Positions 1-64,000 of a stretch of DNA of 64,000 bases are shown here, piece after piece. The notes beneath the pieces were generated by a model, which worked only from the letters and a program-made list of their open reading frames with translations, searched no databases and was not told where the DNA came from. The position numbers and the translations under genes are program-made. Source of the stretch: Cetobacterium somerae. Its GTDB lineage: Bacteria; Fusobacteriota; Fusobacteriia; Fusobacteriales; Fusobacteriaceae. The DNA lies in assembly GCF_022430525.1 (NCBI RefSeq), contig NZ_CP092520.1, forward strand, positions 558,001 to 622,000. Direction: 5' to 3'. The stretch's first letter is position 1. Each line of letters begins with the position of its first letter.

Positions 1-603
1 GGATAAAATTCCTTTTCCATATTGATTAAGACCAATTGTTATAAACATAACTGTCAATCCCAAAACTATATTTGTAATACTACCATAATCTTCTGCTCCG
101 TGACCTCCTGCAAACCAATCTACAGCTACTCCTAAAATTGTAAGTCCTATTAAAGATACTACTATTCCTTGAACTATCGGAGGAAATATTCTTCTAATTT
201 TTCCTGTAAATCCTCCTAAAAAAATTTGTACTAGCGATCCCAACATTGATGCTCCTAATATTGCTGCATAACCAGCTTCTGGTGATCCTCCTGCTATAGC
301 AGATGCTGCTAATCCAATAGAAAGCCCCGGTCCAATAAATGTAAAATTTGATCCCATGACTTGAGGTAACCGACTTCCTAAAAATCCTACTCCTTTACTT
401 TGAAAAATAGTAACTATTCCAGATACAATAAGTATATCTGCTATCATTTCTCCCGTCTGAATTTTATCAAATCCTAATGCTGATGCAAAAATAATTGGCA
501 CTGTAACAATTCCACTAAATGAAGCGAATATATGTTGAAAGGAGAGCAATAGCCACTCTCCTATACTTTTAGGTTTTTCATCTACTCTCAATACTAAAGC
601 CAT
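1..603 (-). CDS. Purine (uracil-xanthine family) permease, 3' end cut by window edge
   Basis: The first 201 codons are visible on the minus strand and the frame is still open at base 1. The protein starts MALVLRVDEKP and soon enters hydrophobic segments, with the family-like stretches QHIFASFSG and LPQVMGSNFTFIG. These fit the nucleobase:cation symporter-2 group (UraA, PbuX, XanQ), which imports xanthine, urate or uracil using an ion gradient. An AGGAGG ribosome site sits just before the ATG at 603. It lies 60 bases downstream of the xanthine dehydrogenase gene, as the last visible member of the purine operon, so xanthine or urate is the likely substrate. Exact specificity cannot be read from the sequence. 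Confidence 0.85.
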   Translation of the reverse strand, partial: MALVLRVDEKPKSIGEWLLLSFQHIFASFSGIVTVPIIFASALGFDKIQTGEMIADILIVSGIVTIFQSKGVGFLGSRLPQVMGSNFTFIGPGLSIGLAASAIAGGSPEAGYAAILGASMLGSLVQIFLGGFTGKIRRIFPPIVQGIVVSLIGLTILGVAVDWFAGGHGAEDYGSITNIVLGLTVMFITIGLNQYGKGILS

Positions 604-663
604 TACTCCTCCTATTAAAATTTAAGTTTTTATGTAAGTATTTTGAGTATTAAGATAAATTAA

Positions 664-3528
664 TTAAATTTTTCCAAGTTCTTTTAATATTTTTTCTGGA
701 GTGAATGGCCATTCTCTTATCCACACTCCTACCGCATCATGAATTGCAGTTGCTATAGCTGGAGATGCCCCATTTATTGATAACTCTCCTACTGATTTTC
801 TAGGTCCATACTCCTCTTTATCTTCATAAGTTTCTACAAATTCTACTCTGAAATCTTTTGGTATATCTTTTATTTTAGCTACCTTATAATCCATAAAGTT
901 TGCATTTAACATATGGCCATCTTTATCAAAAATCATCTCTTCATATAACGAATGACCAATTGACTGAATAACAGCTCCAAATATTTGTCCTTTTGCTAAA
1001 ACTGGATTCATAGGCACTCCACAATCATGAATTGCATAATATTTAGTTACATTAACCTCTCCAGTATTTGTATTAACTTCTACTTCACAAATATGAGTAG
1101 CATATGGAAATGCATGTAAGTGTGTTGTAAAGTTTGCATTTGCTATTAATTGTCCACAACCTTTACCACTCTGTGTTTTAAAAGCTAAATCAGCATAGCT
1201 CATCTCACTATTTTTTCCAACTATTTTCATTGGATAAACAAGTTTTAAATCTTCTTTTGGTTCATTCATATAGAACGAAGCTGACTCTAACATCTTATTT
1301 TCCATTTCTTTACTGGCATTTAAAACTGCTCCTATAGAAAAGTGTGTTCCTGATGATGCATATGCTCCCACATCAAAAGGAGTATTATCTGTATCGGCAG
1401 CTATTATATGTATTTTATCCATGTCTAACTTTAGATGCTCTGACACAGCCTGCACAGCTATTGTATTCATCCCTGTTCCTAAATCTGTACCTCCCATATG
1501 CACTATAAATGTTCCATCGTTTAATTGCTTTATAATCGCATTTCCAGTATCAACATTTGGAATTCCTGACTTTTGTTGAACTATAGCAACTCCTTGCCCC
1601 ACTTTTATATGAGGTTTTTCACTTTCTTTTTTATTTCTCCAATCTATCATTTTTGCAGCTTTCTCAATAGTATCTATCAATCCACAACTCTCAATAATTT
1701 CAGCACTTCCTTTTCCAACTTCAGCCATTTGAGCTAAAAGTTCCATTGCATCCCCTGATCTAACAGTATTTTTTCTTAGGATATCTAAATAATCTACACC
1801 AATCTCTTTCGCTAACTCAGCTATACATGTCATTAATGCATAGGTTCCTTGCGGTGCTCCATAACCTCTATAAGCTCCAGCATTAGGAAGGTTAGAGTAG
1901 AATATATCTATATCAAATTTTATATTTTCTACGTTAAATAAAGGCAGTGGTACTGCACAACTATTTTTTGATACAGTCATACAATGATTTCCAAAAGCTC
2001 CTGTATTAGAGTAAACATCCATTTGAATAGCATTTAGCTTTCCATCCTTATTAGCTCCTAATTTAACTTTTATTTTCATATCATGTCTCGAAGTTGCTGC
2101 TATAAATTCCTCTTCTCTTGAATATCTATAATAGATAGATTTTCCTGTTATCCAAGTTAAATATGAAGCTAAATCTTCCATCAATACGTCTTGTTTAACT
2201 CCAAATCCTCCTCCAACAGCCTCTTTTATAACTCTTATCTTATTTTCTGAAATTCCTAAAATACTTGAGATTATTCTTCTAGCATGTCCTGGAACTTGTG
2301 TTGAAGCATGAACAACTAATCTTCCATCTACAATCTCTGTATAACATACATGTGGCTCTGAAGGGCAACAATGAACTTTTTTTGTTCTATATTCTCGCTC
2401 TATTATTGCATCAGATTTTGAAAACGCTAATTCTACATCTCCCATTTTTCCGCCAGTTTTAGCTACCATGTTTGTTCTTTGATCTCCACCTATTGGAAAA
2501 TTCCAAAATATTGGTGTTTCTCTTGGATCAGCTTTTGCATTATGCTCTTCGTATCCTCTTAAATTTCCATCTTTAAAATATACAGGTCCACCATGAACTA
2601 AAATCTCTCCACTCATAGCATCTTCTAATGTTACTACTGGTTTTAAAACTTCATATTCTACCTCTATAAGTTCTATAGCTTTTTCTGCTATTTCTAGACT
2701 CTCTGCAACCACTGCCGCTACCCTGTCTCCTTCATGATAAACTTTTTGTCCTATCAATCTTCTATCATAAGGCGATGGCTCTGGATAACTCTGTCCTGAT
2801 CTTCCATAAACAGTTTTAGGAGAGTTTTCATGTGTTAATATATAAACTACTCCAGGTAATTTTTCTGCTTTTGATACATCAATTTTTGTTACATAAGCAC
2901 TTGCATGAGGTGATCCTAAAACTTTTAAAAAACAAGCATCTGAGGCTACAAAATCTTCAACAAAAGCTTTTTCTCCTTTTACAAGCTTTGGAGAATCAAT
3001 TTTACAAACAGATTTTCCTATTACTCTCATCTCTTTTTCAGAATTTGCTCTCTCTATTTTTTCTCCAGCTAAAAGTTTTTTATAAATATCAATTACATCA
3101 TACATCTGCTCATAACCTGTACATCGACATAAAATTGATGATAATGCATCTGAAATATCTTCCCTTGTCGGTTTCTCAACATTATCTAAAAGTATTTTTA
3201 GTGCAAGATAAATTGATGGAGAACAGTATCCACATTGAATAACTCCTGCTAAAATCATTGCTTCTTGAAGTGTATCTATTTTCTTTTTATCAGAAAAAAA
3301 TTCTACAGTATATATCTCTCTTCCTTCAATTTGTCCAACCAATAATAGACATGAATTAACAGTTTGTCCATCTAATATTATATTGCATAAACCACAGTTT
3401 CCATCTCCATCACATCCTTCTCTTATTGAAAGAATTCCTTGATTTCTCAAAAATACCTTTGCTGATTGACATTTATCTCCAAAAAACTCTTTTTCTACAC
3501 CATTTAATTTAAATTTTATTTTATCCAT
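664..3528 (-). CDS. xdh: Fused [2Fe-2S]/molybdenum xanthine dehydrogenase (selenium-dependent type)
   Basis: This 954-residue protein joins the iron-sulfur subunit and the molybdenum catalytic subunit of a xanthine dehydrogenase. Residues 1-150 carry two [2Fe-2S] sites: C39, C45, C48, C60, and C99, C102, C134, C136. The rest has molybdopterin-enzyme motifs such as GGGFGVKQD, RGYGAPQGTYALM and, near the end, VGELSINGASPA with the expected catalytic Glu. It hydroxylates hypoxanthine or xanthine in the cytoplasm and passes electrons to the FAD subunit encoded just upstream. This fused form is typical of the clostridial and enterococcal enzyme annotated as selenium-dependent; I infer selenium use from family and context (YgeY, SsnA). 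No maturation genes (yqeB, yqeC, selD) are in the window. Confidence 0.9.
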   Translation of the reverse strand: MDKIKFKLNGVEKEFFGDKCQSAKVFLRNQGILSIREGCDGDGNCGLCNIILDGQTVNSCLLLVGQIEGREIYTVEFFSDKKKIDTLQEAMILAGVIQCGYCSPSIYLALKILLDNVEKPTREDISDALSSILCRCTGYEQMYDVIDIYKKLLAGEKIERANSEKEMRVIGKSVCKIDSPKLVKGEKAFVEDFVASDACFLKVLGSPHASAYVTKIDVSKAEKLPGVVYILTHENSPKTVYGRSGQSYPEPSPYDRRLIGQKVYHEGDRVAAVVAESLEIAEKAIELIEVEYEVLKPVVTLEDAMSGEILVHGGPVYFKDGNLRGYEEHNAKADPRETPIFWNFPIGGDQRTNMVAKTGGKMGDVELAFSKSDAIIEREYRTKKVHCCPSEPHVCYTEIVDGRLVVHASTQVPGHARRIISSILGISENKIRVIKEAVGGGFGVKQDVLMEDLASYLTWITGKSIYYRYSREEEFIAATSRHDMKIKVKLGANKDGKLNAIQMDVYSNTGAFGNHCMTVSKNSCAVPLPLFNVENIKFDIDIFYSNLPNAGAYRGYGAPQGTYALMTCIAELAKEIGVDYLDILRKNTVRSGDAMELLAQMAEVGKGSAEIIESCGLIDTIEKAAKMIDWRNKKESEKPHIKVGQGVAIVQQKSGIPNVDTGNAIIKQLNDGTFIVHMGGTDLGTGMNTIAVQAVSEHLKLDMDKIHIIAADTDNTPFDVGAYASSGTHFSIGAVLNASKEMENKMLESASFYMNEPKEDLKLVYPMKIVGKNSEMSYADLAFKTQSGKGCGQLIANANFTTHLHAFPYATHICEVEVNTNTGEVNVTKYYAIHDCGVPMNPVLAKGQIFGAVIQSIGHSLYEEMIFDKDGHMLNANFMDYKVAKIKDIPKDFRVEFVETYEDKEEYGPRKSVGELSINGASPAIATAIHDAVGVWIREWPFTPEKILKELGKI

Positions 3529-3587
3529 CTTTTATCTATATGATAAATGTTGAAAATATTTACCATACATCCTCCTTTCAATTTTTT

Positions 3588-4379
3588 CTAAGCAATTTCA
3601 AAACATTCAGCTACTAACTCTCCAGCTAAATAAGCTTTAAACTCTTTTGAACCACGAAAATCTGTTAATGGTTCTACATGATTTCTAATTAGGTGTATCA
3701 ACAATTGTTTTTCTAATATCGTTCCTTCTAACTCTTTTTCTATATCTTTTAATCTTATAACTGTTGAAGCTACGCCACCTACGGCTATTCTTATATCCTT
3801 TATTTTTTCTTGATCTTTATTATAAGTAACAGCTGCTCCAATTAATGATAAATCATCAGAAGTTCTTGAATGAGCTCTTACTCCGTAAAGTTTTTCAAGC
3901 TTCTTCTCTTCAATTATTATTTTTTCAATAAATCGCTCATCTTTTCTTAGTATATACTCTTCAACTAAAACCAACTTTTCTTCTTCATAAACTTTAACCA
4001 TTGCTTCTAAAACAATTAAAGTTGGAATAAGGTCTCCTACCGTTTTTCCACCTACAATATTTCCACCAATTGTAGCCATATTTCTTATATTTCTATTTTC
4101 CATTAACATCGCTGCTTTTTTTAGTTGTTCAGGTATAATCTTACTACTTATTAATTTTTGAAATGTTACACATGCTCCAATTTCTAAGTTTCCTTTTTCA
4201 TTTTTCTTTATTTTATCTAAACTTAATTTTCTAAGATCTATATATACTTCATATTTTTTTTTATTAAATAAAAGATTTAATATTGTTCCACCTGCAAGAT
4301 ATTTTCCAGTTTCTTTATGTTGATTTTTTAATGAAATGGCTTCTTCAATTGTCTCTGGTATAAAATATTTTTTTATCAT
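3588..4379 (-). CDS. Xanthine dehydrogenase FAD-binding subunit
   Basis: This 263-residue protein matches the FAD_binding_5 / CO-dehydrogenase flavoprotein C-terminal architecture. It has the two flavin motifs LAGGT (residues 28-32) and NMATIGGNIVGG (100-111). The length is usual for a stand-alone medium subunit. It takes electrons from the fused Fe-S/Mo subunit encoded 59 bases downstream and passes them to NAD or another acceptor. The ATG at 4379 follows a TGGAGGAAAA ribosome site. A hairpin lies between this gene and the PreA-like gene upstream, so expression of the two xanthine dehydrogenase genes may be partly uncoupled from the front of the operon. Confidence 0.88.
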   Translation of the reverse strand: MIKKYFIPETIEEAISLKNQHKETGKYLAGGTILNLLFNKKKYEVYIDLRKLSLDKIKKNEKGNLEIGACVTFQKLISSKIIPEQLKKAAMLMENRNIRNMATIGGNIVGGKTVGDLIPTLIVLEAMVKVYEEEKLVLVEEYILRKDERFIEKIIIEEKKLEKLYGVRAHSRTSDDLSLIGAAVTYNKDQEKIKDIRIAVGGVASTVIRLKDIEKELEGTILEKQLLIHLIRNHVEPLTDFRGSKEFKAYLAGELVAECFEIA

Positions 4380-4399
4380 TTTTCCTCCATATATTTATA

Positions 4400-4437
4400 A
4401 AATAAGTTTAAAGAGATTAATCCCTTTAAACTTATTT
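4400..4437 (-). terminator. Intra-operon hairpin between preA-like and xdh genes
   Basis: A 14-bp inverted repeat (AAATAAGTTTAAAG and its complement, 10-base loop) fills most of the 67-base gap. On the minus strand it is followed by TATAAATATA, not a solid U tract, so it is a weak terminator, an attenuator or an mRNA-stabilising hairpin. Confidence 0.45.
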
Positions 4438-4446
4438 TTTAATTTT

Positions 4447-5547
4447 CTAGTATCTTATAATATCTAAAACATTTTTAGGACATTGAGAGGTACATACACC
4501 ACATCCAAAACAAAGTTCTTTATTAAATATAGGTTTTTTATCTTCTAATTTTATCGCATGATAAGGACAAACTTTAATACAAATTCCACAGCCTATACAT
4601 CCATCTTTTAATTCTGGAATATTAGTTTCATAATTTGCTTTTACTCTCTCTTTTGTCTTTTTAATAGTTAAACCTTTTATTTGATCTAAATTCTCATACC
4701 CATGAGAATCCATCCACTCATTTAACTCTTTTACTATTCTTCCATAAGCTTTTGGTCCCTCTATAATTCCTTGAGTACAAACCTGAACTGCTGATGCTCC
4801 TGCCATAAATGCTTCAACAACATCTTTTCCTGTTGAAATACCACCAACTGCAAATACTGGTATATTTTTTACTCCTTTTGCAAGCTCAAATACATGTCTT
4901 AGCATAATTGGCTTTATTGCAGGTCCAGATAGCCATCCATATCCTGTATTAGAACCCATATATGGCATACCTGTTTCTATATCTATTGATAGACATGGTC
5001 CATAAGAATTCATCGCTACTAACCCATCTGCTCCATGTTCTTCTAAAATTCTAGCTGTTTCTGAAATATCTGGAATACCTGGTGAAATTTTCATAAATAC
5101 AGGTTTTTTAGTATGTTTTTTTGCTGCTGCTAAAGTTTCCAACATTGGCGTAATATCTCTTCCTACATAATGAGCAGAGATTTCATATGCATCTGCAAAT
5201 TTATCTACCAACGGTACTACTTTTTCAATATCAGCTGCTACATAACCCATTCCAATTATTAAAGGTTCATCTTTAAATTTACATTTTTTGTACTCTTTTT
5301 CTACCCAATACTCAACTGAATGTTCTGACCATAGTTCTGTATTTAAAAAATATTTTCCTTTAAAATCCTGCATACATGGTTTTGGTACTTTTGCTGGTTC
5401 TGATGAAACAGTTTTTGCCACTACTCCTGCTGCTCCATTTTCTACTGCTTCTCTACATATATCAGCATCTTTTGATGTTGGTCCTGCCCCTACTATAACT
5501 GGATTTGCATATTTTAATCCTGCTAATGTTACTCTTAAATCTGCCAT
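4447..5547 (-). CDS. PreA-like dihydroorotate dehydrogenase-family flavoprotein with two C-terminal [4Fe-4S] sites
   Basis: I start this 366-residue protein at the ATG at 5547 (MADLRVTLAG) because GGAGGA lies just upstream; a longer open frame would run into guanine deaminase. The N-terminal 300 residues form a DHOD/PreA-type TIM barrel that should bind FMN. The C-terminus has two ferredoxin cysteine sets, CIGCGICIKVCP and CFGCGVCTSQCP. In PreAT dihydropyrimidine dehydrogenase this subunit carries the active site, while the PreT partner handles NAD(H). No PreT-like gene is in the window. In purine-degrading clusters of gut anaerobes such proteins sit beside ssnA, ygeX, ygeY and xdh. The role here is probably a redox step on a purine breakdown intermediate; the substrate is unknown. 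Confidence 0.75.
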   Translation of the reverse strand: MADLRVTLAGLKYANPVIVGAGPTSKDADICREAVENGAAGVVAKTVSSEPAKVPKPCMQDFKGKYFLNTELWSEHSVEYWVEKEYKKCKFKDEPLIIGMGYVAADIEKVVPLVDKFADAYEISAHYVGRDITPMLETLAAAKKHTKKPVFMKISPGIPDISETARILEEHGADGLVAMNSYGPCLSIDIETGMPYMGSNTGYGWLSGPAIKPIMLRHVFELAKGVKNIPVFAVGGISTGKDVVEAFMAGASAVQVCTQGIIEGPKAYGRIVKELNEWMDSHGYENLDQIKGLTIKKTKERVKANYETNIPELKDGCIGCGICIKVCPYHAIKLEDKKPIFNKELCFGCGVCTSQCPKNVLDIIRY

Positions 5548-5566
5548 TCTTATCCTCCGTAATCTT

Positions 5567-6856
5567 TTAATTAAAATTTGGTTTATCCAATTTATTTCCT
5601 GATACATATCTCTCCACTATATTTCTATCATCACCTACATAGATATATCTTTCTACTCTCTCCATCACATCTCTTGGGTTTATATCGGCTATATTAGAGT
5701 CATCTATAATCAAAGCATCAAATTCGTTTCCTTTTTCAAAAGAACCTATATTATCTCCAAAGAATTGTCCTCCTCCTTTAGTAGCTATATAAAACCATTC
5801 AGAAGTAGATAATGGCTTATTACTATCATCTAAATAAACCCATCTTAACTTTGCAACTTGTGAAGCGCTTACAATTGCTTTGGCTATAGATACATCATGT
5901 CCTCCTGATATATCAGATGCTAATCCTACCGGTATTCCCATATCAACTAATTTTCTTATTGGAGCTATTCCTGATGATAAATTGTTATTTGAATGTGGTG
6001 AATGAGCTACCATTATTTTTTTCTCTTTCATTAATTCTAGTTCTTCTTTGGTATTCCAAATGCAGTGAGCTTGAATAGTTGGTTGATCACCAAATAATCC
6101 ATGAGTATTATATACATCTGCATAATGTTTTGCTGTTGGTTCTAATTCTGATACCCAAGCAATTTCTCCTTTATTTTCAGATAAATGAGATTGGATTTTA
6201 ACATTAAACTCTTTAGCCATAGCTCCTAATCCTGATAATAATTCTGGTGTACACGTTGGTACAAATCTTGGAGTTATAATTGGTTTAACCCTCTCATATC
6301 TATCTTTTGTATTTTCTAACCATTTTCTAGTTTCATTTAAAGACTCTTGTGTTGTTTCATGATAAAATTCTGGTGCATTTCTATCCATATTAACTTTTCC
6401 TACCATAGCCCCTAATCCTGATTTATCTAACATCTCCATTAAAAGCTCCGTAGCTTCTCTATGGATTGTTCCAAATAAAACTGATCTAGTAGTTCCTTGT
6501 CTCCATAATTCTGTTATTACTTTTTCATATGCTTTTTTAGCATATTTTATATTTTCATATTTAGCTTCTTCTGGAAAAGTGTATGTTTCTAACCAAGGAA
6601 GTAATTCTTTATCTAATCCCAAACCTCTATTTGTAAATTGTGGTGCATGAAAGTGAGTATCTATAAATCCAGGTATTATTAATTTTCCACTATGATCAAT
6701 TAATTCAGCCATATTATGTTCCTTTGGAACTTCTTTATAAACTCCTAATACTTGACCATTTTTTACTGCAATATATCCATTTTCAATAATTTCATGTCTC
6801 CCAAATTCTGGTGTGTGATATATATCTCCTTTAAATAACTTTAACACTTCTCTCAT
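5567..6856 (-). CDS. guaD: Guanine deaminase
   Basis: This 429-residue amidohydrolase converts guanine to xanthine and ammonia in the cytoplasm, feeding xanthine dehydrogenase. The zinc motif is GFIDTHFHAPQ (H68, H70), followed by the guanine-deaminase signature QFTNRGLGLD and LLPWLETYTFPEE. Later metal-site motifs are SHLSEN, HCIW and SDISGGHD. Length and motif order match bacterial GuaD. It lies 15 bases after the NCS2 permease gene in the minus-strand operon, and GGGAGG precedes the start codon. The pairing of guanine deaminase with a guanine/hypoxanthine-type permease makes a complete route from imported guanine to xanthine. Confidence 0.93.
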   Translation of the reverse strand: MREVLKLFKGDIYHTPEFGRHEIIENGYIAVKNGQVLGVYKEVPKEHNMAELIDHSGKLIIPGFIDTHFHAPQFTNRGLGLDKELLPWLETYTFPEEAKYENIKYAKKAYEKVITELWRQGTTRSVLFGTIHREATELLMEMLDKSGLGAMVGKVNMDRNAPEFYHETTQESLNETRKWLENTKDRYERVKPIITPRFVPTCTPELLSGLGAMAKEFNVKIQSHLSENKGEIAWVSELEPTAKHYADVYNTHGLFGDQPTIQAHCIWNTKEELELMKEKKIMVAHSPHSNNNLSSGIAPIRKLVDMGIPVGLASDISGGHDVSIAKAIVSASQVAKLRWVYLDDSNKPLSTSEWFYIATKGGGQFFGDNIGSFEKGNEFDALIIDDSNIADINPRDVMERVERYIYVGDDRNIVERYVSGNKLDKPNFN

Positions 6857-6871
6857 CCTCCCTTGTATTAA

Positions 6872-8212
6872 CTAAATAAACATAATTTTTACTACAAACA
6901 GAATTGCCAAAATAGCCATTACCTTCGTCACATCTTTAAATTTTCCAGTTAAAACTTTTAAAGCCACATATGATAAAATTCCAATAACAATTCCATCTGC
7001 TATACTATATGTTAATGGCATTAAAATAATTGTTAAAAATGCTGGTATTCCCTCTGTTATATCATCAAAATTTATCGCTTTTATAGCAGTTACCATTAAA
7101 AGTCCTACTATAATTAATACAGGTGCTGTAGCTGATGCTGGTATCATAATAAATAATGGTGATAGAAATAATGCTATTACAAAAAGTATTGATGTTGTTA
7201 ATGCTGTTAATCCTGTTTTTCCACCTTCTGCTATTCCTGAAGCTGATTCAACAAATGTTCCAACAAGAGATGTTCCTAAAAATCCTGCCATTATAGTCCC
7301 AATAGAGTCACAAAGACAAGCTTTTGTTACTCCTGGTAGGTTGTCATTTTCATCTAATAAATTTGCCTTTCCTCCAAGTCCTATAAGAGTTCCAACAGTA
7401 TCAAATATTGCAACAAAAAGAAATGTAAATACTACTAAAGCCATGTTTGGTGTCAAAATTTCATCCATTCCTACAAATTGAAAAACCGTAGATTTCAAAT
7501 CTGGAATTACTTGCCAACTTGTTGGTAATTTTGTTACACCCATAAAAAATCCTATTATAGCAGTTCCAATTATTCCCCAAAACATGGAACCTTTTATATT
7601 TTTATACATTAATGATCCTGTTAAAAAAACTCCAACAAGTGTTAATACTGCTCTTGGTTCCTTTAGGTTTCCTAGAGTTACAACAGTTCCTTGTCCTGCT
7701 ACAACTATTCCACCACTTACAAGACCTATTAAAGCTATAAACAATCCAATTCCTGCAATCATTGCCATTTTAATATTAAATGGAATTACATCAAACAATT
7801 TTTCTCTCACTCTTGTTACAGTTAATATTAGTAAACAAACTCCAGATATTGCAACTGCTGTTAAAGCATACTGCCAACTATGTCCTTGACCTAAAACAAC
7901 TGAAAATACAAAGAATGCATTCATACCTAAAGATGGTCCTAATCCAAATGGAAAATTAAATAATGCAGCTAAAGATGTTGCTATTGCTGATGATAATGCT
8001 GTCGCTGCAAATGCTCCTGAAAATGGTATTCCAGTTTTTGAAAGTGTTCCTGGTATAACTGCCAAAATATAAGCCATTGTCATAAATGTTGTTAACCCTG
8101 CAAATAATTCTGTCTTTACATCAGATCCCCTTTCACTAATTTTAAAGTATCGATCTAATTTTGATTTACTTCCTAACCCCTCATCTCTTACTAATTCTAA
8201 ATCTTCTTCCAT
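6872..8212 (-). CDS. NCS2-family guanine/hypoxanthine-type permease
   Basis: I start this 446-residue membrane protein at 8212 (MEEDLELVRDEG), where AGGAGGG stands just upstream; the longer frame would overlap ssnA. It has the AzgA/PbuG signature: a short N-terminus, then the family block TELFAGLTTFMTMAYILAV, about a dozen hydrophobic segments, and motifs GLGPSLGMNAFF and FDTVGTLIGL. It should import purine bases by proton symport. Its place between ssnA and guaD supports guanine, hypoxanthine or xanthine as substrate. It is of a different subfamily from the permease at the left window edge. Confidence 0.9.
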   Translation of the reverse strand: MEEDLELVRDEGLGSKSKLDRYFKISERGSDVKTELFAGLTTFMTMAYILAVIPGTLSKTGIPFSGAFAATALSSAIATSLAALFNFPFGLGPSLGMNAFFVFSVVLGQGHSWQYALTAVAISGVCLLILTVTRVREKLFDVIPFNIKMAMIAGIGLFIALIGLVSGGIVVAGQGTVVTLGNLKEPRAVLTLVGVFLTGSLMYKNIKGSMFWGIIGTAIIGFFMGVTKLPTSWQVIPDLKSTVFQFVGMDEILTPNMALVVFTFLFVAIFDTVGTLIGLGGKANLLDENDNLPGVTKACLCDSIGTIMAGFLGTSLVGTFVESASGIAEGGKTGLTALTTSILFVIALFLSPLFIMIPASATAPVLIIVGLLMVTAIKAINFDDITEGIPAFLTIILMPLTYSIADGIVIGILSYVALKVLTGKFKDVTKVMAILAILFVVKIMFI

Positions 8213-8235
8213 AACAACCCTCCTATATTTATTTT

Positions 8236-9567
8236 TTATTTTTCTACACTTTTCCACATTTGTTTCGAAATTGTTCTAGCTTTCTCTAAGATTGATTTCT
8301 CATCTACATTAATAAGCTTTCTTTTTTTCATAAGAATTTTTCCATTACAAATAGTAGTAGTAGCTCCTCTTCCTGAAATTCCAAATATTATGTGACTATT
8401 ATAGTTATTTTCATTAAGCTCAGTATGAGGTATATAGTCAAATATTGCTATGTCTGCCTTTGCTCCCTTTTTTAAAATCCCCGTATTACATCCAAATTGT
8501 TTTTTTATTATTTCTCGATTGTTTCTAAAAAGCATTAAAGGAGCTTCTTTCCATCCTACTGTTGGATCCTTTAATTCATGCTTATGTAAAATATTAGCTA
8601 CTTTTAGAGATTCAATCATATCTGCTGTATACCCATCTGTTCCAAGACCTACAATTAATCCTTCTTCTAACATTTTTATTGCTGGAGAACAACCGACTGC
8701 ATTCCCCATATTTGATTCTGGATTATGGATAATATTACATCCTGAATTTTTTAAAATATCTAATTCATAATCATTAATATGTATACAATGAACTGCTATT
8801 GTATTTTCTTTAAATATTCCATATTCATTAAGTCTTTCCACAACTCTTTTCCCATATTTTTCTTGAGCGTCATTTAAATCTGTTATTCCTTCAGCAACAT
8901 GAATATGATATCCAACATCTATATTTTCCATAGCCTTCTTACATTTTTCTAAAGTTTCGTTTGATACTGTAAAAGAAGCATGAATTCCAAACATTCCCTT
9001 TATCATATCTGAATTTTTTCTATCAACATATTTTATAAACTCTATATTTTCTCTTAATCCCTCTTCTGCTTTCTCAATTCCATCCCTATCAGAAACTTCA
9101 TAACATAAAGAAGTTCTTATTCCTAAATGATCTGCAACTTTAGCAATTCTCTCTAGACTTCCCGTTATTGCCATCGGTGAAGCATGATGATCTATTACCG
9201 TTGTTACTCCATTTTTTATACTTTCCATATATGTTGCATATGCCGAATATTCAATATCATCTAGAGATAAACTTTTATCTACTTTCCACCAAAGATTTTT
9301 AAGAATTTCATCAAAATTTCTTGTACTTCCCTTTATGTCCATTCCTCTTGCAAAGCTTGAATATATATGCATATGAGTATTTATGAGACCTGGCATTATT
9401 ATTCCATCATCTGCATCTATAATTTCAGCTTCATTATACTTCTTTCTTAAATCACTAAAATTTCCAACTTCTATTATTTCATCTTCTTTTATTACTACAG
9501 CTCCATTTTCTATATATGGATTTTTATCATCTTGAGTTATAACTCTTCCATTTCCAACAATATACAT
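8236..9567 (-). CDS. ssnA: SsnA-type amidohydrolase
   Basis: This 443-residue cytoplasmic metal-dependent hydrolase belongs to the ATZ/TRZ-like amidohydrolases annotated SsnA. It shows the zinc motif GLINTHMHIYS (H65, H67), the SsnA-like ARGMDIKGSTRNF, then HIHVAEG, AVHCIHIND and GTDGYTADM. SsnA genes are a standard part of anaerobic purine (uric acid) degradation clusters, where they are thought to hydrolyse a C-N bond in a ring-opened or oxidised purine; the exact reaction is not shown by sequence. The gene sits in the middle of the minus-strand operon, with AGGAGGTAA upstream of the ATG. Confidence 0.88.
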   Translation of the reverse strand: MYIVGNGRVITQDDKNPYIENGAVVIKEDEIIEVGNFSDLRKKYNEAEIIDADDGIIMPGLINTHMHIYSSFARGMDIKGSTRNFDEILKNLWWKVDKSLSLDDIEYSAYATYMESIKNGVTTVIDHHASPMAITGSLERIAKVADHLGIRTSLCYEVSDRDGIEKAEEGLRENIEFIKYVDRKNSDMIKGMFGIHASFTVSNETLEKCKKAMENIDVGYHIHVAEGITDLNDAQEKYGKRVVERLNEYGIFKENTIAVHCIHINDYELDILKNSGCNIIHNPESNMGNAVGCSPAIKMLEEGLIVGLGTDGYTADMIESLKVANILHKHELKDPTVGWKEAPLMLFRNNREIIKKQFGCNTGILKKGAKADIAIFDYIPHTELNENNYNSHIIFGISGRGATTTICNGKILMKKRKLINVDEKSILEKARTISKQMWKSVEK

Positions 9568-9579
9568 AGTTACCTCCTC

Positions 9580-11172
9580 TTATTTTCTTCTAATAACCTT
9601 TCCTGGTGATACTTTTTTAAAAATACCATCATCTATAATTGGAGTTCCATTTACAATAACATATTGTATTCCTTCTGGAAATTGAGCTGGATTTATATAG
9701 TCACCTTTATCTATTATTGTTTTAGGATTAAAAATTGTTATATCAGCAAACATTCCAGGTTTTAACTCTCCTCTTTCAGAAATTCCTATTGCTTCTGCTG
9801 CTTTTTTAGTCATCTTATAAATTGCCTCTTGGAGCTTTAAAACTTGTTTTTCTCTCACATATCTTCCTAAAACTCTTGGAAATGCTCCATATGCTCTTGG
9901 ATGAGGCTTTCCTTTAGCTAAAAGAGCGTCTGTACAGACATTTTGTTCAGGTCTTTTTAAAAACTTTATAATATGTTCTTCAAGTCCATAAAAATCAACC
10001 ATTCCAACTGCATTTTCTTCCTCTAAAAGTAAATCAAATGTAGCATTGTATTGGTCTTTTTTTCTTATTTCTCCCACTTCAATTAAATTTTTTCCAACTA
10101 AATCTTGGTTTTTCTTGCTAACAACTGAAGTTATAAATATTTGATCAAATCCAGCAAATTCAATAAAGTTATCCCAACCTGGAATTCCATTTTCAATGTC
10201 AAATTTCATTTTTTTTCTGTCTTCTTCATTTTTTAATCTTTCCATCAATTTATCAGTTCCTCCTGCATGTGCCCAAGGTGGAAGAACTACTCCTAACATA
10301 GTAGATCCAGCAGCATAAGGATACTGATCATAACTAATTTTTACGCCTTCTTTTTCGCCTTTTTCCAAAAGGTTTACAACTTCATCAATATATTTCCAAT
10401 TTTGTTTTCCACAAACTTTAAAATGAGAAAAATGTACTTTTACTCCAGATTCTTTTCCGATTCTTATAACCTCTTCCATCGATTCAAGTATTGTTCCCGC
10501 CTCTGATCTTTGATGTATAACTAATTCTCCATTAAACTCCGCTACAACTTTGCACATTTCTATTAACTCTTTTGTTTCTGAATAAGTGCAAGGAATATAG
10601 ATTAAACCTGTTGATAAGCCAAAAGCTCCTGCTTCCATTTCTCGTCGAGTTATTTCACACATTTTTTTAATTTCTTCTTCTGTAGCTGCTCTTCCTTCTA
10701 ACCCCATAGCTTCCATACGTATATTTCCATGAGGAACAAGATATGCATAATTAAGACTAACTTTACTTTTCTCCATCTGTTTTAAATATCCGTCAGTTGT
10801 TTCATATGTCCAATTAATGCTTTCTGAAGTTCCATCTAAACCAGCTAGATTTTTTTTCCAAGAAGATATAAACTCTTTAGGTAAAGGTGCCATAGAAATT
10901 CCATCTTGTCCTAAAATCTCTGTAGTTATTCCTTGTCTAGCCTTTACTTCATTGTAAGGACTTTCTAAAATTACTAAATCAGAGTGAGAATGCGTATCTA
11001 TAAACCCTGGAGCTACAACAAGATCTTTAGCATCAATTATTCTATCTATATCTTTACAATCAATACTTTTTTCAATAGCCACTATTTTCTCTTTCTCTAT
11101 GAGAATATCACCAATATATGGTTGATCTCCACTACCATCTACTATGAGACCATTTTTTATTAAAGTTTTCAT
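9580..11172 (-). CDS. D-aminoacylase-like amidohydrolase
   Basis: This 530-residue protein fits the N-acyl-D-amino-acid deacylase branch of the amidohydrolases. It has the zinc motif GFIDTHSHSD (H61, H63), then TEILGQDGISMAP, GLSTGLIYIPCTYS, HQRSE and HFSHFKV. Family enzymes hydrolyse N-acyl or N-carbamoyl-type amides. In comparable purine clusters a D-hydantoinase (hyuA) occupies this step; none is seen here, so this enzyme may open or cleave a hydantoin- or carbamoyl-like intermediate in its place. That is inference. It is co-transcribed with ssnA (12-base gap) and ygeY (18-base gap). Confidence 0.8.
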   Translation of the reverse strand: MKTLIKNGLIVDGSGDQPYIGDILIEKEKIVAIEKSIDCKDIDRIIDAKDLVVAPGFIDTHSHSDLVILESPYNEVKARQGITTEILGQDGISMAPLPKEFISSWKKNLAGLDGTSESINWTYETTDGYLKQMEKSKVSLNYAYLVPHGNIRMEAMGLEGRAATEEEIKKMCEITRREMEAGAFGLSTGLIYIPCTYSETKELIEMCKVVAEFNGELVIHQRSEAGTILESMEEVIRIGKESGVKVHFSHFKVCGKQNWKYIDEVVNLLEKGEKEGVKISYDQYPYAAGSTMLGVVLPPWAHAGGTDKLMERLKNEEDRKKMKFDIENGIPGWDNFIEFAGFDQIFITSVVSKKNQDLVGKNLIEVGEIRKKDQYNATFDLLLEEENAVGMVDFYGLEEHIIKFLKRPEQNVCTDALLAKGKPHPRAYGAFPRVLGRYVREKQVLKLQEAIYKMTKKAAEAIGISERGELKPGMFADITIFNPKTIIDKGDYINPAQFPEGIQYVIVNGTPIIDDGIFKKVSPGKVIRRK

Positions 11173-11190
11173 TGTATTTTCTCCTTAATT

Positions 11191-12393
11191 TTATTTATCA
11201 TAAATTGACTTTAAAATTCCATAGTACCCTTTTATACCTTTAAATAATTGATCTAATTCTATATACTCATCGATTGTATGAGCTAAATTTTCTTTAGATG
11301 GCCCAAATCCTATTGTTTTTATTTTTGCTTCTCCTGCATAGTGAGATCCATTTGTACAAAACGAATATTGTGTAATTTCAGGCTCAATTCCGACATCTTT
11401 TAATCCTCTATATGCTTTTTGTACAAATTCATCATCTTCACTATATAGCCAACCTGGAAAAAATCTTTCTCCTTCTATTATCTCTCCTGTATAACAAGTT
11501 TCTTTTCCTATTGCAAAGGAAACTTTAGCTTTTAACTCAGAATCTTCTTTCATTAATTTATTTAAAACAGCCTCTATTGGAGCTAGAACTTCCTCCTTAG
11601 TCTCCCCTACTAGTAATCTTCTATCATAAGTTGCTCTACAATAATCAGGAACTACAGAAGCTCCAGGATATGGTGAAGATTTTATATCTGTTAATTCTAA
11701 AATCCCTTTTCCTAATTCCGTTTCTGGAGGAACTATTTTTCTAATCTCTTCAATTATTTTACTCATTTTATATACCGCATTAATTCCTTTATCTGGATTT
11801 GCTGAATGAGCAGGTTTTCCAAATGTCTCTAATACTATTTCTCCTCGTCCTCTTTGGCCAATTTTTAGATTCAATTCCGATGATTCACCAATAACTACAT
11901 AATCAGGTTTTACATATTTTGATATTTCTCTAGCTGCAATTCCTTCGAAAATTTCTTCATGTACAACTCCAGCTACATAAATTTCTCCTGCAAAATCTTT
12001 TTTACAATCCTCTGCAAAATAAGCACTTGCAACCATAAAAGCAGCTGTTTGTCCCTTCATATCTGAAGTTCCTCTTCCATAAAGCTTTCCATCAGAGATT
12101 GTTCCACCATATGGATCATACTTCCATTTTTCTCTTCCTTGAACTGGAACAGTATCAATGTGTCCATCAAACAAAATCTTTTTTCCTGGTTTATTTCCTT
12201 TTATACATCCAATAACATTTCCAAATTTATCAATATGTACTGAATCATATCCCATATCTAACAAATTTTTCCTTATAACCTCTACAACTCCTGACTCTTT
12301 TCCTGAATTAGATGGTTGTTGAATCATTTCTTGAAGAAATTTTATTACAAACTCTTCCCTTTTTTTTGTTAGTATAGTTTTTGTATGTAACAT
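11191..12393 (-). CDS. ygeY: YgeY-type M20 metallopeptidase
   Basis: This 400-residue protein is an M20 dizinc hydrolase (ArgE/DapE/CPG2 type). Residues near FDGHIDTVPV (H78, D80) and GRGTSDMKGQ (D111) supply zinc ligands; VVHEEIFEG carries the general-base Glu. The family is annotated as YgeY, a selenium-metabolism-linked hydrolase, and occurs with ygeX, ssnA and xdh in anaerobic purine catabolism. It probably hydrolyses an amide formed during ring breakdown. It follows ygeX by 45 bases. ATG at 12393 has GGAGGTAAAA just upstream. Confidence 0.85.
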   Translation of the reverse strand: MLHTKTILTKKREEFVIKFLQEMIQQPSNSGKESGVVEVIRKNLLDMGYDSVHIDKFGNVIGCIKGNKPGKKILFDGHIDTVPVQGREKWKYDPYGGTISDGKLYGRGTSDMKGQTAAFMVASAYFAEDCKKDFAGEIYVAGVVHEEIFEGIAAREISKYVKPDYVVIGESSELNLKIGQRGRGEIVLETFGKPAHSANPDKGINAVYKMSKIIEEIRKIVPPETELGKGILELTDIKSSPYPGASVVPDYCRATYDRRLLVGETKEEVLAPIEAVLNKLMKEDSELKAKVSFAIGKETCYTGEIIEGERFFPGWLYSEDDEFVQKAYRGLKDVGIEPEITQYSFCTNGSHYAGEAKIKTIGFGPSKENLAHTIDEYIELDQLFKGIKGYYGILKSIYDK

Positions 12394-12438
12394 TTTTACC
12401 TCCTTACTACTTTTTTATTCTTAATTTTAATAAAATAT

Positions 12439-13650
12439 TTAATCTCTTAAGTATCCACCCTTCCAAACTATTTCTCTATATTTATTAGGATCTGTATCTC
12501 CTTCTGTTGAAAAAACAAGAACTATTGAATTTTCATCTAACTCTAAATTATTTTTTAAATCCTGGTATTGGGGATTTGTCATAATTTCATAAACAAGCCC
12601 TGTTGTAACTGCACCTGACTCTCCTGAAATAACTCTTTGATCTCCTTTCAGTGGATTTCCTAAAATTCTCATTCCTTCTGCAGCTACCCAGTCTGGACAC
12701 GAAATAAATGTATCAGAATATGTTTTTAAAATTTCCCAAGATATAATATTTGCTTCTCCACAAGCTAGTCCGGCCATTATTGTTTGCATATCTCCACCAA
12801 CGCTATATGTTTCCCCATCTCCTATTACTGATGATTTATATAAACAATCTGCTAAGTTTGCTTCTACTACTATAGTTTTTACATCTAATCCAAAACTATT
12901 AACAACCACCCCTTGAACTGCACCGGCTAAAGATCCTACGCCAGCTTGTACAAAAACATGAGTAGGTTTATTTATTCCATCTTTTTTTAGTTGTTCTATT
13001 GCTTCTAAAGTCATTGTTCCATACCCTTGCATTATCCATGTAGGAATCTCCTCATATCCTTCCCATGCTGTATCCTGAATTATAACTCCATTACTATTTT
13101 TAGCATTTTTTGCTGCAAGCCTTACTGCATCATCATAATTCATATCTGTTATCGAAGCTTCTGCTCCCTCATTTTTAATTGCTTGTAATCTAAATTCAGA
13201 AGATCCTTTAGGCATATATACAACTGATTTTTGTCCAAGTCTATTTGCTGTCCAAGCAACTCCTCTTCCATGATTTCCATCTGTTGCTGTATAGAAAGTT
13301 ATTTCTCCTAACTTTTCTTTTGCTTCTTTACTTATAAAATCTTCATATTTTAGTTCGGATATATCTTTTTCTAATTTTTGAGCTATATATTTTCCCATAG
13401 AATATGATCCACCTAAAACTTTAAATGCATTAAGTCCAAATCTATAAGATTCATCTTTTAGATAAAAACTTTTAATACCTATTTTTTGAGCAAAGTTTTC
13501 TAATTTTACAAGTGGAGTTACTTCATACTCTGGAAAACTTTTATGAAATTCTTTTGCTTTTTTTACTTCTTTTAAAGACAAAATCTGTTCACAATTTTCT
13601 ATTTTTGATTTTGGCAAATTATTTTTTTGCCATTTAATTTTTTTATCCAT
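12439..13650 (-). CDS. dpaL: Diaminopropionate ammonia-lyase (YgeX)
   Basis: This 403-residue PLP enzyme of fold type II converts 2,3-diaminopropionate to pyruvate and two ammonia molecules. The PLP lysine is K77 in GLNAFKVLGGSYS. Other family stretches are YTATDGNHGRGVAW (phosphate-binding and ATDGNHG), QAGVGSLAGAVQG and SGESGAVTTG. In gut purine degradation clusters ygeX is the step linking the purine carbon skeleton to pyruvate. It is the first gene of the operon, behind a sigma-70-type promoter and a GGAGG ribosome site. Confidence 0.93.
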   Translation of the reverse strand: MDKKIKWQKNNLPKSKIENCEQILSLKEVKKAKEFHKSFPEYEVTPLVKLENFAQKIGIKSFYLKDESYRFGLNAFKVLGGSYSMGKYIAQKLEKDISELKYEDFISKEAKEKLGEITFYTATDGNHGRGVAWTANRLGQKSVVYMPKGSSEFRLQAIKNEGAEASITDMNYDDAVRLAAKNAKNSNGVIIQDTAWEGYEEIPTWIMQGYGTMTLEAIEQLKKDGINKPTHVFVQAGVGSLAGAVQGVVVNSFGLDVKTIVVEANLADCLYKSSVIGDGETYSVGGDMQTIMAGLACGEANIISWEILKTYSDTFISCPDWVAAEGMRILGNPLKGDQRVISGESGAVTTGLVYEIMTNPQYQDLKNNLELDENSIVLVFSTEGDTDPNKYREIVWKGGYLRD

Positions 13651-13695
13651 AATTCCTCCATATCAATATTTGCTTCTTTTTAATCTGTTAACACT

Positions 13696-13723
13696 TTTAT
13701 ACTATATACGTTTCAATTCTCAA
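13696..13723 (-). promoter_or_regulatory. Predicted sigma-70 promoter of the purine operon
   Basis: On the minus strand TTGAGA (13723-13718) and TATAAA (13701-13696) are separated by 16 bases, 46 bases before the dpaL start. No -24/-12 element (TGGC-N8-TGC) is visible, which matters for the unusual regulator upstream. Confidence 0.5.
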
Positions 13724-13771
13724 ATGTTTTTTTTCAGGTTTTTAAGTTCTTTTTTCGAATCTTAAACAATA

Positions 13772-13801
13772 AAAAAAAAGGTATATATATACCTTTTTTT
13801 C
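13772..13801. terminator. Bidirectional terminator after the AAA+ regulator gene
   Basis: A7GGTATA and TATACCT7 form a perfect hairpin with A/T tails on both sides. It separates the regulator gene from the purine operon promoter. Confidence 0.75.
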
Positions 13802-13855
13802 ATTTTGATATTTTTTTATTTTTTTAGAAATTCTCATTTTATGGGTATTTTCAAT

Positions 13856-15496
13856 TTAAATTAAACTTTTTTTATCAATTTGATATTTTTCTATCTTTCT
13901 ATACAAAGTTGCTACTCCAATTCCTAATTTTTTCGCTATAATTTGTTTAGCATCAGTATCAGTACCAAATTGTGATAAGGCAGCTATAATCTCTTCTTTT
14001 TCAACTTCAGCTATTTTTCTTATTTTTCTAAATTTCATATCTTTTGTTATATGTAACTCTTTTATTCTTTCAGGAATATTTTCAATACCAATTTCATTAT
14101 CATTTGGTGTTAATTCCACTATAACTTTTAAAGCATTATCTAACTCTTTCCAATTTCCTTTCCACTCACTTTCTATTAAAAGTTTTTTAGCTTTTTCATT
14201 TATTCCATCTATTTTTTTATTTTGAATCTTAGAATGTTTTTCTATTAGATATTCTACAATTTCATCCATATCATCTTTTCTATATTTTAATCCAGGCATC
14301 TCTATCTTTACAGAATCAATTGCATAAAATAAATTTTCTATAAATTTATTTTGTTTTACTTTTTCTAATAAATCAATTCTTGTTGAAACTATGATTCTCA
14401 CATCTGATATAATCTGTTTCTCACTATTTTCTGGTATAATCATAGATGTTCTTAAATAGTAAAGTAATTTTTTTTGTATATGAATTGGCATATATTCAAT
14501 TTCCTCTATAAATAATGTTCCACCATCTAAATTTTCTAAAAGTCCAATTTTTAAATTTTTATTAAAGTCATTTCCAAAAATTTTTTCCTCTAAATGTTCT
14601 TCATCCTCATCCCTACAATTTATTGAAACATATTTTTTATTTTTTCTTTCTGAAAGATTATGTATTAATTTCCCTATAATTTCCTCGTCCGAACCTACTT
14701 CACCTTTTATCATAACTGGAATTTTTGAATTTGAAACCATTTTTATTTTCCGATTTAATTCTAATATAGCTTTAGATTTTCCTATTAGTAGCTGATCAAA
14801 ATTATCTTCAAAAACAAATTTATTTGATTTTTTAAAAATAATAAAACTTCTTTTATTTTCAAAAGATTTTATTTCTGCTTTAACTTCTAGCGAAATATTT
14901 CCAATAGATAGCACATAATTATTGTCTTCTTTAAAATTTATTATTATTTTTTTTCCTCTAAGTTCTTTAAACATACTAAAATATAAATTTGCACTTCTAT
15001 TATAATCAATAACTTGTCCATTTTCATTTAATATAAAAACAGCTTTTTTCATTTTTAAAAAAATTTCATGATATAACTCTGAATAATTTTCTATAAAAAA
15101 ATTATCTGTTATTTGTCTAGAAATCTTTTTCAGAATATCTGTATATAAAGTTATTTTTTCTAAAATTTCATCTCTTTTAGAAAGAGAAAAACTAAAAATT
15201 GATATAGCTCCTAATGTTTGTTCTTTATATATAAGCGGTGTAGCTAATATAATTTTTTTTAAACAACGATTATTAAAACAAACTTTACATTCTTTATTAT
15301 TTTTTGGACTTTCTATTAAAATAGTTTTTTTTTCACTTATTACTTTTTCATATAAACACTCATCTGAAATTTCCCCTATTCGTTCTTTATAAACTCCAGT
15401 AGAAAATACTCTTACTTTATCTGTATTGACCACTTCAATTTCTATTGCATTTATCTCTGACAAAGCTACTAAAAATTCTTGTAAATTAGAATTCAT
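13856..15496 (-). CDS. Degenerate AAA+ (NtrC-like) regulator with a cysteine-bearing sensor domain and Fis-type HTH
   Basis: This 546-residue protein has an N-terminal GAF-like region with four cysteines (C47, C70, C73, C78), a PAS-like region (about 145-225), an AAA+ domain (about 235-460) and a C-terminal Fis-like helix-turn-helix (AKKLGIGVATLYRKIEKY). The AAA+ core resembles sigma-54 activators but key parts are lost. The Walker A position reads GEVGSDEE (265-272) instead of GESGTGKE, so the ATP lysine is absent. The GAFTGA loop that contacts sigma-54 is missing; Walker B reads GGTLFIEEI. It therefore probably acts on a sigma-70 promoter, like TyrR. It lies directly upstream of the purine operon on the same strand and is the likely regulator of it. 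Cysteines suggest metal or redox sensing. Confidence 0.8.
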   Translation of the reverse strand: MNSNLQEFLVALSEINAIEIEVVNTDKVRVFSTGVYKERIGEISDECLYEKVISEKKTILIESPKNNKECKVCFNNRCLKKIILATPLIYKEQTLGAISIFSFSLSKRDEILEKITLYTDILKKISRQITDNFFIENYSELYHEIFLKMKKAVFILNENGQVIDYNRSANLYFSMFKELRGKKIIINFKEDNNYVLSIGNISLEVKAEIKSFENKRSFIIFKKSNKFVFEDNFDQLLIGKSKAILELNRKIKMVSNSKIPVMIKGEVGSDEEIIGKLIHNLSERKNKKYVSINCRDEDEEHLEEKIFGNDFNKNLKIGLLENLDGGTLFIEEIEYMPIHIQKKLLYYLRTSMIIPENSEKQIISDVRIIVSTRIDLLEKVKQNKFIENLFYAIDSVKIEMPGLKYRKDDMDEIVEYLIEKHSKIQNKKIDGINEKAKKLLIESEWKGNWKELDNALKVIVELTPNDNEIGIENIPERIKELHITKDMKFRKIRKIAEVEKEEIIAALSQFGTDTDAKQIIAKKLGIGVATLYRKIEKYQIDKKSLI

Positions 15497-15687
15497 ACTC
15501 TCCCCCTAACAATTACATATTTATTATAAATTTTATAAATAATTTTTTTATTTTTATATAATTATATATATGATTATACAATATTATGAATTTATTTTCT
15601 ATATAAACACTAATTATATGCAATAATTGAAATTTTAGACAATTAATTTGTGAAAATTTCACAATAAAATAAAAATATACAAAATAA

Positions 15688-15716
15688 AAAAAACAGTTCT
15701 TAAAAAACTGTTTTTT
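15688..15716 (-). terminator. Terminator after the S24 repressor gene
   Basis: AAAAAACAGTT, a short loop, and AACTGTTTTTT form a hairpin with a U tract on the minus strand, 28 bases after the stop codon. The rest of the 15497-15743 gap is plain AT-rich sequence. Confidence 0.7.
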
Positions 15717-15743
15717 GTTTTGTATAATCCTCTCTTATTATTT

Positions 15744-16442
15744 TTAGTGTTTTCTTCTGCTTTCTATAACAGCTCCGTAGCATTTTAAATACTCTAATTC
15801 TTCGTCAGATATAATAATATCTGAATATCTTTTTTTATCACTATTATCAGATACAAGCCTTACTTCATTTTTATTAATTTTAAGTCGTTTTATATATGTT
15901 TGGTCATGATAACTAAACACACAAACTTTTCCTTCTACCATTCTCATTTGCTTTTGAACTGGATTAATTATAACTAAATCTCCATCTGATAAAGTTGGAA
16001 ACATCGAATCTCCACTAACTTCAACTAAAAAAGCATCTTTAGGTAACTCTGTGGTTGAAATAGAAGCTAGCACCTCCATTCGTGTATTATCCTCAAAATT
16101 TATATGCCCTAATCCTGCTGCTGCTTTTCCTAATACTGGTAAAGATATTATCTCTGCCATTTGCTTATTTTTTTTCTCTTCATTATTTTCTTCTAATCTT
16201 CTTTTTATCAAGTCTGGAGTTCTATCATAAGCAACTATATATCTAATTTCATCTGCTTCTTTATCTGTTTTTATAAATTTTTCAATAAATCTTTCTACAA
16301 AATCATCCTTAGGAATTCTAATTCCTTTTCTGTAGTGGCCTACTACAGATAGAGAAGAATCTGTTTGCTTTGCTATATATTCTAATGTATAATTATTTTT
16401 CATCATCATTTTTTCTAAATAATTACCAAATTTAGTCTTCAC
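15744..16442 (-). CDS. LexA/CI-like self-cleaving repressor (XRE HTH plus S24 peptidase)
   Basis: This 232-residue protein has an N-terminal XRE-type helix-turn-helix (about residues 18-60) and a C-terminal S24 peptidase domain. Catalytic Ser146 is in GDSMFPTL and Lys185 in TYIKRL; the likely cleavage site is the A109-G110 bond in GKAAAG. Such repressors cut themselves when RecA filaments form after DNA damage and so release their targets. Three operator-like sites lie in the divergent promoter region, one over its own -35 box, so autoregulation is likely. The divergent partner is a 43-residue protein. It could be a prophage remnant, but no phage genes are nearby. A GGGAGGATA site precedes the start. 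Confidence 0.88.
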   Translation of the reverse strand: MKTKFGNYLEKMMMKNNYTLEYIAKQTDSSLSVVGHYRKGIRIPKDDFVERFIEKFIKTDKEADEIRYIVAYDRTPDLIKRRLEENNEEKKNKQMAEIISLPVLGKAAAGLGHINFEDNTRMEVLASISTTELPKDAFLVEVSGDSMFPTLSDGDLVIINPVQKQMRMVEGKVCVFSYHDQTYIKRLKINKNEVRLVSDNSDKKRYSDIIISDEELEYLKCYGAVIESRRKH

Positions 16443-16469
16443 ATTATCCTCCCTTCTTATTTTTAATTT

Positions 16470-16498
16470 ATTATACTATTTTTCTACAAAAATGTAAA
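16470..16498 (-). promoter_or_regulatory. Promoter of the S24 repressor
   Basis: Minus-strand TTTACA (16498-16493) and TATAAT (16475-16470) are exactly 17 bases apart, 27 bases before the repressor start codon. The operator-like TACA-AAAA-TGTA overlaps the -35 box. Confidence 0.7.
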
Positions 16499-16585
16499 AA
16501 AATATTTGATTTTTTTTCTACATTAAAGTATAATTCTAATAGATGAATTTTAAATTTTTTTATTTTTTTCTTATACATTTATGTA
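16485..16585. promoter_or_regulatory. Three operator-like sites, TACAnnnnTGTA, in the repressor/small-protein divergent region
   Basis: Site 1 (16485-16496) is TACAAAAATGTA and site 3 (16574-16585) is TACATTTATGTA, both perfect 4+4+4 palindromes. Site 2 (16519-16530) is TACATTAAAGTA, one mismatch. All share the outer flank TTTTC (site 3 in reverse). Site 1 lies on the repressor's -35, site 2 across the spacer and -10 of the divergent promoter, site 3 in the small gene's leader. The arrangement fits repression of both genes by the S24 protein. Confidence 0.65.
16506..16534 (+). promoter_or_regulatory. Promoter of the 43-residue protein gene
   Basis: TTGATT (16506-16511) and TATAAT (16529-16534) are separated by exactly 17 bases. 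Operator site 2 covers the end of the spacer and the start of the -10. Confidence 0.7.
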
Positions 16586-16607
16586 GAAAAATTGAGGAGG
16601 AGTATTA

Positions 16608-16739
16608 ATGAGATTTAAAAGGGTTTCTAATCACTTTTGGAGAGTTGAATCTAATGGAGTTTTTATTGTTGGAACTTGGGAGCAGTGTCAAAAAGAACTG
16701 CTTAATTTATGTTTAGATAAATGTCTTTTAAAAAATTAA
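16608..16739 (+). CDS. 43-residue protein controlled by the S24 repressor
   Basis: A short open frame starts at ATG 16608 behind a strong GAGGAGG site and ends at TAA 16739. The product, MRFKRVSNHFWRVESNG..., has no signal peptide or membrane helix; it has two Trp residues and three Cys, two of them within the last 10 residues. I do not recognise the family. It is divergent from the S24 repressor, with its promoter overlapped by an operator-like site, so it is probably induced when the repressor is cleaved. By analogy with SOS-controlled small proteins it might slow cell division or act as a toxin, but nothing in the sequence shows this. Confidence 0.65.
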   Translation: MRFKRVSNHFWRVESNGVFIVGTWEQCQKELLNLCLDKCLLKN

Positions 16740-16815
16740 TTTCTCTTTTTTATAGAGATTAAATGAATTTTGTTATATAATATACAATAAGTGAAATTTA
16801 ATCTTGGAGGTTTTT

Positions 16816-17496
16816 ATGATTTTTGGTAAAAAAATTAAAATAAATTTTGAAAATATAGATAACGGTATAAAATTAACAATTATAAACTTTCCTAAAAATA
16901 TATCAATAACTACTTTAGATTTTGGAAAAGATTTAGCTAAAAGAACTATGGAGGGTTACTCTCCTAATCCTAAAGAAGAAATTGATGTAATTTCTGGAAT
17001 TATAGATGAAAAAACTAATGGAGATGATATTGTATTTATCTATACCGATGGTGATTTACCTTCTGCTATGATTTTAGTTGGTACCTTATGTAAGAAACTT
17101 ATATTAGAAGTTCCTACAGTAACTCCTCTTGAAATCGGAGGAATATTCCATGGTGAAAAAAATGAAGCCTATATAAGAGTAGCTATACAAAAAATGATTA
17201 TTACTAATGACGCTTTAGGTAGTTCAGTAGAAATAAATTTACCTCTAGATACTGATATGAATAAATTTAAAGGTATTTTTTCTGAAATAGCATTTTCTTT
17301 AATTCCTGAAGTTCAAAGTATACAGTTTGGATTTGGTACTGCTATTTCTAAGAAAGCAAACTCAAATTTAAGTGCACAACCAAAAAGAGTTGAAGTCTCT
17401 TTAGCTCCTCACATAGATAGTAAAATACCAGCTTTAGCTTTAGTTTATGACATTATTTTTCAAAGTATTGCAGTCTTCTCATTATTGAATAGTTAG
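16816..17496 (+). CDS. Conserved-looking hypothetical protein, 226 residues
   Basis: I start this at the ATG at 16816 (MIFGKKIKINFEN), seven bases after GGAGG. I do not recognise the family. The protein is soluble-looking, without signal peptide. It contains DDIVFIYTDGDLPSAMILVGTL and a Gly-rich middle, GGIFHGEKNEAYIRVA, and ends in a hydrophobic stretch (LALVYDIIFQSIAVFSLL). It lies 76 bases after the 43-residue gene without a clear terminator between, so partial co-expression with it is possible, though a separate promoter cannot be excluded. T-ending codons match other plus-strand genes on this side of the window, so there is no sign of recent transfer. Confidence 0.7.
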   Translation: MIFGKKIKINFENIDNGIKLTIINFPKNISITTLDFGKDLAKRTMEGYSPNPKEEIDVISGIIDEKTNGDDIVFIYTDGDLPSAMILVGTLCKKLILEVPTVTPLEIGGIFHGEKNEAYIRVAIQKMIITNDALGSSVEINLPLDTDMNKFKGIFSEIAFSLIPEVQSIQFGFGTAISKKANSNLSAQPKRVEVSLAPHIDSKIPALALVYDIIFQSIAVFSLLNS

Positions 17497-17503
17497 ATAT
17501 TTT

Positions 17504-17537
17504 GGGTAGTATTAACTATATTTTACTACCCTTTTTT
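17504..17537 (+). terminator. Terminator after the 226-residue hypothetical gene
   Basis: GGGTAGTA (17504-17511) pairs with TACTACCC (17524-17531), followed by TTTTTT. The next 300 bases (17538-17837) are AT-rich; I see only a possible promoter for glsA (TATAAT at 17791) in them. Confidence 0.75.
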
Positions 17538-17837
17538 ATTTTTTTGTTTTTATAAATTCATTTTATAAATATAGACTATTCATTTTTTCTATATTTATTT
17601 TTTCTGTTTTTTTAATATTAATTTCACAAATTTTTGAACAAAAAAATTTTTTTATTAAAATAATTACTTTATACTTCCCCTTATTTTTCAGGGCTTTCAA
17701 TTAAAATAAAAAAATTTATATAATTAAAAAATCAGAAACTAATTTCACATTGAAACAATATATTTTACTTTGTTCATATATAAAAAGTATTATAATTATA
17801 TATAAAGTTTAGTAATAGTACTTTCAGGAGGTAAAAA

Positions 17838-18752
17838 ATGCAAGAATTACTAAAAGAATTAGTTGAAAAACACAGAAAAACAACTGAATTAGGGAAAGTC
17901 GCAAGTTATATCCCTGAATTGGAAAAAACAAACCCCAGAAATCTTGGAATATATATTTTAGATAATGAGGGAAATGAATATTTTGCTGGAGATTATGATA
18001 ATAAATTTACAGTTCAAAGTATTTCTAAAGTAGTCGCTCTTATGTTGGCTATCTTAGACAATGGAGAAGAATATGTATTTTCTAAGGTTGGAATGGATCC
18101 AAGTGGTGATCCTTTTAACTCTATTAGAAAATTAGAAACATCTAGTAGAAGAAAACCTTATAATCCTATGATTAATGCTGGAGCTATCGTTGTATCTTCA
18201 ATGATTAAAGGTAATGATGCAAAAGATAAGTTCAATCGGCTTCTTGAATTTTTTAAAAAGATAACAGAAGATCCCTCACTTGAATTAAACCCTAAAGTTT
18301 ACTTAAGCGAATCTGAAACGGGAAATAAAAATAGAGCTATGGGATATTATCTAAAATCTGAAGGAATTATTATGGGAAATGTAGAGGAAGCTTTAGAAGT
18401 TTATTTTAAACAATGTTCTATTGATGTAACTGCTAAAACTATTGCCAAACTTGGTTTATTCCTAGCTAATGAAGGACAAACTAGTACTGGTGAACAAATC
18501 GTTTCCAATAGAGTTAGCCGAATTGTAAAAACACTTATGGTTACATGTGGAATGTATGATAATTCTGGTGAATTTGCTGTAAGAGTTGGTTTACCATCAA
18601 AAAGTGGAGTCGGGGGTGGAATTGTTTCTGTTGTTCCACACAAAATGGGAATTGGTATTTACTCACCTGCTCTTGATCAAAAAGGAAATCCTATAGCTGG
18701 AGTATGTCTTTTAGAAGACCTATGCAACGAACTTAAATGTAGAATATTTTAA
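17838..18752 (+). CDS. glsA: Glutaminase
   Basis: This 304-residue protein is a serine-type glutaminase (GlsA/YbaS family), which hydrolyses glutamine to glutamate and ammonia in the cytoplasm. The Ser-x-x-Lys pair is S61-K64 in FTVQSISKVV. Other family motifs are GDPFNSI, PYNPMINAGAI, SESETGNKNRAM and SKSGVGGGI. Length matches the family. The next gene, 41 bases downstream, is an AGCS symporter, so the pair probably imports and deamidates glutamine. AGGAGGTAAAA precedes the start. Confidence 0.95.
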   Translation: MQELLKELVEKHRKTTELGKVASYIPELEKTNPRNLGIYILDNEGNEYFAGDYDNKFTVQSISKVVALMLAILDNGEEYVFSKVGMDPSGDPFNSIRKLETSSRRKPYNPMINAGAIVVSSMIKGNDAKDKFNRLLEFFKKITEDPSLELNPKVYLSESETGNKNRAMGYYLKSEGIIMGNVEEALEVYFKQCSIDVTAKTIAKLGLFLANEGQTSTGEQIVSNRVSRIVKTLMVTCGMYDNSGEFAVRVGLPSKSGVGGGIVSVVPHKMGIGIYSPALDQKGNPIAGVCLLEDLCNELKCRIF

Positions 18753-18793
18753 ACACACACACACAATTTATTATATGTTATATAGGAGGAACA

Positions 18794-20182
18794 ATGAATA
18801 TTATCAACACACTTAACAACATTTTATGGTCTTATGTTTTAATCGCAGTTCTTATTATTTCAGGATTATATTTTACTTTTAAACTAAAGTTTGCAAATAT
18901 AACTGAAATTAAAGAAATGTTCAAAGTAATGCTTGAAAAAGGAAATGGAAAAGGAGTTTCACCATTCCAAGCATTCTGTATTAGTGCTGGTTCTAAAGTT
19001 GGAACTGGTAGTTTAGCAGGAGTTGCTCTTGCTATATCTGTTGGTGGACCTGGATCTATATTTTGGATGTGGATTTTAGCTTTAGTAGCTGGTAGTTTGA
19101 GTTTAGTCGAAAACACTTTAGCTCAAATTTATAAGAAAAAAGAGGATGGAATCTTTGTTGGTGGACCAGCTTACTATATGGAATTAGGTATGAATAAAAA
19201 ATATCTTGGTGTAGCTTTCTCTATCTTAATTACAGTAACTTATGGTTTTATTTTTAATGCTGTTCAAGCTAATACAATTACAGTAGCTTTCCAACATGCT
19301 TATGGTATAAATCAATTTTATGGAGCTATTATTTTAACTGTATTAACAGCTATAATTATTTTAGGAGGAGCTCATAGAATTGCAAAAGTTTCAGAGATTA
19401 TTGTTCCAATTATGGGTGTATTTTATTTAGTAGTTGCTATTTTTATAGTTTTAAAAAATATATCAGCTCTTCCTGGAGTACTTTCATTGATTATGACAAA
19501 CGCTTTTGATCCTGCTGCTGCTGGTGGAGGTGCTCTTGGAGTTATTGTTATGGAAGGTATTAAAAGAGGTCTTTTCTCAAACGAAGCTGGTATGGGTTCA
19601 ACTCCAAACGCTGGAGCTAGTGCTTCTACAGATCATCCTTTCAAACAGGGATTAGTTCAAACTTTAGGGGTTTATGTTACTACATTAGCTATTTGTTCTG
19701 CTACAGCTTTTATCATTCTTTTCTCTGGAGTATTAGGAACTACTACTCATAAAGGAATTGAATTAACTCAAACTGCTATGATACATGAACTTGGAATTTT
19801 TGGTAGAATTTTCTTGATGGCTTGTATATTTTTATTTGCTTTTTCATCAGTTATTGGAAATTACTTCTACGGAATCGTTAATATAGCCTATACTGAAAAA
19901 AAGTGGTTAGAAAACCCATTTAAAGTTGTTGCTCTTGCTATGGTTTTCTGGGGTTCTGTCAAAGATGCTCCATCTGTTTGGGCTATGGCTGATTTATTTA
20001 TGGCATTCATGGCACTTTTCAATATATACGCTATTACTAAACTTAGAGTTCCTGCTATTGAATGTATTCACCACTATTTACAAGAAAGAAAAGCTAAAAG
20101 AAATCCTGTTTTTACTAAAAATGTTCTTTCTAACTCTACAGGTGTAGAATGTTGGGATGATAAAGGAGAGGTTTCTCTTTAA
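18794..20182 (+). CDS. AGCS-family Na+/amino-acid symporter (probably glutamine)
   Basis: This 462-residue membrane protein belongs to the alanine-or-glycine:cation symporter family. It has the signatures GTGSLAGVALAISVGGPG near residues 75-92 and GLFSNEAGMGSTPNA near 258-272, with about ten membrane segments. Co-transcription with glsA points to glutamine as substrate; alanine or glycine remain possible. It is one of three AGCS paralogues in the window. Its codons end mostly in T (GAA GCT GGT), unlike the paralogue at 56527, which uses GCA and GGA on the same strand; this is evidence for the strand-bias switch at the origin. Confidence 0.92.
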   Translation: MNIINTLNNILWSYVLIAVLIISGLYFTFKLKFANITEIKEMFKVMLEKGNGKGVSPFQAFCISAGSKVGTGSLAGVALAISVGGPGSIFWMWILALVAGSLSLVENTLAQIYKKKEDGIFVGGPAYYMELGMNKKYLGVAFSILITVTYGFIFNAVQANTITVAFQHAYGINQFYGAIILTVLTAIIILGGAHRIAKVSEIIVPIMGVFYLVVAIFIVLKNISALPGVLSLIMTNAFDPAAAGGGALGVIVMEGIKRGLFSNEAGMGSTPNAGASASTDHPFKQGLVQTLGVYVTTLAICSATAFIILFSGVLGTTTHKGIELTQTAMIHELGIFGRIFLMACIFLFAFSSVIGNYFYGIVNIAYTEKKWLENPFKVVALAMVFWGSVKDAPSVWAMADLFMAFMALFNIYAITKLRVPAIECIHHYLQERKAKRNPVFTKNVLSNSTGVECWDDKGEVSL

Positions 20183-20204
20183 TTCTAGTTTAAAATAAAA
20201 TAAA

Positions 20205-20235
20205 ATAAAAAGACCTCTTTTATTAAGAGGTCTTT
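20205..20235. terminator. Bidirectional terminator between convergent genes
   Basis: AAAAAGACCTCTT and AAGAGGTCTTTTTTT form a hairpin with A and T tails, serving the AGCS gene and the convergent hypothetical gene. Confidence 0.8.
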
Positions 20236-20240
20236 TTTTA

Positions 20241-20615
20241 TTAATGAATTATTTTTTTACCATTTTCTTCTGGCTCTTTTCCAGATAAATGAATTATTTT
20301 ATTTACTGCTAATTCTGCATATTTATCTAATATTGCAGGTAAATCAGAATTCTCAATTAGCCCTATATATGTAGGGTCCTCTTTGATTTTAGGAGCTACT
20401 CTATATTTTTTATCACCAATCATTTCTATTTCAAAATCACCATTAAATTCACCATAAATAGGATCTAAATTAGGTTCAATTTCTTTTACCATATCAGCCA
20501 CTATCATTGAAAATATTTTCTTAACATCTTCAGTTCCTTGGGCCTTAGACATTCTTACCTTATAGTCTCCCCAATATTTATTTTCTACCTCTGAAAATGA
20601 TTTTTTGTATGCCAT
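20241..20615 (-). CDS. Hypothetical protein, 124 residues
   Basis: The product starts MAYKKSFSEVENKYWGDYK and is acidic, soluble-looking and without membrane segments. I do not recognise a family. The middle (GEFNGDFEIEMIGDKKYRVAP) looks like beta strands and the ends look helical. A GGAGGTAAAAAA ribosome site supports the start at 20615. It is separated from MATE (upstream on the same strand) by 58 bases and ends at a shared terminator with the AGCS gene. No functional context is evident. Confidence 0.7.
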   Translation of the reverse strand: MAYKKSFSEVENKYWGDYKVRMSKAQGTEDVKKIFSMIVADMVKEIEPNLDPIYGEFNGDFEIEMIGDKKYRVAPKIKEDPTYIGLIENSDLPAILDKYAELAVNKIIHLSGKEPEENGKKIIH

Positions 20616-20673
20616 TTTTTTACCTCCTCAACTCTTGTTTTTACAGGTTTATATTTTTATCTACGCTAACATA

Positions 20674-22008
20674 TTAACTCTTCCTTTTTTCTTTTATTTT
20701 TTTATATATAAATACAAAGTATCCCAAAAATAAAAAACCTGCACTCCAATTTATGATTAAAATTCCTATCCAAATCCCCTGAATACCTTGAAAAAATTTT
20801 ATTAATATAGGAAAACATAATATAGGCATTAAGAACTGTCTATATATTCCAATTAAAACTGAAAATTTAGGATATTTTAAGCCTCTCAAAACAGCATCAC
20901 ATATATTTATTAAAATATATGAATTAAAAGTAAATTTCTCTATTGAAAAATAATTTATCCCATATTCTATAACTTCTAAATCCTTAGTAAATATACTAAA
21001 TAAATAAGGTAATAAATAGCTTATACTTAGCATTCCAATAGTCATTATTATAATCCCATAAAGCATTGTTTTAATAAAAATCTCTCTTATTCTATCAAAT
21101 TTTTTTGCCCCAAAATTTTGACCAGTTATACTCAAAGCGGCACTATTTAAACCAATCGCTGGCAATAATATTAATTGCTCTATACGAGTTGATATTCCAT
21201 ATGATGCAATAGCTGAGCTCCCACCTACTTTTTGTATATAATGATTTATCACAAAAACTCCTACAGCTATCGTCATCATATTAAAACTTGCTGGTAATCC
21301 TTGATTTAAAATGTCTTTAATATTTTTTACACTTGGAGTTTTTATGTTATAATTTTGTTTTGAAATTAAGGGAGATTTTTTTACCTTAAAATATAAATAG
21401 ATACTTCCTACTAACTGTATTAATACTGTAGCTATTGCTACACCATCTGTTGTTGTTTTTAAAATAAATATAAAAAACGGATCCAATATTACATTAGCTA
21501 CAAATCCTACAATTAAAAAATTTCTATAAATTTTTGTATTACCTTGAGCCACTAAGATTCCATTAAATATAGAATTTAAACAAAAGAACACAGCTCCTAT
21601 AAATATCCATTTTGTATATTCCATTCCTAATAACAACTCTTTTTCTCCAGCTCCCATCAATAAAAAAAGTTGTCTATTAAATTTAAGACCTACTATACTA
21701 ATAAAGAGCCCTGTTAGGATTCCTACTAAGATTCCATCTTTTGCTAATTCTATTCCTTTATCCTTATCTTTTTCACCAATAGCATTTGAAATTAAGGCAC
21801 TTAATCCCATTCCCATTCCAGAGCCTAAAGAAATCAAAATAAAAAAAACAGGAAAAGATAATGATAAACCAGCTAAAGCTTTAACACTTATAAATCCTGT
21901 AAAATACGTATCAGTAATATTGAATAATGTATTAAATAAAAAACCAATACTGGAAGGTATTGCAATTTTCCTTATGCATGTGTTTAAATTTTCATTTACT
22001 AAATCCAT
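20674..22008 (-). CDS. MATE-family multidrug/Na+ efflux transporter
   Basis: This 444-residue protein has about twelve membrane segments and the MATE pattern: an N-terminal IRKIAIPSSIGFLFNTLFNITDT-like opening, LSLSFPVF, and the mid-protein repeat QGLPASFNM. It should export cationic compounds by Na+ or proton antiport. An AAAGGAG site precedes the ATG. It stands alone apart from the hypothetical gene downstream. Substrate cannot be inferred. Confidence 0.9.
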   Translation of the reverse strand: MDLVNENLNTCIRKIAIPSSIGFLFNTLFNITDTYFTGFISVKALAGLSLSFPVFFILISLGSGMGMGLSALISNAIGEKDKDKGIELAKDGILVGILTGLFISIVGLKFNRQLFLLMGAGEKELLLGMEYTKWIFIGAVFFCLNSIFNGILVAQGNTKIYRNFLIVGFVANVILDPFFIFILKTTTDGVAIATVLIQLVGSIYLYFKVKKSPLISKQNYNIKTPSVKNIKDILNQGLPASFNMMTIAVGVFVINHYIQKVGGSSAIASYGISTRIEQLILLPAIGLNSAALSITGQNFGAKKFDRIREIFIKTMLYGIIIMTIGMLSISYLLPYLFSIFTKDLEVIEYGINYFSIEKFTFNSYILINICDAVLRGLKYPKFSVLIGIYRQFLMPILCFPILIKFFQGIQGIWIGILIINWSAGFLFLGYFVFIYKKIKEKRKS

Positions 22009-22125
22009 CTTTACTCCTTTTCTCTTTTTATTTTTCTACTATTTTTCTAGATTTTTCCTTTTATTTTAAAAGATATAAACATTTTTTGAGTAAAATCAAA
22101 TTATAATAATTTTAAGGAGGTTTTT

Positions 22126-22416
22126 ATGAAAATTATACATGATGAAAAAAATTCAAAGTTTTATATCACTAATAGTGAAAATATAGAAATTGCAGAATTA
22201 ATATATTCTATTGATGGTGTTAATAAAACTCTTAAATTGAATTCTACTTGGGTAGAAGAAGAATATCGTAATCAAAATTTAGCAACTACTTTAATAGAAA
22301 AATTTATAGAATTTGCTAAACTAAATAATTTAAAAATCATTCCTATTTGTTCTTTTGGAAAAACTTATTTTAAAAGATATAATAATAAATACCAAGATAT
22401 TGTAATTTCAAAATAA
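22126..22416 (+). CDS. Small GNAT-type N-acetyltransferase (YjdJ-like)
   Basis: This 96-residue protein fits the short GNAT subgroup with a Gcn5-related fold but reduced N-terminus. It has the acetyl-CoA loop WVEEEYRNQNLATTLIEKFIEFA and the C-terminal IIPICSFGKTYFKRY typical of the YjdJ/Acetyltransf_CG group. Substrate is unknown. A TAAGGAGG site precedes the ATG. It is followed 74 bases later by a Dph6-like gene on the same strand. Confidence 0.75.
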   Translation: MKIIHDEKNSKFYITNSENIEIAELIYSIDGVNKTLKLNSTWVEEEYRNQNLATTLIEKFIEFAKLNNLKIIPICSFGKTYFKRYNNKYQDIVISK

Positions 22417-22490
22417 ATTTATCTTGTTTTTATCAATTTATTTTTTTATAATATTTATATAACGGATAAAATATTTTTTGGAGGATTATT

Positions 22491-23138
22491 ATGGGAATAA
22501 AAGTTGTCGTTTCTTTCAGCGGGGGAAAAGATAGTATGTTATCTTTACATAAAGCAATTTCATTAGGTTATGAACCAATTGCTATTATGACAACAATAAA
22601 TAAAAATAAGGGAGATTCTTGGTTTCATGATATCTCATCCGATCTTTTAAAACAAGTTTCATTAGCTATTAATATACCTTTACTATTAGTCGAGTGTGAT
22701 GGTGAAAATTATGAAAATACTTTTGAAATAGCTTTAAAAAATATGAAAAATTTAGGAGCCGAGGCATGTATTTTTGGTGATATTGATATTGCTCATCATA
22801 GAGAATGGGGAGAAACTAGATGCCAAAATACCAATCTTGAAGCTATTTTCCCTTTATGGCAAGGAAATCGTGAAGCTTTAGTTAAGGAATTTATAGAATT
22901 AGGATATAAAGCTATTATTAAAAAAGTTAATTTAAACAATATGAGTGCTGATTTTTTAGGAAAAACTTTAACTCATGAACTTTTAAAAGAAATAGAAAAA
23001 ACTGGTTCTGATGTTTGTGGAGAAAATGGTGAATATCATACTTTTGTATACGATGGCCCAATTTTTTCTAAAGAGGTTTTATTACAAAATACAAAAAATA
23101 TTATTAACGAAAACACTCTATTATTGAGTACTTATTAG
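22491..23138 (+). CDS. Dph6-related ATP pyrophosphatase (ATP-binding domain family)
   Basis: This 215-residue protein has the PP-loop motif SGGKDS (residues 10-15) and family blocks ACIFGDIDIAHHREW, PLWQGNR and CGENGEYHTFVYDGP. Eukaryotic and archaeal relatives make diphthamide; the bacterial ones are often annotated as diphthine-ammonia ligase but bacteria lack diphthamide, so the substrate here is unknown. It probably adenylates a carboxylate or amide and transfers nitrogen or sulfur. GGAGG precedes the start. It reads in the same direction as the GNAT gene. Confidence 0.8.
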   Translation: MGIKVVVSFSGGKDSMLSLHKAISLGYEPIAIMTTINKNKGDSWFHDISSDLLKQVSLAINIPLLLVECDGENYENTFEIALKNMKNLGAEACIFGDIDIAHHREWGETRCQNTNLEAIFPLWQGNREALVKEFIELGYKAIIKKVNLNNMSADFLGKTLTHELLKEIEKTGSDVCGENGEYHTFVYDGPIFSKEVLLQNTKNIINENTLLLSTY

Positions 23139-23183
23139 ACTTGTATATATAAAATGAATCGATTATACATATAATAAATAATT

Positions 23184-23219
23184 AATATACAGCATGAATA
23201 TGCTGTATATTTTTTTTAT
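23184..23219 (+). terminator. Terminator upstream of gltS
   Basis: AATATACAGCAT and ATGCTGTATATT form a 12-bp stem with a 4-base loop, followed by seven more T residues. It ends the GNAT/Dph6-like unit. Confidence 0.75.
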
Positions 23220-23297
23220 ATTTGTATATTTTATATACCATGTGTACAATTATTAATATAAAAGTAAGTAAAAAAATCATTTTTTAGGAGGAAAATT

Positions 23298-24494
23298 ATG
23301 TTCACACACACATTTAATATGGCAGAAACTTTAGCAATAGCAGTTTGTTTGTTATTAATTGGAAGATGGATTAAAGGAAAAGTATATTTCTTTGAAAAAT
23401 TCTTTATACCGGCTCCCGTTATTGGAGGAGTTATATTTTCTATTGTTTCTCTAATTGGTTATAATATGCAACTTTTTGTTTTTGATTTTGATGGTTCATT
23501 AAAAAATCTTCTAATGGTAGCTTTTTTTACCACAATTGGATTTTTAGCAAGTTTAAAAATGCTAAAAAAGGGTGGTGTTCAAGTTTTTACTTTTTTACTT
23601 GTAGCCGTTATACTTGTTGTTATCCAAAACGTTGTTGGTGTTTCTTTAGCAAAAGTATTTAGTTTAAATCCTTTAATTGGAATCGCTGCTGGCTCTGTTC
23701 CTCTTACTGGAGGTCACGGAACCTCTGGAGCTTTTGGTCCTGTTCTTGAAGCTGCTGGTGCTACTGGTGCTATGTCTGTTGCAATCGCTTCAGCAACTTT
23801 TGGATTAGTTGCTGGATGTCTAATTGGAGGCCCAGTTGGAAAAAGACTTATGGCAAAACATAATTTAAAATCTCCTAGAGAAGTAGAGATGTTTCTTGAT
23901 GGTAATGAAGACCCTTCTGATACAAAATTACTTTTAAATGAAGATTTATTATTTAGAGCTATTGTTTATATTGTTCTAGCTATGGGAATTGGTGGTTTTA
24001 TAACACCGTTAGCTAAAAATCTAGGAATTGTTCTTCCTGTATATATCGGTCCCATGATTGTTGCTGCAATTATAAGAAATATCGCTGATGGAGCTAAGAT
24101 AGAGATTCCATTGAATGCAATTAATGTTGTTGGTAATATTGCATTACAACTTTTCTTAGCTATGGCATTGATGTCTATGAGACTTTGGGAATTAGCTGCA
24201 CTAGCTATTCCACTTGTAGCGATTCTTTTAGCACAAAAAGTCGTTATGGCTTTATATGCATATTTTGTAACATTTAGAGTTATGGGAAAAGATTATGATG
24301 CTGCGGTTATGGCTGTTGGACATTGTGGATTCGGAATGGGAGCTACTCCAAATGCTATGGCTAATATGGAATCTTTTACAGCAGCAAACGGTCCTTCTCC
24401 CACAGCATTCTTTGCCCTACCATTAGTTGGATCTCTTTTCATAGATTTTGTTAATGCATCAGTTATAACAGTCTTTGTTAATATGTTTTCTTAA
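23298..24494 (+). CDS. gltS: Sodium/glutamate symporter
   Basis: This 398-residue membrane protein matches GltS: a start with FNMAETLAIAVCLLLIGRW, the first inner loop FFIPAPVIGG, and the two re-entrant repeats VPLTGGHGTSGAFGP and GHCGFGMGATPNAMANM. It imports glutamate with Na+. The N-terminal half is linked to the C-terminal half by a hydrophilic segment (about 190-215). AGGAGGAAAATT precedes the ATG. Fusobacteria ferment glutamate, so a high-capacity importer is expected, and glutaminase is encoded 5 kb away. Confidence 0.95.
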   Translation: MFTHTFNMAETLAIAVCLLLIGRWIKGKVYFFEKFFIPAPVIGGVIFSIVSLIGYNMQLFVFDFDGSLKNLLMVAFFTTIGFLASLKMLKKGGVQVFTFLLVAVILVVIQNVVGVSLAKVFSLNPLIGIAAGSVPLTGGHGTSGAFGPVLEAAGATGAMSVAIASATFGLVAGCLIGGPVGKRLMAKHNLKSPREVEMFLDGNEDPSDTKLLLNEDLLFRAIVYIVLAMGIGGFITPLAKNLGIVLPVYIGPMIVAAIIRNIADGAKIEIPLNAINVVGNIALQLFLAMALMSMRLWELAALAIPLVAILLAQKVVMALYAYFVTFRVMGKDYDAAVMAVGHCGFGMGATPNAMANMESFTAANGPSPTAFFALPLVGSLFIDFVNASVITVFVNMFS

Positions 24495-24498
24495 TAAT

Positions 24499-24526
24499 AA
24501 AAGGAGAGTTTTTCAACTCTCCTTTT
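24499..24526. terminator. Bidirectional terminator between gltS and an exported protein gene
   Basis: AAAAGGAGAGTT and AACTCTCCTTTT form a perfect 12-bp stem between convergent genes. Confidence 0.8.
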
Positions 24527-24534
24527 ACTTATTT

Positions 24535-24930
24535 TTACTGATTTAATATTATTCTTGTTCCATCAGCCATTTCTAAAATTTGACTTCTTTGATCAGAATA
24601 TATAACTCTAGCACCTTGTCTTGTGCCCTGATTATATTGTTGATAATTTGGACTTGGATTTCCATAAAAATTTTGAGGTGCCCCTATATTTCCATATTTT
24701 CTATTGGCATTCTCTATTACAGCTTGTCTCTCGTATCCTCTACGTATTTGAGTATCTAATCTTCTTAAATCTTGTTGATGTCTATATTCACTTTGGTTGT
24801 ATTGCGATCCTAGAATTAAGGCAGATCCTGTTACTATAGCAGCCCTTGTTCCTCCATTTAATCCTCCCCACCAACTTGCATAGCTTAGTGAAGATAACAG
24901 AAGTAATAACATTAGTATCCCTTTTTTCAT
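24535..24930 (-). CDS. Small exported protein with glycine-zipper-like segment
   Basis: This 131-residue protein begins with a clear signal peptide (MKKGILMLLLLLSSLSYA). After it comes WWGGLNGGTRAAIVTGSALILGSQ, a small-residue hydrophobic stretch like outer-membrane glycine-zipper proteins, then a polar region rich in Arg, Gln, Asn and Tyr (about 45-105) and a C-terminal VIYSDQRSQILEMADGTRIIL. It is likely periplasmic or attached to the outer membrane. I do not recognise a defined family. AAGGAGTG precedes the start. Confidence 0.75.
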   Translation of the reverse strand: MKKGILMLLLLLSSLSYASWWGGLNGGTRAAIVTGSALILGSQYNQSEYRHQQDLRRLDTQIRRGYERQAVIENANRKYGNIGAPQNFYGNPSPNYQQYNQGTRQGARVIYSDQRSQILEMADGTRIILNQ

Positions 24931-25078
24931 TTATATATCACTCCTTAAATTTTGATAATATATTATAAATGGTTTTACAACAAAAAGCAACTTTTGTATA
25001 TTTTTTACTTATTTTAGTTATATATATATGATATAATTCAATGTATAAAAATTCGATAGTGATGAATCTAATAAAATG

Positions 25079-25194
25079 ATTACAACACCACAGTCTATTT
25101 TTAGAACTAATTCATAAAATTGCCATATATGTTGTATGTAATAATTTTTTTCAATTTAAGAAGTTTCTCTTATTTTTTTATACAACATATGTGG
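25079..25194. repeat. Iteron-like TGTTGTA motifs upstream of ybaK
   Basis: Between 24931 and 25219 there is no gene. The region holds three copies of TGTTGTA: reversed at 25079-25093, forward CCATATATGTTGTAT at 25123-25137, and reversed ATACAACATATGTGG at 25180-25194. The last two form an inverted pair and closely resemble the 15-bp iterons at 38961-39254. Their function is unknown. Confidence 0.45.
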
Positions 25195-25219
25195 ATATAA
25201 ATTATAAGGAGTTTATAAT

Positions 25220-25699
25220 ATGGCTATAAAAAAAACTAATGCAATGAGAGAACTCGATAAAGCTAAAATTAAATATGAGATCTTTGAATATGATGTTGAT
25301 GAAAATTATTTAGGTGCTGTCAGTGTTGCTTTAAAAACTGGAGCTGATATAACTAAGGTTTTCAAAACATTAGCTCTCACAAATGACAAAGATGAACTTT
25401 TTATTGTGTGTATTCCTGGAAGTGATGAAGTAGATTTAAAAAAAGTTGCTTCAATTGTTCAATCTAAAAAAGTAGATATGCTTGAACTTAGTAAATTAAA
25501 AGAAAAAACAGGTTACATAAGAGGAGGTTGCTCTCCGATTGGAATAAAAAAAAGACATCTGTCATTAATACATGAAAGCTGTCTAAAAAAAGATTTTATA
25601 TTTATAAGCGGGGGACAAAGAGGACTGCAAATTAAAATTAGTCCTAATGATTTAATTAATTTTCTTAATATGAAAGTTAAAAATCTTATTATTGAATAA
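25220..25699 (+). CDS. ybaK: Cys-tRNA(Pro) deacylase, YbaK/EbsC family
   Basis: This 159-residue protein is a free-standing aminoacyl-tRNA editing domain. The YbaK pattern is visible: KTNAMRELDKAKIKYE, GADITKVFKTLAL (with the conserved Lys), ELFIVCIPGSDEVDLKKVA, and GGCSPIGIKK near residue 102. It hydrolyses Cys mischarged on tRNA-Pro. The gene is followed after 20 bases by an AEC transporter. Start supported by AAGGAGTTTATAAT. Iteron-like motifs lie in its upstream region. Confidence 0.92.
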   Translation: MAIKKTNAMRELDKAKIKYEIFEYDVDENYLGAVSVALKTGADITKVFKTLALTNDKDELFIVCIPGSDEVDLKKVASIVQSKKVDMLELSKLKEKTGYIRGGCSPIGIKKRHLSLIHESCLKKDFIFISGGQRGLQIKISPNDLINFLNMKVKNLIIE

Positions 25700-25719
25700 T
25701 TTTTCTGGGAGTGTAATTA

Positions 25720-26748
25720 ATGAATACAACAAATACTATTATTTCTGTACTATCCGATAAAAATATTATTGGGGTTATGTCATCATCAATTTCTATTATG
25801 ATTTTAGGTTTCTATCTAGGAAAGAGCAATAAACTAAAAAGCTCTTTCTCTATACCGTTAGGAGAAATTATATTAACAATTTCTATTCCAGCTTTGTCTT
25901 TTAATGCTTTTATGAAAGATTTTGACAAAGAAACTTTTGTTAACGGGATAAACATATTAATCTGGAGTTTTTTAATTCATCTTTTTTTAATGGCCATTGG
26001 TAATATCTTCTACAAAAATTTAGATTTAGAAAAACAGTTAACTTTAAAAATTATGTCTGTTTTTGGTGGAATTACTGTTTTTGGAATCCCAATAGCTCAA
26101 GCTTTATATGGCGACCTTGGAGTTATATACTCTTCAATTTTTTCCATACCGTACAGAGTTTTACTTTATTCTTATGGTTTTATTAAAATGTCTAGTATTA
26201 AAATGGATAAAAAAAATCTTAAATCTATGTTTTTAAATCCAGTTATTTTAGCAACTTTCATAGGTCTTTTTATTTGGATATTTCAAGAATATCTTCCCCA
26301 AGTAAGCATAAGTGGACAAAAATTTCCTATTTTAAGAATTGATAAAACAGCCTTTTGGATATATAAACCTCTGGCTTTTTTAGCAGGTTTATGTTCACCA
26401 TTAGCATGGTTAGCTGCTGGATTAAAATTATCTGAATTACCTATTAAAGAATCTTTAAAAAATTCTATAGCTTGGCAATTTTCTATTATAAAAACACTTT
26501 TAATTCCTTTTCTAGTGTTAGTTATTATTTTAGGAGCTAATTTCTTTGGTATTCTTCAATTATCTAGTGTTAGTTTAGGAGTTATAACTATTATGATGGC
26601 TACTCCAACAGCATCTGTTGTTATTGCTTATTCTTTAAAGTATAATAAAGAGCCTTTAATAACATCAAGCTGTTCTCTTTTATCAACTATTTTTAGCTTG
26701 ATTACAATACCCATTTTAATAGCTTTTTTACAAATTTTTAAATTTTAA
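25720..26748 (+). CDS. AEC (auxin efflux carrier) family transporter
   Basis: This 342-residue membrane protein has about ten membrane segments and the AEC fold pattern: an N-terminal SISIMILGFYLGK, then IPALSFNAF with the conserved mid-membrane Pro, and LSSVSLGVITIMMATPTASVVIAY near the C-terminus. Family members export or exchange organic acids such as malate. It probably shares a transcript with ybaK. Substrate unknown. Confidence 0.85.
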   Translation: MNTTNTIISVLSDKNIIGVMSSSISIMILGFYLGKSNKLKSSFSIPLGEIILTISIPALSFNAFMKDFDKETFVNGINILIWSFLIHLFLMAIGNIFYKNLDLEKQLTLKIMSVFGGITVFGIPIAQALYGDLGVIYSSIFSIPYRVLLYSYGFIKMSSIKMDKKNLKSMFLNPVILATFIGLFIWIFQEYLPQVSISGQKFPILRIDKTAFWIYKPLAFLAGLCSPLAWLAAGLKLSELPIKESLKNSIAWQFSIIKTLLIPFLVLVIILGANFFGILQLSSVSLGVITIMMATPTASVVIAYSLKYNKEPLITSSCSLLSTIFSLITIPILIAFLQIFKF

Positions 26749-26773
26749 CTGAGTCAATGACTCAGTTTTTTTA
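26745..26773. terminator. Bidirectional terminator overlapping two convergent 3' ends
   Basis: AACTGAGTC and GACTCAGTT form a stem with A/T tails. The NhaC gene's stop codon (26756-26754) lies inside it. Confidence 0.8.
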
Positions 26774-28061
26774 TTTTTAATATCATTACTATCAGTGGTA
26801 AAATAAATAGATATAGCGAATACGGTATTATTTTTACTGCAGAAATATCCAACATCAAAGCTGGTACAGTAATTGCTATATTCCATGGTATTAACGAACT
26901 TAATACAACACTACTATTTTCTATATCTAAAGCCAATAATTCCTTTGTAAATCCATTTTTTTTATAAATCTTTTTCATAATTTGAGAAGTTAATAGTATA
27001 GAAGTAGATTGACTACAACTAATAGCAGCTGTTAAAATTGCCACTACTATTGTATATAAATATATTTTCCATTCACTTTTTATAAATCCTATTTTTTCAG
27101 ATATCAATTTTAATACTCCTAGTTTATCAACTATATTAACTAGCCCACAAGAAAGTAAAGCCATAACCATAGCTGTTCCCATTGAAAATATTCCTCCTCC
27201 TCTTATTACATTATATAATTCATTCTCAATTGGAAGCCTAAATCCATAAATTAATATTTTAATAAAATTTCTATCTTCATAGTTTTGTAAAAACCATCCT
27301 ATAATTAAACTTAAAAAAATACTTACTAATATTGTATGCCTAATATTCTTTTTCAAAAGACACATTATTACTAAGTAAATCATAGGAATAAATACCAAAA
27401 AATCTAAATAAAAATTTTGATTCAACAAAGTTAAAATATTATTTTCTATAAATTTTGGTTCAATATTCTTACCTAAATAAAAATATAAACTTAATGTTAT
27501 TAAATATGGAAGAATCGAAGCTTTAAATATTCCTTTAACATTGCTATATATCTCGGTTTCTGTCAAAATAGCTACAAAGTTAGCACTAGATGACATTGGA
27601 GATCCTCTATCACCAAAATAAGCTCCAGATATTATGCTCCCTGCAACTATATAAATATCTAACCCAATACCTCTAGCTAAAGATACCATAACTAATCCTA
27701 TAGTTCCTACAGTTCCAAAAGAGCTTCCTATTAAAAATGAAAATAAAGAAGTTATTAAAAATGAAAATACATAAAAATAATTGGGATTTATAATTTTTAT
27801 CCCATAGTATATTAAAGCTGGAATTGTTCCTGATATAAACCAACTTGCTGAAAGAGCTCCTAAAAGAACAAATATAAAAACTAGTAAATAAGATTTTTTA
27901 GTTCCGGCTATTGCTATATCTAAAGTGTTTTTTAGAGTTTTAAATTTTTTTATTGAAAAAATAAAAATTCCTAAAAAAATTAGAGATAAAATAATTAATA
28001 AAATTGATTGAACTTTAAAAGAATATAATATTGCTATTATAATAAAGATTGTATGTATCAT
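26754..28061 (-). CDS. NhaC-family Na+/H+ antiporter
   Basis: This 435-residue protein has about twelve membrane segments and NhaC-type motifs: GSSFGTVGTIGLVM, GAYFGDRGSPMSSSANFVA and SCSQSTSILLTSQIM. Members exchange Na+ for H+ or couple lactate/malate to Na+. It stands alone between convergent and divergent neighbours. In Fusobacteriota, which run Na+-coupled energetics, such antiporters maintain the sodium gradient. Exact substrate not determined. Confidence 0.85.
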   Translation of the reverse strand: MIHTIFIIIAILYSFKVQSILLIILSLIFLGIFIFSIKKFKTLKNTLDIAIAGTKKSYLLVFIFVLLGALSASWFISGTIPALIYYGIKIINPNYFYVFSFLITSLFSFLIGSSFGTVGTIGLVMVSLARGIGLDIYIVAGSIISGAYFGDRGSPMSSSANFVAILTETEIYSNVKGIFKASILPYLITLSLYFYLGKNIEPKFIENNILTLLNQNFYLDFLVFIPMIYLVIMCLLKKNIRHTILVSIFLSLIIGWFLQNYEDRNFIKILIYGFRLPIENELYNVIRGGGIFSMGTAMVMALLSCGLVNIVDKLGVLKLISEKIGFIKSEWKIYLYTIVVAILTAAISCSQSTSILLTSQIMKKIYKKNGFTKELLALDIENSSVVLSSLIPWNIAITVPALMLDISAVKIIPYSLYLFILPLIVMILKIKKLSH

Positions 28062-28131
28062 TTTATTTCTCCTCTTTATTTTATCTATTATCCTATATTT
28101 TTTTAAAAGTCAATACTATTTTAAATTTTGT

Positions 28132-28146
28132 CCACTTATGTTGTAA
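28132..28146 (+). repeat. Iteron-like motif upstream of the YdcF-like gene
   Basis: CCACTTATGTTGTAA differs at only a few positions from the 15-bp iterons near rep, 68 bases before the next start codon. It may be a chance match. Confidence 0.3.
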
Positions 28147-28199
28147 AAAATAGTAAAATAATGGTAGAATTTGTATATATATTATTAGGAGGAATTTAA

Positions 28200-28949
28200 A
28201 TGATTTTTAAAGTTTTATTTAATCTAATTATTGTAATAAGTTTAGGAATTTATAAATATATTTTCCCTTCGTCTTTTTTTATTAATATCTTATTTTTTAT
28301 CTATCTCTTTTTTATTATCTATCATTTTTTTATTCTAAATGGTAATAAAATTTTTAAAGCTATTATTGAAACTTGTTTTGCTATTGGAGTTACTCTTTTT
28401 ATTATTAGCTTCGGAACTATTATCACAGATATACATAATTCAAAAAATTTAGAATTTAAAAATGATTATATCGTTATTTTGGGAGCTGGATTACGAGGAG
28501 ATAAACCTAAAAATGTTTTAAAATATAGATTAGATAAAGCTATTGATTATTACAAAAAATATCCTAATACTATATTTATTGTTTCTGGCGGTCAAGGAAA
28601 AGATGAAATTATTAGTGAAAGTAAAGCTATGAAAAATTATCTTGTCTCACATTCTGTTCCTAAAAATAATATCATTGAGGAAAATAAATCTACAACAACC
28701 TTAGAAAATCTAATTTTTTCTCGTAAACTTATTCCAAATAATATAAAAAATATTGGTGTTATAAGCAATGATTTCCATATGTATAGAGTTAAATTTTTTG
28801 CAAATTCATTAAATTATAAAATAAATCCTATATATGCTAAAACTCCTTTAAAAAGCAAAGTTAGTCTATTTAGTAGAGAAGCTCTTGCTATTATATATTA
28901 TAGTTTAAAAAATATTTTATTAATTCAAAAGGAGCCTAACAAAAGTTAA
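28200..28949 (+). CDS. YdcF/SanA-like membrane protein (DUF218)
   Basis: This 249-residue protein has three or four N-terminal membrane helices (residues 1-85) followed by a DUF218 domain: DYIVILGAGLRGDKP, VLKYRLDKAIDYY, FIVSGGQGKDE, SESKAMKNYL and EENKSTTTLENL. The E. coli relatives (YdcF, SanA, ElyC) affect envelope integrity or lipid carrier metabolism; the enzymatic activity is not settled. AGGAGGAATTTAA precedes the ATG. It is monocistronic. Confidence 0.85.
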   Translation: MIFKVLFNLIIVISLGIYKYIFPSSFFINILFFIYLFFIIYHFFILNGNKIFKAIIETCFAIGVTLFIISFGTIITDIHNSKNLEFKNDYIVILGAGLRGDKPKNVLKYRLDKAIDYYKKYPNTIFIVSGGQGKDEIISESKAMKNYLVSHSVPKNNIIEENKSTTTLENLIFSRKLIPNNIKNIGVISNDFHMYRVKFFANSLNYKINPIYAKTPLKSKVSLFSREALAIIYYSLKNILLIQKEPNKS

Positions 28950-28957
28950 GCTCCTTT
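28928..28957 (+). terminator. Terminator overlapping the YdcF-like stop codon
   Basis: GGAGC-CTAAC and GTTAA-GCTCC pair around AAAA with T residues after; the gene's TAA (28947-28949) is within the stem. Confidence 0.6.
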
Positions 28958-29016
28958 CAAATTAGCACTTTCTATAAAAATTAAAATCTTTATTCAGATT
29001 TTAAGATTATAAGCTT

Positions 29017-30120
29017 TTAAAATGTTGTTTTCATCGCTACATAAGCAAATGGTTGCCATCTCCAATCTGAAGCCGAATCTTGGTTTACATTATCCCAGTT
29101 TCTATATTCTGCTCCAACCCCTACAGTAGTTACAAAATTTTCTGTTACTCTATAATCTGCCGACACAGCTAGTTGCCCATATAATTCATAAGTATTTTTT
29201 GATTTTTTCATTACATATGAATTTTTATTACTATCAAATCCATATCTATCATACTGTCTAAATACATATGGATCATATCCTCCTTCAAAATTTAGATTAA
29301 TTCCATAATTATTTCCTGTATATAATTCAAAATGTCTACGTAAATAAAATTCCCATTCTACTACAAGTTCCTTATCCTCTCTATCATTTCCATTACTTCC
29401 TGTTATGATATCTTGGTTATAGAAATAATAATCCAAATAAAGTGTACCATCCCATTTTATCCCTAATGGTAAATTTCCTGCATATTCTAAATCTGCTCCA
29501 ATAGCATTAACATAGTTTCCACCATTAGAATTTGGGAATAGGTGATAATACTTAGGAGCTAAAACTAATTTCTCTACAAAAGCTCCCTTATTTTTATATA
29601 AATCCATTCTTAATTGATATTCTAACTCTTGATCATCATTTTCTTGATTATAATATTCAATTCTAGAAGTTAGCCAATTATTATGAGCATAATATAATCT
29701 CATTCTTGTTTCTGTTCCATCTTTAGCACTATTATCTTTAGATTCATCATCTCTTTCTAAATTATTATAGTCTCTTATTCTTCCTTCTAAAAGAATTTTT
29801 TCAGTTGCTTGAACACCAAAAGTTGTTTGCAATCTAGAATAGTTATTAGCTCCTCTATTCCATTCATCTTGAGCTATACTTGGGTCTACTGATGTATCTG
29901 AAAAGCTATTTTCCAAACCATCACCATGTCCTTCAGTTTCACCATAACCTTTATACTCTATTCTTAAATAACCACTTGGTCTAAAAGTAGTTTTTTCCTT
30001 TATAATATTTACATCTTCTACTTCTACTATTTCCACTTTAGGATAATTAACTAATTCTTTTCCTTGAGCCATTGTAGTTATAGCAAAAATTGCACTTAAA
30101 TAAATCAGATTTTTTTTCAT
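29017..30120 (-). CDS. FomA-like outer-membrane beta-barrel protein
   Basis: This 367-residue protein has a signal peptide (MKKNLIYLSAIFAITTMAQG) and then a run of alternating amphipathic strands ending in a C-terminal Phe (AMKTTF), as required for BAM insertion. Strands rich in Tyr, such as TRMRLYYAHNNWLTSRIEYYN, resemble the fusobacterial porin/adhesin families. No plug or TonB motif is visible. It is divergent from a MarR regulator, and the 159-base gap holds a candidate operator, so it is probably regulated by that protein. Whether it is a general porin or specific cannot be told. Confidence 0.85.
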   Translation of the reverse strand: MKKNLIYLSAIFAITTMAQGKELVNYPKVEIVEVEDVNIIKEKTTFRPSGYLRIEYKGYGETEGHGDGLENSFSDTSVDPSIAQDEWNRGANNYSRLQTTFGVQATEKILLEGRIRDYNNLERDDESKDNSAKDGTETRMRLYYAHNNWLTSRIEYYNQENDDQELEYQLRMDLYKNKGAFVEKLVLAPKYYHLFPNSNGGNYVNAIGADLEYAGNLPLGIKWDGTLYLDYYFYNQDIITGSNGNDREDKELVVEWEFYLRRHFELYTGNNYGINLNFEGGYDPYVFRQYDRYGFDSNKNSYVMKKSKNTYELYGQLAVSADYRVTENFVTTVGVGAEYRNWDNVNQDSASDWRWQPFAYVAMKTTF

Positions 30121-30185
30121 AATTCCCCTCCATTTATATTTTTTTAATCCACCTGTTGTTATTTTAAAACTTTTTATCTTAAAAT

Positions 30186-30243
30186 AATAGTTAGAATGGA
30201 TAACCGTGAACTATTCACCCTTTCATTTTTATTTTAAATAGTT
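30186..30243. promoter_or_regulatory. Candidate MarR operator, AATAGTT repeats
   Basis: AATAGTT (30186-30192) and AACTATT (30209-30215) form an inverted pair 23 bases apart, start to start. A third AATAGTT is at 30237-30243. They lie between the porin and MarR genes. Confidence 0.4.
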
Positions 30244-30279
30244 TATTATATATGTATAAATTACTAAAAGGGGTATATC

Positions 30280-30714
30280 ATGAAAACACATGAAGGGGCT
30301 ATTTATTTAATTTCTTCAATTAACAAAGAAATAGATTTTTTATTTAGTTATCTTTTATCAAATCTAGAAATAACCAAAATGGAAAGTGTTTATTTAAAGC
30401 TTATCTATCATAATCCTGGAATTAGCCAATACGAAATCTCTAAGGAAACTAAAATAGAAAGATCTCTTGTTACTAAATACATTACAAATTTAGAGGATAA
30501 AGGATTAATTGAAAAAAGAAAAATTGATTCAAGAAAAAAAGGTTTATATCTTTTAAAAGATGGAATTTTAGCCATTAATTATATTGATTCTTTTCTTCCA
30601 AATATACAAGATAAATTTAAAAATTTATTTTCAGAAAATGAGATTAAAATTTTTTTAAATATATTAAAAAAATTTAAAAAGCAATTAGAAATTATAAATA
30701 GTAAAAATTTATAA
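30280..30714 (+). CDS. MarR-family transcriptional regulator
   Basis: This 144-residue protein has the MarR winged helix (about 40-95): NPGISQYEISKETKIERSLVTKYITNLEDKGLIEKRK with a following RKKGLYLLKDG wing, flanked by dimerisation helices. Family members bind palindromic sites as dimers and often respond to phenolic or oxidant ligands. It is divergent from the FomA-like porin gene. The candidate site at 30186-30243 lies between the two starts. No ligand can be inferred. Confidence 0.88.
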   Translation: MKTHEGAIYLISSINKEIDFLFSYLLSNLEITKMESVYLKLIYHNPGISQYEISKETKIERSLVTKYITNLEDKGLIEKRKIDSRKKGLYLLKDGILAINYIDSFLPNIQDKFKNLFSENEIKIFLNILKKFKKQLEIINSKNL

Positions 30715-30720
30715 TATACA

Positions 30721-30760
30721 AAAAGGTCATTAAATCAATTTTGATTTAATGACCTTTATT
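30721..30760 (+). terminator. Terminator after the MarR gene
   Basis: AAAAGGTCATTAAATCAA pairs with TTGATTTAATGACCTTT, then a T-rich tail. A long, near-perfect stem. Confidence 0.85.
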
Positions 30761-30782
30761 TTTTATACTATTAAATATCTTA

Positions 30783-30859
30783 TGGCGCCCCCAACAGGGA
30801 TCGAACCCATAACCCTCTGATCCGAAGTCAGATGCTCTATCCAATTGAGCTATGGAGGC
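30783..30859 (-). tRNA. tRNA-Arg (anticodon TCG)
   Basis: A complete cloverleaf on the minus strand, with GCCTCCA/TGGGGGC acceptor stem, TTCGATC T-arm and encoded CCA. The anticodon loop is CTTCGGA, so the anticodon is TCG. Confidence 0.95.
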
Positions 30860-30909
30860 TCACTATAAGAGATTTTACAGCATTTTAAGATTTAAGTCAA
30901 CAACTTTTC

Positions 30910-32301
30910 TTAATCCCAACACTCAACTCTTTCACCGTATGGCATATCTATATCATTTTTATTAAAACTAGGATCTAATCCACTCTCTTTTTGATTGCTA
31001 TAATCACCTAAAGCTTCAAAAGCAACTTTACCTAGTAAGAATATAGCTATAAGATTCAATACTGCCATTAATCCCATAAATAAATCAGCCATATTCCAAA
31101 CAAGTGCTAACTCTCCAATAGAACCAAACATTACCATTCCAATAACTCCAACTCTATACAAGTTTAACCAAGTTTTATTTGGAGTTAAAAATTCTATATT
31201 CGTTTCTCCATAATAATAATTTCCAATTATTGAGCTAAAAGCAAATAATAATATACATAATGCAATGAAAACATTTCCCCATCCTCCAACTTGAGAACTT
31301 AAGGCATTTTGAGTTAATTGAATTCCTGTTAATCCTTCAGTTTTATGTGCTCCTGATATTAAAACCATAAAAGCTGTACATGAACAAATCAAAATTGTAT
31401 CTGTAAATACTCCTAAAGTTTGTACAAATCCTTGCTTTACAGGATGAGAAGTTTCTGCTGCTGCCGCTGCATTTGGTGCTGATCCCATGCCTGCTTCATT
31501 AGAAAATAAACCTCTTTTTACTCCAGTCATAATAGCAGCTCCTATTCCTCCACCAACTGCCTGTCTAATACCAAAAGCATTTTCAATTATATCTCTAAAT
31601 ATTTCTGGAACCATACTTATATTGCTTATAATTACATACAACGAAACTAATATGTAAAGAATCGCCATAACAGGTACTACTGCAGCACTAAAGTTTGCTA
31701 TCCTTTGAACTCCACCAAAAATTATAGCTCCCGTTCCAACAGCTAATACAATACCAATTATTGTTCTATCCAATTTAAAAGCTTCATGAAAAGCTAAAGA
31801 TATTGTGTTTGATTGAACTGAATTAAATATTAGTCCAAAAGTTATTGATATTAATATTGAAAATGCAACACCCATCCATCTTTTATTAAGAGCTTTCTCC
31901 ATATAATAAGCTGGTCCACCTCTAAAAGCTTCTCCATCTTTTACTTTATAAATTTGTGCTAAAGTACTTTCTACAAAACTAGATGCTCCACCTATAATGG
32001 CTATTAACCACATCCAAAATATAGCACCTGGACCTCCTGAAGCTATCGCTATTGCAACTCCAGCTAAATTCCCAGTTCCAACTCTAGAGGCAGTACTTAT
32101 GCAAAATGCTTTAAATGATGAAACTCCACCTTTATGACCTACGCTATCACCTAAAATTTTTATCATTTGTCCAAAATATCTTATTTGAACAAATTTTGTT
32201 TTTAATGTAAAATATGTTCCTACAAATAATAACATTACAATAAGAACATAACCCCATAAAATATCATTAAAAAAATTTATTAATGAATTTAATATCTCCA
32301 T
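30910..32301 (-). CDS. AGCS-family Na+/alanine (glycine) symporter
   Basis: I start this 463-residue protein at the ATG at 32301 (MEILNSLINFFND), behind GGGGGAAAA; a longer frame exists but lacks a ribosome site. It has the AGCS signatures GTGNLAGVAIAIASGGPGAIFWM and GLFSNEAGMGSAPNAAAAAE, with about ten membrane segments. It should import alanine or glycine with Na+. It stands alone between tRNA-Arg and csp. Its codons prefer A endings (GAA GCA GGC ATG GGA), as expected for a leading-strand gene in this half of the window. Confidence 0.92.
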   Translation of the reverse strand: MEILNSLINFFNDILWGYVLIVMLLFVGTYFTLKTKFVQIRYFGQMIKILGDSVGHKGGVSSFKAFCISTASRVGTGNLAGVAIAIASGGPGAIFWMWLIAIIGGASSFVESTLAQIYKVKDGEAFRGGPAYYMEKALNKRWMGVAFSILISITFGLIFNSVQSNTISLAFHEAFKLDRTIIGIVLAVGTGAIIFGGVQRIANFSAAVVPVMAILYILVSLYVIISNISMVPEIFRDIIENAFGIRQAVGGGIGAAIMTGVKRGLFSNEAGMGSAPNAAAAAETSHPVKQGFVQTLGVFTDTILICSCTAFMVLISGAHKTEGLTGIQLTQNALSSQVGGWGNVFIALCILLFAFSSIIGNYYYGETNIEFLTPNKTWLNLYRVGVIGMVMFGSIGELALVWNMADLFMGLMAVLNLIAIFLLGKVAFEALGDYSNQKESGLDPSFNKNDIDMPYGERVECWD

Positions 32302-32396
32302 TTTTCCCCCTTTATTTCGATTTTTATGAAACAATTTTATCATAAAGAACGAAAAATGAAAAATATATTTTTTAAATTACTATTATTTTTTATAAA

Positions 32397-32420
32397 AAAA
32401 AAGGAGTCATTGACTCCTTA
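32397..32420 (-). terminator. Terminator after the cold-shock gene
   Basis: AAGGAGTCA and TGACTCCTT form a stem followed by a run of T on the minus strand. Confidence 0.75.
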
Positions 32421-32423
32421 AAA

Positions 32424-32624
32424 TTACTTTGCTACTACGATATTTGTAGCTTGAGGTCCTTTTGCTCCCTCAGTTACATCAAAAGTTACTTCTTCTCCCT
32501 CGTTAAGAGTTTTGAATCCATCTTTTTGAATTTGAGAGAAGTGTGCGAAAACATCCTTTCCATCTTCACCAGTGATGAATCCGAATCCTTTCTCTTGGTT
32601 GAACCATTTAACTGTACCTTTCAT
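32424..32624 (-). CDS. CspA-family cold-shock protein
   Basis: This 66-residue protein is a single cold-shock domain with both RNA-binding motifs intact: [11 protein letters not shown] (RNP1) and DVFAHFSQI (RNP2). It binds single-stranded RNA or DNA and acts as an RNA chaperone. The ATG follows GGAGGTATCAA. The promoter about 140 bases upstream implies a 5' leader near 125 nucleotides, typical of cold-regulated csp mRNAs. Confidence 0.95.
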
Positions 32625-32757
32625 TTGATACCTCCATAAAAATTTTTGATTTCATGTAATAAATCTCCATTCAATCCAACTAATATTAGGTACCTATGTA
32701 AAGACCTTTAAATATTAAATACTAGAATTTCTTTCAATTTATACATCATTCAAACAC

Positions 32758-32786
32758 AGTATACACTATTTAAATCTTCATGTCAA
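32758..32786 (-). promoter_or_regulatory. Promoter of the cold-shock gene
   Basis: Minus-strand TTGACA (32786-32781) and TATACT (32763-32758) are 17 bases apart. The leader from here to the ATG at 32624 is long and uninterrupted by other features. Confidence 0.75.
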
Positions 32787-32835
32787 ATATTTTTCTATTG
32801 ATACAGCTCTTTCCATTTTCCAAAAAATAAAAAAA

Positions 32836-32911
32836 TGGCGCTTCTTGCTGGGCTCGAACCAGCGACAACACGATTAACAGTCGTGCGCTCTACCAACTGA
32901 GCTAAAGAAGC
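32836..32911 (-). tRNA. tRNA-Asn (anticodon GTT)
   Basis: Minus-strand cloverleaf with GCTTCTT/AAGAAGC acceptor stem, CTGTTAA anticodon loop and encoded CCA. It is the last gene of the rRNA operon. Confidence 0.95.
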
Positions 32912-32923
32912 ACTTTTTTAAGA

Positions 32924-33037
32924 TTGGCAACTTCCTATCCTCCCAGGGGGCTGCCCCCCAAGTACTTTCAGCGTTTATGGGCTTAACTTCCAGGTTCGAA
33001 ATGTTACTGGGTGTACCTCCATAGCTATCGTTGCCAA
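32924..33037 (-). rRNA. rrf: 5S ribosomal RNA
   Basis: The complementary ends TTGGCAAC and GTTGCCAA close a 5S-like RNA of about 114 bases, with the CGAACCTGGAAGTTAAGCCC loop typical of 5S. It lies about 50 bases after 23S. Ends are approximate. Confidence 0.92.
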
Positions 33038-33088
33038 TCAATATTTATTTGTGTTCTTGAACACTTGAAACTATATAGTAGTATATTA

Positions 33089-36005
<2,917 letters not shown>

Positions 36006-36140
36006 TGTAATATAATTCATATTATTTAGACAGACTAACTACTCAATTTAAGATTGACTTAAAAATGAATTGTTAGTTAATTTAGAATATTTTCTCAATA
36101 TCTACTATATAGTTTCCAATGTCCAAGTTTGATAATGTTT

Positions 36141-36216
36141 TGGTGGAGATAAGCGGAGTCGAACCGCTGACCTACGCAGTGCAAGTGCGTCGCTCTCCCA
36201 ACTGAGCTATATCCCC
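36141..36216 (-). tRNA. tRNA-Ala (anticodon TGC)
   Basis: It sits in the 16S-23S spacer, with GGGGATA/TATCTCC acceptor stem, CTTGCAC anticodon loop and encoded CCA. Confidence 0.95.
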
Positions 36217-36267
36217 ATACTTACAAAGAACAGTATCAATCGAATAGAGAAAAAGTTAGTCTCCTTA

Positions 36268-37786
<1,519 letters not shown>

Positions 37787-37908
37787 ATTTAAAGTCCTAA
37801 GACTTACGTTTACACCATTTATTGGTTTGGCATTTCTGGCATTTTGTTATTTTCATAACTTCTGACTATTTTCTCTATTCGGTTGTTAATGTCCTTTAAT
37901 GTTATATA

Positions 37909-37992
37909 TGGTGCGAGAGGAGGGACTTGAACCCTCACGTCGAAACGCCAGATCCTAAGTCTGGTGCGTCTGCCAATTCCGCCACCCTCGCA
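37909..37992 (-). tRNA. tRNA-Leu (anticodon TAG)
   Basis: An 84-base class II tRNA with a long variable arm, CTTAGGA anticodon loop and encoded CCA, about 120 bases upstream of 16S. Confidence 0.95.
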
Positions 37993-38017
37993 GATGTTTT
38001 TTATTTTAATATTCTTA

Positions 38018-38093
<76 letters not shown>

Positions 38094-38098
38094 GTATA

Positions 38099-38183
38099 TG
38101 GTGGTGAGAGAAGGATTCGAACCTTCGAAGGCAGAGCCGTCAGATTTACAGTCTGATCCCTTTGGCCGCTCGGGAACCTCACC
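38099..38183 (-). tRNA. tRNA-Tyr (anticodon GTA)
   Basis: An 85-base class II tRNA with long variable arm, GGTGAGG/TCTCACC acceptor ends, CTGTAAA anticodon loop and encoded CCA. Confidence 0.95.
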
Positions 38184-38185
38184 AT

Positions 38186-38260
38186 TGGTACCCCGTAGGG
38201 GAATCGAACCCCTGTTTATAGAGTGAAAATCTATTGTCCTTACCACTGAACGAACGGGGC
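38186..38260 (-). tRNA. tRNA-Glu (anticodon TTC)
   Basis: Minus-strand cloverleaf with GCCCCGT/ACGGGGT acceptor ends, TTTTCAC anticodon loop and encoded CCA, two bases from tRNA-Tyr. Confidence 0.95.
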
Positions 38261-38269
38261 AAAACTTTT

Positions 38270-38343
38270 TGGCTGGGGTGGCTGGATTCGAACCAACGCA
38301 TGACGGAGTCAAAGTCCGTTGCCTTACCGCTTGGCGACACCCC
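38270..38343 (-). tRNA. tRNA-Gln (anticodon TTG)
   Basis: Minus-strand cloverleaf with GGGGTGT/CACCCCA ends, CTTTGAC anticodon loop and encoded CCA. Confidence 0.94.
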
Positions 38344-38347
38344 ATAA

Positions 38348-38425
38348 TGGTCGGAATAGCAAGATTCGAACTTGCGGCCCCCTGCTCCCAAGGCAGGTGC
38401 GCTACCGGACTGCGCTATATTCCGA
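38348..38425 (-). tRNA. tRNA-Pro (anticodon TGG)
   Basis: First gene of the tRNA-rRNA transcript, with TCGGAAT/ATTCCGA acceptor stem, CTTGGGA anticodon loop and encoded CCA. Confidence 0.95.
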
Positions 38426-38466
38426 CTTATTTAGTTTTGCATCAACGTTTGCTGCTGACAAAAATA

Positions 38467-38495
38467 ATAGTACCATAATTTTTAAATAATGTCAA
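38467..38495 (-). promoter_or_regulatory. Promoter of the tRNA-rRNA operon
   Basis: Minus-strand TTGACA (38495-38490) and TACTAT (38472-38467) are 17 bases apart and 42 bases before tRNA-Pro. It is the only good promoter before the cluster and points away from the rep gene. Confidence 0.7.
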
Positions 38496-38834
38496 CAAAC
38501 TTTTTTTATTTTTTTGAATTTTTTTATTTTTTATCTTAATACATATAATTAAAGTAGTTTTACGTTATTTATATAAAAAATATTTAGAAAATAATTTAAA
38601 TAAAAGTGTAAAAAATTAATTTTTTAAAATAATATTATAATATTGATAAATTAGTTGGATATTATTACATTTGAATATAATTTTATATTTTATTTTTTTT
38701 AAATATATATTTAGAAGATTTAATAATTATAGTTTAATTTTGAATAATTTATAAAGATATAAAAACAATATACTTTCGATTTGTTTCGTTTTAAAATATA
38801 AAGAATAAGTCTTATATATTAAATTAATAAAAGA

Positions 38835-38875
38835 TTGTTTATAGTTGTTTTAGTTGTTTATAGTTGTTTATATTG
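38835..38875 (+). repeat. Four short direct repeats in the AT-rich origin region
   Basis: TTGTTTATAG (38835), TTGTTTTAG (38845), TTGTTTATAG (38854) and TTGTTTATAT (38864) lie head to tail, about 90 bases left of the first iteron. They resemble AT-rich repeats found at strand-opening sites. Confidence 0.5.
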
Positions 38876-38960
38876 TTGTAAAGTAAAAAATAAAAATAGA
38901 AGATGCTTTTAATATAGATAAAATAAGGCTTGATAAGAAATTATAAATAAAATTTAATGA

Positions 38961-39066
38961 CCGCAGATGTTGTATATATATATCCACTAGTGTTGTATTA
39001 GTATGTCCGTAGATATTGTATATAAAAGCCATTAATGTTGTATTTTAAAAGCCATTAATGTTGTAT
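38961..39066 (+). repeat. Five forward 15-bp iterons with 22-23 bp period
   Basis: Copies start at 38961, 38984, 39007, 39029 and 39052. Consensus is CCRNTARTGTTGTAT: CCGCAGATGTTGTAT, CCACTAGTGTTGTAT, CCGTAGATATTGTAT, CCATTAATGTTGTAT (twice). The 22-23 bp spacing places them on the same helix face, as in Rep-binding plasmid iterons. Confidence 0.8.
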
Positions 39067-39157
39067 AAAAAAAAGTTTACAAAAATGTCCATTTGTATAG
39101 ACTAATTAAATGAAAAAATTTATTAATCTTAATTAAAGTAAGAAAAACAACAAAATA

Positions 39158-39254
39158 ATACAACACTAATGGTAAAAAAAGTTGAAAAAAAGCTTTTTTT
39201 ATTGTAAAATATACAGCATAAGAGGATAAAAAAATAAATATACAGCATTAAAGG
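39158..39254 (-). repeat. Three reverse-oriented iterons at the rep promoter and ribosome site
   Basis: Reverse copies are ATACAACACTAATGG (39158-39172), ATACAGCATAAGAGG (39211-39225) and ATACAGCATTAAAGG (39240-39254). The last includes the AAGG of the rep ribosome site, so Rep binding here would affect its own expression. Confidence 0.65.
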
Positions 39255-39264
39255 ACTGGTGAAA

Positions 39265-41271
39265 ATGAAAAAAGTAAAAAGATTTGATATTCCTATGAAT
39301 CAAGTTATTGATACAGGTCCAAGTGAAATAGTTGAAAAATTTTTAGATGTTTCTGAAATTGAAAATGAAAAAAGTCATAGTCTAGTTAGAATAGATATAA
39401 ATATGATTGAATATCCACTATTTACGAAAAGTACAAGTAAGAAAAAAAATCAAATAATAAGATATTTTTTTAATAGATCAAAAGAAGCATATATTCAGGT
39501 CAATCCTACATCTGGAGATTATATTCCAGGAGAACTTGAAGAAAGAGTATTTATAGCTTTATTAAAAATAATGAGAGATAAGAGATATCACAATACTTTT
39601 TATACAACAATAAGTGAGATTTTAACAAGCATGGGAATTGCACAAGAATCATTTAAGGGATTTTATGGAAGAATTTCAAAAGCATTAATAAGATTATCAC
39701 AAACAAGTTATACGTTTAAGAATTCTTTATACTCCAATAAAATTAAAGGGATTATTGAAGAACAAATTAATACAAATATTATGAATATTCATATGATATC
39801 CTTAAAACAGGCCCAAGAATCAGAAAAAGAATTATTTACTGATAGAAGAATAAAAGAAGTAATAAAAGTATCAATATCAGAACATTTTTATGATAATATA
39901 ATAAGAAAAGGTTATTTGGTATATGATTCTCAACTACTTTTAAGTATGGATAACCCAATTACAAGGGCATTATATATGCTTATTAATAAATTAAGATTTA
40001 ATAGAATGTACATAAAAGTTCTTTCAATAAACTTAATTAAAAGAATCCCTTTAAGTGAGAATATTCAAAAAATTGGAAGAACTATAAAGGTTATTGAAAA
40101 GAGCTGTCAAGAATTGAAAAAAATGAGTTTAATAGCAGATTATGCAATTATTAAAAATAGTAAATGGATTGAATCTGAATTTGAATTTTATTTTAATGAA
40201 TCACACAATGAGTTAAAACAATCATATTTTTATGATGATAAAAATCATTTTGATAATTTACTAATAACTCATACAGATAGCGGAGTAGATTTACCAAACG
40301 ATGGAAACAAACATTTTGAAGCTGTAAAGGCTGAAACTGTGGATAGAATTCCAACTAATGAAAAATTAGAAGAAATTTTAAAAATACTACCGTCTAAAGC
40401 TAGGGAATTAAAGACACTACCAAAAGTTATTAAAGATGGAATAAGACAGTACGGATTTGAACATATTAAATTAGTATCCGAATATATAAAAGTACAAAAA
40501 GTAAGTAATATTAGAAGTTATATGATACAAGCTTTATCAAAAGGCTGGGCTGAAGATTATATACAACAGAAGAAAAAAAATACAGCACCTAAGGTCAATA
40601 ATGAAGATTTGAAATTAATGAATTTAGATATAGAAGTTCCAAAATCTTTGGAAAATGGGTTAGAAATAGAAAAATTCTTAACAAGAATTACATTGGAAGA
40701 AAAAGAAAAAATAGAAAAAGAAGCATATAAAGATTATATAAAAATGTGTGGAGTAGAGGGAAAAATACAAAAAATGGCCTTTACTGCAGCTAAAGACAAA
40801 ATTGTAAAAGATTATTTAGATAAAAATTTGAAAAAATATACAATAGAAGAGGATAAAAAAGAAAGTATCGTCTTAGAAAGTTCAGTTATTGATGAAAAAG
40901 AAGTATTAAATGAAATAAATACAACACAAACGTCGATAAATAACTATATACAAGAGATTGAGATAATAGAAGAAAAAATAGATACAATACAAGTGGCCAA
41001 AAAAGAAATTAAATCAATTATAGAAATAAATACAGCAGATGTGGCCAATATAGATAAAAATATTGAAGTTAAAAAAATATATAAAAATATGTCAATGTTT
41101 CAGTTAGATATTTTAGATATTTTAGAAGGAGAAAATATAAAAGAAGTTAATAAAATTATTCGATTATTAGGAATAACTAAATTTTTTGAGGGAGAATTAG
41201 GAAATTTACATGTTATTTTAGAATATAATGAAGATGAAGAAAGTTTAATAAAAATAAAACCTTTAAAATAA
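39265..41271 (+). CDS. rep: Plasmid-type replication initiator protein
   Basis: I start this 668-residue protein at ATG 39265 because AAGGA lies nine bases upstream; a GTG six bases earlier is possible but too close to it. The N-terminal 310 residues (IEYPLFTKST, YIQVNPTSGDYIPGELEERVFIALLKIMRDKRYHNT cut here in two blocks, then DNPITRALYMLINKLRFNRM) look like the paired winged-helix initiators of the RPA/Rep_3 kind. The remaining 350 residues are charged, helical and low in conserved motifs. It should bind the iterons and open the origin. Three reverse iterons lie upstream and four iteron-like 15-mers lie within the coding region. I am sure of an initiator role from context, less so of the precise family. 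Confidence 0.72.
   Translation: MKKVKRFDIPMNQVIDTGPSEIVEKFLDVSEIENEKSHSLVRIDINMIEYPLFTKSTSKKKNQIIRYFFNRSKEAYIQVNPTSGDYIPGELEERVFIALLKIMRDKRYHNTFYTTISEILTSMGIAQESFKGFYGRISKALIRLSQTSYTFKNSLYSNKIKGIIEEQINTNIMNIHMISLKQAQESEKELFTDRRIKEVIKVSISEHFYDNIIRKGYLVYDSQLLLSMDNPITRALYMLINKLRFNRMYIKVLSINLIKRIPLSENIQKIGRTIKVIEKSCQELKKMSLIADYAIIKNSKWIESEFEFYFNESHNELKQSYFYDDKNHFDNLLITHTDSGVDLPNDGNKHFEAVKAETVDRIPTNEKLEEILKILPSKARELKTLPKVIKDGIRQYGFEHIKLVSEYIKVQKVSNIRSYMIQALSKGWAEDYIQQKKKNTAPKVNNEDLKLMNLDIEVPKSLENGLEIEKFLTRITLEEKEKIEKEAYKDYIKMCGVEGKIQKMAFTAAKDKIVKDYLDKNLKKYTIEEDKKESIVLESSVIDEKEVLNEINTTQTSINNYIQEIEIIEEKIDTIQVAKKEIKSIIEINTADVANIDKNIEVKKIYKNMSMFQLDILDILEGENIKEVNKIIRLLGITKFFEGELGNLHVILEYNEDEESLIKIKPLK
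40580..41044 (-). repeat. Iteron-like sites inside the rep coding region
   Basis: Reverse-oriented copies are ATACAGCACCTAAGG (40580-40594), ATACAACACAAACGT (40919-40933), ATACAATACAAGTGG (40982-40996) and ATACAGCAGATGTGG (41030-41044). They fall in the poorly conserved C-terminal half of Rep. Confidence 0.5.
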
Positions 41272-41274
41272 TAG

Positions 41275-41289
41275 ACATTGGTGTTGTAT
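41275..41289 (+). repeat. Iteron-like site just after rep
   Basis: ACATTGGTGTTGTAT, forward orientation, starts four bases after the rep stop codon. It matches the iteron core TGTTGTAT exactly. The rest of 41290-41395 is AT-rich with nothing else seen. Confidence 0.5.
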
Positions 41290-41395
41290 AAAAGATTACT
41301 AATAAAATGATATTAAAAGAATTAAATCCAAATACTAGTTTTAAATTATTTGTATATAGGATTTATATTATTTAATTATTTTATTCTAAAATAAA

Positions 41396-41435
41396 AAATA
41401 ACCCAAGAAGTTTTTTATAGCTTCTTGGGTTATTT
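41396..41435. terminator. Bidirectional terminator between rep and the partition operon
   Basis: AAATAACCCAAGAAG and CTTCTTGGGTTATTT form a 15-bp perfect stem with a 10-base loop; a T-rich tail is present on the minus strand. Confidence 0.85.
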
Positions 41436-41457
41436 AAATAGTTGTTTAAAAGTATAA

Positions 41458-41715
41458 TTACTCAGTAATAGATAAAATATAAGATATTCTTTCAGAAGAA
41501 AGAGTATATTTATAAACTTTTTCATCACCTTTAGGTGTTTTTATAAGAATATCAAAATTACCTTCAGATACTTCTGACATTTTTAAAATATCAAAATTAT
41601 CAATATCTAAGTCTTCAGATATATTATCTAAAAAATCATCCTCAATTTCAAATTCAAAATATTCGTTATTATGTTCAATAACATAAAAAAAATCTACAAA
41701 ATTAAATAGTTTCAT
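41458..41715 (-). CDS. Small acidic protein downstream of parB
   Basis: This 85-residue protein (MKLFNFVDFFYVIE...) is strongly acidic and has no signal or membrane segment. I do not recognise it. It starts 20 bases after the ParB-like stop, behind AAAGGAATAAT, and ends before the shared terminator, so it is the third gene of the partition operon. Its position suggests a role linked to replicon maintenance, but nothing in the sequence shows it; a small plasmid-housekeeping protein is one possibility. Confidence 0.65.
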   Translation of the reverse strand: MKLFNFVDFFYVIEHNNEYFEFEIEDDFLDNISEDLDIDNFDILKMSEVSEGNFDILIKTPKGDEKVYKYTLSSERISYILSITE

Positions 41716-41735
41716 ATTATTCCTTTCTTGATTAG

Positions 41736-42479
41736 TTAGTTTAGTTTTTCAATTTCAATAAGTAAGCTTTTAATCTCTTTGTTGAGAAGCTCAATTTTTT
41801 CATATACTGTTTTTGCTTTATTTGAATCTAAAGTTGAAGATTCTACTTTGTTTTCAATGAGAGTGGATATATTAGAGTTTAATTTATTGAATAATTTTTC
41901 AATAGAATCAAATTCTGAAACTTTAGGAGATTCGTTTTTTAAAGTATTTTTAAGAATAATATATTCTTTTCTAGTTTTTATTTGCTTATTTAAAACTGCA
42001 TTAATTAAATCCTTATTTGCATTAGGAGCAGAAATTTCATAAGTTAATGATAACGGAAGGGTTTCAAAATAAAATTGATCTTCTGACGTAAGACAATTAT
42101 TTTTTATAAATTTAAAACGATTTATTAATCTTTCAGCACTTTTTTTACCAATTTTCATATGCTCTAACCAAATTGAAAAAGTTCCATTTTTATGATTTGC
42201 ATATTTTTCGTTTGCTTCATTTAGTATTTCCCCAGCTTTAGTATGATAATTACTTTTAGCTAAGTTTAAAAGAGATTCATATTTTAATAAATCATTTTTC
42301 ATTTCTAAATCTTGTATATCTTCATAATTAAATAAAACTTCATTATCAGGTAGAAAATCCTTTTCAATAACAGTTATTTCAAACTCTTTAGATTCAATAT
42401 TTTGTTTAACTGGAGATTCTTTTTTTTTGAAAGAATCTTGTTTTAATCTATCTAAAACATTAATTTTTTTATTAATCAT
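41736..42479 (-). CDS. parB: ParB-like centromere-binding protein (DUF3102-like HTH)
   Basis: I start this 247-residue protein at ATG 42479 (MINKKINVLDRLKQ), which overlaps the parA stop by eight bases and has GGGGG upstream. It lacks the GERR/CTPase motif of canonical ParB. The middle (about 90-160) contains LAKSNYHTKAGEILNEANE and WLEHMKIGKKSAERLINRF, like the DUF3102 helix-turn-helix proteins. The C-terminal 40 residues look like a coiled coil (TVYEKIELLNKEIKSLLIEIEKL). With ParA it should segregate the replicon; the likely binding site is the 29-bp repeat array. The ParB assignment rests mainly on context. Confidence 0.65.
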   Translation of the reverse strand: MINKKINVLDRLKQDSFKKKESPVKQNIESKEFEITVIEKDFLPDNEVLFNYEDIQDLEMKNDLLKYESLLNLAKSNYHTKAGEILNEANEKYANHKNGTFSIWLEHMKIGKKSAERLINRFKFIKNNCLTSEDQFYFETLPLSLTYEISAPNANKDLINAVLNKQIKTRKEYIILKNTLKNESPKVSEFDSIEKLFNKLNSNISTLIENKVESSTLDSNKAKTVYEKIELLNKEIKSLLIEIEKLN

Positions 42480-43188
42480 TAATAATTCCCCCAATAATTT
42501 CACCATATAAACTTTGTAATTCTTCAGCTTTTTTAGATTGAGTTTCCCAGACTGTTTTGCCTTTTTCTGAAAGTTGTTCTTCAATAACACTTTCTGGAAT
42601 AGGATTTGTTAATGTAACACCTGTATCACTAAAAAAGTTAGATAGATTTTGGAAGTATTCTCTTGAGATTTTAGTATTTCTATATAAATTAGGAACGATT
42701 TGAGTTATTTTATTTCCTTCAGCTTTTTCTATTAATCTTGTAATACCAGCAGTACTTAACTTATCAAGTTTGATAGGAACAATAATTTCATCAGTAATTT
42801 CTAAAATAATATCATTAAGTACATTAAAAACAGGAGCACAATCAACAATTATAAAATCATAATTATCTTTTAATAAATTAAAAGTATTTCTGATTTTACT
42901 TTTTAAATTTATTCCAAAAATATCTGTTTCAACAGGAAAATAGTCTAGATTTTCTCTGATTTTTATTTTTATTTCTTCACCATTTTGAACAAAAGATTTA
43001 AAACCTTTACCACCTTCGAACCATCCACCTAAAAGTATTAAACTGTCATTTTGTGCATCTGAAGTAATTAGGGCAGTTTTAAAGTCTAACATAGCAAGAC
43101 CATGTGCAATATTTTTTGATAAAGTTGATTTTCCAACTCCACCTTTGTTATTTTTTATAGTTATTATTTTCCCCATTATTAACGCCAC
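42472..43188 (-). CDS. parA: ParA-family partition ATPase
   Basis: This protein of about 238 residues has the deviant Walker A motif KGGVGKST (residues 15-22 from the GTG start), the Walker B-like DFIIVDCAP and a PIKLDKLSTAG stretch. It lacks an N-terminal HTH, which places it with type Ib or chromosomal-type ParAs. ParA ATP cycling moves replicons apart on the nucleoid. The start is uncertain: GTG 43188 or ATG 43176 (MGKIITIKNN), since the GGAGG at 43214-43210 is about 20 bases away from the first. The gene overlaps parB by eight bases, and its promoter abuts the repeat array. Confidence 0.88.
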   Translation of the reverse strand: MALIMGKIITIKNNKGGVGKSTLSKNIAHGLAMLDFKTALITSDAQNDSLILLGGWFEGGKGFKSFVQNGEEIKIKIRENLDYFPVETDIFGINLKSKIRNTFNLLKDNYDFIIVDCAPVFNVLNDIILEITDEIIVPIKLDKLSTAGITRLIEKAEGNKITQIVPNLYRNTKISREYFQNLSNFFSDTGVTLTNPIPESVIEEQLSEKGKTVWETQSKKAEELQSLYGEIIGGIIND

Positions 43189-43229
43189 TAAAAGAAGTAA
43201 CGCTTTTCACCTCCTTTTTTAATAATTAT

Positions 43230-43258
43230 AGTATAATTTAAAAATGGAAAATAATCAA
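43230..43258 (-). promoter_or_regulatory. Promoter of the parAB operon
   Basis: Minus-strand TTGATT (43258-43253) and TATACT (43235-43230) are 17 bases apart. The 16-bp inverted repeat begins at the -35 box. Confidence 0.65.
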
Positions 43259-43291
43259 TTTTTTTATCCATATTTTATGGATAAAAAAATT
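43257..43291. promoter_or_regulatory. Perfect 16-bp inverted repeat between parA promoter and repeat array
   Basis: AATTTTTTTATCCATA (43257-43272) pairs with TATGGATAAAAAAATT (43276-43291) around a 3-base centre. It touches the parA -35 and the first 29-bp repeat. It may be an operator for ParA/ParB or part of the partition site. Confidence 0.6.
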
Positions 43292-43641
43292 AAAACACGA
43301 CAATTTGTCGCAATAAAATTAAAACACGACAATTTGTCGCAATAAAATTAAAACACGACAATTTGTCGCAATAAAATTAAAACACGACAATTTGTCGCAA
43401 TAAAATTAAAACACGACAATTTGTCGCAATAAAATTAAAACACGACAATTTGTCGCAATAAAATTAAAACACGACAATTTGTCGCAATAAAATTAAAACA
43501 CGACAATTTGTCGCAATAAAATTAAAACACGACAATTTGTCGCAATAAAATTAAAACACGACAATTTGTCGCAATAAAATTAAAACACGACAATTTGTCG
43601 CAATAAAATTAAAACACGACAATTTGTCGCAATAAAATTAA
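43286..43641. repeat. Twelve tandem 29-bp repeats with CGACAA-T-TTGTCG core (probable parS)
   Basis: The core CACGACAATTTGTCGCAAT recurs every 29 bases, with repeat units anchored at 43292, 43321, 43350 and so on to 43611, essentially without mismatches. Each unit holds a 6+1+6 perfect palindrome and an AT spacer. The array lies directly upstream of parAB, where plasmid centromeres are found. There are no unique spacers, so it is not a CRISPR array. Confidence 0.85.
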
Positions 43642-43680
43642 ACATATGTTATAATAGAAATAAAAAAAGAGGTAATTGTA

Positions 43681-44550
43681 ATGAAATTTAAAGTAACTGA
43701 AAAAAGTGAATTGATGAAATTTTTAATAGATAATTTGTCAAAGCAAAGTAAAAATAATATAAAAACACTTTTATCAAAAGAACAAGTTGGAGTAAATGGA
43801 AAAATAGAAAGACAGTTTAATTTTATTTTAAACCCTGGGGATGAAGTAATAATAAATTGGAATAAAAATAGGAATGATAAAACTCCAAAAGGAATAAAAA
43901 TTTTATTTGAAGATAATGACATAATTGTAATAGAAAAAGAAGAAGGATTATTATCTATATCAACAGATAAAAAAAGCAATGAAAGAACTGCATATAAATT
44001 ATTAATGGACTATATGAAGTCAAAAGATAAAAAAGAAAGAATATTTATTGTTCATAGATTAGATAAAGATACATCAGGTGTGATGATTTTTGCTAAATCA
44101 GAAAAAATAAAAACAGAACTTCAAGAGAATTGGGATACTCTTGTTTTAGAAAGAGAATATGCTGTTATAGTTGAAGGTATTGTTAAAGAAAAAAAAGGAC
44201 AAATTAAATCATATTTAAAAGATAATAAGGCTTTTGTGACTTATTCAGTAAAAGATGATAAAACAGGTGGAAAATTAGCAATTACAAATTATAAAGTTGA
44301 AAAAGTAAAAGGAAAATATACATATTTAAAAGCTTCTTTAGAAACTGGAAGAAAAAATCAAATTAGAGTTCATATGAGTGATATAGGTCATCCGGTAGTT
44401 GGTGATAAAAAGTACGGAGCACAAACAAATATTCTAAAAAGATTGGGGTTACATGCGTATACATTAAAAATAAAACATCCTGTAACTAATAAAGAAATGA
44501 GTTTTGTATCGCCTACTCCAAAAGAATTTTCTAGAATTATAGGAGAGTAA
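43681..44550 (+). CDS. RluA-family pseudouridine synthase
   Basis: This 289-residue protein has an N-terminal S4-like RNA-binding domain (about 1-60) and an RluA catalytic domain with HRLDKDTSGVMIF (catalytic Asp128), AREY-like EREYAV and GRKNQIRVHM near the end. It isomerises uridines in rRNA or tRNA; the exact site (RluA, C or D type) is not clear. GAGGTAATTGTA precedes the ATG. It starts 40 bases after the repeat array, and one base separates its stop from the NUDIX start, so the two are translationally linked. Confidence 0.92.
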   Translation: MKFKVTEKSELMKFLIDNLSKQSKNNIKTLLSKEQVGVNGKIERQFNFILNPGDEVIINWNKNRNDKTPKGIKILFEDNDIIVIEKEEGLLSISTDKKSNERTAYKLLMDYMKSKDKKERIFIVHRLDKDTSGVMIFAKSEKIKTELQENWDTLVLEREYAVIVEGIVKEKKGQIKSYLKDNKAFVTYSVKDDKTGGKLAITNYKVEKVKGKYTYLKASLETGRKNQIRVHMSDIGHPVVGDKKYGAQTNILKRLGLHAYTLKIKHPVTNKEMSFVSPTPKEFSRIIGE

Positions 44551-44551
44551 T

Positions 44552-45061
44552 ATGAAAATAAATGATTTAAGATTTTTAAAAGTGAAGATAGAGAAACATC
44601 CGACAAGAGATATTCAATTAGAGTTTTTGGATAAACCTAATGCTATTGCAGCTTTAATTTTGAATTTTAAAGAGGATAAAGTTTTATTAGTAGAACAATA
44701 TAGACCAGGAGTTTCAGGTAAACTTTTAGAAATACCAGCAGGAATAATTGAAAATAATGAAGATCCAATACAAACCTTAGCAAGAGAAGTTAGAGAAGAA
44801 ACTGGATATATGTTTGAAAGTTTCGAAGTTATGTATACGCCTAAGACTGCATTAATTCTTTCTCCAGGATATACTTCTGAAAAATTATATGTATATATAT
44901 TAAAGTTAAAAACAGAAAAAGAAAAAACTTATGAGAAACAATTAGATGAAGGGGAAGATTTAGAAGTTCTTTGGGAAAATTTTGAAAAAGTAGAAAGTAT
45001 AACAAATGATTTTAAAACACATTATGCAATTACATTGTATAAAAATTTAATAAAGAAATAA
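44552..45061 (+). CDS. NUDIX hydrolase, ADP-ribose pyrophosphatase type
   Basis: This 169-residue protein has a perfect Nudix box, G64-x5-E70-x7-REVREETG, preceded by VLLVEQYRPGVSGKLLEIPAG, the pattern of ADP-ribose/ADP-sugar pyrophosphatases. It cleaves ADP-ribose to AMP and ribose 5-phosphate. The start overlaps the end of the pseudouridine synthase gene region with GGAGAG upstream. The two form a small operon ended by a strong hairpin. Confidence 0.9.
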   Translation: MKINDLRFLKVKIEKHPTRDIQLEFLDKPNAIAALILNFKEDKVLLVEQYRPGVSGKLLEIPAGIIENNEDPIQTLAREVREETGYMFESFEVMYTPKTALILSPGYTSEKLYVYILKLKTEKEKTYEKQLDEGEDLEVLWENFEKVESITNDFKTHYAITLYKNLIKK

Positions 45062-45100
45062 AAAATAACAAAGGTAATATAATTACCTTTGTTATTTTTT
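45061..45100. terminator. Bidirectional terminator
   Basis: AAAAATAACAAAGGTAAT and ATTACCTTTGTTATTTTTT form a long perfect stem between convergent NUDIX and MocR genes. Confidence 0.88.
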
Positions 45101-46501
45101 TTATATATCTAAATTTATAAAAAATTCAATGGCTTCTTTTAGAAGAGAAATTCCAGTAGTTATATCTTTTTTATTGATTCTAGAAAAATTTAATTTTATA
45201 AAATTATCAAAACCATATGTACTTCCAGGAACTATTCCAACATTGCTAATTAGTAATTTATTATAAATACTCATAGAAGAAATATTCTTTGGCAATTTTA
45301 TCCAAATAGAGCAACCTCCACCTGGAATTATAAAACTAACATTTGGAATTTTTTTGAGCTCTTTTACAATAGAATTTTGAATAAATTCAAAGTTTTTTCG
45401 ACAAAGATTCATATGTTTTTCGATTAAGCCTTTTTCTAAAAGAAGAGCAAATGATTTTTGATATAAAGTAGAAGTATTAGAATCAGCTAATATTTTGTTA
45501 TTTAAAAATGATGTTAGAAGTTTTTCAGGAACAAGAATAAATCCTAATCTAAATCCTGGCATAAATATTTTAGAAAAACTTTTAATATAAATAACACGAT
45601 CATCAACATCCAATGCTTTTAAAGGTACTGATGCTTTACTAGAATAATATAAATCAGAGGCAGAATCATCTTCAATTATATAAAAGTCAAAACTTTTAGA
45701 AAGTTCTAGAAGCTGTAATCTTTTTTTTTGAGAAATAGTAACACCTGTAGGTGTTTGAAAATTAGCCATGAGATAAATAAATTTTATTTTTGTTTCTAAA
45801 AGTAATTGTTTTAATTGTGAAATATTAAGACCATCATTTTCGACATCAATAGGATGTATAATAAAATCTTGATTTTTAAAAGATTTTAAAGCACCTAAAT
45901 AAGTTGGATGTTCAATAGCTATATGCGCTTTAGAAAAACCTAAAGTTTTAGAAATTAAATCTATACCTTGCTGAGCTCCAGAAAGTATATGAATATTTTC
46001 AGTTTTACAGATAATATCTAAGTTAATCAAAGAATTTTTAATAGATTCACGTAGCTCGAAACTTCCAAAAGGACCTTCATTAATTAATGCAAGTTCTTGA
46101 TCTCTATCTAATATATAATTAATAGCATATTTAATATCATTGACTGGAAGATAACTGTAATTAGGTGTAGAATTAATAAAATCAATATTTAAAGTTTTGA
46201 TTATATTAAAATTATCATCATTTTCTAAATTTAAAGAAGAGATATTTCTTTCAGAAAAAATATTTTTATTAATAAAAACACCGCTTCCTTTGATTGTTTT
46301 TACATAGTTAATTTTTTCTAACTCTAAATAAGATTTTGCCACAGTATTAGAGCTGATATTTAAAAAGTTAGCTACTTTTCTAATTGATGGAAGTTTATAG
46401 GAAATTTCTCTTTTTTCAATTTTATTTTTTAAAAAGATATAAAGAGGAATATATATAAAATTTTCATTTTCAATTTTAAAATTTTTAAAAAGAATATTCA
46501 T
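45101..46501 (-). CDS. MocR-type regulator (GntR HTH fused to aminotransferase domain)
   Basis: I start this 466-residue protein at ATG 46501 (MNILFKNFKIEN), behind AGGAGG. An N-terminal GntR winged helix (about 15-75: KLPSIRKVANFLNISSNTVAKSYLELE) is joined to a fold-type I aminotransferase-like domain with ILSGAQQGIDLI, IEDDSASDLYY and YIKSFSKIFMPGFRLG, where the Lys in SFSK should hold PLP. MocR proteins sense PLP or amino compounds and often control the divergent gene, here a periplasmic binding protein. That link is inference. Confidence 0.88.
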   Translation of the reverse strand: MNILFKNFKIENENFIYIPLYIFLKNKIEKREISYKLPSIRKVANFLNISSNTVAKSYLELEKINYVKTIKGSGVFINKNIFSERNISSLNLENDDNFNIIKTLNIDFINSTPNYSYLPVNDIKYAINYILDRDQELALINEGPFGSFELRESIKNSLINLDIICKTENIHILSGAQQGIDLISKTLGFSKAHIAIEHPTYLGALKSFKNQDFIIHPIDVENDGLNISQLKQLLLETKIKFIYLMANFQTPTGVTISQKKRLQLLELSKSFDFYIIEDDSASDLYYSSKASVPLKALDVDDRVIYIKSFSKIFMPGFRLGFILVPEKLLTSFLNNKILADSNTSTLYQKSFALLLEKGLIEKHMNLCRKNFEFIQNSIVKELKKIPNVSFIIPGGGCSIWIKLPKNISSMSIYNKLLISNVGIVPGSTYGFDNFIKLNFSRINKKDITTGISLLKEAIEFFINLDI

Positions 46502-46605
46502 AGAGCCTCCTAAAGTGTAGTAATACAATTTATGATATTATTTTGAAAAAAAATAATAAATATGTCATACTGATAAAAGTATAGCATAAATAGAAGGGGG
46601 ATAAA

Positions 46606-48063
46606 ATGAAAAGTTTTTTTAAAATATTTACTATATTTATTTTGTTATTAAATATAGCATTGGGAAATCCAGAAAAAAAAATTGTAAAGATAGGTTTGGG
46701 ATATAGTGGTAGATCTTATGATCCACATAAACATACAGATAGTTCTACATTAGCTATAACCAAACAAATTTATAATAATTTATTTATTCTTGATAATGAA
46801 AACGAAGTAAAAGGAGAATTAATCGAAAATTATTCAATAAAAAATAATACAATAGAAATGGACTTAAAAAAAGGCATTTTATTTCAAGACGGTGAAGAAT
46901 TAAACTCTGAAATTGTAAAAAAGAGTTTAGAAAGAAATAAGAGTATACCAGTTACTAAGGTATTGGTAGATCCTATTGAAAAAATAGAAGTTATAGATAA
47001 ATATAAATTAAGAATAATATGTACAACAAATGTGGACATATTATTACATAATTTAACTCATTCATCTATGGCAATAGTTAAAGAAGATAAGAATAAAAAA
47101 TTAATTGGAACAGGAGCCTTTAAACTTTTAGAATGGGGAACAGGAGAAAAAGTAATTTTAGAAAAAAATGATAATTACTTCAAGGGAAGTCCGAAGATAG
47201 ATATATTAGAATTTTTAACGATTCCAGAAGCACCTAATAGATATATAGCTTTAGAGACAAATGAAATACAAATAGCATATGATATATCATCGATAGATGT
47301 AAAAGCTTTTAAAAATTCAAAAGATTTAGAAATATTAAACAAATTATCTTATGGAACAGATTTTTTATCCATTAATACTGAAAAAGCTCCATTAAATGAT
47401 AAAAGACTAAGAGAAGCAATAAGTTATGCAATAGATAAAGATTCTATAAATGAAGTTATATTTGAAAATACATCAAAAGTGGCCAATTCTATAATAACTC
47501 CAAATACTTTTGGATATTCAAATAAAGAAGAGAAAAAATATAATTTAGAAAAAGCAAAACAAATAATGAAGGACTATAAAACTCCGATAGAAATAGAACT
47601 ATGGATATATGAAGATACAAGTAAATATCAAATGGCTCAAATAATACAAGCAAATTTAAAAGAGATTGGAATTGACGTAAAAATTCAGACATTGGAATTA
47701 TCATCTTTTTTACAATTAACAGCTCAAGGAAAGCACAATGCTTTAATAGGACTTTGGTATACAAGTACAGGAGATGCAGATTATGGATATTATCCATTAC
47801 TTCATAACAATTCTAGAGGTGGAGTTGGAAATAGAAGTTTTTATAATAATCAAAGAGTAAATACATTATTAGATGAAGCAAGAAAAGAACCACTAAAAGA
47901 GAAAAGAAAAGAAAAATATAAAGAGATACAAGAGATTATTTTAGATGAAAATCCAATAATACCAATAGTTTATAAAACATATAATATAGGAATAAATAAA
48001 AATATAAAAGGTTTTAAATTTAATCCGAATGGAAATCATATATTAGAAAATATTGAATATTAA
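46606..48063 (+). CDS. ABC transporter solute-binding protein, family 5 (peptide/nickel type)
   Basis: This 485-residue protein has a signal peptide (MKSFFKIFTIFILLLNIALG) and the SBP_bac_5 pattern, including YDPHKHTDSSTL, ISYAIDKDSINEV and LIGLWYTSTGDADYGYYPL. Family members bind oligopeptides, nickel, heme or glutathione. No lipobox Cys is seen, unlike many such proteins. No permease or ATPase genes are adjacent, so it must work with a transporter encoded elsewhere. It is divergent from the MocR gene, which may regulate it. GGGGG precedes the ATG. Confidence 0.88.
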   Translation: MKSFFKIFTIFILLLNIALGNPEKKIVKIGLGYSGRSYDPHKHTDSSTLAITKQIYNNLFILDNENEVKGELIENYSIKNNTIEMDLKKGILFQDGEELNSEIVKKSLERNKSIPVTKVLVDPIEKIEVIDKYKLRIICTTNVDILLHNLTHSSMAIVKEDKNKKLIGTGAFKLLEWGTGEKVILEKNDNYFKGSPKIDILEFLTIPEAPNRYIALETNEIQIAYDISSIDVKAFKNSKDLEILNKLSYGTDFLSINTEKAPLNDKRLREAISYAIDKDSINEVIFENTSKVANSIITPNTFGYSNKEEKKYNLEKAKQIMKDYKTPIEIELWIYEDTSKYQMAQIIQANLKEIGIDVKIQTLELSSFLQLTAQGKHNALIGLWYTSTGDADYGYYPLLHNNSRGGVGNRSFYNNQRVNTLLDEARKEPLKEKRKEKYKEIQEIILDENPIIPIVYKTYNIGINKNIKGFKFNPNGNHILENIEY

Positions 48064-48066
48064 AGT

Positions 48067-48094
48067 AAAGAGGAGAATTTCTCCTCTTTTTTTG
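48067..48094 (+). terminator. Terminator after the binding-protein gene
   Basis: AAAGAGGAGAA and TTCTCCTCTTT form a stem followed by a T run. Confidence 0.85.
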
Positions 48095-48136
48095 TTATAA
48101 TGTATTATATTATATAAAATGGGAGGTATAGTATAA

Positions 48137-48925
48137 ATGATAAAATCGGTAGCATTAGATTTAGATGGAACTTTATTAAATTCTAAAAAAGAGATTAGCA
48201 ATAAAAATATATCTATTCTAAGAGAGTTATATAAAAAAGGAGTAGAGATTTTTATAGTTACAGGAAGGTCATACAGTGCAACAAAAGAAATTTTAAAAAA
48301 ATTAGAGTTACCAATTATAGTAATTTGTTATAATGGAGCAAAAGTTATAGATACAAAAAATGAGAGTATTTTATTAGAAGAACCACTTTCAGAAGATATA
48401 GTTAAAGTATTGATAGAAATTTCTAGAAAAAATAATATTCACTTAAATTTATATCAAGATGAAAATTGGTTTGTTGAAGATAAAAAAAATTGGCAAACAG
48501 AATATTATAAAAATAATATAGGAATAGATGCAGTTGAAAAAAACTTTAATAATTTTACAAGTTTGTTAATGACAAAAGCATTATTTATAGATGAACGATG
48601 TAATTTAGAAAAAATAGAAAAAGAAATTAAAGAGAAATTAAGGGATATAGTGCATTTAACATATTCACAAGAGAGATATTTAGAAATTTTAAATAAAAAA
48701 GTTAATAAAGGAAAAAGTTTAGAAAAAATCTTACAATTAAAGAATCTAACTTTAGATACATGTGCTGCCTTTGGAGATGCAAATAATGACAAAGAAATGC
48801 TAGAAATGGTTGGATATGGAGTTGTTATGAAAAATGCAGAAGAAGATTTAAAAAAAGATGCAAAATATTTAACAGATTCAAATGATAATGATGGAGTGTA
48901 CAAATTTTTAGTACAAAAAATATAA
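48137..48925 (+). CDS. Cof-type HAD-IIB phosphatase
   Basis: This 262-residue protein has HAD motif I DLDGTLLNS (Asp8, Asp10), motif II IFIVTGRS, and the C-terminal motif AAFGDANNDKEML. The large IIB cap is present. Such enzymes dephosphorylate sugar phosphates, pyridoxal phosphate or flavin intermediates; substrate unknown. GGGAGG lies ten bases before the ATG. It stands alone and converges with the next gene on a shared hairpin. Confidence 0.92.
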   Translation: MIKSVALDLDGTLLNSKKEISNKNISILRELYKKGVEIFIVTGRSYSATKEILKKLELPIIVICYNGAKVIDTKNESILLEEPLSEDIVKVLIEISRKNNIHLNLYQDENWFVEDKKNWQTEYYKNNIGIDAVEKNFNNFTSLLMTKALFIDERCNLEKIEKEIKEKLRDIVHLTYSQERYLEILNKKVNKGKSLEKILQLKNLTLDTCAAFGDANNDKEMLEMVGYGVVMKNAEEDLKKDAKYLTDSNDNDGVYKFLVQKI

Positions 48926-48952
48926 AAAAGTGGGATATTTCCCACTTTTTTT
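48924..48952. terminator. Bidirectional terminator
   Basis: AAAAAAGTGGGA and TCCCACTTTTTTT form a hairpin between the convergent HAD and hypothetical genes. Confidence 0.82.
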
Positions 48953-49361
48953 ATAAATCTTCTGAAATAGCCCAAGATATTTGGTCTTTCATTTGAGCAA
49001 AGTTTTTTAAATGTTTTAACTCAACCATTTCACCAAAAAGTTTTAATTGAAAGTTTCCAATTAAACTTAGATTTTCTTTAAGATCAACACTTCTTCTTCC
49101 ATAAGTAAGACCTCTCTTTTCAACATCTTCTCCAATACGAACTAAAAGCATTCCTTTATTAAAACCTAAAATTTCAACTTCTCTTACTCTATCGTAAAAT
49201 TCACCTTCAATTCTTCTTTCTTTTCTAGCTTCAGCATTTACTCTTTTGTTTTCAGCTCTTCTTCTATCTTCTTTAGCTTTAACAATTCTTTTTGCTTTTT
49301 TCATATTTTTTAGTTCATTATATTCTGTACCTTTTGGTTTAGTTTTACTAATAATTTTCAT
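48951..49361 (-). CDS. Basic, charged hypothetical protein, 136 residues
   Basis: I start this at ATG 49361 (MKIISKTKPKG), behind AAAGGAG. The N-terminal 70 residues are rich in Lys, Arg and Glu (KAKRIVKAKEDRRRAENKR) and probably form a long helix or coiled coil; the C-terminal half looks like a mixed domain (ILGFNKGMLLVRIGEDVEKRG). I do not recognise a family. The charge pattern suggests RNA or ribosome binding, but this is a guess. It is monocistronic. Confidence 0.65.
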   Translation of the reverse strand: MKIISKTKPKGTEYNELKNMKKAKRIVKAKEDRRRAENKRVNAEARKERRIEGEFYDRVREVEILGFNKGMLLVRIGEDVEKRGLTYGRRSVDLKENLSLIGNFQLKLFGEMVELKHLKNFAQMKDQISWAISEDL

Positions 49362-49480
49362 AAATTCTCCTTTCAAATTTTCTTTTATCATAATATTATA
49401 AAGGCTTTTACACTTTTTTACAAGAATAATTAAAAAAAATATTTGACAAATACCAAAAAATGTTATATTAATTTATTAAC

Positions 49481-49498
49481 GAACATGTTCACGAGAAC
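49481..49498. promoter_or_regulatory. Candidate LacI-type operator upstream of the sialic acid operon
   Basis: GAACATGTTC (49481-49490) is a perfect palindrome that continues into GTTC-ACGA-GAAC (to 49498). It lies just after a TTGACA (49443-49448) and TATTAA (49466-49471) promoter and 16 bases before the LacI-family gene, fitting autoregulation. Confidence 0.5.
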
Positions 49499-49513
49499 AA
49501 AGGTAGGTGTAAA

Positions 49514-50509
49514 GTGGTTACTCAAGCAGAGTTAGCTAAAATATTAGGAATAACAAGAACAACAGTAGCAAGGGCTTTAAATGGGAGTAAAAATATAAAG
49601 ATAGAAACAAAAGAACGGGTATTAAAGTTAGCAAATGAAATGGGGTATGAGAAAAACTACTTAGGGAGTTCGTTAGCAATAAAAGAGAAAAAAACTATAG
49701 TAGCTATTATAGTAAGATCAATTAATGAAGAATATTCTAAAAAGTTAAAAAGTGGATTAAAAGATTTTCAAGAAGAAGTAAAAGCGTATGGAATAAAAAT
49801 TAAAGTTTTAGAAGTAGATATAAATGACAGTGAAGGTCAAATTGAACTTTTAAAAAAATCTTTAGAAAAAAAAATCCATGGTTTAATAATAATTCCATTA
49901 GATAGAGAAAAAATAATTAAAATATTACAGCCAATAAAAAGTGATTTGAAAATTGTTTCTATAGGAAAGCAACTTTTTGAAGAGGATACGTATATAGACT
50001 CAAAGTATGAGAAATCAGGAAGAATAGCAGCTAACGTATTATCAAGTGTAGTTGGAATTGATAAAAAAATATTAGTTATAGATGCTGGAGATGATTTAAT
50101 TTCATCAAAAATATATTTAAAAGGTGTCTCAGAAAAATTAAAAGAGTTAGATAGAAAGTTTCAGGGACCAATAAAAATCAAAAAGTTATTAGAAGATAAA
50201 AATCAAATTTTAGATTATCTTTCAAATGATATAGAAGGAATATATATAAATAGATATGCTCCGGAAGTAATAGAATATCTTGGGGAGATAGGAAAAGATA
50301 ACTATAAATTTGTAACAAATGGTTTTAATGAAAAAATACGGGGATTAATTGAAAATGATAAAGTTGTAGCAACTGTATCAGAAGATTTCTATAACCAAGG
50401 ATACATAGCAGGAAAAAAAATTTTTGAAGCATTATATAAAACAAGTTTAAAAAGATCTCATGAATATCAAACTAAAATAGATATACTTTTTAAAGAAAGT
50501 TTGGATTAA
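49514..50509 (+). CDS. LacI-family transcriptional regulator
   Basis: This 331-residue protein starts at GTG 49514 behind AGGTAGGTG. It has the N-terminal LacI helix-turn-helix (TQAELAKILGITRTTVARALNGS, split by a usual turn) and a periplasmic-binding-protein-like effector domain from about residue 58 (KTIVAIIVRSINEEYSK). It is the first gene of a plus-strand block encoding sialic acid uptake and breakdown, so it is probably its repressor, with a sialic acid derivative as inducer. Sialic acid operons are more often controlled by RpiR or GntR proteins; LacI control here is inferred from position. Confidence 0.88.
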   Translation: MVTQAELAKILGITRTTVARALNGSKNIKIETKERVLKLANEMGYEKNYLGSSLAIKEKKTIVAIIVRSINEEYSKKLKSGLKDFQEEVKAYGIKIKVLEVDINDSEGQIELLKKSLEKKIHGLIIIPLDREKIIKILQPIKSDLKIVSIGKQLFEEDTYIDSKYEKSGRIAANVLSSVVGIDKKILVIDAGDDLISSKIYLKGVSEKLKELDRKFQGPIKIKKLLEDKNQILDYLSNDIEGIYINRYAPEVIEYLGEIGKDNYKFVTNGFNEKIRGLIENDKVVATVSEDFYNQGYIAGKKIFEALYKTSLKRSHEYQTKIDILFKESLD

Positions 50510-50541
50510 ATTTGAGATTATTATATAAAAATCAAAAGTAA

Positions 50542-51549
<1,008 letters not shown>

Positions 51550-51567
51550 AGAGTTATAATATAGGAG

Positions 51568-52101
51568 TTGGATATGAATATAAAACGAATTTTAGATAAC
51601 TTAGAGGAAATTGTGGGAGCTATACTTTTTATAATGATGTTTGCAATACTTGTAGCTCAAATTATTTTTAGACAAATATTTGATTCTCCTCTGGTTTGGA
51701 GTGAAGAGTTAGCTATCTTATTATTTACATATGTGGGAATGCTAGGAGTAAGTATAGGAATAAAATATAGACAGCATGTATTTATAGATTTTCTATATAA
51801 TAAATTTTCAGGAAAAGGGTTAAAAATAGCTAATACATTTATTCAATCAGTTGTTTTTATATCATTAGTTGCGATGATTCAAATAGGTTATAAATTATTT
51901 TTAAGAAAAAAAATATTTCAATTGATAGCATTGAAGATATCAGCAGGCTGGATGTATGGAGCTCTTCCTTTAATAGCAACATTGATGTTAATCCGATTTT
52001 TTCAGGTTCTTAGAGAAGACTATAAAGAGGGAAAGTTTATTATATCTCCTAAACATATAGAGACTGAAAGTGATGAAAAGGTGGTGAGTAAAGAATGTTA
52101 A
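51568..52101 (+). CDS. TRAP transporter small permease (DctQ-type)
   Basis: This 177-residue protein has four membrane helices with the DctQ motifs [36 protein letters not shown] and [11 protein letters not shown] (given here as separate family blocks). It is the small membrane subunit of a Na+-coupled tripartite transporter. It overlaps the large subunit gene by seven bases, which suggests translational coupling. AGGAGTTGGAT precedes the ATG. In Haemophilus SiaQ and SiaM are fused; here they are separate. Confidence 0.9.
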
Positions 52102-53378
52102 CATTAGTAACGTTTTTATCATGGTTTGGGTTAATATTCGTTGGAGTTCCTGTTGGGTTCTCATTAGTATTTGCCACATTGTTGTTCTTTGCACTTACAG
52201 ATTGGAATGTAGTCTATTTTGTAGGTTCACTTTTAGTCGATAGTTTAGATAGCTTTAGTTTATTGAGTGTTCCATTCTTTGTTTTAACTGGAGTTTTGAT
52301 GAATAGTTCTGGAATAACAGAGAGAATATTTAGGTTTGCTAAGGCTTTATTGGGGCATTATACAGGCGGTATGGGACATGTAAATATATTTGCAAGCTTA
52401 ATATTTTCAGGAATGTCAGGATCTGCTCTAGCTGATGCAGGAGGATTAGGACAACTTGAAATAAAAGCAATGAGAGATGAAGGATATGATGATGATTTAT
52501 GTGGAGGATTAACAGCAGCTTCATGTATAATTGGACCATTAGTTCCTCCAAGTATAACAATGATTATATATGGAGTTATAGCAGATCAATCTATTGCGAG
52601 GTTATTTTTAGGTGGATTTGTTCCTGGAATAATTTTAACTTTTGCTCTTATGATAATGAACTATTTTATTTGTAAAAAAAGAGGTTACAAAAGAGCTCCT
52701 AAAGCAACAATGCAAGAAAGATGGATATCATTTAAAGAGTCATTTTGGGCATTATTAACACCATTTATAATAATAGGTGGAATTTTCTCAGGATATTTTA
52801 CACCAACAGAAGCAGCGGTAATAGCAACTTGTTATTCAATGGGATTAGGATTCTTTGTATATAAAGAGTTAACTATGAAAGGCTTTGTTAAAGATGTTAT
52901 AGAAACTATAAAAATAAGTGGTGTAACAGTTTTAATGATTATGGGAGTTACTTTCTTTGGTCAAGTTATAGCAAGAGAACAAATTTCAATGAAAATAGCT
53001 GAAGTATTTTTAACATTTGGAAAATCACCATTAATGGTTTTAGTAATGATAAATTTACTATTAATTTTCTTAGGAACATTTATAGAGGCACTAGCTTTAC
53101 AAGTTTTAGTTCTTCCGATGTTGATACCAGTGGTAGTTCAATTTGGAATAGATCCAGTATTCTTTGGAGTTTTAAGTACTTTAAATTTAATGATAGGAAT
53201 TTTGACACCACCAATGGGAATGGCTTTGTTCGTTGTTTCAAGAGTTGGGAAAATACCTGTCAGTACAATAACCCGAGGAGTAATTCCGTTATTAATACCA
53301 ATAATATTAACATTAGTTTTATTAACAATATTTCCACAAATTGTTTTATTTGTACCTAACTTAATATTAGGAGCTTGA
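52095..53378 (+). CDS. TRAP transporter large permease (DctM-type)
   Basis: This 427-residue protein has about twelve membrane segments and DctM motifs: [40 protein letters not shown] and the two GPLVPPS/TPPMGM substrate-site hairpins. It is the transport subunit that moves sialic acid with Na+ after delivery by the periplasmic protein. It begins inside the DctQ gene end, and the esterase gene starts six bases after it. Confidence 0.92.
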
Positions 53379-53384
53379 TAGAAT

Positions 53385-54335
53385 ATGCCTAATATTGATT
53401 TGCCATTAGATGAATTAAAAAAATATAGAGGAACCAATCCAACTCCTTTAAATATGTTTGAATTTTGGCAAGAATCATTAGATGAATTGAGAGAAACTGA
53501 AGCAGGAGTAGTAATTACTCCTGCAGAGTTTCAAACACCATTATGTGATTGTTACGATTTAACATTTAAAGGGATTGATAATGAAAAAATTTATGTAAAA
53601 ATGTTATTGCCTAAAAATATATCAAAGCCAGTACCAGCATTAGTAGAATTTCATGGATATGGAGGAAATGGTGGAGATTGGTCGAGAAGAATGGTATATC
53701 CAGCATCAGGAATTGCCTATTTTGCTATGGATTGTAGAGATCAAATGGGAAAAAGTGGTGATGAATACTTTAGAACAGGAAATTTAGTTAGAGGTTTGTT
53801 AGAGGGACCTAAAAAAAGTTACTATAGAAAAGTTTATTTAGATGCAGTGAGATTATTAGATATTATTTTTCAAATGAAAGATGTTGACAGAACACGTATA
53901 TCAACTTTAGGTTATTCTCAAGGTGGAGCAATCTCTTTAGTTTCAGCAGCTTTAGAAAATAGGGTATTTAAAGTATTTGCAGTTTATCCATATTTATCAG
54001 ATTTTAAGAGAGTTTGGAATTTAGATTTAGGAGATTTTGCATACCAAGAATTAAGAGATTTTTTTAGATGGTATGATCCGCAACATAAAAATGAAAATAA
54101 GTTCTTTGAAACACTAGGATATATAGATGTAAAAAACTTTGTAGAAAATATAAAGGGAGAGGTGACAATGGTAACTGGATTAATGGATAGAATATGCCCA
54201 CCATCAACACAATTTGCAGTTTATAATAATATAAAAAGTAAAAAAGAGCATATTATTTACCCAGATTTTGGTCACGAGAACATTAACGGACTAGAAGATC
54301 TAATTTATCAGTGGGCCTTAAACTTATTAAAATAA
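53385..54335 (+). CDS. AXE1/cephalosporin-C deacetylase-family esterase (putative sialate O-acetylesterase)
   Basis: This 316-residue alpha/beta hydrolase has the AXE1 layout: the N-terminal [16 protein letters not shown], the oxyanion segment [13 protein letters not shown], the nucleophile motif GYSQGG, and the late Asp ([10 protein letters not shown]) and His (DFGHEN) of the triad. It lacks a signal peptide, so it is cytoplasmic. Family members remove acetyl groups from sugars. Located between the transporter and NanA, it probably deacetylates O-acetylated sialic acids after uptake. The classical NanS esterase is a different fold, so this is an unusual but plausible replacement. Confidence 0.85.
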
Positions 54336-54352
54336 AAAACTTGGAGGAAAAA

Positions 54353-55222
54353 ATGAAAGGTATTTATTCAGCATTACTAATCTCTTTTGACGAAAATGGA
54401 AACTTAGATGAAAAAGGAACAAGAAATATTGTAAGATACAATATTGATGAAATGAAAGTGGATGGATTATATGTAGGTGGAAGTACTGGTGAAAACTTTA
54501 TGATTTCAACAGAAATGAAGAAAAGAATTTTTGAAATTGTAAAAGATGAGGCAAAAGATGCAGTAAAATTAATTGCACAAGTAGGATCAATTAATTTATA
54601 TGAAGCTGTTGAATTGGGAAAATATGCAACTGAATTAGGATATGATTCATTATCAGCAGTAACACCATTTTACTATAAGTTTGATTTTGAAGAGATTAAA
54701 AATTACTATATGACAATAGTAAATGAAACTAATAATAATATGATAATCTATTCAATTCCTTTTTTAACTGGAGTTAATATGAATGTTGAGCAATTTGGAG
54801 AGTTACTTTGTCACGATAAAATTATTGGAATTAAGTTTACAGCAGGAGACTTCTATCTTTTAGAAAGAGTTAGAAAAGCTTTCCCTCATAAATTAATTTA
54901 TGCAGGATTCGATGAGATGTTATTACCAGCAGTAGCATTAGGTGTAGATGGAGCAATAGGAAGTACATATAATGTAACAGGAAAAATAGCTAGAGAAGTT
55001 TTTGATGCAACAAAAGCGGGAGATTTAGTTACTGCAAGAGAAAGACAAACTTATTTAAATGATATAATTGAGGCAATTTTAGGAAATGGACTTTACCAAA
55101 CAATAAAGGAAATTTTAAAGTTAAAAGGTGTAGATGCAATAGGATACTGTAGATTACCAATGAAAAAATTATCAGCAAAAAAAATTGAAGCAGCAAAAGA
55201 GATTGGAAGAAACTTTTTATAG
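54353..55222 (+). CDS. nanA: N-acetylneuraminate lyase
   Basis: I start this 289-residue protein at ATG 54353 ([12 protein letters not shown]), seven bases after TTGGAGG. It is a class I aldolase of the DHDPS/NAL family: GGSTGE (42-47), the catalytic Tyr133 in IIYSIP and Schiff-base Lys161 in [10 protein letters not shown]. Thr and Phe around the site ([10 protein letters not shown]) fit NAL better than DHDPS. It splits N-acetylneuraminate into pyruvate and N-acetylmannosamine. It is followed by a ROK kinase ten bases downstream. Confidence 0.92.
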
Positions 55223-55232
55223 GAGACAAACA

Positions 55233-56132
55233 ATGAATATAATAGCCATAGATATTGGAGGAACAGAGATAAAATATGGCTTAGTTAGTTTAAGAGGAGA
55301 AGTTACATTCTCCTCTTCTTTACTAACTGAGGCTTCAAAAGGTGTAGAGCAATTATTAGAAAAAATTTTTAAAATAGTTGAAAAACTAAAAGATGGGAAA
55401 ACTGTAGGAATAGGTGTATCTGCTACAGGACAAATAGATGGAAGAATAGGAAAAGTTGTAGGTGGAACAAACTTAATTCCAGGATGGATAGGAACAAATT
55501 TGGTAGAAATATTAGAGAGAAAATATAAAGTCCCAGCAGTTTTAGAAAATGATGTAAATTGTGCGGCTCTAGGTGAAATGTGGATGGGAGCAGCAAAAGG
55601 AAAAGAAAACTTTTTATGCCTTACAATAGGAACAGGAATAGGCGGAGGAATCGTTTTAAAAGGTGAGCTTTTAAGAGGAGAAAGTAGTATTGCGGCAGAA
55701 TTTGGACATATACAGATTGTAAAAAATGGAGTGGAGTGTGGTTGTGGAAGTAAAGGATGTTATCAAAGTTATGCATCAACTACAGCACTTTTAAAATTAG
55801 CAGAAGAAAAAATTGGTAAAAAATTAAATGGAAAAGAAATATTTGATGAAGTTCATAAAAATAATATAAAGTATAAAGAAATTGTTGATGAATGGGCTGA
55901 TTATTTTACTGATGGATTAGCAACTTTAATCTACATATTTAATCCTTCACTTATAATTATTGGGGGTGGAGTATCTAAACAAGGTAATTTTCTAAAAGAA
56001 ATTTTTCGGAAAAGTTTAGAAAAAAAAGTAATGAAAAATTATTTGGATATTCTTGAAATAAAAATGGCTGAAATGGGCAATGATGCAGGAATGTTAGGAG
56101 CATCGTATTTACTTTTAGAAAAAATAAAATAA
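55233..56132 (+). CDS. nanK: ROK-family sugar kinase, probably N-acetylmannosamine kinase
   Basis: I start this 299-residue protein at ATG 55233 (MNIIAIDIGGTEIKYG), with AGGAGA just upstream. It shows the ATP motif DIGGTEIKYG, the catalytic LENDVNCAALGE, TIGTGIGGG, and the ROK zinc motif VECGCGSKGCYQS. It phosphorylates N-acetylmannosamine made by NanA. The next enzyme, the epimerase NanE, and NagA/NagB are not in the window and must be encoded elsewhere. Confidence 0.85.
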   Translation: MNIIAIDIGGTEIKYGLVSLRGEVTFSSSLLTEASKGVEQLLEKIFKIVEKLKDGKTVGIGVSATGQIDGRIGKVVGGTNLIPGWIGTNLVEILERKYKVPAVLENDVNCAALGEMWMGAAKGKENFLCLTIGTGIGGGIVLKGELLRGESSIAAEFGHIQIVKNGVECGCGSKGCYQSYASTTALLKLAEEKIGKKLNGKEIFDEVHKNNIKYKEIVDEWADYFTDGLATLIYIFNPSLIIIGGGVSKQGNFLKEIFRKSLEKKVMKNYLDILEIKMAEMGNDAGMLGASYLLLEKIK

Positions 56133-56150
56133 AAAACTTCAAAAAAACTA

Positions 56151-56179
56151 TTGACAAAAAAAAGTTTTCATTTTACAAT
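56151..56179 (+). promoter_or_regulatory. Promoter of the glycine riboswitch/symporter unit
   Basis: TTGACA (56151-56156) and TACAAT (56174-56179) are exactly 17 bases apart, just upstream of the first aptamer. Confidence 0.8.
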
Positions 56180-56212
56180 TAATCTCATATAACAGTAAAA
56201 AATTGAATAGAA

Positions 56213-56396
56213 AATCGGATGAAGGTATAGGGAGAGCGCCAATTTGGCCACCGAAGAAGTGAATCTTTCAGGTTAGTTGAAAAACTTGAGGACCTATACT
56301 GGACGAGCCTCTGGAGAGACTCTATGAGCACCGAAGGAGCAAACCCAAATATAAATTATATTTGGACTAAACTCTCAGGTAAAAGGACAGAGGAAT
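56213..56396 (+). promoter_or_regulatory. Tandem glycine riboswitch
   Basis: Two gcvT-type aptamers lie in series. The first has GGGAGAGCGCCAA, CACCGAAGAAG and TCTTTCAGGT; the second has CTGGAGAGACTC, GCACCGAAGGAGCAAACCC, AACTCTCAGGT and AAAAGGACAGAGG. Both glycine-binding cores and the linker are present. It is followed by a terminator hairpin (56458-56488) and an AGCS symporter gene. Control of a glycine/alanine transporter, not gcvT, is expected to turn uptake down when glycine is high; the switch direction is not proven from sequence. Confidence 0.93.
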
Positions 56397-56457
56397 TATG
56401 CAATAAAAGTTTTTTTGTATTAAACTATTTTTTGTGTATAATTCTTTTTTAATTCCA

Positions 56458-56488
56458 GAAGGTATTTTTTGAAATACCTTCTTTTTTT
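56458..56488 (+). terminator. Hairpin of the glycine riboswitch expression platform
   Basis: AGAAGGTATTT and AAATACCTTCT with seven T residues form an intrinsic terminator 65 bases after the second aptamer and before the symporter start, suited for glycine-dependent termination. Confidence 0.75.
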
Positions 56489-56526
56489 ATTCAATTTTGC
56501 ATTTAAAAAAATAGGAGGAAATTAAA

Positions 56527-57900
56527 ATGCAAGATTTCGTAATGAGTATTAATAGTTTTTTATGGGGAAATTTTTTAATTATTTTATTAATGGGAACAGG
56601 GATATATTTTACTTTAAAGTTAAATTTTATTCAGATTAGAAAATTTGGAGAAGGAATAAAACATGTAACTGGGTCAATAAATTTAAATGGAAAAGCAGCA
56701 GATAAAAATGGTATGTCATCATTTCAAGCTTTAGCTACAGCAGTAGCAGCTCAGGTAGGAACAGGAAACTTAGCAGGGGCAGCTACAGCAATAGCTTCAG
56801 GAGGACCAGGAGCAATATTTTGGATGTGGGCGAGTGCATTCTTCGGGATGGCAACAGTTTACGTAGAAGCAATATTAGGACAAGTTTTTAAAAGAAGAGT
56901 AGATGGTCAAATAACAGGGGGACCAGCATACTATATTGAAAACTCTATTAAAAATAAAAAAATTGCAAAAGGGTTATCATATTTCTTTGCAGTAGCTTGT
57001 ATAGCAGCTTTAGGATTAATGGGAAATGCAGTTCAAGCAAATTCAATATCAGCAGCTTTTAATAAAGCTTTTGGTGTATCACCAGCTCTTGTTGGAATTA
57101 TTGTATCTGTTTTAGCAGGATTTGTTTTCTTTGGTGGAATAAAAAGAATAGCTTCTGTAACTGAAAAAATAGTACCTATTATGGCTGGATTATATATAGC
57201 AGCATGTATTGTAATAATAGTAATAAATTATCAAGAAGTAATTCCAGCTATAACATCTATTTTCTATTCAGCATTTAATCCACAAGCAGCACTTGGAGGA
57301 GCTATGGGAGTATCAGTAAAACAAGCTGTAAGATATGGGGTTGCAAGAGGTTTATTTTCAAATGAAGCAGGAATGGGATCAACACCGCATGCTCATGCAA
57401 TAGCAAAAGTATCACATCCAGGAGAACAAGGAATTGTAGCAGTAATAACTGTATTTATAGATACTTTTGTGGTATTAACAGGAACAGCACTTGTAATTCT
57501 AACATCAAAAGTTTCATTGACATCGGGAGCAGGAATTGTTTTAACTCAAGGAGCATTTAGTGAAACATTAGGAGTATTTGGAGATACCTTTATTGCAATC
57601 TGTTTATTATTCTTTGCTTTCTCTACAATTGTAGGATGGTATTTCTTTGGAGAAGCTAATGTTAGATATATCTTTAAGAGTAAAAAATCAGTTAATGTAT
57701 ACAGAGCAATAGTTATGATAATGATTGTTATTGGATCAATGATGAAAGTAGAATTAGTATGGGAATTAGCTGATATGTTTAATGGAATGATGGTTTTACC
57801 AAATTTAATAGCACTTTTATCATTAGGTAAATATGCAAGAAGTGCTATGAAAGAATATGATAAAATTCCTGAAGAAAAAGTAAAAGAAATTATAGCTTAA
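56527..57900 (+). CDS. AGCS-family Na+/glycine-alanine symporter under glycine riboswitch
   Basis: This 457-residue protein is the third AGCS symporter in the window. It has GTGNLAGAATAIASGGPGAIFWM and GLFSNEAGMGSTPHAHAIAK with about ten membrane segments. The tandem glycine riboswitch upstream makes glycine the likely substrate. AGGAGGAAATTAAA precedes the ATG. Its codons end in A (GCA, GGA, TCA) unlike the paralogue at 18794 on the same strand, marking the leading strand on this side of the origin. Confidence 0.93.
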   Translation: MQDFVMSINSFLWGNFLIILLMGTGIYFTLKLNFIQIRKFGEGIKHVTGSINLNGKAADKNGMSSFQALATAVAAQVGTGNLAGAATAIASGGPGAIFWMWASAFFGMATVYVEAILGQVFKRRVDGQITGGPAYYIENSIKNKKIAKGLSYFFAVACIAALGLMGNAVQANSISAAFNKAFGVSPALVGIIVSVLAGFVFFGGIKRIASVTEKIVPIMAGLYIAACIVIIVINYQEVIPAITSIFYSAFNPQAALGGAMGVSVKQAVRYGVARGLFSNEAGMGSTPHAHAIAKVSHPGEQGIVAVITVFIDTFVVLTGTALVILTSKVSLTSGAGIVLTQGAFSETLGVFGDTFIAICLLFFAFSTIVGWYFFGEANVRYIFKSKKSVNVYRAIVMIMIVIGSMMKVELVWELADMFNGMMVLPNLIALLSLGKYARSAMKEYDKIPEEKVKEIIA

Positions 57901-57958
57901 AAATTGAGTGAAAAATGAGAAAAAAGTGATTAAAATTAGTATTAAATGTATTTTTTTA

Positions 57959-57988
57959 TTGACATAAAATAGTAGTATACAGTATAAT
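57959..57988 (+). promoter_or_regulatory. Promoter of the FMN-binding protein gene
   Basis: TTGACA (57959-57964) and a perfect TATAAT (57983-57988) are 18 bases apart, 35 bases before the start codon. Confidence 0.75.
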
Positions 57989-58023
57989 TCATATAAGATT
58001 ATTAATTAAGAAGGGTGGATTAT

Positions 58024-58329
58024 ATGAAAAAATTTATAATGTCAATGTTGGTAGTTTTATCAGCAGTAGCTTTTGGAGCTGAAGTAAAAGAAGGAACTGG
58101 ATTAGGATATGCAGATGATATAAAAGTGGCAGTAACAATGGACGGAGACAAAATTGTTGCAATTGAAGTAAAAGAGAATAGCGACACTCCAGGAATTGCA
58201 AATCCAGCAATTGAGCAATTAACAAAGAAGGTTATAGAGGCACAATCATCTCAAGTAGATACAGTAGCAGGAGCTACATACACTTCTGAGGGATTCTTAG
58301 AAGCAGTAAATAACGCAACAGGAAAGTAA
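58024..58329 (+). CDS. Small exported FMN-binding-domain protein
   Basis: I start this 101-residue protein at ATG 58024 (MKKFIMSMLVVLSAVAFGA), since AAGGGTGG is seven bases upstream. After the signal peptide there is just one FMN_bind domain. It ends in D79-TVAGAT-85 YTS, the site where the ApbE flavin transferase attaches FMN covalently to the Thr. It is therefore a minimal extracytoplasmic flavoprotein, possibly carrying electrons between membrane and periplasmic partners. It has a strong promoter and its own terminator. No other redox gene is adjacent. Confidence 0.85.
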   Translation: MKKFIMSMLVVLSAVAFGAEVKEGTGLGYADDIKVAVTMDGDKIVAIEVKENSDTPGIANPAIEQLTKKVIEAQSSQVDTVAGATYTSEGFLEAVNNATGK

Positions 58330-58342
58330 TTGATTAATTAAT

Positions 58343-58372
58343 AAAGCTGAGATTTAATCTCAGCTTTTTTTT
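58343..58372 (+). terminator. Terminator after the FMN-binding protein gene
   Basis: AAAGCTGAGATT and AATCTCAGCTTT form a stem followed by a T run. The next gene begins 24 bases later. Confidence 0.85.
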
Positions 58373-58395
58373 ATAAAAAATTCAGGGGAGAGAAC

Positions 58396-59577
58396 ATGAA
58401 AAGAAGTACATTAGTAATTTTAGGTACAGTAGCATTATCAGTTTTAAGTTTTTCACAAGAGGGAATGGGAAGAAATAACAAAAAAAGTAGAGTAGATTAT
58501 TCTAAAGAAAATTTAGTAGGAGTAGATACATATAGTTTTCATGAAGAGGAAAGATTAAAAAATAGTGGATCAACAGGATTTTTAGAAATAGGAATGGATA
58601 CGATGATTTTTGAGAGATCTGTGGATGAAAAAAATAGAGTAGAACCATATTTAGGATTTGAATTTTTTCCTTTTGAAAATTCAAATTTTTATATAGATGG
58701 AAAAACATCATATAGACACGAATATAGTAGTTCTGAAAAAAGATATAATAAAACAATGGTAGAGCTTTATGGAGGATCTGTATATAGAAATGGTAAATTT
58801 TTCCTGAACTATAAATTAGGAATCAGACAAGATGAGCTTAAACATACAAAAGTTCAACACTCGACAACACTAAGATTTATTCCAAAGGCAACATATGATT
58901 TTACAGATAAATTTGGTTGGTATTTAAAAGGAGCTGTAGGATATGCAAAAGTTAAAGGAGACGAAAGAGATCAAATAACTCAAGCTTTTAACTTACCATT
59001 TCAAAATGAAGATTATGTAAATAAAATAGAAACAGGATTAAGTTATAGAGTAAACAAAACAAAATTATCTTTAGGTGTTGCAAATAAATCTAAAGATGAA
59101 TATGCTGGTGAAAATATAAGATGGTCTTATTTAGCTAAAGTTGATCATAACTTATATACTACAAAAACTTTACAAGTAAGACCATATGTTTGGGGATTTT
59201 TAAATCCTGAAGTTGAAACAGGTGGAAATAAGAATAGAACAACATTTCATAATGAATTAGGAGCAATGATTGGAACAAGAGCTATTTGGAATCCAATGGT
59301 TGATTTTTCTATAACAGCTGATGTAGTTTATTTAGCTCAATATAAAAATGTTTCAAATAATGGACAACCGTCAGGTGGAAATAATAGTAAATCAACTGGA
59401 AAGCCTGGAAGTGGTTCTGGTGGAGGAAACTCTGGTGGAGGAAATGGAGGTGGTTCTGGTAGCGGAGGTGGATCTGGAACAGGACCTGGAAGTGGAACAG
59501 GTGGAGGATCAAAAAGTATAAAAAGATCAGTAGAAGAATCTGTAATAATAAGATTAGGATTTAAAAAGTATTTTTAA
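58396..59577 (+). CDS. Outer-membrane beta-barrel protein with Gly/Ser-rich loop before the last strand
   Basis: This 393-residue protein has a signal peptide (MKRSTLVILGTVALSVLSFS), then strands rich in Tyr and charged residues through about residue 322. A low-complexity Gly/Ser/Asn stretch (about 325-371) follows, then a final strand ending in the required aromatic (SVIIRLGFKKYF). It resembles fusobacterial barrels sometimes annotated as KdgM-like porins. The Gly/Ser segment would be a long loop next to the last strand. It sits 55 bases upstream of a two-component system and might be its neighbour in function. GGGGAGAGAAC precedes the ATG. Confidence 0.78.
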   Translation: MKRSTLVILGTVALSVLSFSQEGMGRNNKKSRVDYSKENLVGVDTYSFHEEERLKNSGSTGFLEIGMDTMIFERSVDEKNRVEPYLGFEFFPFENSNFYIDGKTSYRHEYSSSEKRYNKTMVELYGGSVYRNGKFFLNYKLGIRQDELKHTKVQHSTTLRFIPKATYDFTDKFGWYLKGAVGYAKVKGDERDQITQAFNLPFQNEDYVNKIETGLSYRVNKTKLSLGVANKSKDEYAGENIRWSYLAKVDHNLYTTKTLQVRPYVWGFLNPEVETGGNKNRTTFHNELGAMIGTRAIWNPMVDFSITADVVYLAQYKNVSNNGQPSGGNNSKSTGKPGSGSGGGNSGGGNGGGSGSGGGSGTGPGSGTGGGSKSIKRSVEESVIIRLGFKKYF

Positions 59578-59632
59578 AAATAGATAAATATTTGATATAA
59601 TAACCTTAATAAAATATAAGAGGTGTTAACTT

Positions 59633-60289
59633 ATGAAGAGGTTATTAATTATTGAGGATGAAAAAGAATTGGCTCTCTCTTTAGAGAGTCATTTTTTTAA
59701 TCTAAATATAGAGATAAAAATTGCATTAAACGGAGAGGAAGGAATAAAATATTTTGAAAGTTTTAAACCAGATTTAGTACTTTTAGATGTTAATTTACCT
59801 CTTAAAAATGGTTGGGAAGTTTGTGAATATATTAGAAAAAAGTCTGAAGTTCCAATAATAATGATGACAGCTAGAGATTCGGAATTAGATGAAATTCATG
59901 GACTAGAGATAGGAGCAGATGATTATATTATTAAACCATTTAGTATAAATGTTCTTTCAACTAAAATAAAAAAATATTTAAAATTAAATATTCAACAAGA
60001 GTATATATATAAAGAGATGGAGTATTCATTTAAAGATGAGATATTAAAAATAAAAAGTGAAAGAGTTAATATTTCAACAAGAGAAAAGAATTTATTAGAA
60101 TATTTTATAAAAAATAAAAATAAACCCTTAAGTAGAAATAATATTTTATTAGAAATTTGGGGGATAGATAATGAGTTTGATGAGAGAGCTTCAGATACAC
60201 TTGTTAAAAGATTAAGAAAAAAATTAGGGGATTATGACGAATTAATTGGGACAGTAAGAGGAGTGGGGTATATCTTTGAAGAGAGGTAG
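59633..60289 (+). CDS. OmpR/PhoB-family response regulator
   Basis: This 218-residue protein has a receiver domain with the phosphoacceptor Asp52 (LVLLDVNLP), the acid pair E8/D9 and MTARDSE, and a C-terminal winged helix (about 125-216: VNISTREKNLLEYF, SDTLVKRLRKKLG, VRGVGYIFE). It is the DNA-binding partner of the histidine kinase encoded next, overlapping it by 14 bases. AGAGGTGTTAACTT precedes the ATG. The target genes are unknown; the barrel gene upstream is a candidate. Confidence 0.95.
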   Translation: MKRLLIIEDEKELALSLESHFFNLNIEIKIALNGEEGIKYFESFKPDLVLLDVNLPLKNGWEVCEYIRKKSEVPIIMMTARDSELDEIHGLEIGADDYIIKPFSINVLSTKIKKYLKLNIQQEYIYKEMEYSFKDEILKIKSERVNISTREKNLLEYFIKNKNKPLSRNNILLEIWGIDNEFDERASDTLVKRLRKKLGDYDELIGTVRGVGYIFEER

Positions 60290-61592
60290 TTTATCGACTA
60301 AAATATTTATATATTCAGCATTAATTATAATGATTGCAATGAGTATAAGTTATACTATAAGTATATTTTTTTTAGAGTCTCACTTTATATCTGAAAGAAA
60401 AGAAGAGTTTCCAAAAATAGCGAGAGAACTTGAGTATTTAATATTAAATAATAAAAAATTAGATTTGGAAAATTATATCAAAAATTTAAAAGAAAAAAAA
60501 GATATAACAGTTCTAATTATGGCTGAAGGAGAAAAAAAGTGGGTAAATAATAGAGGCGGAAGTGGAAGTGGTTTTTTAATTGAAAATTTAGAGAGTAAAA
60601 AATTTTTTATAAAAAATCAAAGATTAACAGAGGCTAAAATTTTATTATATAATGAAAAAATTCAAAATAGATGGATATCAATAAGAACGTCATTATCTAT
60701 TTTAAATTATTATAAAAAAGAGATTGGTTATTTTAATTTACTTGGTGCATTTATAGCAATTTTTATAAGTTTAATTTTTGCTAAACTTTTTTCTAAAAAT
60801 TTTGTAAGAGATATAGAAATATTACAAAATAATACAAAAGAGATATCAAAATTAAAATTTAAATCTAACTTAGAAATTAAAAGAGACGATGAATTAGGGG
60901 AACTTAGTGAAAATATAAAGGTAATGAGTGAAAAATTAGAAGTAGCAATTAATGATTTAGAATCTTTTATTTCTAATACATCTCATGAATTAAAAACTCC
61001 AATTACAATAATTTCATCTAAAGTTCAAGTTTTAATGAAAAATGAAAATATAGATTTAGAGACATTAGAAACTTATAAAACTATACTAAGAGAGAGCTAT
61101 TATACTAAAGAGTTAATCTCAAAGTTATTGATTTTATCAAAATTAGATGTTTTAAAAAATATAAAAAATGAAGAGATTGATTTAAGAGAGTTAACTTTAA
61201 GAATAGTAGAACGTTATGACTATATAGAACTTTCTAAAAATCTAATAGTTAATTTAGATATTGATAAAATAAAAGTTTATACAGATAAAGAATTTTTACA
61301 AATTGCATTGGAGAATATAATTCAAAATAGTCTAAAGTACTCTGAAGATGATAAAGAGGTAAATATAGAGTTAAAAAATAATATTTTAAAAGTAACAAAT
61401 AAAATGTTACCTAATAAAAATATGGATTTAGAAAAAATATTTATTCCTTTTAATAGAGGAGAAAACTTTTCAAGAATAGATGGAAATGGTTTAGGTTTAA
61501 CTTTAGTAAAAAAAATATTTTTATTATTAAATATAAAATATGAAGTTTATATAAAAAATGAAACTTTTAATTTTATAGTTTATTTAAAATAA
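60276..61592 (+). CDS. Sensor histidine kinase
   Basis: This 438-residue inner-membrane protein has two transmembrane helices (about 10-33 and 153-171) around a periplasmic region of about 120 residues. A HAMP segment, an H box with His237 (SNTSHELKTPI), an N box (ALENIIQNSLKYSED) and a G box (DGNGLGLTLVKKI) follow. It phosphorylates the response regulator encoded just upstream. The sensor region contains a Gly/Ser turn (RGGSGSGF) and no known ligand domain. The signal cannot be inferred. Confidence 0.93.
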   Translation: MKRGSLSTKIFIYSALIIMIAMSISYTISIFFLESHFISERKEEFPKIARELEYLILNNKKLDLENYIKNLKEKKDITVLIMAEGEKKWVNNRGGSGSGFLIENLESKKFFIKNQRLTEAKILLYNEKIQNRWISIRTSLSILNYYKKEIGYFNLLGAFIAIFISLIFAKLFSKNFVRDIEILQNNTKEISKLKFKSNLEIKRDDELGELSENIKVMSEKLEVAINDLESFISNTSHELKTPITIISSKVQVLMKNENIDLETLETYKTILRESYYTKELISKLLILSKLDVLKNIKNEEIDLRELTLRIVERYDYIELSKNLIVNLDIDKIKVYTDKEFLQIALENIIQNSLKYSEDDKEVNIELKNNILKVTNKMLPNKNMDLEKIFIPFNRGENFSRIDGNGLGLTLVKKIFLLLNIKYEVYIKNETFNFIVYLK

Positions 61593-61619
61593 AAACTCGG
61601 AAAATTTTCCGAGTTTTTT
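61591..61619. terminator. Bidirectional terminator
   Basis: AAAAACTCGGAAAA and TTTTCCGAGTTTTTT form a perfect stem between the convergent histidine kinase and EpsG-like genes. Confidence 0.85.
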
Positions 61620-62637
61620 AAATTAACCAAGTTTGATAGTTATAAATAGCGTAATCTGTAATAGTGTTATAGTACTTAAATACAAGATAACTACAAAGTA
61701 TAATGAAAGAAAGATATTTTAAATACTTATTAGATATATTAAATATAATAAAAGGGATTCCAATAAAAATACCTAATCTAAAATAATCTAAAACTCTTAA
61801 AATAATGGCAAAACGATAAAAAGAAATAAAAATAAAAAGTGCAAAAATATTTAGATTTAAAAGAACACTTTCTTTTTTAGTACTATTTTTAAAATAAAAT
61901 AATAATATGGTAACAAAAATTAAAAGTTCTAAAAATTCATAAAAATTTCCATGTTCAATAATATGGCTATATCTATTTAAACGTTCACTTAAGCCTAAAA
62001 AAGATATATTAAGTTTAAAAATAATAAAAGATAATGGATTAATAATGAGAGATAAAATAAAAAGAAAACTTAAAGATTTTTTTGTAAATCGATAGTTTAA
62101 TAAAAAATAAAGAGGATATAGAATAATAGCTGTTTTATGAAAGAAACAAGCTAAGGTAATTAAAAAAATATAAATAAATATTTTTCTTTCAATAATATAC
62201 TTTAAACTTATCCAAAATATTATGATAGCAATAAAATTTCTAATGATAGTAAAATTATGCCAGTAGTAAAAAGTTGATAGATATATTAGAAAAGATAGTG
62301 TTGGGTATCTACTGTAGGATATAAAAAGTTTATAAATAATAAAATTAAATATAAAACTTAAAAAAAGAAGAAAAAAATTGTAATTTAAACCAAGAAATTT
62401 AGAGAAATCTCTGAGTAGAATAAAAAAGTATTCATATCCATATGGATTTTGAAAATATGGGAGTTCATAAAAATATTTATAAACATGATAGTCATATCCA
62501 CCAACATTTATCCTAGTTCCGGTATATATAGACAATAGAAATACAGGCATAATGAGTAAAAATTTTTCGTAAGGGTCTTCAGTAAAAAATATAGTATAAA
62601 AAAGAAAGATTCCAAAGATTCCAAGAACAAAAATCAT
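61618..62637 (-). CDS. EpsG/Wzy-like polysaccharide polymerase
   Basis: This 339-residue protein has about ten membrane segments and the EpsG-type opening (YTGTRINVGGYDYHVYKYFY) in which the conserved NxGxDYxxY pattern is typical. HKTAIILYPLYFLLNYRF also fits. It should polymerise repeat units of an exported polysaccharide. Its start overlaps the chain-length gene by four bases (ATGA), so the two are co-translated. Glycosyltransferases are not in the window. Confidence 0.8.
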   Translation of the reverse strand: MIFVLGIFGIFLFYTIFFTEDPYEKFLLIMPVFLLSIYTGTRINVGGYDYHVYKYFYELPYFQNPYGYEYFFILLRDFSKFLGLNYNFFLLFLSFIFNFIIYKLFISYSRYPTLSFLIYLSTFYYWHNFTIIRNFIAIIIFWISLKYIIERKIFIYIFLITLACFFHKTAIILYPLYFLLNYRFTKKSLSFLFILSLIINPLSFIIFKLNISFLGLSERLNRYSHIIEHGNFYEFLELLIFVTILLFYFKNSTKKESVLLNLNIFALFIFISFYRFAIILRVLDYFRLGIFIGIPFIIFNISNKYLKYLSFIILCSYLVFKYYNTITDYAIYNYQTWLI

Positions 62638-63233
62638 ACCTCATCAACTCGTTCTTTTATAATAACACCAGTTAAAGAGACAAAAAGAGATGCAATAAAA
62701 CCAAAAAATAAAATTAAGTACCGTTTATCGATAATTTCTATTGAATCAGCTTTTATTATTAAAGGAAAAGATTTAGTAGGATTTTCTAAAAGAGCTTTAA
62801 ATTTAATTTCTTCATCTTTAGAGGTAGCATAAAGAAGTTTTTCATTTAAAAAATTTATATTTGTTATGACAACAAAATCTAAAAAGTTATTAACTTCATT
62901 TATTGGAAAATCTTTTAAAATGGATTTGCTGACAACTGTATAAATACCATTTCCTGCATTAAAAGATATTTTTAAAGAATCGCTATTAATTAAGCTTGGA
63001 ATATATAAACCACCACTTCCAGGAGTTATGCTTTCGTAGGTTATAGTTTCGTTTATATCAACTTTTGTAATTTTTGTGGCACCTTCAGGTTCGATATAAC
63101 GAAATAAAGCCTTAGCAGAATATGTAATTGGGCTAGTAAAATAAAAATAAGAAGTGAAAATTAATCCGATGATAAAAATAGAAAAAAATAAATATCTATG
63201 TGCATTAATAATCTTAAAAAAATCCTTAGACAT
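62634..63233 (-). CDS. Wzz-like polysaccharide chain-length determinant
   Basis: This 199-residue protein has two membrane helices near its ends (about 13-33 and 169-190) with a periplasmic segment between, the PCP/Wzz layout, but it is shorter than usual (most are 300 or more). The Pro-Gly-rich second helix pattern is not clear. The C-terminal ends at GVIIKERVDEV. It pairs with the EpsG-like polymerase downstream, so it probably sets polymer length. AGGAGG-like GGAGGTTTAAATG precedes the start. Confidence 0.7.
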   Translation of the reverse strand: MSKDFFKIINAHRYLFFSIFIIGLIFTSYFYFTSPITYSAKALFRYIEPEGATKITKVDINETITYESITPGSGGLYIPSLINSDSLKISFNAGNGIYTVVSKSILKDFPINEVNNFLDFVVITNINFLNEKLLYATSKDEEIKFKALLENPTKSFPLIIKADSIEIIDKRYLILFFGFIASLFVSLTGVIIKERVDEV

Positions 63234-63276
63234 TTAAACCTCCAGTATCCTTTTTAATATAATACTGTAAAAAATA

Positions 63277-63304
63277 AAAAAACCTCTTTACTAAAGAGGT
63301 TTTT
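63277..63304 (-). terminator. Terminator after the right-edge barrel gene
   Basis: AAAACCTCTTTA and its complement form a hairpin with a T run on the minus strand. Confidence 0.8.
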
Positions 63305-63307
63305 AAA

Positions 63308-64000
63308 CTAGAACGAATATTTTATTGCACCTGAATAAAACCAGTGATCTTTATTTCCATCTCCGCCTTTATCAGTATTATCATCTCTCCACTCATAGTT
63401 AACCTTAGCTATAAGTTCGATATTTTTAGTAATTTTATAGTGAGTATTAACTCCTAGCATATCCCTTTTAACCTCTTTTTTTGTACCATTTGTAGCAATT
63501 CTTTCACCATCAACTCCCCAGAAGAAGAAAGGTACAAGTTTTAGATTTCTAGTTGGTGAGTAGTGATATCTAAATCTTAATTGAGTATTATCAACATCAT
63601 AATCAAATTTATTAACACCACTTGTATCATCAGATAAAGCAACTGATAAAGCATGTTTTCTATTGAAAGTATATCTAGTTCCACCTTCTAATCTATGTTT
63701 GTAACCATATTTATCGCCATTTTTCCAAGGATCTTTTAATTCCGTGTATGCCACAAATCCTCTAGAATATAAACTCCAATTTTTATTAAATGTATATGTG
63801 AATTTAGGATAGAATCTATACTCTTTAGCTGAATCCAATCCTTTATCATCATTATGGAAATCTGTATATTTTAAACCGATTTCAGGTCTAAACATAAGTT
63901 TTCCCCAAAGGTACATATTTTCAATGTAGAACTCTGACATTTCTCTAGTTTGCTCTTTCTTTTTAGAAGTTTTACTTTCATTAAAAACTCTATCGGCAAA
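63308..64000 (-). CDS. Outer-membrane beta-barrel protein, 5' end cut by window edge
   Basis: The frame is open from base 64000 to the TAG at 63308. The visible 230 residues include FADRVFNESKTSKKKEQT at the edge, then about ten amphipathic strands with Tyr and Trp, ending in GAIKYSF with the C-terminal Phe needed for outer-membrane insertion. Its strands (KNWSLYSRGFVAYTELKDPW) resemble those of the barrel at 58396, so they are likely paralogues of one fusobacterial porin family. The signal peptide lies outside the window. A terminator separates it from the polysaccharide genes downstream. Confidence 0.78.
   Translation of the reverse strand, partial: FADRVFNESKTSKKKEQTREMSEFYIENMYLWGKLMFRPEIGLKYTDFHNDDKGLDSAKEYRFYPKFTYTFNKNWSLYSRGFVAYTELKDPWKNGDKYGYKHRLEGGTRYTFNRKHALSVALSDDTSGVNKFDYDVDNTQLRFRYHYSPTRNLKLVPFFFWGVDGERIATNGTKKEVKRDMLGVNTHYKITKNIELIAKVNYEWRDDNTDKGGDGNKDHWFYSGAIKYSF

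What the first reader, a model, noticed from the sequence alone, without database searches (positions are those of the whole stretch)
38426..43680. Plasmid-type origin and partition module beside an rRNA operon: probable chromid origin in a Fusobacteriota
Within 5 kb there are an AT-rich stretch, regularly spaced iterons, a Rep initiator of 668 residues, ParA, an unusual ParB partner and a 12-copy centromere-like array. The rRNA operon and seven tRNAs lie directly to the left and are read away from it. Essential rRNA and tRNA genes on a replicon with plasmid-type replication is the hallmark of a chromid. Large second replicons are known in this phylum (Ilyobacter), but this module is, as far as I know, not characterised.
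Basis: partly seen in the sequence, partly recalled or inferred. Interest (0 to 1): 0.85.

Follow-up and report, generated by a model that had tools for sequence, protein, structure and literature searches.

The report
Second-chromosome origin in DnaA-less bacteria
This is the replication and segregation centre of a 705-kb second chromosome in a fish-gut bacterium, and following it up showed that the whole family of this bacterium appears to have swapped DnaA, the usual starter of bacterial chromosome copying, for a plasmid-type starter protein.

Summary
The window lies on a 704,842-bp replicon of Cetobacterium somerae CS2105-BJ, published as 'plasmid 1' beside a 1,904,440-bp chromosome. Its sampled GC skew turns at this module and turns back opposite it. 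Its sampled composition equals the chromosome's. The Rep-Par module is syntenic in 6 of 6 relatives examined, and nrdD lies on the same replicon in 3 of 3 well-assembled genus genomes. It meets the usual chromid criteria that could be tested, with an RctB/RepE-type initiator, iterons, ParA, a ParB-like partner and a homogenised centromere array. The nearby rRNA and tRNA genes also occur on the chromosome, so they are weak evidence.

The larger result lies outside the window. DnaA was found in 0 of 61 Fusobacteriaceae genomes and in 36 of 37 other Fusobacteriota. Where DnaA should be (mnmE-jag-yidC-yidD-rnpA | X | S4-recF-dciA-gyrB), Fusobacteriaceae carry a Rep of the same fold, with conserved iterons upstream and a skew switch. 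Chromosome and chromid therefore probably both start from Rep proteins of different subfamilies. I found no report of this in the papers searched. Function is inferred from sequence; no experiment was possible.

The parts
32836..37781 (-). rRNA operon (16S 36269-37781, tRNA-Ala 36141-36216, 23S 33088-36004, 5S 32922-33038, tRNA-Asn 32836-32911), read away from the origin
   Evidence: Rfam and ARAGORN; same arrangement in L128 of NZ_CP143320.1
37909..38424 (-). six tRNAs (Leu-TAG, Thr, Tyr, Glu, Gln, Pro); every anticodon also found on C1
38425..39264 (.). AT-rich origin region (83% AT)
38956..39075 (+). five iterons 22-23 bp apart, core TGTTGTATA at 38968, 38991, 39014, 39036, 39059; unit like CCATTAATGTTGTATA
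   Evidence: exact genome-wide matches of CCATTARTGTTGTAT only in this module
39158..39172 (-). inverted single iteron
   Evidence: G000:C2:597158-597172
39265..41271 (+). rep: 668-aa initiator, predicted two-winged-helix core (residues about 44-317) like RctB/RepE, long C-terminal extension
41276..41289 (+). single iteron just behind rep
   Evidence: core at 41282
41458..41715 (-). conserved acidic 85-aa protein, function unknown, at the end of the par operon
   Evidence: homologue at the same place in 6 of 6 relatives examined (G004, G005, G006, G009, G013, NZ_CP143320.1)
41736..42479 (-). ParB-like partner, 247 aa; no Pfam match above threshold; PHROG 1733 (E 4.8e-14, unknown function)
   Evidence: conserved in 6 of 6 relatives
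42472..43188 (-). ParA ATPase, 238 aa, P-loop KGGVGKST
   Evidence: AAA_31 7.9e-24; phrog_164 3.1e-33; conserved in 6 of 6 relatives
43286..43642 (.). centromere-like array, 12.3 identical 29-bp units, core CGACAA-N-TTGTCG

Best explanation
Positions 38425-43642 are the origin and partition centre of a roughly 0.7-Mb chromid of Cetobacterium somerae. Rep binds the iterons as a two-winged-helix initiator, opens the AT-rich stretch and recruits the helicase without DnaA, which was not found in this organism. Bidirectional replication runs from here to a terminus opposite. ParA and the ParB-like protein segregate the origin through the array of CGACAA-N-TTGTCG sites. The main chromosome very probably also starts without DnaA: a distantly related Rep of the same fold sits at the ancestral dnaA position behind its own conserved iterons, across Fusobacteriaceae. 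Shown by sequence: presence, conservation, synteny, sampled skew, failure to find dnaA, homology of the two Reps. Inferred: DNA binding, melting, helicase loading, and that these Reps are the initiators.
For: Separate replicon: C1 is 1,904,440 bp and C2 704,842 bp, exactly the published chromosome and plasmid 1. Skew on C2 is positive from 597 kb through the ends to 200 kb, near zero at 250 kb and negative from 300 kb to 597 kb, apart from local departures listed in the Against line; the antipode of 597 kb is 245 kb. Conservation: Rep at about 80% identity or more in 10 of 12 genomes of the genus; module order kept in 6 of 6 relatives examined and array unit drifting as a block. Core gene: nrdD once in each of 12 genus genomes (11 full, G012 partial), on the chromid contig in 3 of 3 well-assembled genomes. 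Fold: RctB domains 2-3 best (Foldseek E 1.4e-5; Z 13.9, rmsd 5.2, 247 aligned). Homology to the chromosomal Rep: hhalign 96.7%, E 3.2e-10, 239 columns. DnaA not found. Chromosomal Rep. Chromosomal iterons: 106 sense against 6 antisense and 1.1 by shuffle in 22 regions.
Against: No experiment. The window Rep itself has no Pfam replication-family match and the models have modest confidence (mean pLDDT 64.6 and 57.6). Two of 12 genus genomes lack an orthologue of the chromid Rep (G011, 93% complete; G014, 82%). C. ceti MaLMAid0298 is reported with a largest plasmid of 182,596 bp, so the chromid is not in every species called Cetobacterium. Rep relatives in G003 and G035 have no par genes beside them. 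Skew was sampled, not computed over whole replicons; within the window the left arm is positive or near zero at 16-20 and 22-26 kb and the right arm negative at 42-44 and slightly at 62-64 kb. The origin region also has 3 antisense iteron cores. Five of 61 family genomes show no full-length chromosomal Rep.
Confidence: 0.86

Rival explanations
1. A dispensable megaplasmid origin: the replicon is large and old but not needed, so 'chromid' is too strong.
For: Deposited as a plasmid. Its rRNA operon and the anticodons of its tRNA cluster are also present on C1. pyrG, also on it, is found in only 6 of 12 genus genomes. C. ceti MaLMAid0298 is reported without such a large replicon.
Against: nrdD (anaerobic ribonucleotide reductase) is found once in each of 12 genus genomes (partial in G012) and lies on this replicon in the 3 well-assembled ones. 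The record of the closed relative lists coaBC, glmS, glyA, lgt, murI, minCDE and nrdAB (not tested for further copies on the chromosome). Composition equals the chromosome's. Rep conserved in 10 of 12 genomes.
Confidence: 0.12
2. A plasmid relic integrated in a single chromosome; the skew switch is a coincidence.
For: Genes on both sides of the module look chromosomal.
Against: Published as a separate replicon of exactly this length; a circular 664,419-bp relative; symmetric sampled skew of C2 by itself; separate 609,639- and 459,208-bp contigs in G006 and G009.
Confidence: 0.02
3. Fusobacteriaceae do have a DnaA, too diverged or lost in assembly gaps, and the Rep at the dnaA position is a bystander.
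For: [quoted passage not shown] AAA+ hits of up to 47 bits occur in the family.
Against: Three profiles fail in 61 of 61 genomes: PF00308 gives no hit above 47.4 bits, in frames of mostly 150-300 aa; PF08299 gives none at E 0.05; a DnaA profile from sister families gives at most 36 bits. The two Pfam searches find DnaA in 36 of 37 other Fusobacteriota. The gene at the dnaA position shows no relation to DnaA (hhalign 0.2%).
Confidence: 0.05
4. The main chromosome starts without any dedicated initiator, from many sites, as in dnaA-less cyanobacteria; its Rep serves something else.
For: Loss of dnaA in free-living cyanobacteria goes with replication from multiple sites (PMC7198777, abstract and passages).
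Against: Fusobacteriaceae keep a skew switch at Rep (C1; G037), and Rep-linked iterons are conserved across genera.
Confidence: 0.07

Closest known systems
Vibrio cholerae chromosome 2 origin and its initiator RctB
   Same: Second replicon with core genes; initiator with the RctB domains 2-3 fold as best structural match; iterons; par system beside the origin (the Vibrio side recalled)
   Different: RctB works in a cell whose chromosome 1 uses DnaA (recalled). Here no DnaA was found and the main chromosome carries its own Rep. About 12% identity. Regulation by methylation or a chromosomal trigger site was not tested
Iteron plasmid initiators RepE (mini-F) and Pi (R6K); Pfam RPA (PF10134)
   Same: Two winged-helix core like RepE and Pi (Z about 10-11), iterons upstream, AT-rich region; the chromosomal relatives hit PF10134 in 9 of 11
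   Different: Long C-terminal extension; must work without DnaA; one subfamily is a conserved chromosomal gene of a whole family
Ilyobacter polytropus chromosome II (961,624 bp)
   Same: Large second replicon in the same family, called a chromosome for its two 16S genes (PMC3035301, passages); G041:C2, which has its exact length, carries a Rep of this superfamily
   Different: Its Rep is nearer the chromosomal subfamily than the Cetobacterium chromid subfamily, so the two large replicons probably arose separately
dnaA-less free-living cyanobacteria
   Same: Free-living bacteria without dnaA (PMC7198777)
   Different: There replication fires from multiple sites; here a Rep with iterons occupies the dnaA position and the skew switches at it

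Membership tests
Chromid (Harrison et al. 2010, as described in PMC13342612, passages) | Replicon separate from the chromosome | tested here: met
   Contig lengths equal the published replicons
Chromid (Harrison et al. 2010, as described in PMC13342612, passages) | Plasmid-type replication and maintenance | tested here: met
   By sequence and predicted fold: Rep, iterons, ParA, ParB-like, array
Chromid (Harrison et al. 2010, as described in PMC13342612, passages) | Base composition close to the chromosome | tested here: met
   Sampled GC 28.7% for C1 (152 kb), 29.0% for C2 (117 kb); dinucleotide distance 0.012, against 0.014 between halves of the C1 sample
Chromid (Harrison et al. 2010, as described in PMC13342612, passages) | Carries core genes | tested here: met
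   nrdD once in each of 12 genus genomes (G012 partial), on the chromid contig in 3 of 3 well-assembled ones; pyrG failed as a core gene (6 of 12)
Chromid (Harrison et al. 2010, as described in PMC13342612, passages) | Conserved within the genus | tested here: met
   Rep orthologue in 10 of 12; G011 and G014 without
Chromid (Harrison et al. 2010, as described in PMC13342612, passages) | Indispensable for growth | not testable with these tools
   Needs curing or transposon data
Two-winged-helix Rep initiators (RctB/RepE/Pi class) | Two winged-helix fold | tested here: met
   Predicted model only: RctB Z 13.9 over 247 residues, Pi Z 11.1, RepE Z about 10
Two-winged-helix Rep initiators (RctB/RepE/Pi class) | Pfam RPA or Rep3_N sequence match | tested here: inconclusive
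   Window Rep no match; of the 18 members of A2, window Rep included, 1 hits RPA and 2 hit Rep3_N; chromosomal Reps 9 of 11 hit RPA
Two-winged-helix Rep initiators (RctB/RepE/Pi class) | Binds iterons and melts the origin | not testable with these tools
   Iterons present; binding needs biochemistry
ParABS segregation system | ParA Walker ATPase plus centromere sites | tested here: met
   ParA; arrays with a conserved core across species; that they act as centromere is inferred
ParABS segregation system | ParB of a recognised family | tested here: inconclusive
   No Pfam match above threshold; PHROG 1733, unknown function
DnaA (for the gene at the chromosomal dnaA position) | AAA+ domain PF00308, DNA-binding domain PF08299, or similarity to sister-family DnaA | tested here: not met

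The most novel reading that the evidence does not exclude
An entire free-living bacterial family, Fusobacteriaceae, lost DnaA and replaced it in place by a plasmid-derived Rep initiator with its own iteron origin. In Cetobacterium a second Rep of another subfamily runs a chromid, so every large replicon of the cell is Rep-driven and bacterial chromosome replication here is wholly DnaA-independent.
Probability: 0.82. Interest if true: 0.95.

Novelty: new variant of a known kind. Interest (0 to 1): 0.9.

Why it matters
DnaA is widely treated as universal in free-living bacteria (outside some cyanobacteria, PMC7198777), and chromosomes are usually defined as the DnaA-driven replicon (PMC13342612, passage). 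If the reading holds, a family that includes gut and oral bacteria starts its main chromosome with a plasmid-type initiator, takeover of a chromosome by a plasmid initiator has happened in nature and lasted through a whole family, and the line between chromosome and plasmid replication is blurred in these cells. It also opens direct questions: how two Rep systems are kept apart and timed, how the helicase is loaded without DnaA, and how initiation is tied to growth.

Tried and rejected
PF00308 hits of up to 47 bits in Fusobacteriaceae were considered as DnaA and rejected: they cover part of the domain in frames mostly of about 150-300 aa, and neither PF08299 nor the sister-family DnaA profile finds a full-length partner. 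The AT-rich gap upstream of recF on C1, with two AAAAAGTGTACAT repeats, was considered as the C1 origin and dropped when the skew switch and iterons were found at the C1 ends. The rRNA and tRNA genes as proof of essentiality were rejected. pyrG as a core gene was rejected. PDB sequence searches with the chromosomal Rep profile and with the ParB-like protein gave nothing useful. PHROGs gave only families of unknown function, or weak matches, for the Rep and ParB-like proteins. The 83 tRNAs come from a capped candidate list (150 of 299 scored) and may be incomplete, so 'only on C2' for tRNA-Arg(TCG) and Arg(CCT) is provisional. In one search, five named regions (L223, L229, L232, L235, L238) that had been looked at were left out because they are the same contigs as G003, G047, G044, G015 and G048; some of the 22 kept are close relatives (G025 and G026, G037 and G038, G000 and L218), so they are not independent.
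Full report
WHAT IS THERE. The window is G000:C2:558001-622000 of a 2,973,411-bp genome in 7 contigs. C1 has 1,904,440 bp and C2 704,842 bp. These are exactly the lengths published for the chromosome and plasmid 1 of Cetobacterium somerae CS2105-BJ (PMC10268390, passages seen), so the window lies on a replicon already published, but described there only as a plasmid. The module has an 840-bp region with 83% AT, five iterons 22-23 bp apart, rep (668 aa), an 85-aa acidic protein, a ParB-like protein, ParA, and 12.3 identical 29-bp repeats. To its left are an rRNA operon and six tRNAs, all read away from it.

IT IS THE ORIGIN OF A SEPARATE REPLICON. Sampled GC skew on C2 (8-kb stretches) is positive from the module through the contig ends to 200 kb, near zero at 250 kb and negative from 300 kb to the module; the antipode of 597 kb is 245 kb. 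Within the window the sign turns at 38-40 kb, with local exceptions at 16-20, 22-26, 42-44 and 62-64 kb. C1 has its own pattern: positive in 8 of 8 samples from base 1 to 708 kb, about zero at 800 kb, negative in 11 of 11 samples from 900 kb on (two of these only -0.05). A closed relative, NZ_CP143320.1 (C. somerae strain ceto plasmid p1, 664,419 bp, circular), carries Rep at 94.8% identity with the same rRNA operon and tRNAs. G006 and G009 carry it on 609,639- and 459,208-bp contigs. BAA-474 has a 687,705-bp circle at 117x coverage against 176x for its chromosome (PMC12243525, whole text); that this circle bears the module is inferred from its size.

CHROMID CRITERIA. Sampled GC is 28.7% for C1 and 29.0% for C2, and the dinucleotide distance between them (0.012) is no larger than between two halves of the C1 sample (0.014). 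Rep orthologues at about 80% identity or more occur in 10 of 12 genus genomes (79-95% for the eight relatives aligned). nrdD, the anaerobic ribonucleotide reductase, is found once in each of 12 (11 over the cut-off, G012 partial) and lies on the chromid contig in 3 of 3 well-assembled genomes (G000:C2, G006:C2, G009:C3). Gene tables of NZ_CP143320.1, covering all but about 7.5 kb, list coaBC, glmS, glyA, lgt, murI, minCDE, nrdAB and nrdDG among others; of these only nrdD was tested for further copies. pyrG, also there, occurs in only 6 of 12. The rRNA and tRNA argument is weak: C1 has a complete rRNA operon in L141 and five copies of tRNA-Ala(TGC), and all anticodons of the six-tRNA cluster occur on C1. 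Only Arg(TCG) and Arg(CCT) were seen on C2 alone, in a list of 83 tRNAs that may be incomplete.

HOW IT PROBABLY WORKS. The model of the window Rep (mean pLDDT 64.6; core blocks mostly 74-91 with dips to 43-58) matches RctB domains 2-3 best, then Pi and RepE (Foldseek E 1.4e-5; Z 13.9, rmsd 5.2, 247 residues, then Z 11.1 and about 10). RctB is the initiator of Vibrio chromosome 2 (recalled). Iteron cores with mostly 22-23-bp spacing stand upstream of rep in all six genus relatives examined (G004, G005, G006, G009, G013, NZ_CP143320.1), each above its shuffle maximum, but not clearly in G003 or G035. The exact genome-wide matches of CCATTARTGTTGTAT lie only here. The order Rep / 85-aa / ParB-like / ParA / RluA holds in 6 of 6 of these relatives, with CGACAA-N-TTGTCG sites between ParA and RluA in all six: 8-10 sites in G006, G009 and NZ_CP143320.1, 7 around a run of N in G004, 3 in G013, a single one in the fragmented G005 assembly. 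G003 and G035 have the Rep without par genes. The arrays of the window, G006, NZ_CP143320.1, G009 and G013 have units of 29, 29, 29, 37 and 39 bp and 12.3, 9.3, 8.3, 9.9 and 2.8 copies, 100% identical within each array, while the core is kept. Homogenised arrays with a fixed palindrome are what a centromere bound by a ParB-like protein should look like; binding itself is inferred.

THE WIDER FINDING: NO DnaA. PF00308 finds no DnaA in the genome although 13 of 14 controls ring. Over all 98 Fusobacteriota genomes held, full DnaA (above 150 bits) occurs in 36 of 37 genomes outside the window's family (G086, 82% complete, lacks it) and in 0 of 61 inside it; hits inside stop at 47.4 bits. PF08299 gives the same split, 36 of 37 against 0 of 61. 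A profile of nine sister-family DnaAs gives at most 36 bits in the family, in 5 of 61 genomes, and nothing in the own genome.

WHAT SITS IN ITS PLACE. In sister families the order is mnmE-jag-yidC-yidD-rnpA, then dnaA-S4-recF-dciA-gyrB (G063 on one contig; G062 and G084 across the two ends of a contig taken as circular, G084 without a dciA hit; G097 and G001 with some genes not found by this search). In Fusobacteriaceae G003, G015, G026, G038 and G048 the same neighbours flank a Rep-like gene of about 580-640 aa instead (in G003 with two more genes before S4). In C. somerae this gene begins at base 1 of C1; mnmE-jag-yidC-yidD-rnpA and rpmH end just before it, while S4-recF-dciA-gyrB has moved 46 kb away. 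Its profile A1 (11 proteins) matches 59 of 61 family genomes and 1 of 37 others (G062, on a second contig). Of the 59, 56 are full orthologues by score (680 bits or more); G051 and G056 are fragments at contig ends and G060 has only cousins. The two misses, G039 and G045, have recF at contig edges. In the named genome collection its relatives were 22 of 22 fusobacterial, among them Cetobacterium, Propionigenium maris, Psychrilyobacter, Fusobacterium mortiferum and F. gastrosuis. Nine of 11 members hit Pfam RPA, Replication initiator protein A. The best structural match is again RctB (Z 15.3, rmsd 3.5, 238 residues; mean pLDDT 57.6). It shows no relation to DnaA (hhalign 0.2%) and is related to the chromid Rep (96.7%, E 3.2e-10, 21% identity over 239 columns).

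ITS ORIGIN. Six copies of ATTATTG(A/T)TA(A/G)TATACA, in one orientation, five of them 95-105 bp apart and the last 53 bp on, lie between rpmH and this Rep; all six exact matches in the genome are there, and 3 more with one mismatch lie elsewhere. Over 22 upstream regions of 600 bp from the family, the gapped motif ATTATTGNNNATATACA (up to 2 mismatches) occurs 106 times in sense and 6 times in antisense, against 1.1 (maximum 5) in 200 shuffles; three regions (G044, L230, L233) are weak, with 1-2 sense hits. GC skew switches from -0.30 to +0.30 at this point on C1 and from -0.29 to +0.18 in the single-contig genome G037, which has one discordant sample, at 0.90 Mb.

TWO REP SUBFAMILIES. Profiles of the chromosomal and the chromid Reps separate cleanly. 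In a tree of 51 proteins, the 18 chromosomal Reps and the 8 Cetobacterium chromid Reps each form one side of a fully supported branch; nearest the chromid Reps are copies in G002, G003 and G035, then Cetobacterium plasmid Reps. Long branches elsewhere are unsure. Large contigs of G041 (lengths equal to Ilyobacter polytropus chromosome I, chromosome II and plasmid, PMC3035301), G042, G043, G054 and G059 (870 kb-1.15 Mb) carry Reps nearer the chromosomal subfamily. Large replicons therefore seem to have arisen at least twice.

KNOWN OR NOT. Searches for DnaA absence or Rep replacement in fusobacteria showed no report. [quoted passage not shown] Papers not held could report it.

VERDICT. The chromid origin is a new member of a known kind. 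The Rep-for-DnaA replacement that it led to is, as far as I could find, a new variant of chromosome initiation, and it is the reason for the high score.

Noticed in passing
G000:C1:1903929-1904440 and C1:1-1851: Candidate chromosomal origin: six iterons and a Rep gene in the dnaA position; see the full report.
   Followed up: yes
NZ_CP143320.1 457494-458726: A second 'replication initiation protein' (410 aa) is annotated inside the chromid of the relative, perhaps a relic of another plasmid.
   Followed up: no
window 51417-51533 (-), L128 24025-24141 (-): Rfam AaHKsRNA96, named as an Aggregatibacter small RNA, above threshold (51.6 and 46.2 bits) in both chromids; in the relative it overlaps the end of the sialic-acid TRAP transporter gene siaP.
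   Followed up: no
window 56301-56400 (+): Glycine riboswitch (57.3 bits).
   Followed up: no
G009:C6:11918-18032: A second copy scoring the same as the chromosomal Rep, and a degenerate copy (14 stops in the main piece), on a separate contig; duplication or assembly artefact.
   Followed up: no
G041:C2, G042:C2, G043:C4, G054:C3, G059:C1: 0.87-1.15-Mb contigs carry a Rep subfamily nearer the chromosomal one; likely independent chromids (G041:C2 has the length of Ilyobacter chromosome II).
   Followed up: partly
window 39265-41268, residues 361-398: Weak HRDC-domain match in the C-terminal part of Rep (11 of 18 members of A2, best E 6.4e-4); HRDC is a DNA-binding domain of helicases (recalled).
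   Followed up: no
G000:C2 ends (L127, L113): The deposited record of the chromid appears to be cut inside a prophage (phage-like structural genes, judged by eye, on both sides of base 1).
   Followed up: no
window 41458-41715 (-): A conserved acidic 85-aa protein closes the par operon in 6 of 6 relatives examined; function unknown.
   Followed up: partly

Follow-up and report, generated by a model that had tools for sequence, protein, structure and literature searches.

The tandem repeat array upstream of a parA-parB-like gene pair on the second replicon of Cetobacterium somerae CS2105-BJ most probably serves as the cis-acting centromere, and probably doubles as the autoregulatory operator, of a partition system of the ParA type by which this 705-kb replicon would be segregated. 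The window, a 64,000-nucleotide stretch of contig NZ_CP092520.1 (positions 558,001 to 622,000), belongs to the replicon designated 'plasmid 1' (704,842 bp) in the published genome (PMC10268390). Features of the locus are listed in Table 1.

Table 1. Features of the origin and partition region, in window positions
Feature	Position	Strand	Basis
AT-rich TTGTTTATAG repeats, unwinding-element-like, upstream of iterons	38834..38877	+	TRF
Replication iterons, 22-23-bp direct repeats, about CCATTAGTGTTGTAT	38968..39072	+	TRF, sequence, motif search
Replication initiator gene, rep (RepA/TrfA-like)	39259..41271	+	tblastn matches to Reps of Cetobacterium plasmids, to RepA of Sebaldella and to a TrfA; orthologues
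85-aa acidic protein, downstream of parB-like	41458..41715	-	family searches, tblastn
ParB-like protein, 247 aa, proposed array-binding protein	41736..42479	-	alignments, AlphaFold2 models, Foldseek, distant UPF0137 matches
Walker ATPase of ParA type, 234 aa, lacking an N-terminal HTH	42472..43176	-	Pfam AAA_31 (8e-24); PDB ParA/Soj/ParF matches
parA promoter-like site, TTGATT-17-TATACT	43230..43258	-	consensus match only
35-nt palindrome AATTTTTTTATCCATATTTTATGGATAAAAAAATT, between parA promoter and array	43257..43291	.	sequence, species variants, fold z-score -4.9
Array, proposed centromere (parS-like)	43286..43642	.	TRF, exact-unit check, pattern searches, orthologous arrays
rluA extended -10 (TGTTATAAT), directly at array edge	43647..43655	+	read from sequence
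rluA-type pseudouridine synthase, divergent neighbour bounding the array in Cetobacterium	43681..44550	+	Pfam, synteny

The repeats form one tandem array in the parA-rluA intergenic gap, with a period of 29, 12.3 copies, 100% match and zero indels in TRF. Twelve full units, letter-identical to AAAATTAAAACACGACAATTTGTCGCAAT, are followed by 9 nt of a thirteenth, and each contains a 13-bp palindrome, CGACAA-T-TTGTCG, set in an AT-rich spacer and recurring 12 times at exactly 29 bp. The preliminary description, which reported twelve identical 29-bp repeats with this core upstream of parAB, was accurate in both respects, with the end of the array moved from 43641 to 43642. No further core was found in the window with up to 2 mismatches (0.53 expected from shuffles, maximum 3), and no other exact core was present in the whole 2.97-Mb genome; a system of dispersed chromosomal parS sites was rejected on these grounds. 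A CRISPR array was also rejected, the units being contiguous and identical throughout, with no unique spacers.

From left to right, the locus comprises the AT-rich repeats, the iterons, rep (+), the gene for the 85-aa protein (-), parB-like (-), parA (-), the 35-nt palindrome that adjoins the parA promoter, the array itself and, on its far side, rluA (+) with a NUDIX gene (+). The 664-kb p1 of C. somerae strain 'ceto' has these features in identical order and agrees in the start of parA, and other Cetobacterium keep the order on large contigs, of 610 kb in G005 and 459 kb in G008. parA and parB-like form an operon, the end of the first overlapping the start of the second. The N-terminal HTH regulatory domain, a trait of type Ia systems (F, P1), is absent from ParA, whose ATPase fold begins at the first residues; the small ParA without HTH, with AAA_31 and with ParF among its PDB matches, is a trait of type Ib. 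In the 35-nt palindrome the inner letters vary by species (ATGGAT, CCGGAT and TAGAT types), with the symmetry kept in most and broken in G012. The 85-aa acidic protein is conserved within the genus, had no orthologue by tblastn in G011 or in the sister genus, matched no known family in Pfam, NCBIfam or PHROGs, and is a possible third component.

The genome consists of contigs of 1,904,440, 704,842, 181,744, 128,183, 40,685, 9,413 and 4,104 bp. GC skew, computed on sampled stretches of the 705-kb replicon, is for the most part below zero on the left side of the rep locus and above zero on its right side, with a second sign change near 300 kb. Given the switch at rep, this gene together with its iterons is the probable origin of bidirectional replication, and the array lies at the same switch, about 4 kb from the iterons. 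The iteron motif (about CCATTAGTGTTGTAT, at 22-23 bp spacing) is unrelated to the array motif CGACAANTTGTCG. An exact inverted iteron copy (ATACAACACTAATGG) was also observed at 39158-39172, past the direct iterons and ahead of the start of rep, a placement resembling that in autorepressed iteron plasmids. Rep obtained no named function from Pfam, NCBIfam or PHROGs. The window part of the replicon also carries a GC-rich rRNA operon with tRNA genes; the idea that the tRNA cluster is exclusive to this replicon, which would imply essentiality, was rejected, as copies also occur on the main chromosome. The replicon is chromid-like in scale and build. Of the plasmid centromere proposed in the preliminary description, the centromere-like array beside parAB stands, and the plasmid is replaced by a replicon of chromid scale. 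On two other plasmids of strain 'ceto', p4 (L010:3360-7632) and p2 (L011:3415-7632), rep is split after about codon 74 and is interrupted by a group II intron ltrA gene.

Replication genes elsewhere in the family were also surveyed. DnaA (TIGR00362) scored over the cut-off in 0 of 61 Fusobacteriaceae genomes, versus a strong match in 34 of 35 other Fusobacteriales (30 over the cut-off); Fusobacteriaceae thus appear to lack DnaA. The main-chromosome GC skew of CS2105-BJ flips at the contig start (G000 C1:1-1851 and C1:1897001-1904440), where the usual dnaA neighbours mnmG-mnmE-jag-yidC-rnpA, named from their translations, are present, with rpmH read by eye. Beyond them lie iteron-like repeats, AAATATTATTGATAATATACA, and a RepA of plasmid type with 616 aa (PF10134, 8.4e-8), which, by the synteny of this one genome, occupies the place of dnaA. 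Homologues of the chromosomal RepA were found in 59 of the 61 Fusobacteriaceae (partial only in G050 and G055) versus 1 of the 35 other Fusobacteriales. No description of RepA in place of dnaA in Fusobacteriaceae was found in the open-access literature, and the matter deserves its own study. A profile search of the whole genome for ParB_N (PF02195) found no such protein on the main chromosome; the only two matches were at C2:691782-692045 (in a 462-aa frame apart from the par locus) and C5:37683-37832.

Comparison of 61 Fusobacteriaceae genomes showed arrays only in Cetobacterium and only at this locus, where orthologous arrays occupy the parA-rluA gap across the genus with 3 to 12 copies where complete and periods of 29, 30, 37 or 39 bp. 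Apart from the array of CS2105-BJ (12 × 29 bp, centre T), they were 8 × 29 in strain 'ceto' (centre A), 9 × 29 in G005 (A), 3 × 29 in G009 (T), 10 × 37 in G008 (T), 3 × 39 in G012 (T), at least 7 × 29 in G003 (A; containing an assembly gap) and at least 3 × 30 in G011 (two-base centre). Contig ends truncate G006 and G010, and the draft G004 shows one copy, perhaps because the assembly collapsed. A search for the same core near parAB in other Fusobacteriota, suggested in the preliminary description, located it within the same genus.

Units are identical inside each array and different between arrays: the CGACAA/TTGTCG arms are invariant in all of them, and the centre (T, A or 2 nt) and the period vary array-wide. 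Between the two C. somerae arrays the same base, the T/A centre, differs in every copy, and the 400 bp of left flank contain 4 differences. Since every copy has changed alike, and 8 or 12 independent changes are not credible, one change has evidently spread through the array, which points to homogenization by concerted evolution, presumably through unequal exchange, slippage or conversion. The strong homogenization envisaged earlier is borne out by these patterns; recent expansion, offered with it, is not the best reading, because the array is genus-wide and therefore old, and the recent part would be the homogenization. The unit spacings of 29, 37 and 39 bp do not correspond to whole helical turns (10.5), so that sites occupied independently would be a better fit than a rigid phased wrap.

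G001, a genome of the sister genus, carries a single perfect palindrome there, ATATATTGCGACAA-A-TTGTCGCAATATAT, with 14-bp arms (29 bp), about 85 bp upstream of parA. Its relative G002 keeps the rep and rluA surroundings and has neither parA, nor parB-like, nor any site there. The site therefore appears to go with parAB and not with rep or rluA, an association, not proof, between related and hence non-independent genomes, with the co-absence taken from a single genome. Single core matches scattered through the rest of the family, in G014, G041, G045 and G050, are not arrays.

The 247-aa ParB-like protein begins with about 46 disordered residues, including a conserved basic helix VLDRLKQDSFKKK, as judged from alignments and AlphaFold2. 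In the AlphaFold2 models these are followed by a helical domain at about residues 50-182 (pLDDT 90.5 when modelled alone; 74 for the full-length model) and a C-terminal coiled coil. The prediction is all-helical with no beta strand, and the protein is thus not of the small ribbon-helix-helix type of type Ib. Profile searches revealed no Pfam partition domain and no match to ParB_N (PF02195), the CTPase domain that marks the ParB of type Ia and chromosomal systems, and the disordered stretch before the helical domain leaves no room for the approximately 95-residue ParB_N domain. No named function was obtained from Pfam, NCBIfam or PHROGs, and neither the protein sequence nor the profile of its family retrieved any sequence from the PDB. 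ParB/Noc/Spo0J-parS structures recur among weak Foldseek matches (TM up to 0.55; E about 3-7, not significant), and the likeness of the helical domain to the DNA-binding domain of ParB is weak and suggestive only.

Binding of the array by a DUF3102-like protein had been proposed in the preliminary description. DUF3102 (PF11300) matched neither this protein nor any of 17 relatives scanned, and was reached only via a chain of phage homologues at E=0.033, below the cut-off; the label is thus a weak one. Recognition of the array by the neighbouring ParB-like protein, the best reading, has the support of association only. The UPF0137/pGP6-D family (PF03677) likewise did not match the window protein itself; it was matched by 4 of 18 family members (best E 8.2e-7), and the three for which single scores were obtained reached 18-19 bits, below the cut-off of 34. 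This link is somewhat better than that to DUF3102. Homologues at 30-35% adjoin ParA on other Fusobacteriota contigs. A scan of genome contigs gave four loci only, all from uncultured Cetobacterium, and a scan of viral sequences with the alignment found none. Homologues of the central domain in Firmicutes lie in prophage-looking regions; where annotation exists it shows no ParA alongside, and the single region inspected for an array of this kind had none; this context is therefore uninformative on partition.

In the proposed mechanism, dimers of the ParB-like protein, paired by the C-terminal coiled coil, would bind each palindrome through the helical central domain. The protein has no CTP-clamp domain with which to spread from one site, and a dense partition complex would be built from many adjacent occupied sites; many sites may thus replace spreading where the clamp is absent. 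The basic N-terminal helix would stimulate the ATPase of the neighbouring ParA, which would move sister replicons apart on the nucleoid, and occupancy of the array near the parA promoter would feed back on parAB. Counting for a centromere are the position of the array immediately upstream of parA, as with type Ib centromeres, the specificity of the core to this locus, the conservation of the arms while the spacing varies, the lone palindrome of the sister genus, the co-absence in G002, the architecture of the ParB-like protein, its distant kin beside ParA or matching UPF0137, and the precedents of F sopC and the Deinococcus repeats. Counting against it are the lack of a Pfam partition domain and of significant Foldseek matches to ParB, and the relatives with 3 copies and the sister genus with 1, which show that a long array is not strictly needed. 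Since a single sopC repeat reportedly can suffice for mini-F (Biek & Shi 1994, cited in PMC6238139), relatives with 1 to 3 copies do not contradict a centromere.

Also counting against a centromere is the rluA promoter that the array borders, as gene regulation alone could hold the array in place. A multi-copy operator, at which the ParB-like or another DNA-binding protein would control parAB and/or rluA with no centromere role, fits an array set between two divergent promoters, that of parA on one side and the rluA extended -10 at the other edge, and it fits the single operator-like palindrome of the sister genus; twelve sites over about 350 bp, however, go far beyond the needs of an operator, and the array travels with parAB, not with rluA, which G002 retains with no site. 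We consider an operator alone unlikely. Tandem repeats at origins are often iterons, and arrays upstream of parAB in Deinococcus were reported as both ori and parS (PMC7671480), but for the present array a role as Rep-binding iterons, or as an incompatibility or handcuffing locus controlling replication copy number, is very improbable: both this replicon and its relatives have other, distinct iterons, accompanied by an AT-rich element, just ahead of rep; G002 retains the same Rep although it has no array; and the core is absent from other plasmids of the Rep family.

The minus-strand units match a terminator-like pattern (12 found against 0.3 expected), as would be anticipated of tandem weak terminators or hairpins stopping transcription towards parA. 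However, the stem is weak, at -6 kcal/mol, a palindrome of any kind with an AT-rich spacer behind it would yield this pattern 12 times over, and arms that are invariant between species suggest a protein site and not a stem kept by compensatory change, leaving such RNA elements only a slight chance of being the explanation. Least probable is a selfish or neutral minisatellite, expanded by slippage and functionless; the copies are perfectly identical and their number varies among strains and species (12, 8, 9, 10, 3), but the same locus and core arms are found in every assessable species with this parAB, while spacer length and centre change.

With a centromere as the preferred reading, the large secondary replicons of Cetobacterium, bacteria abundant in the fish gut, would have a mapped partition locus, and this locus would point to a ParB-like family without a CTPase clamp. 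It would provide a compact system with natural differences between species in the copy number and spacing of the array, and a practical stability module for Fusobacteriota vectors. No earlier description of a Cetobacterium partition locus turned up in the open-access literature, a limited set. A bolder proposal, which we hold only tentatively and regard as possible rather than probable, is that the partner protein founds a centromere-binding class with a UPF0137/pGP6-like helical domain and a coiled coil but no CTP clamp, common to Fusobacteriota and chlamydial plasmids. Such a protein could not load and slide from one parS, and a homogenized array, evolving concertedly with its binder, would therefore mark the chromid-sized cargo.

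Among known systems, the chlamydial pair pGP5/pGP6 resembles the present one in combining a ParA with a UPF0137-type partner, pGP6 being a member of UPF0137, and distant kin of the Cetobacterium protein match that family, whereas the window protein itself does not. On the chlamydial plasmid, pGP6 is predicted to be a ParB, paired with the ParA pGP5 (PMC11895440). On secondary replicons of Deinococcus radiodurans, cisII and cisMP consist of 11 and 8 copies of an 18-bp repeat upstream of parAB and are bound by their cognate ParBs (PMC7671480). They share with Cetobacterium the direct-repeat arrays upstream of parAB of secondary replicons, but are shorter, alike at consensus level, and accompanied by DnaA boxes and ori function, whereas in Cetobacterium no letter differs between repeats and the origin is a separate one, with iterons, at rep.

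In F, sopC lies downstream of sopB; SopB has ParB_N, and SopA has an HTH. This centromere (parS-F) adjoins the par operon and consists of twelve 43-bp units in tandem, most of which contain an inverted repeat to which the ParB protein binds (PMC6238139). Twelve tandem units with an inverted repeat in each, adjoining parAB, are likewise present in Cetobacterium; unlike those of sopC, these units measure 29 bp, precede parA and accompany a protein without ParB_N. Type Ib systems (TP228 parFGH, pSM19035, pCXC100) combine a ParA without HTH with centromere repeats that precede the operon and may also serve as its operator, and their binding protein has a flexible N-terminal tail (PMC5016525). The ParA without HTH, the position of the repeats ahead of the par operon and the predicted flexible tail of the partner agree with this type, but its binders are small (ribbon-helix-helix in ParG and omega), whereas the Cetobacterium partner has 247 aa and is predicted to be all-helical with a coiled coil, and its site is a 13-bp palindrome every 29 bp. 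By analogy, the Cetobacterium array is best read as working like sopC or the type Ib centromeres, while it would fall outside both classes as defined.
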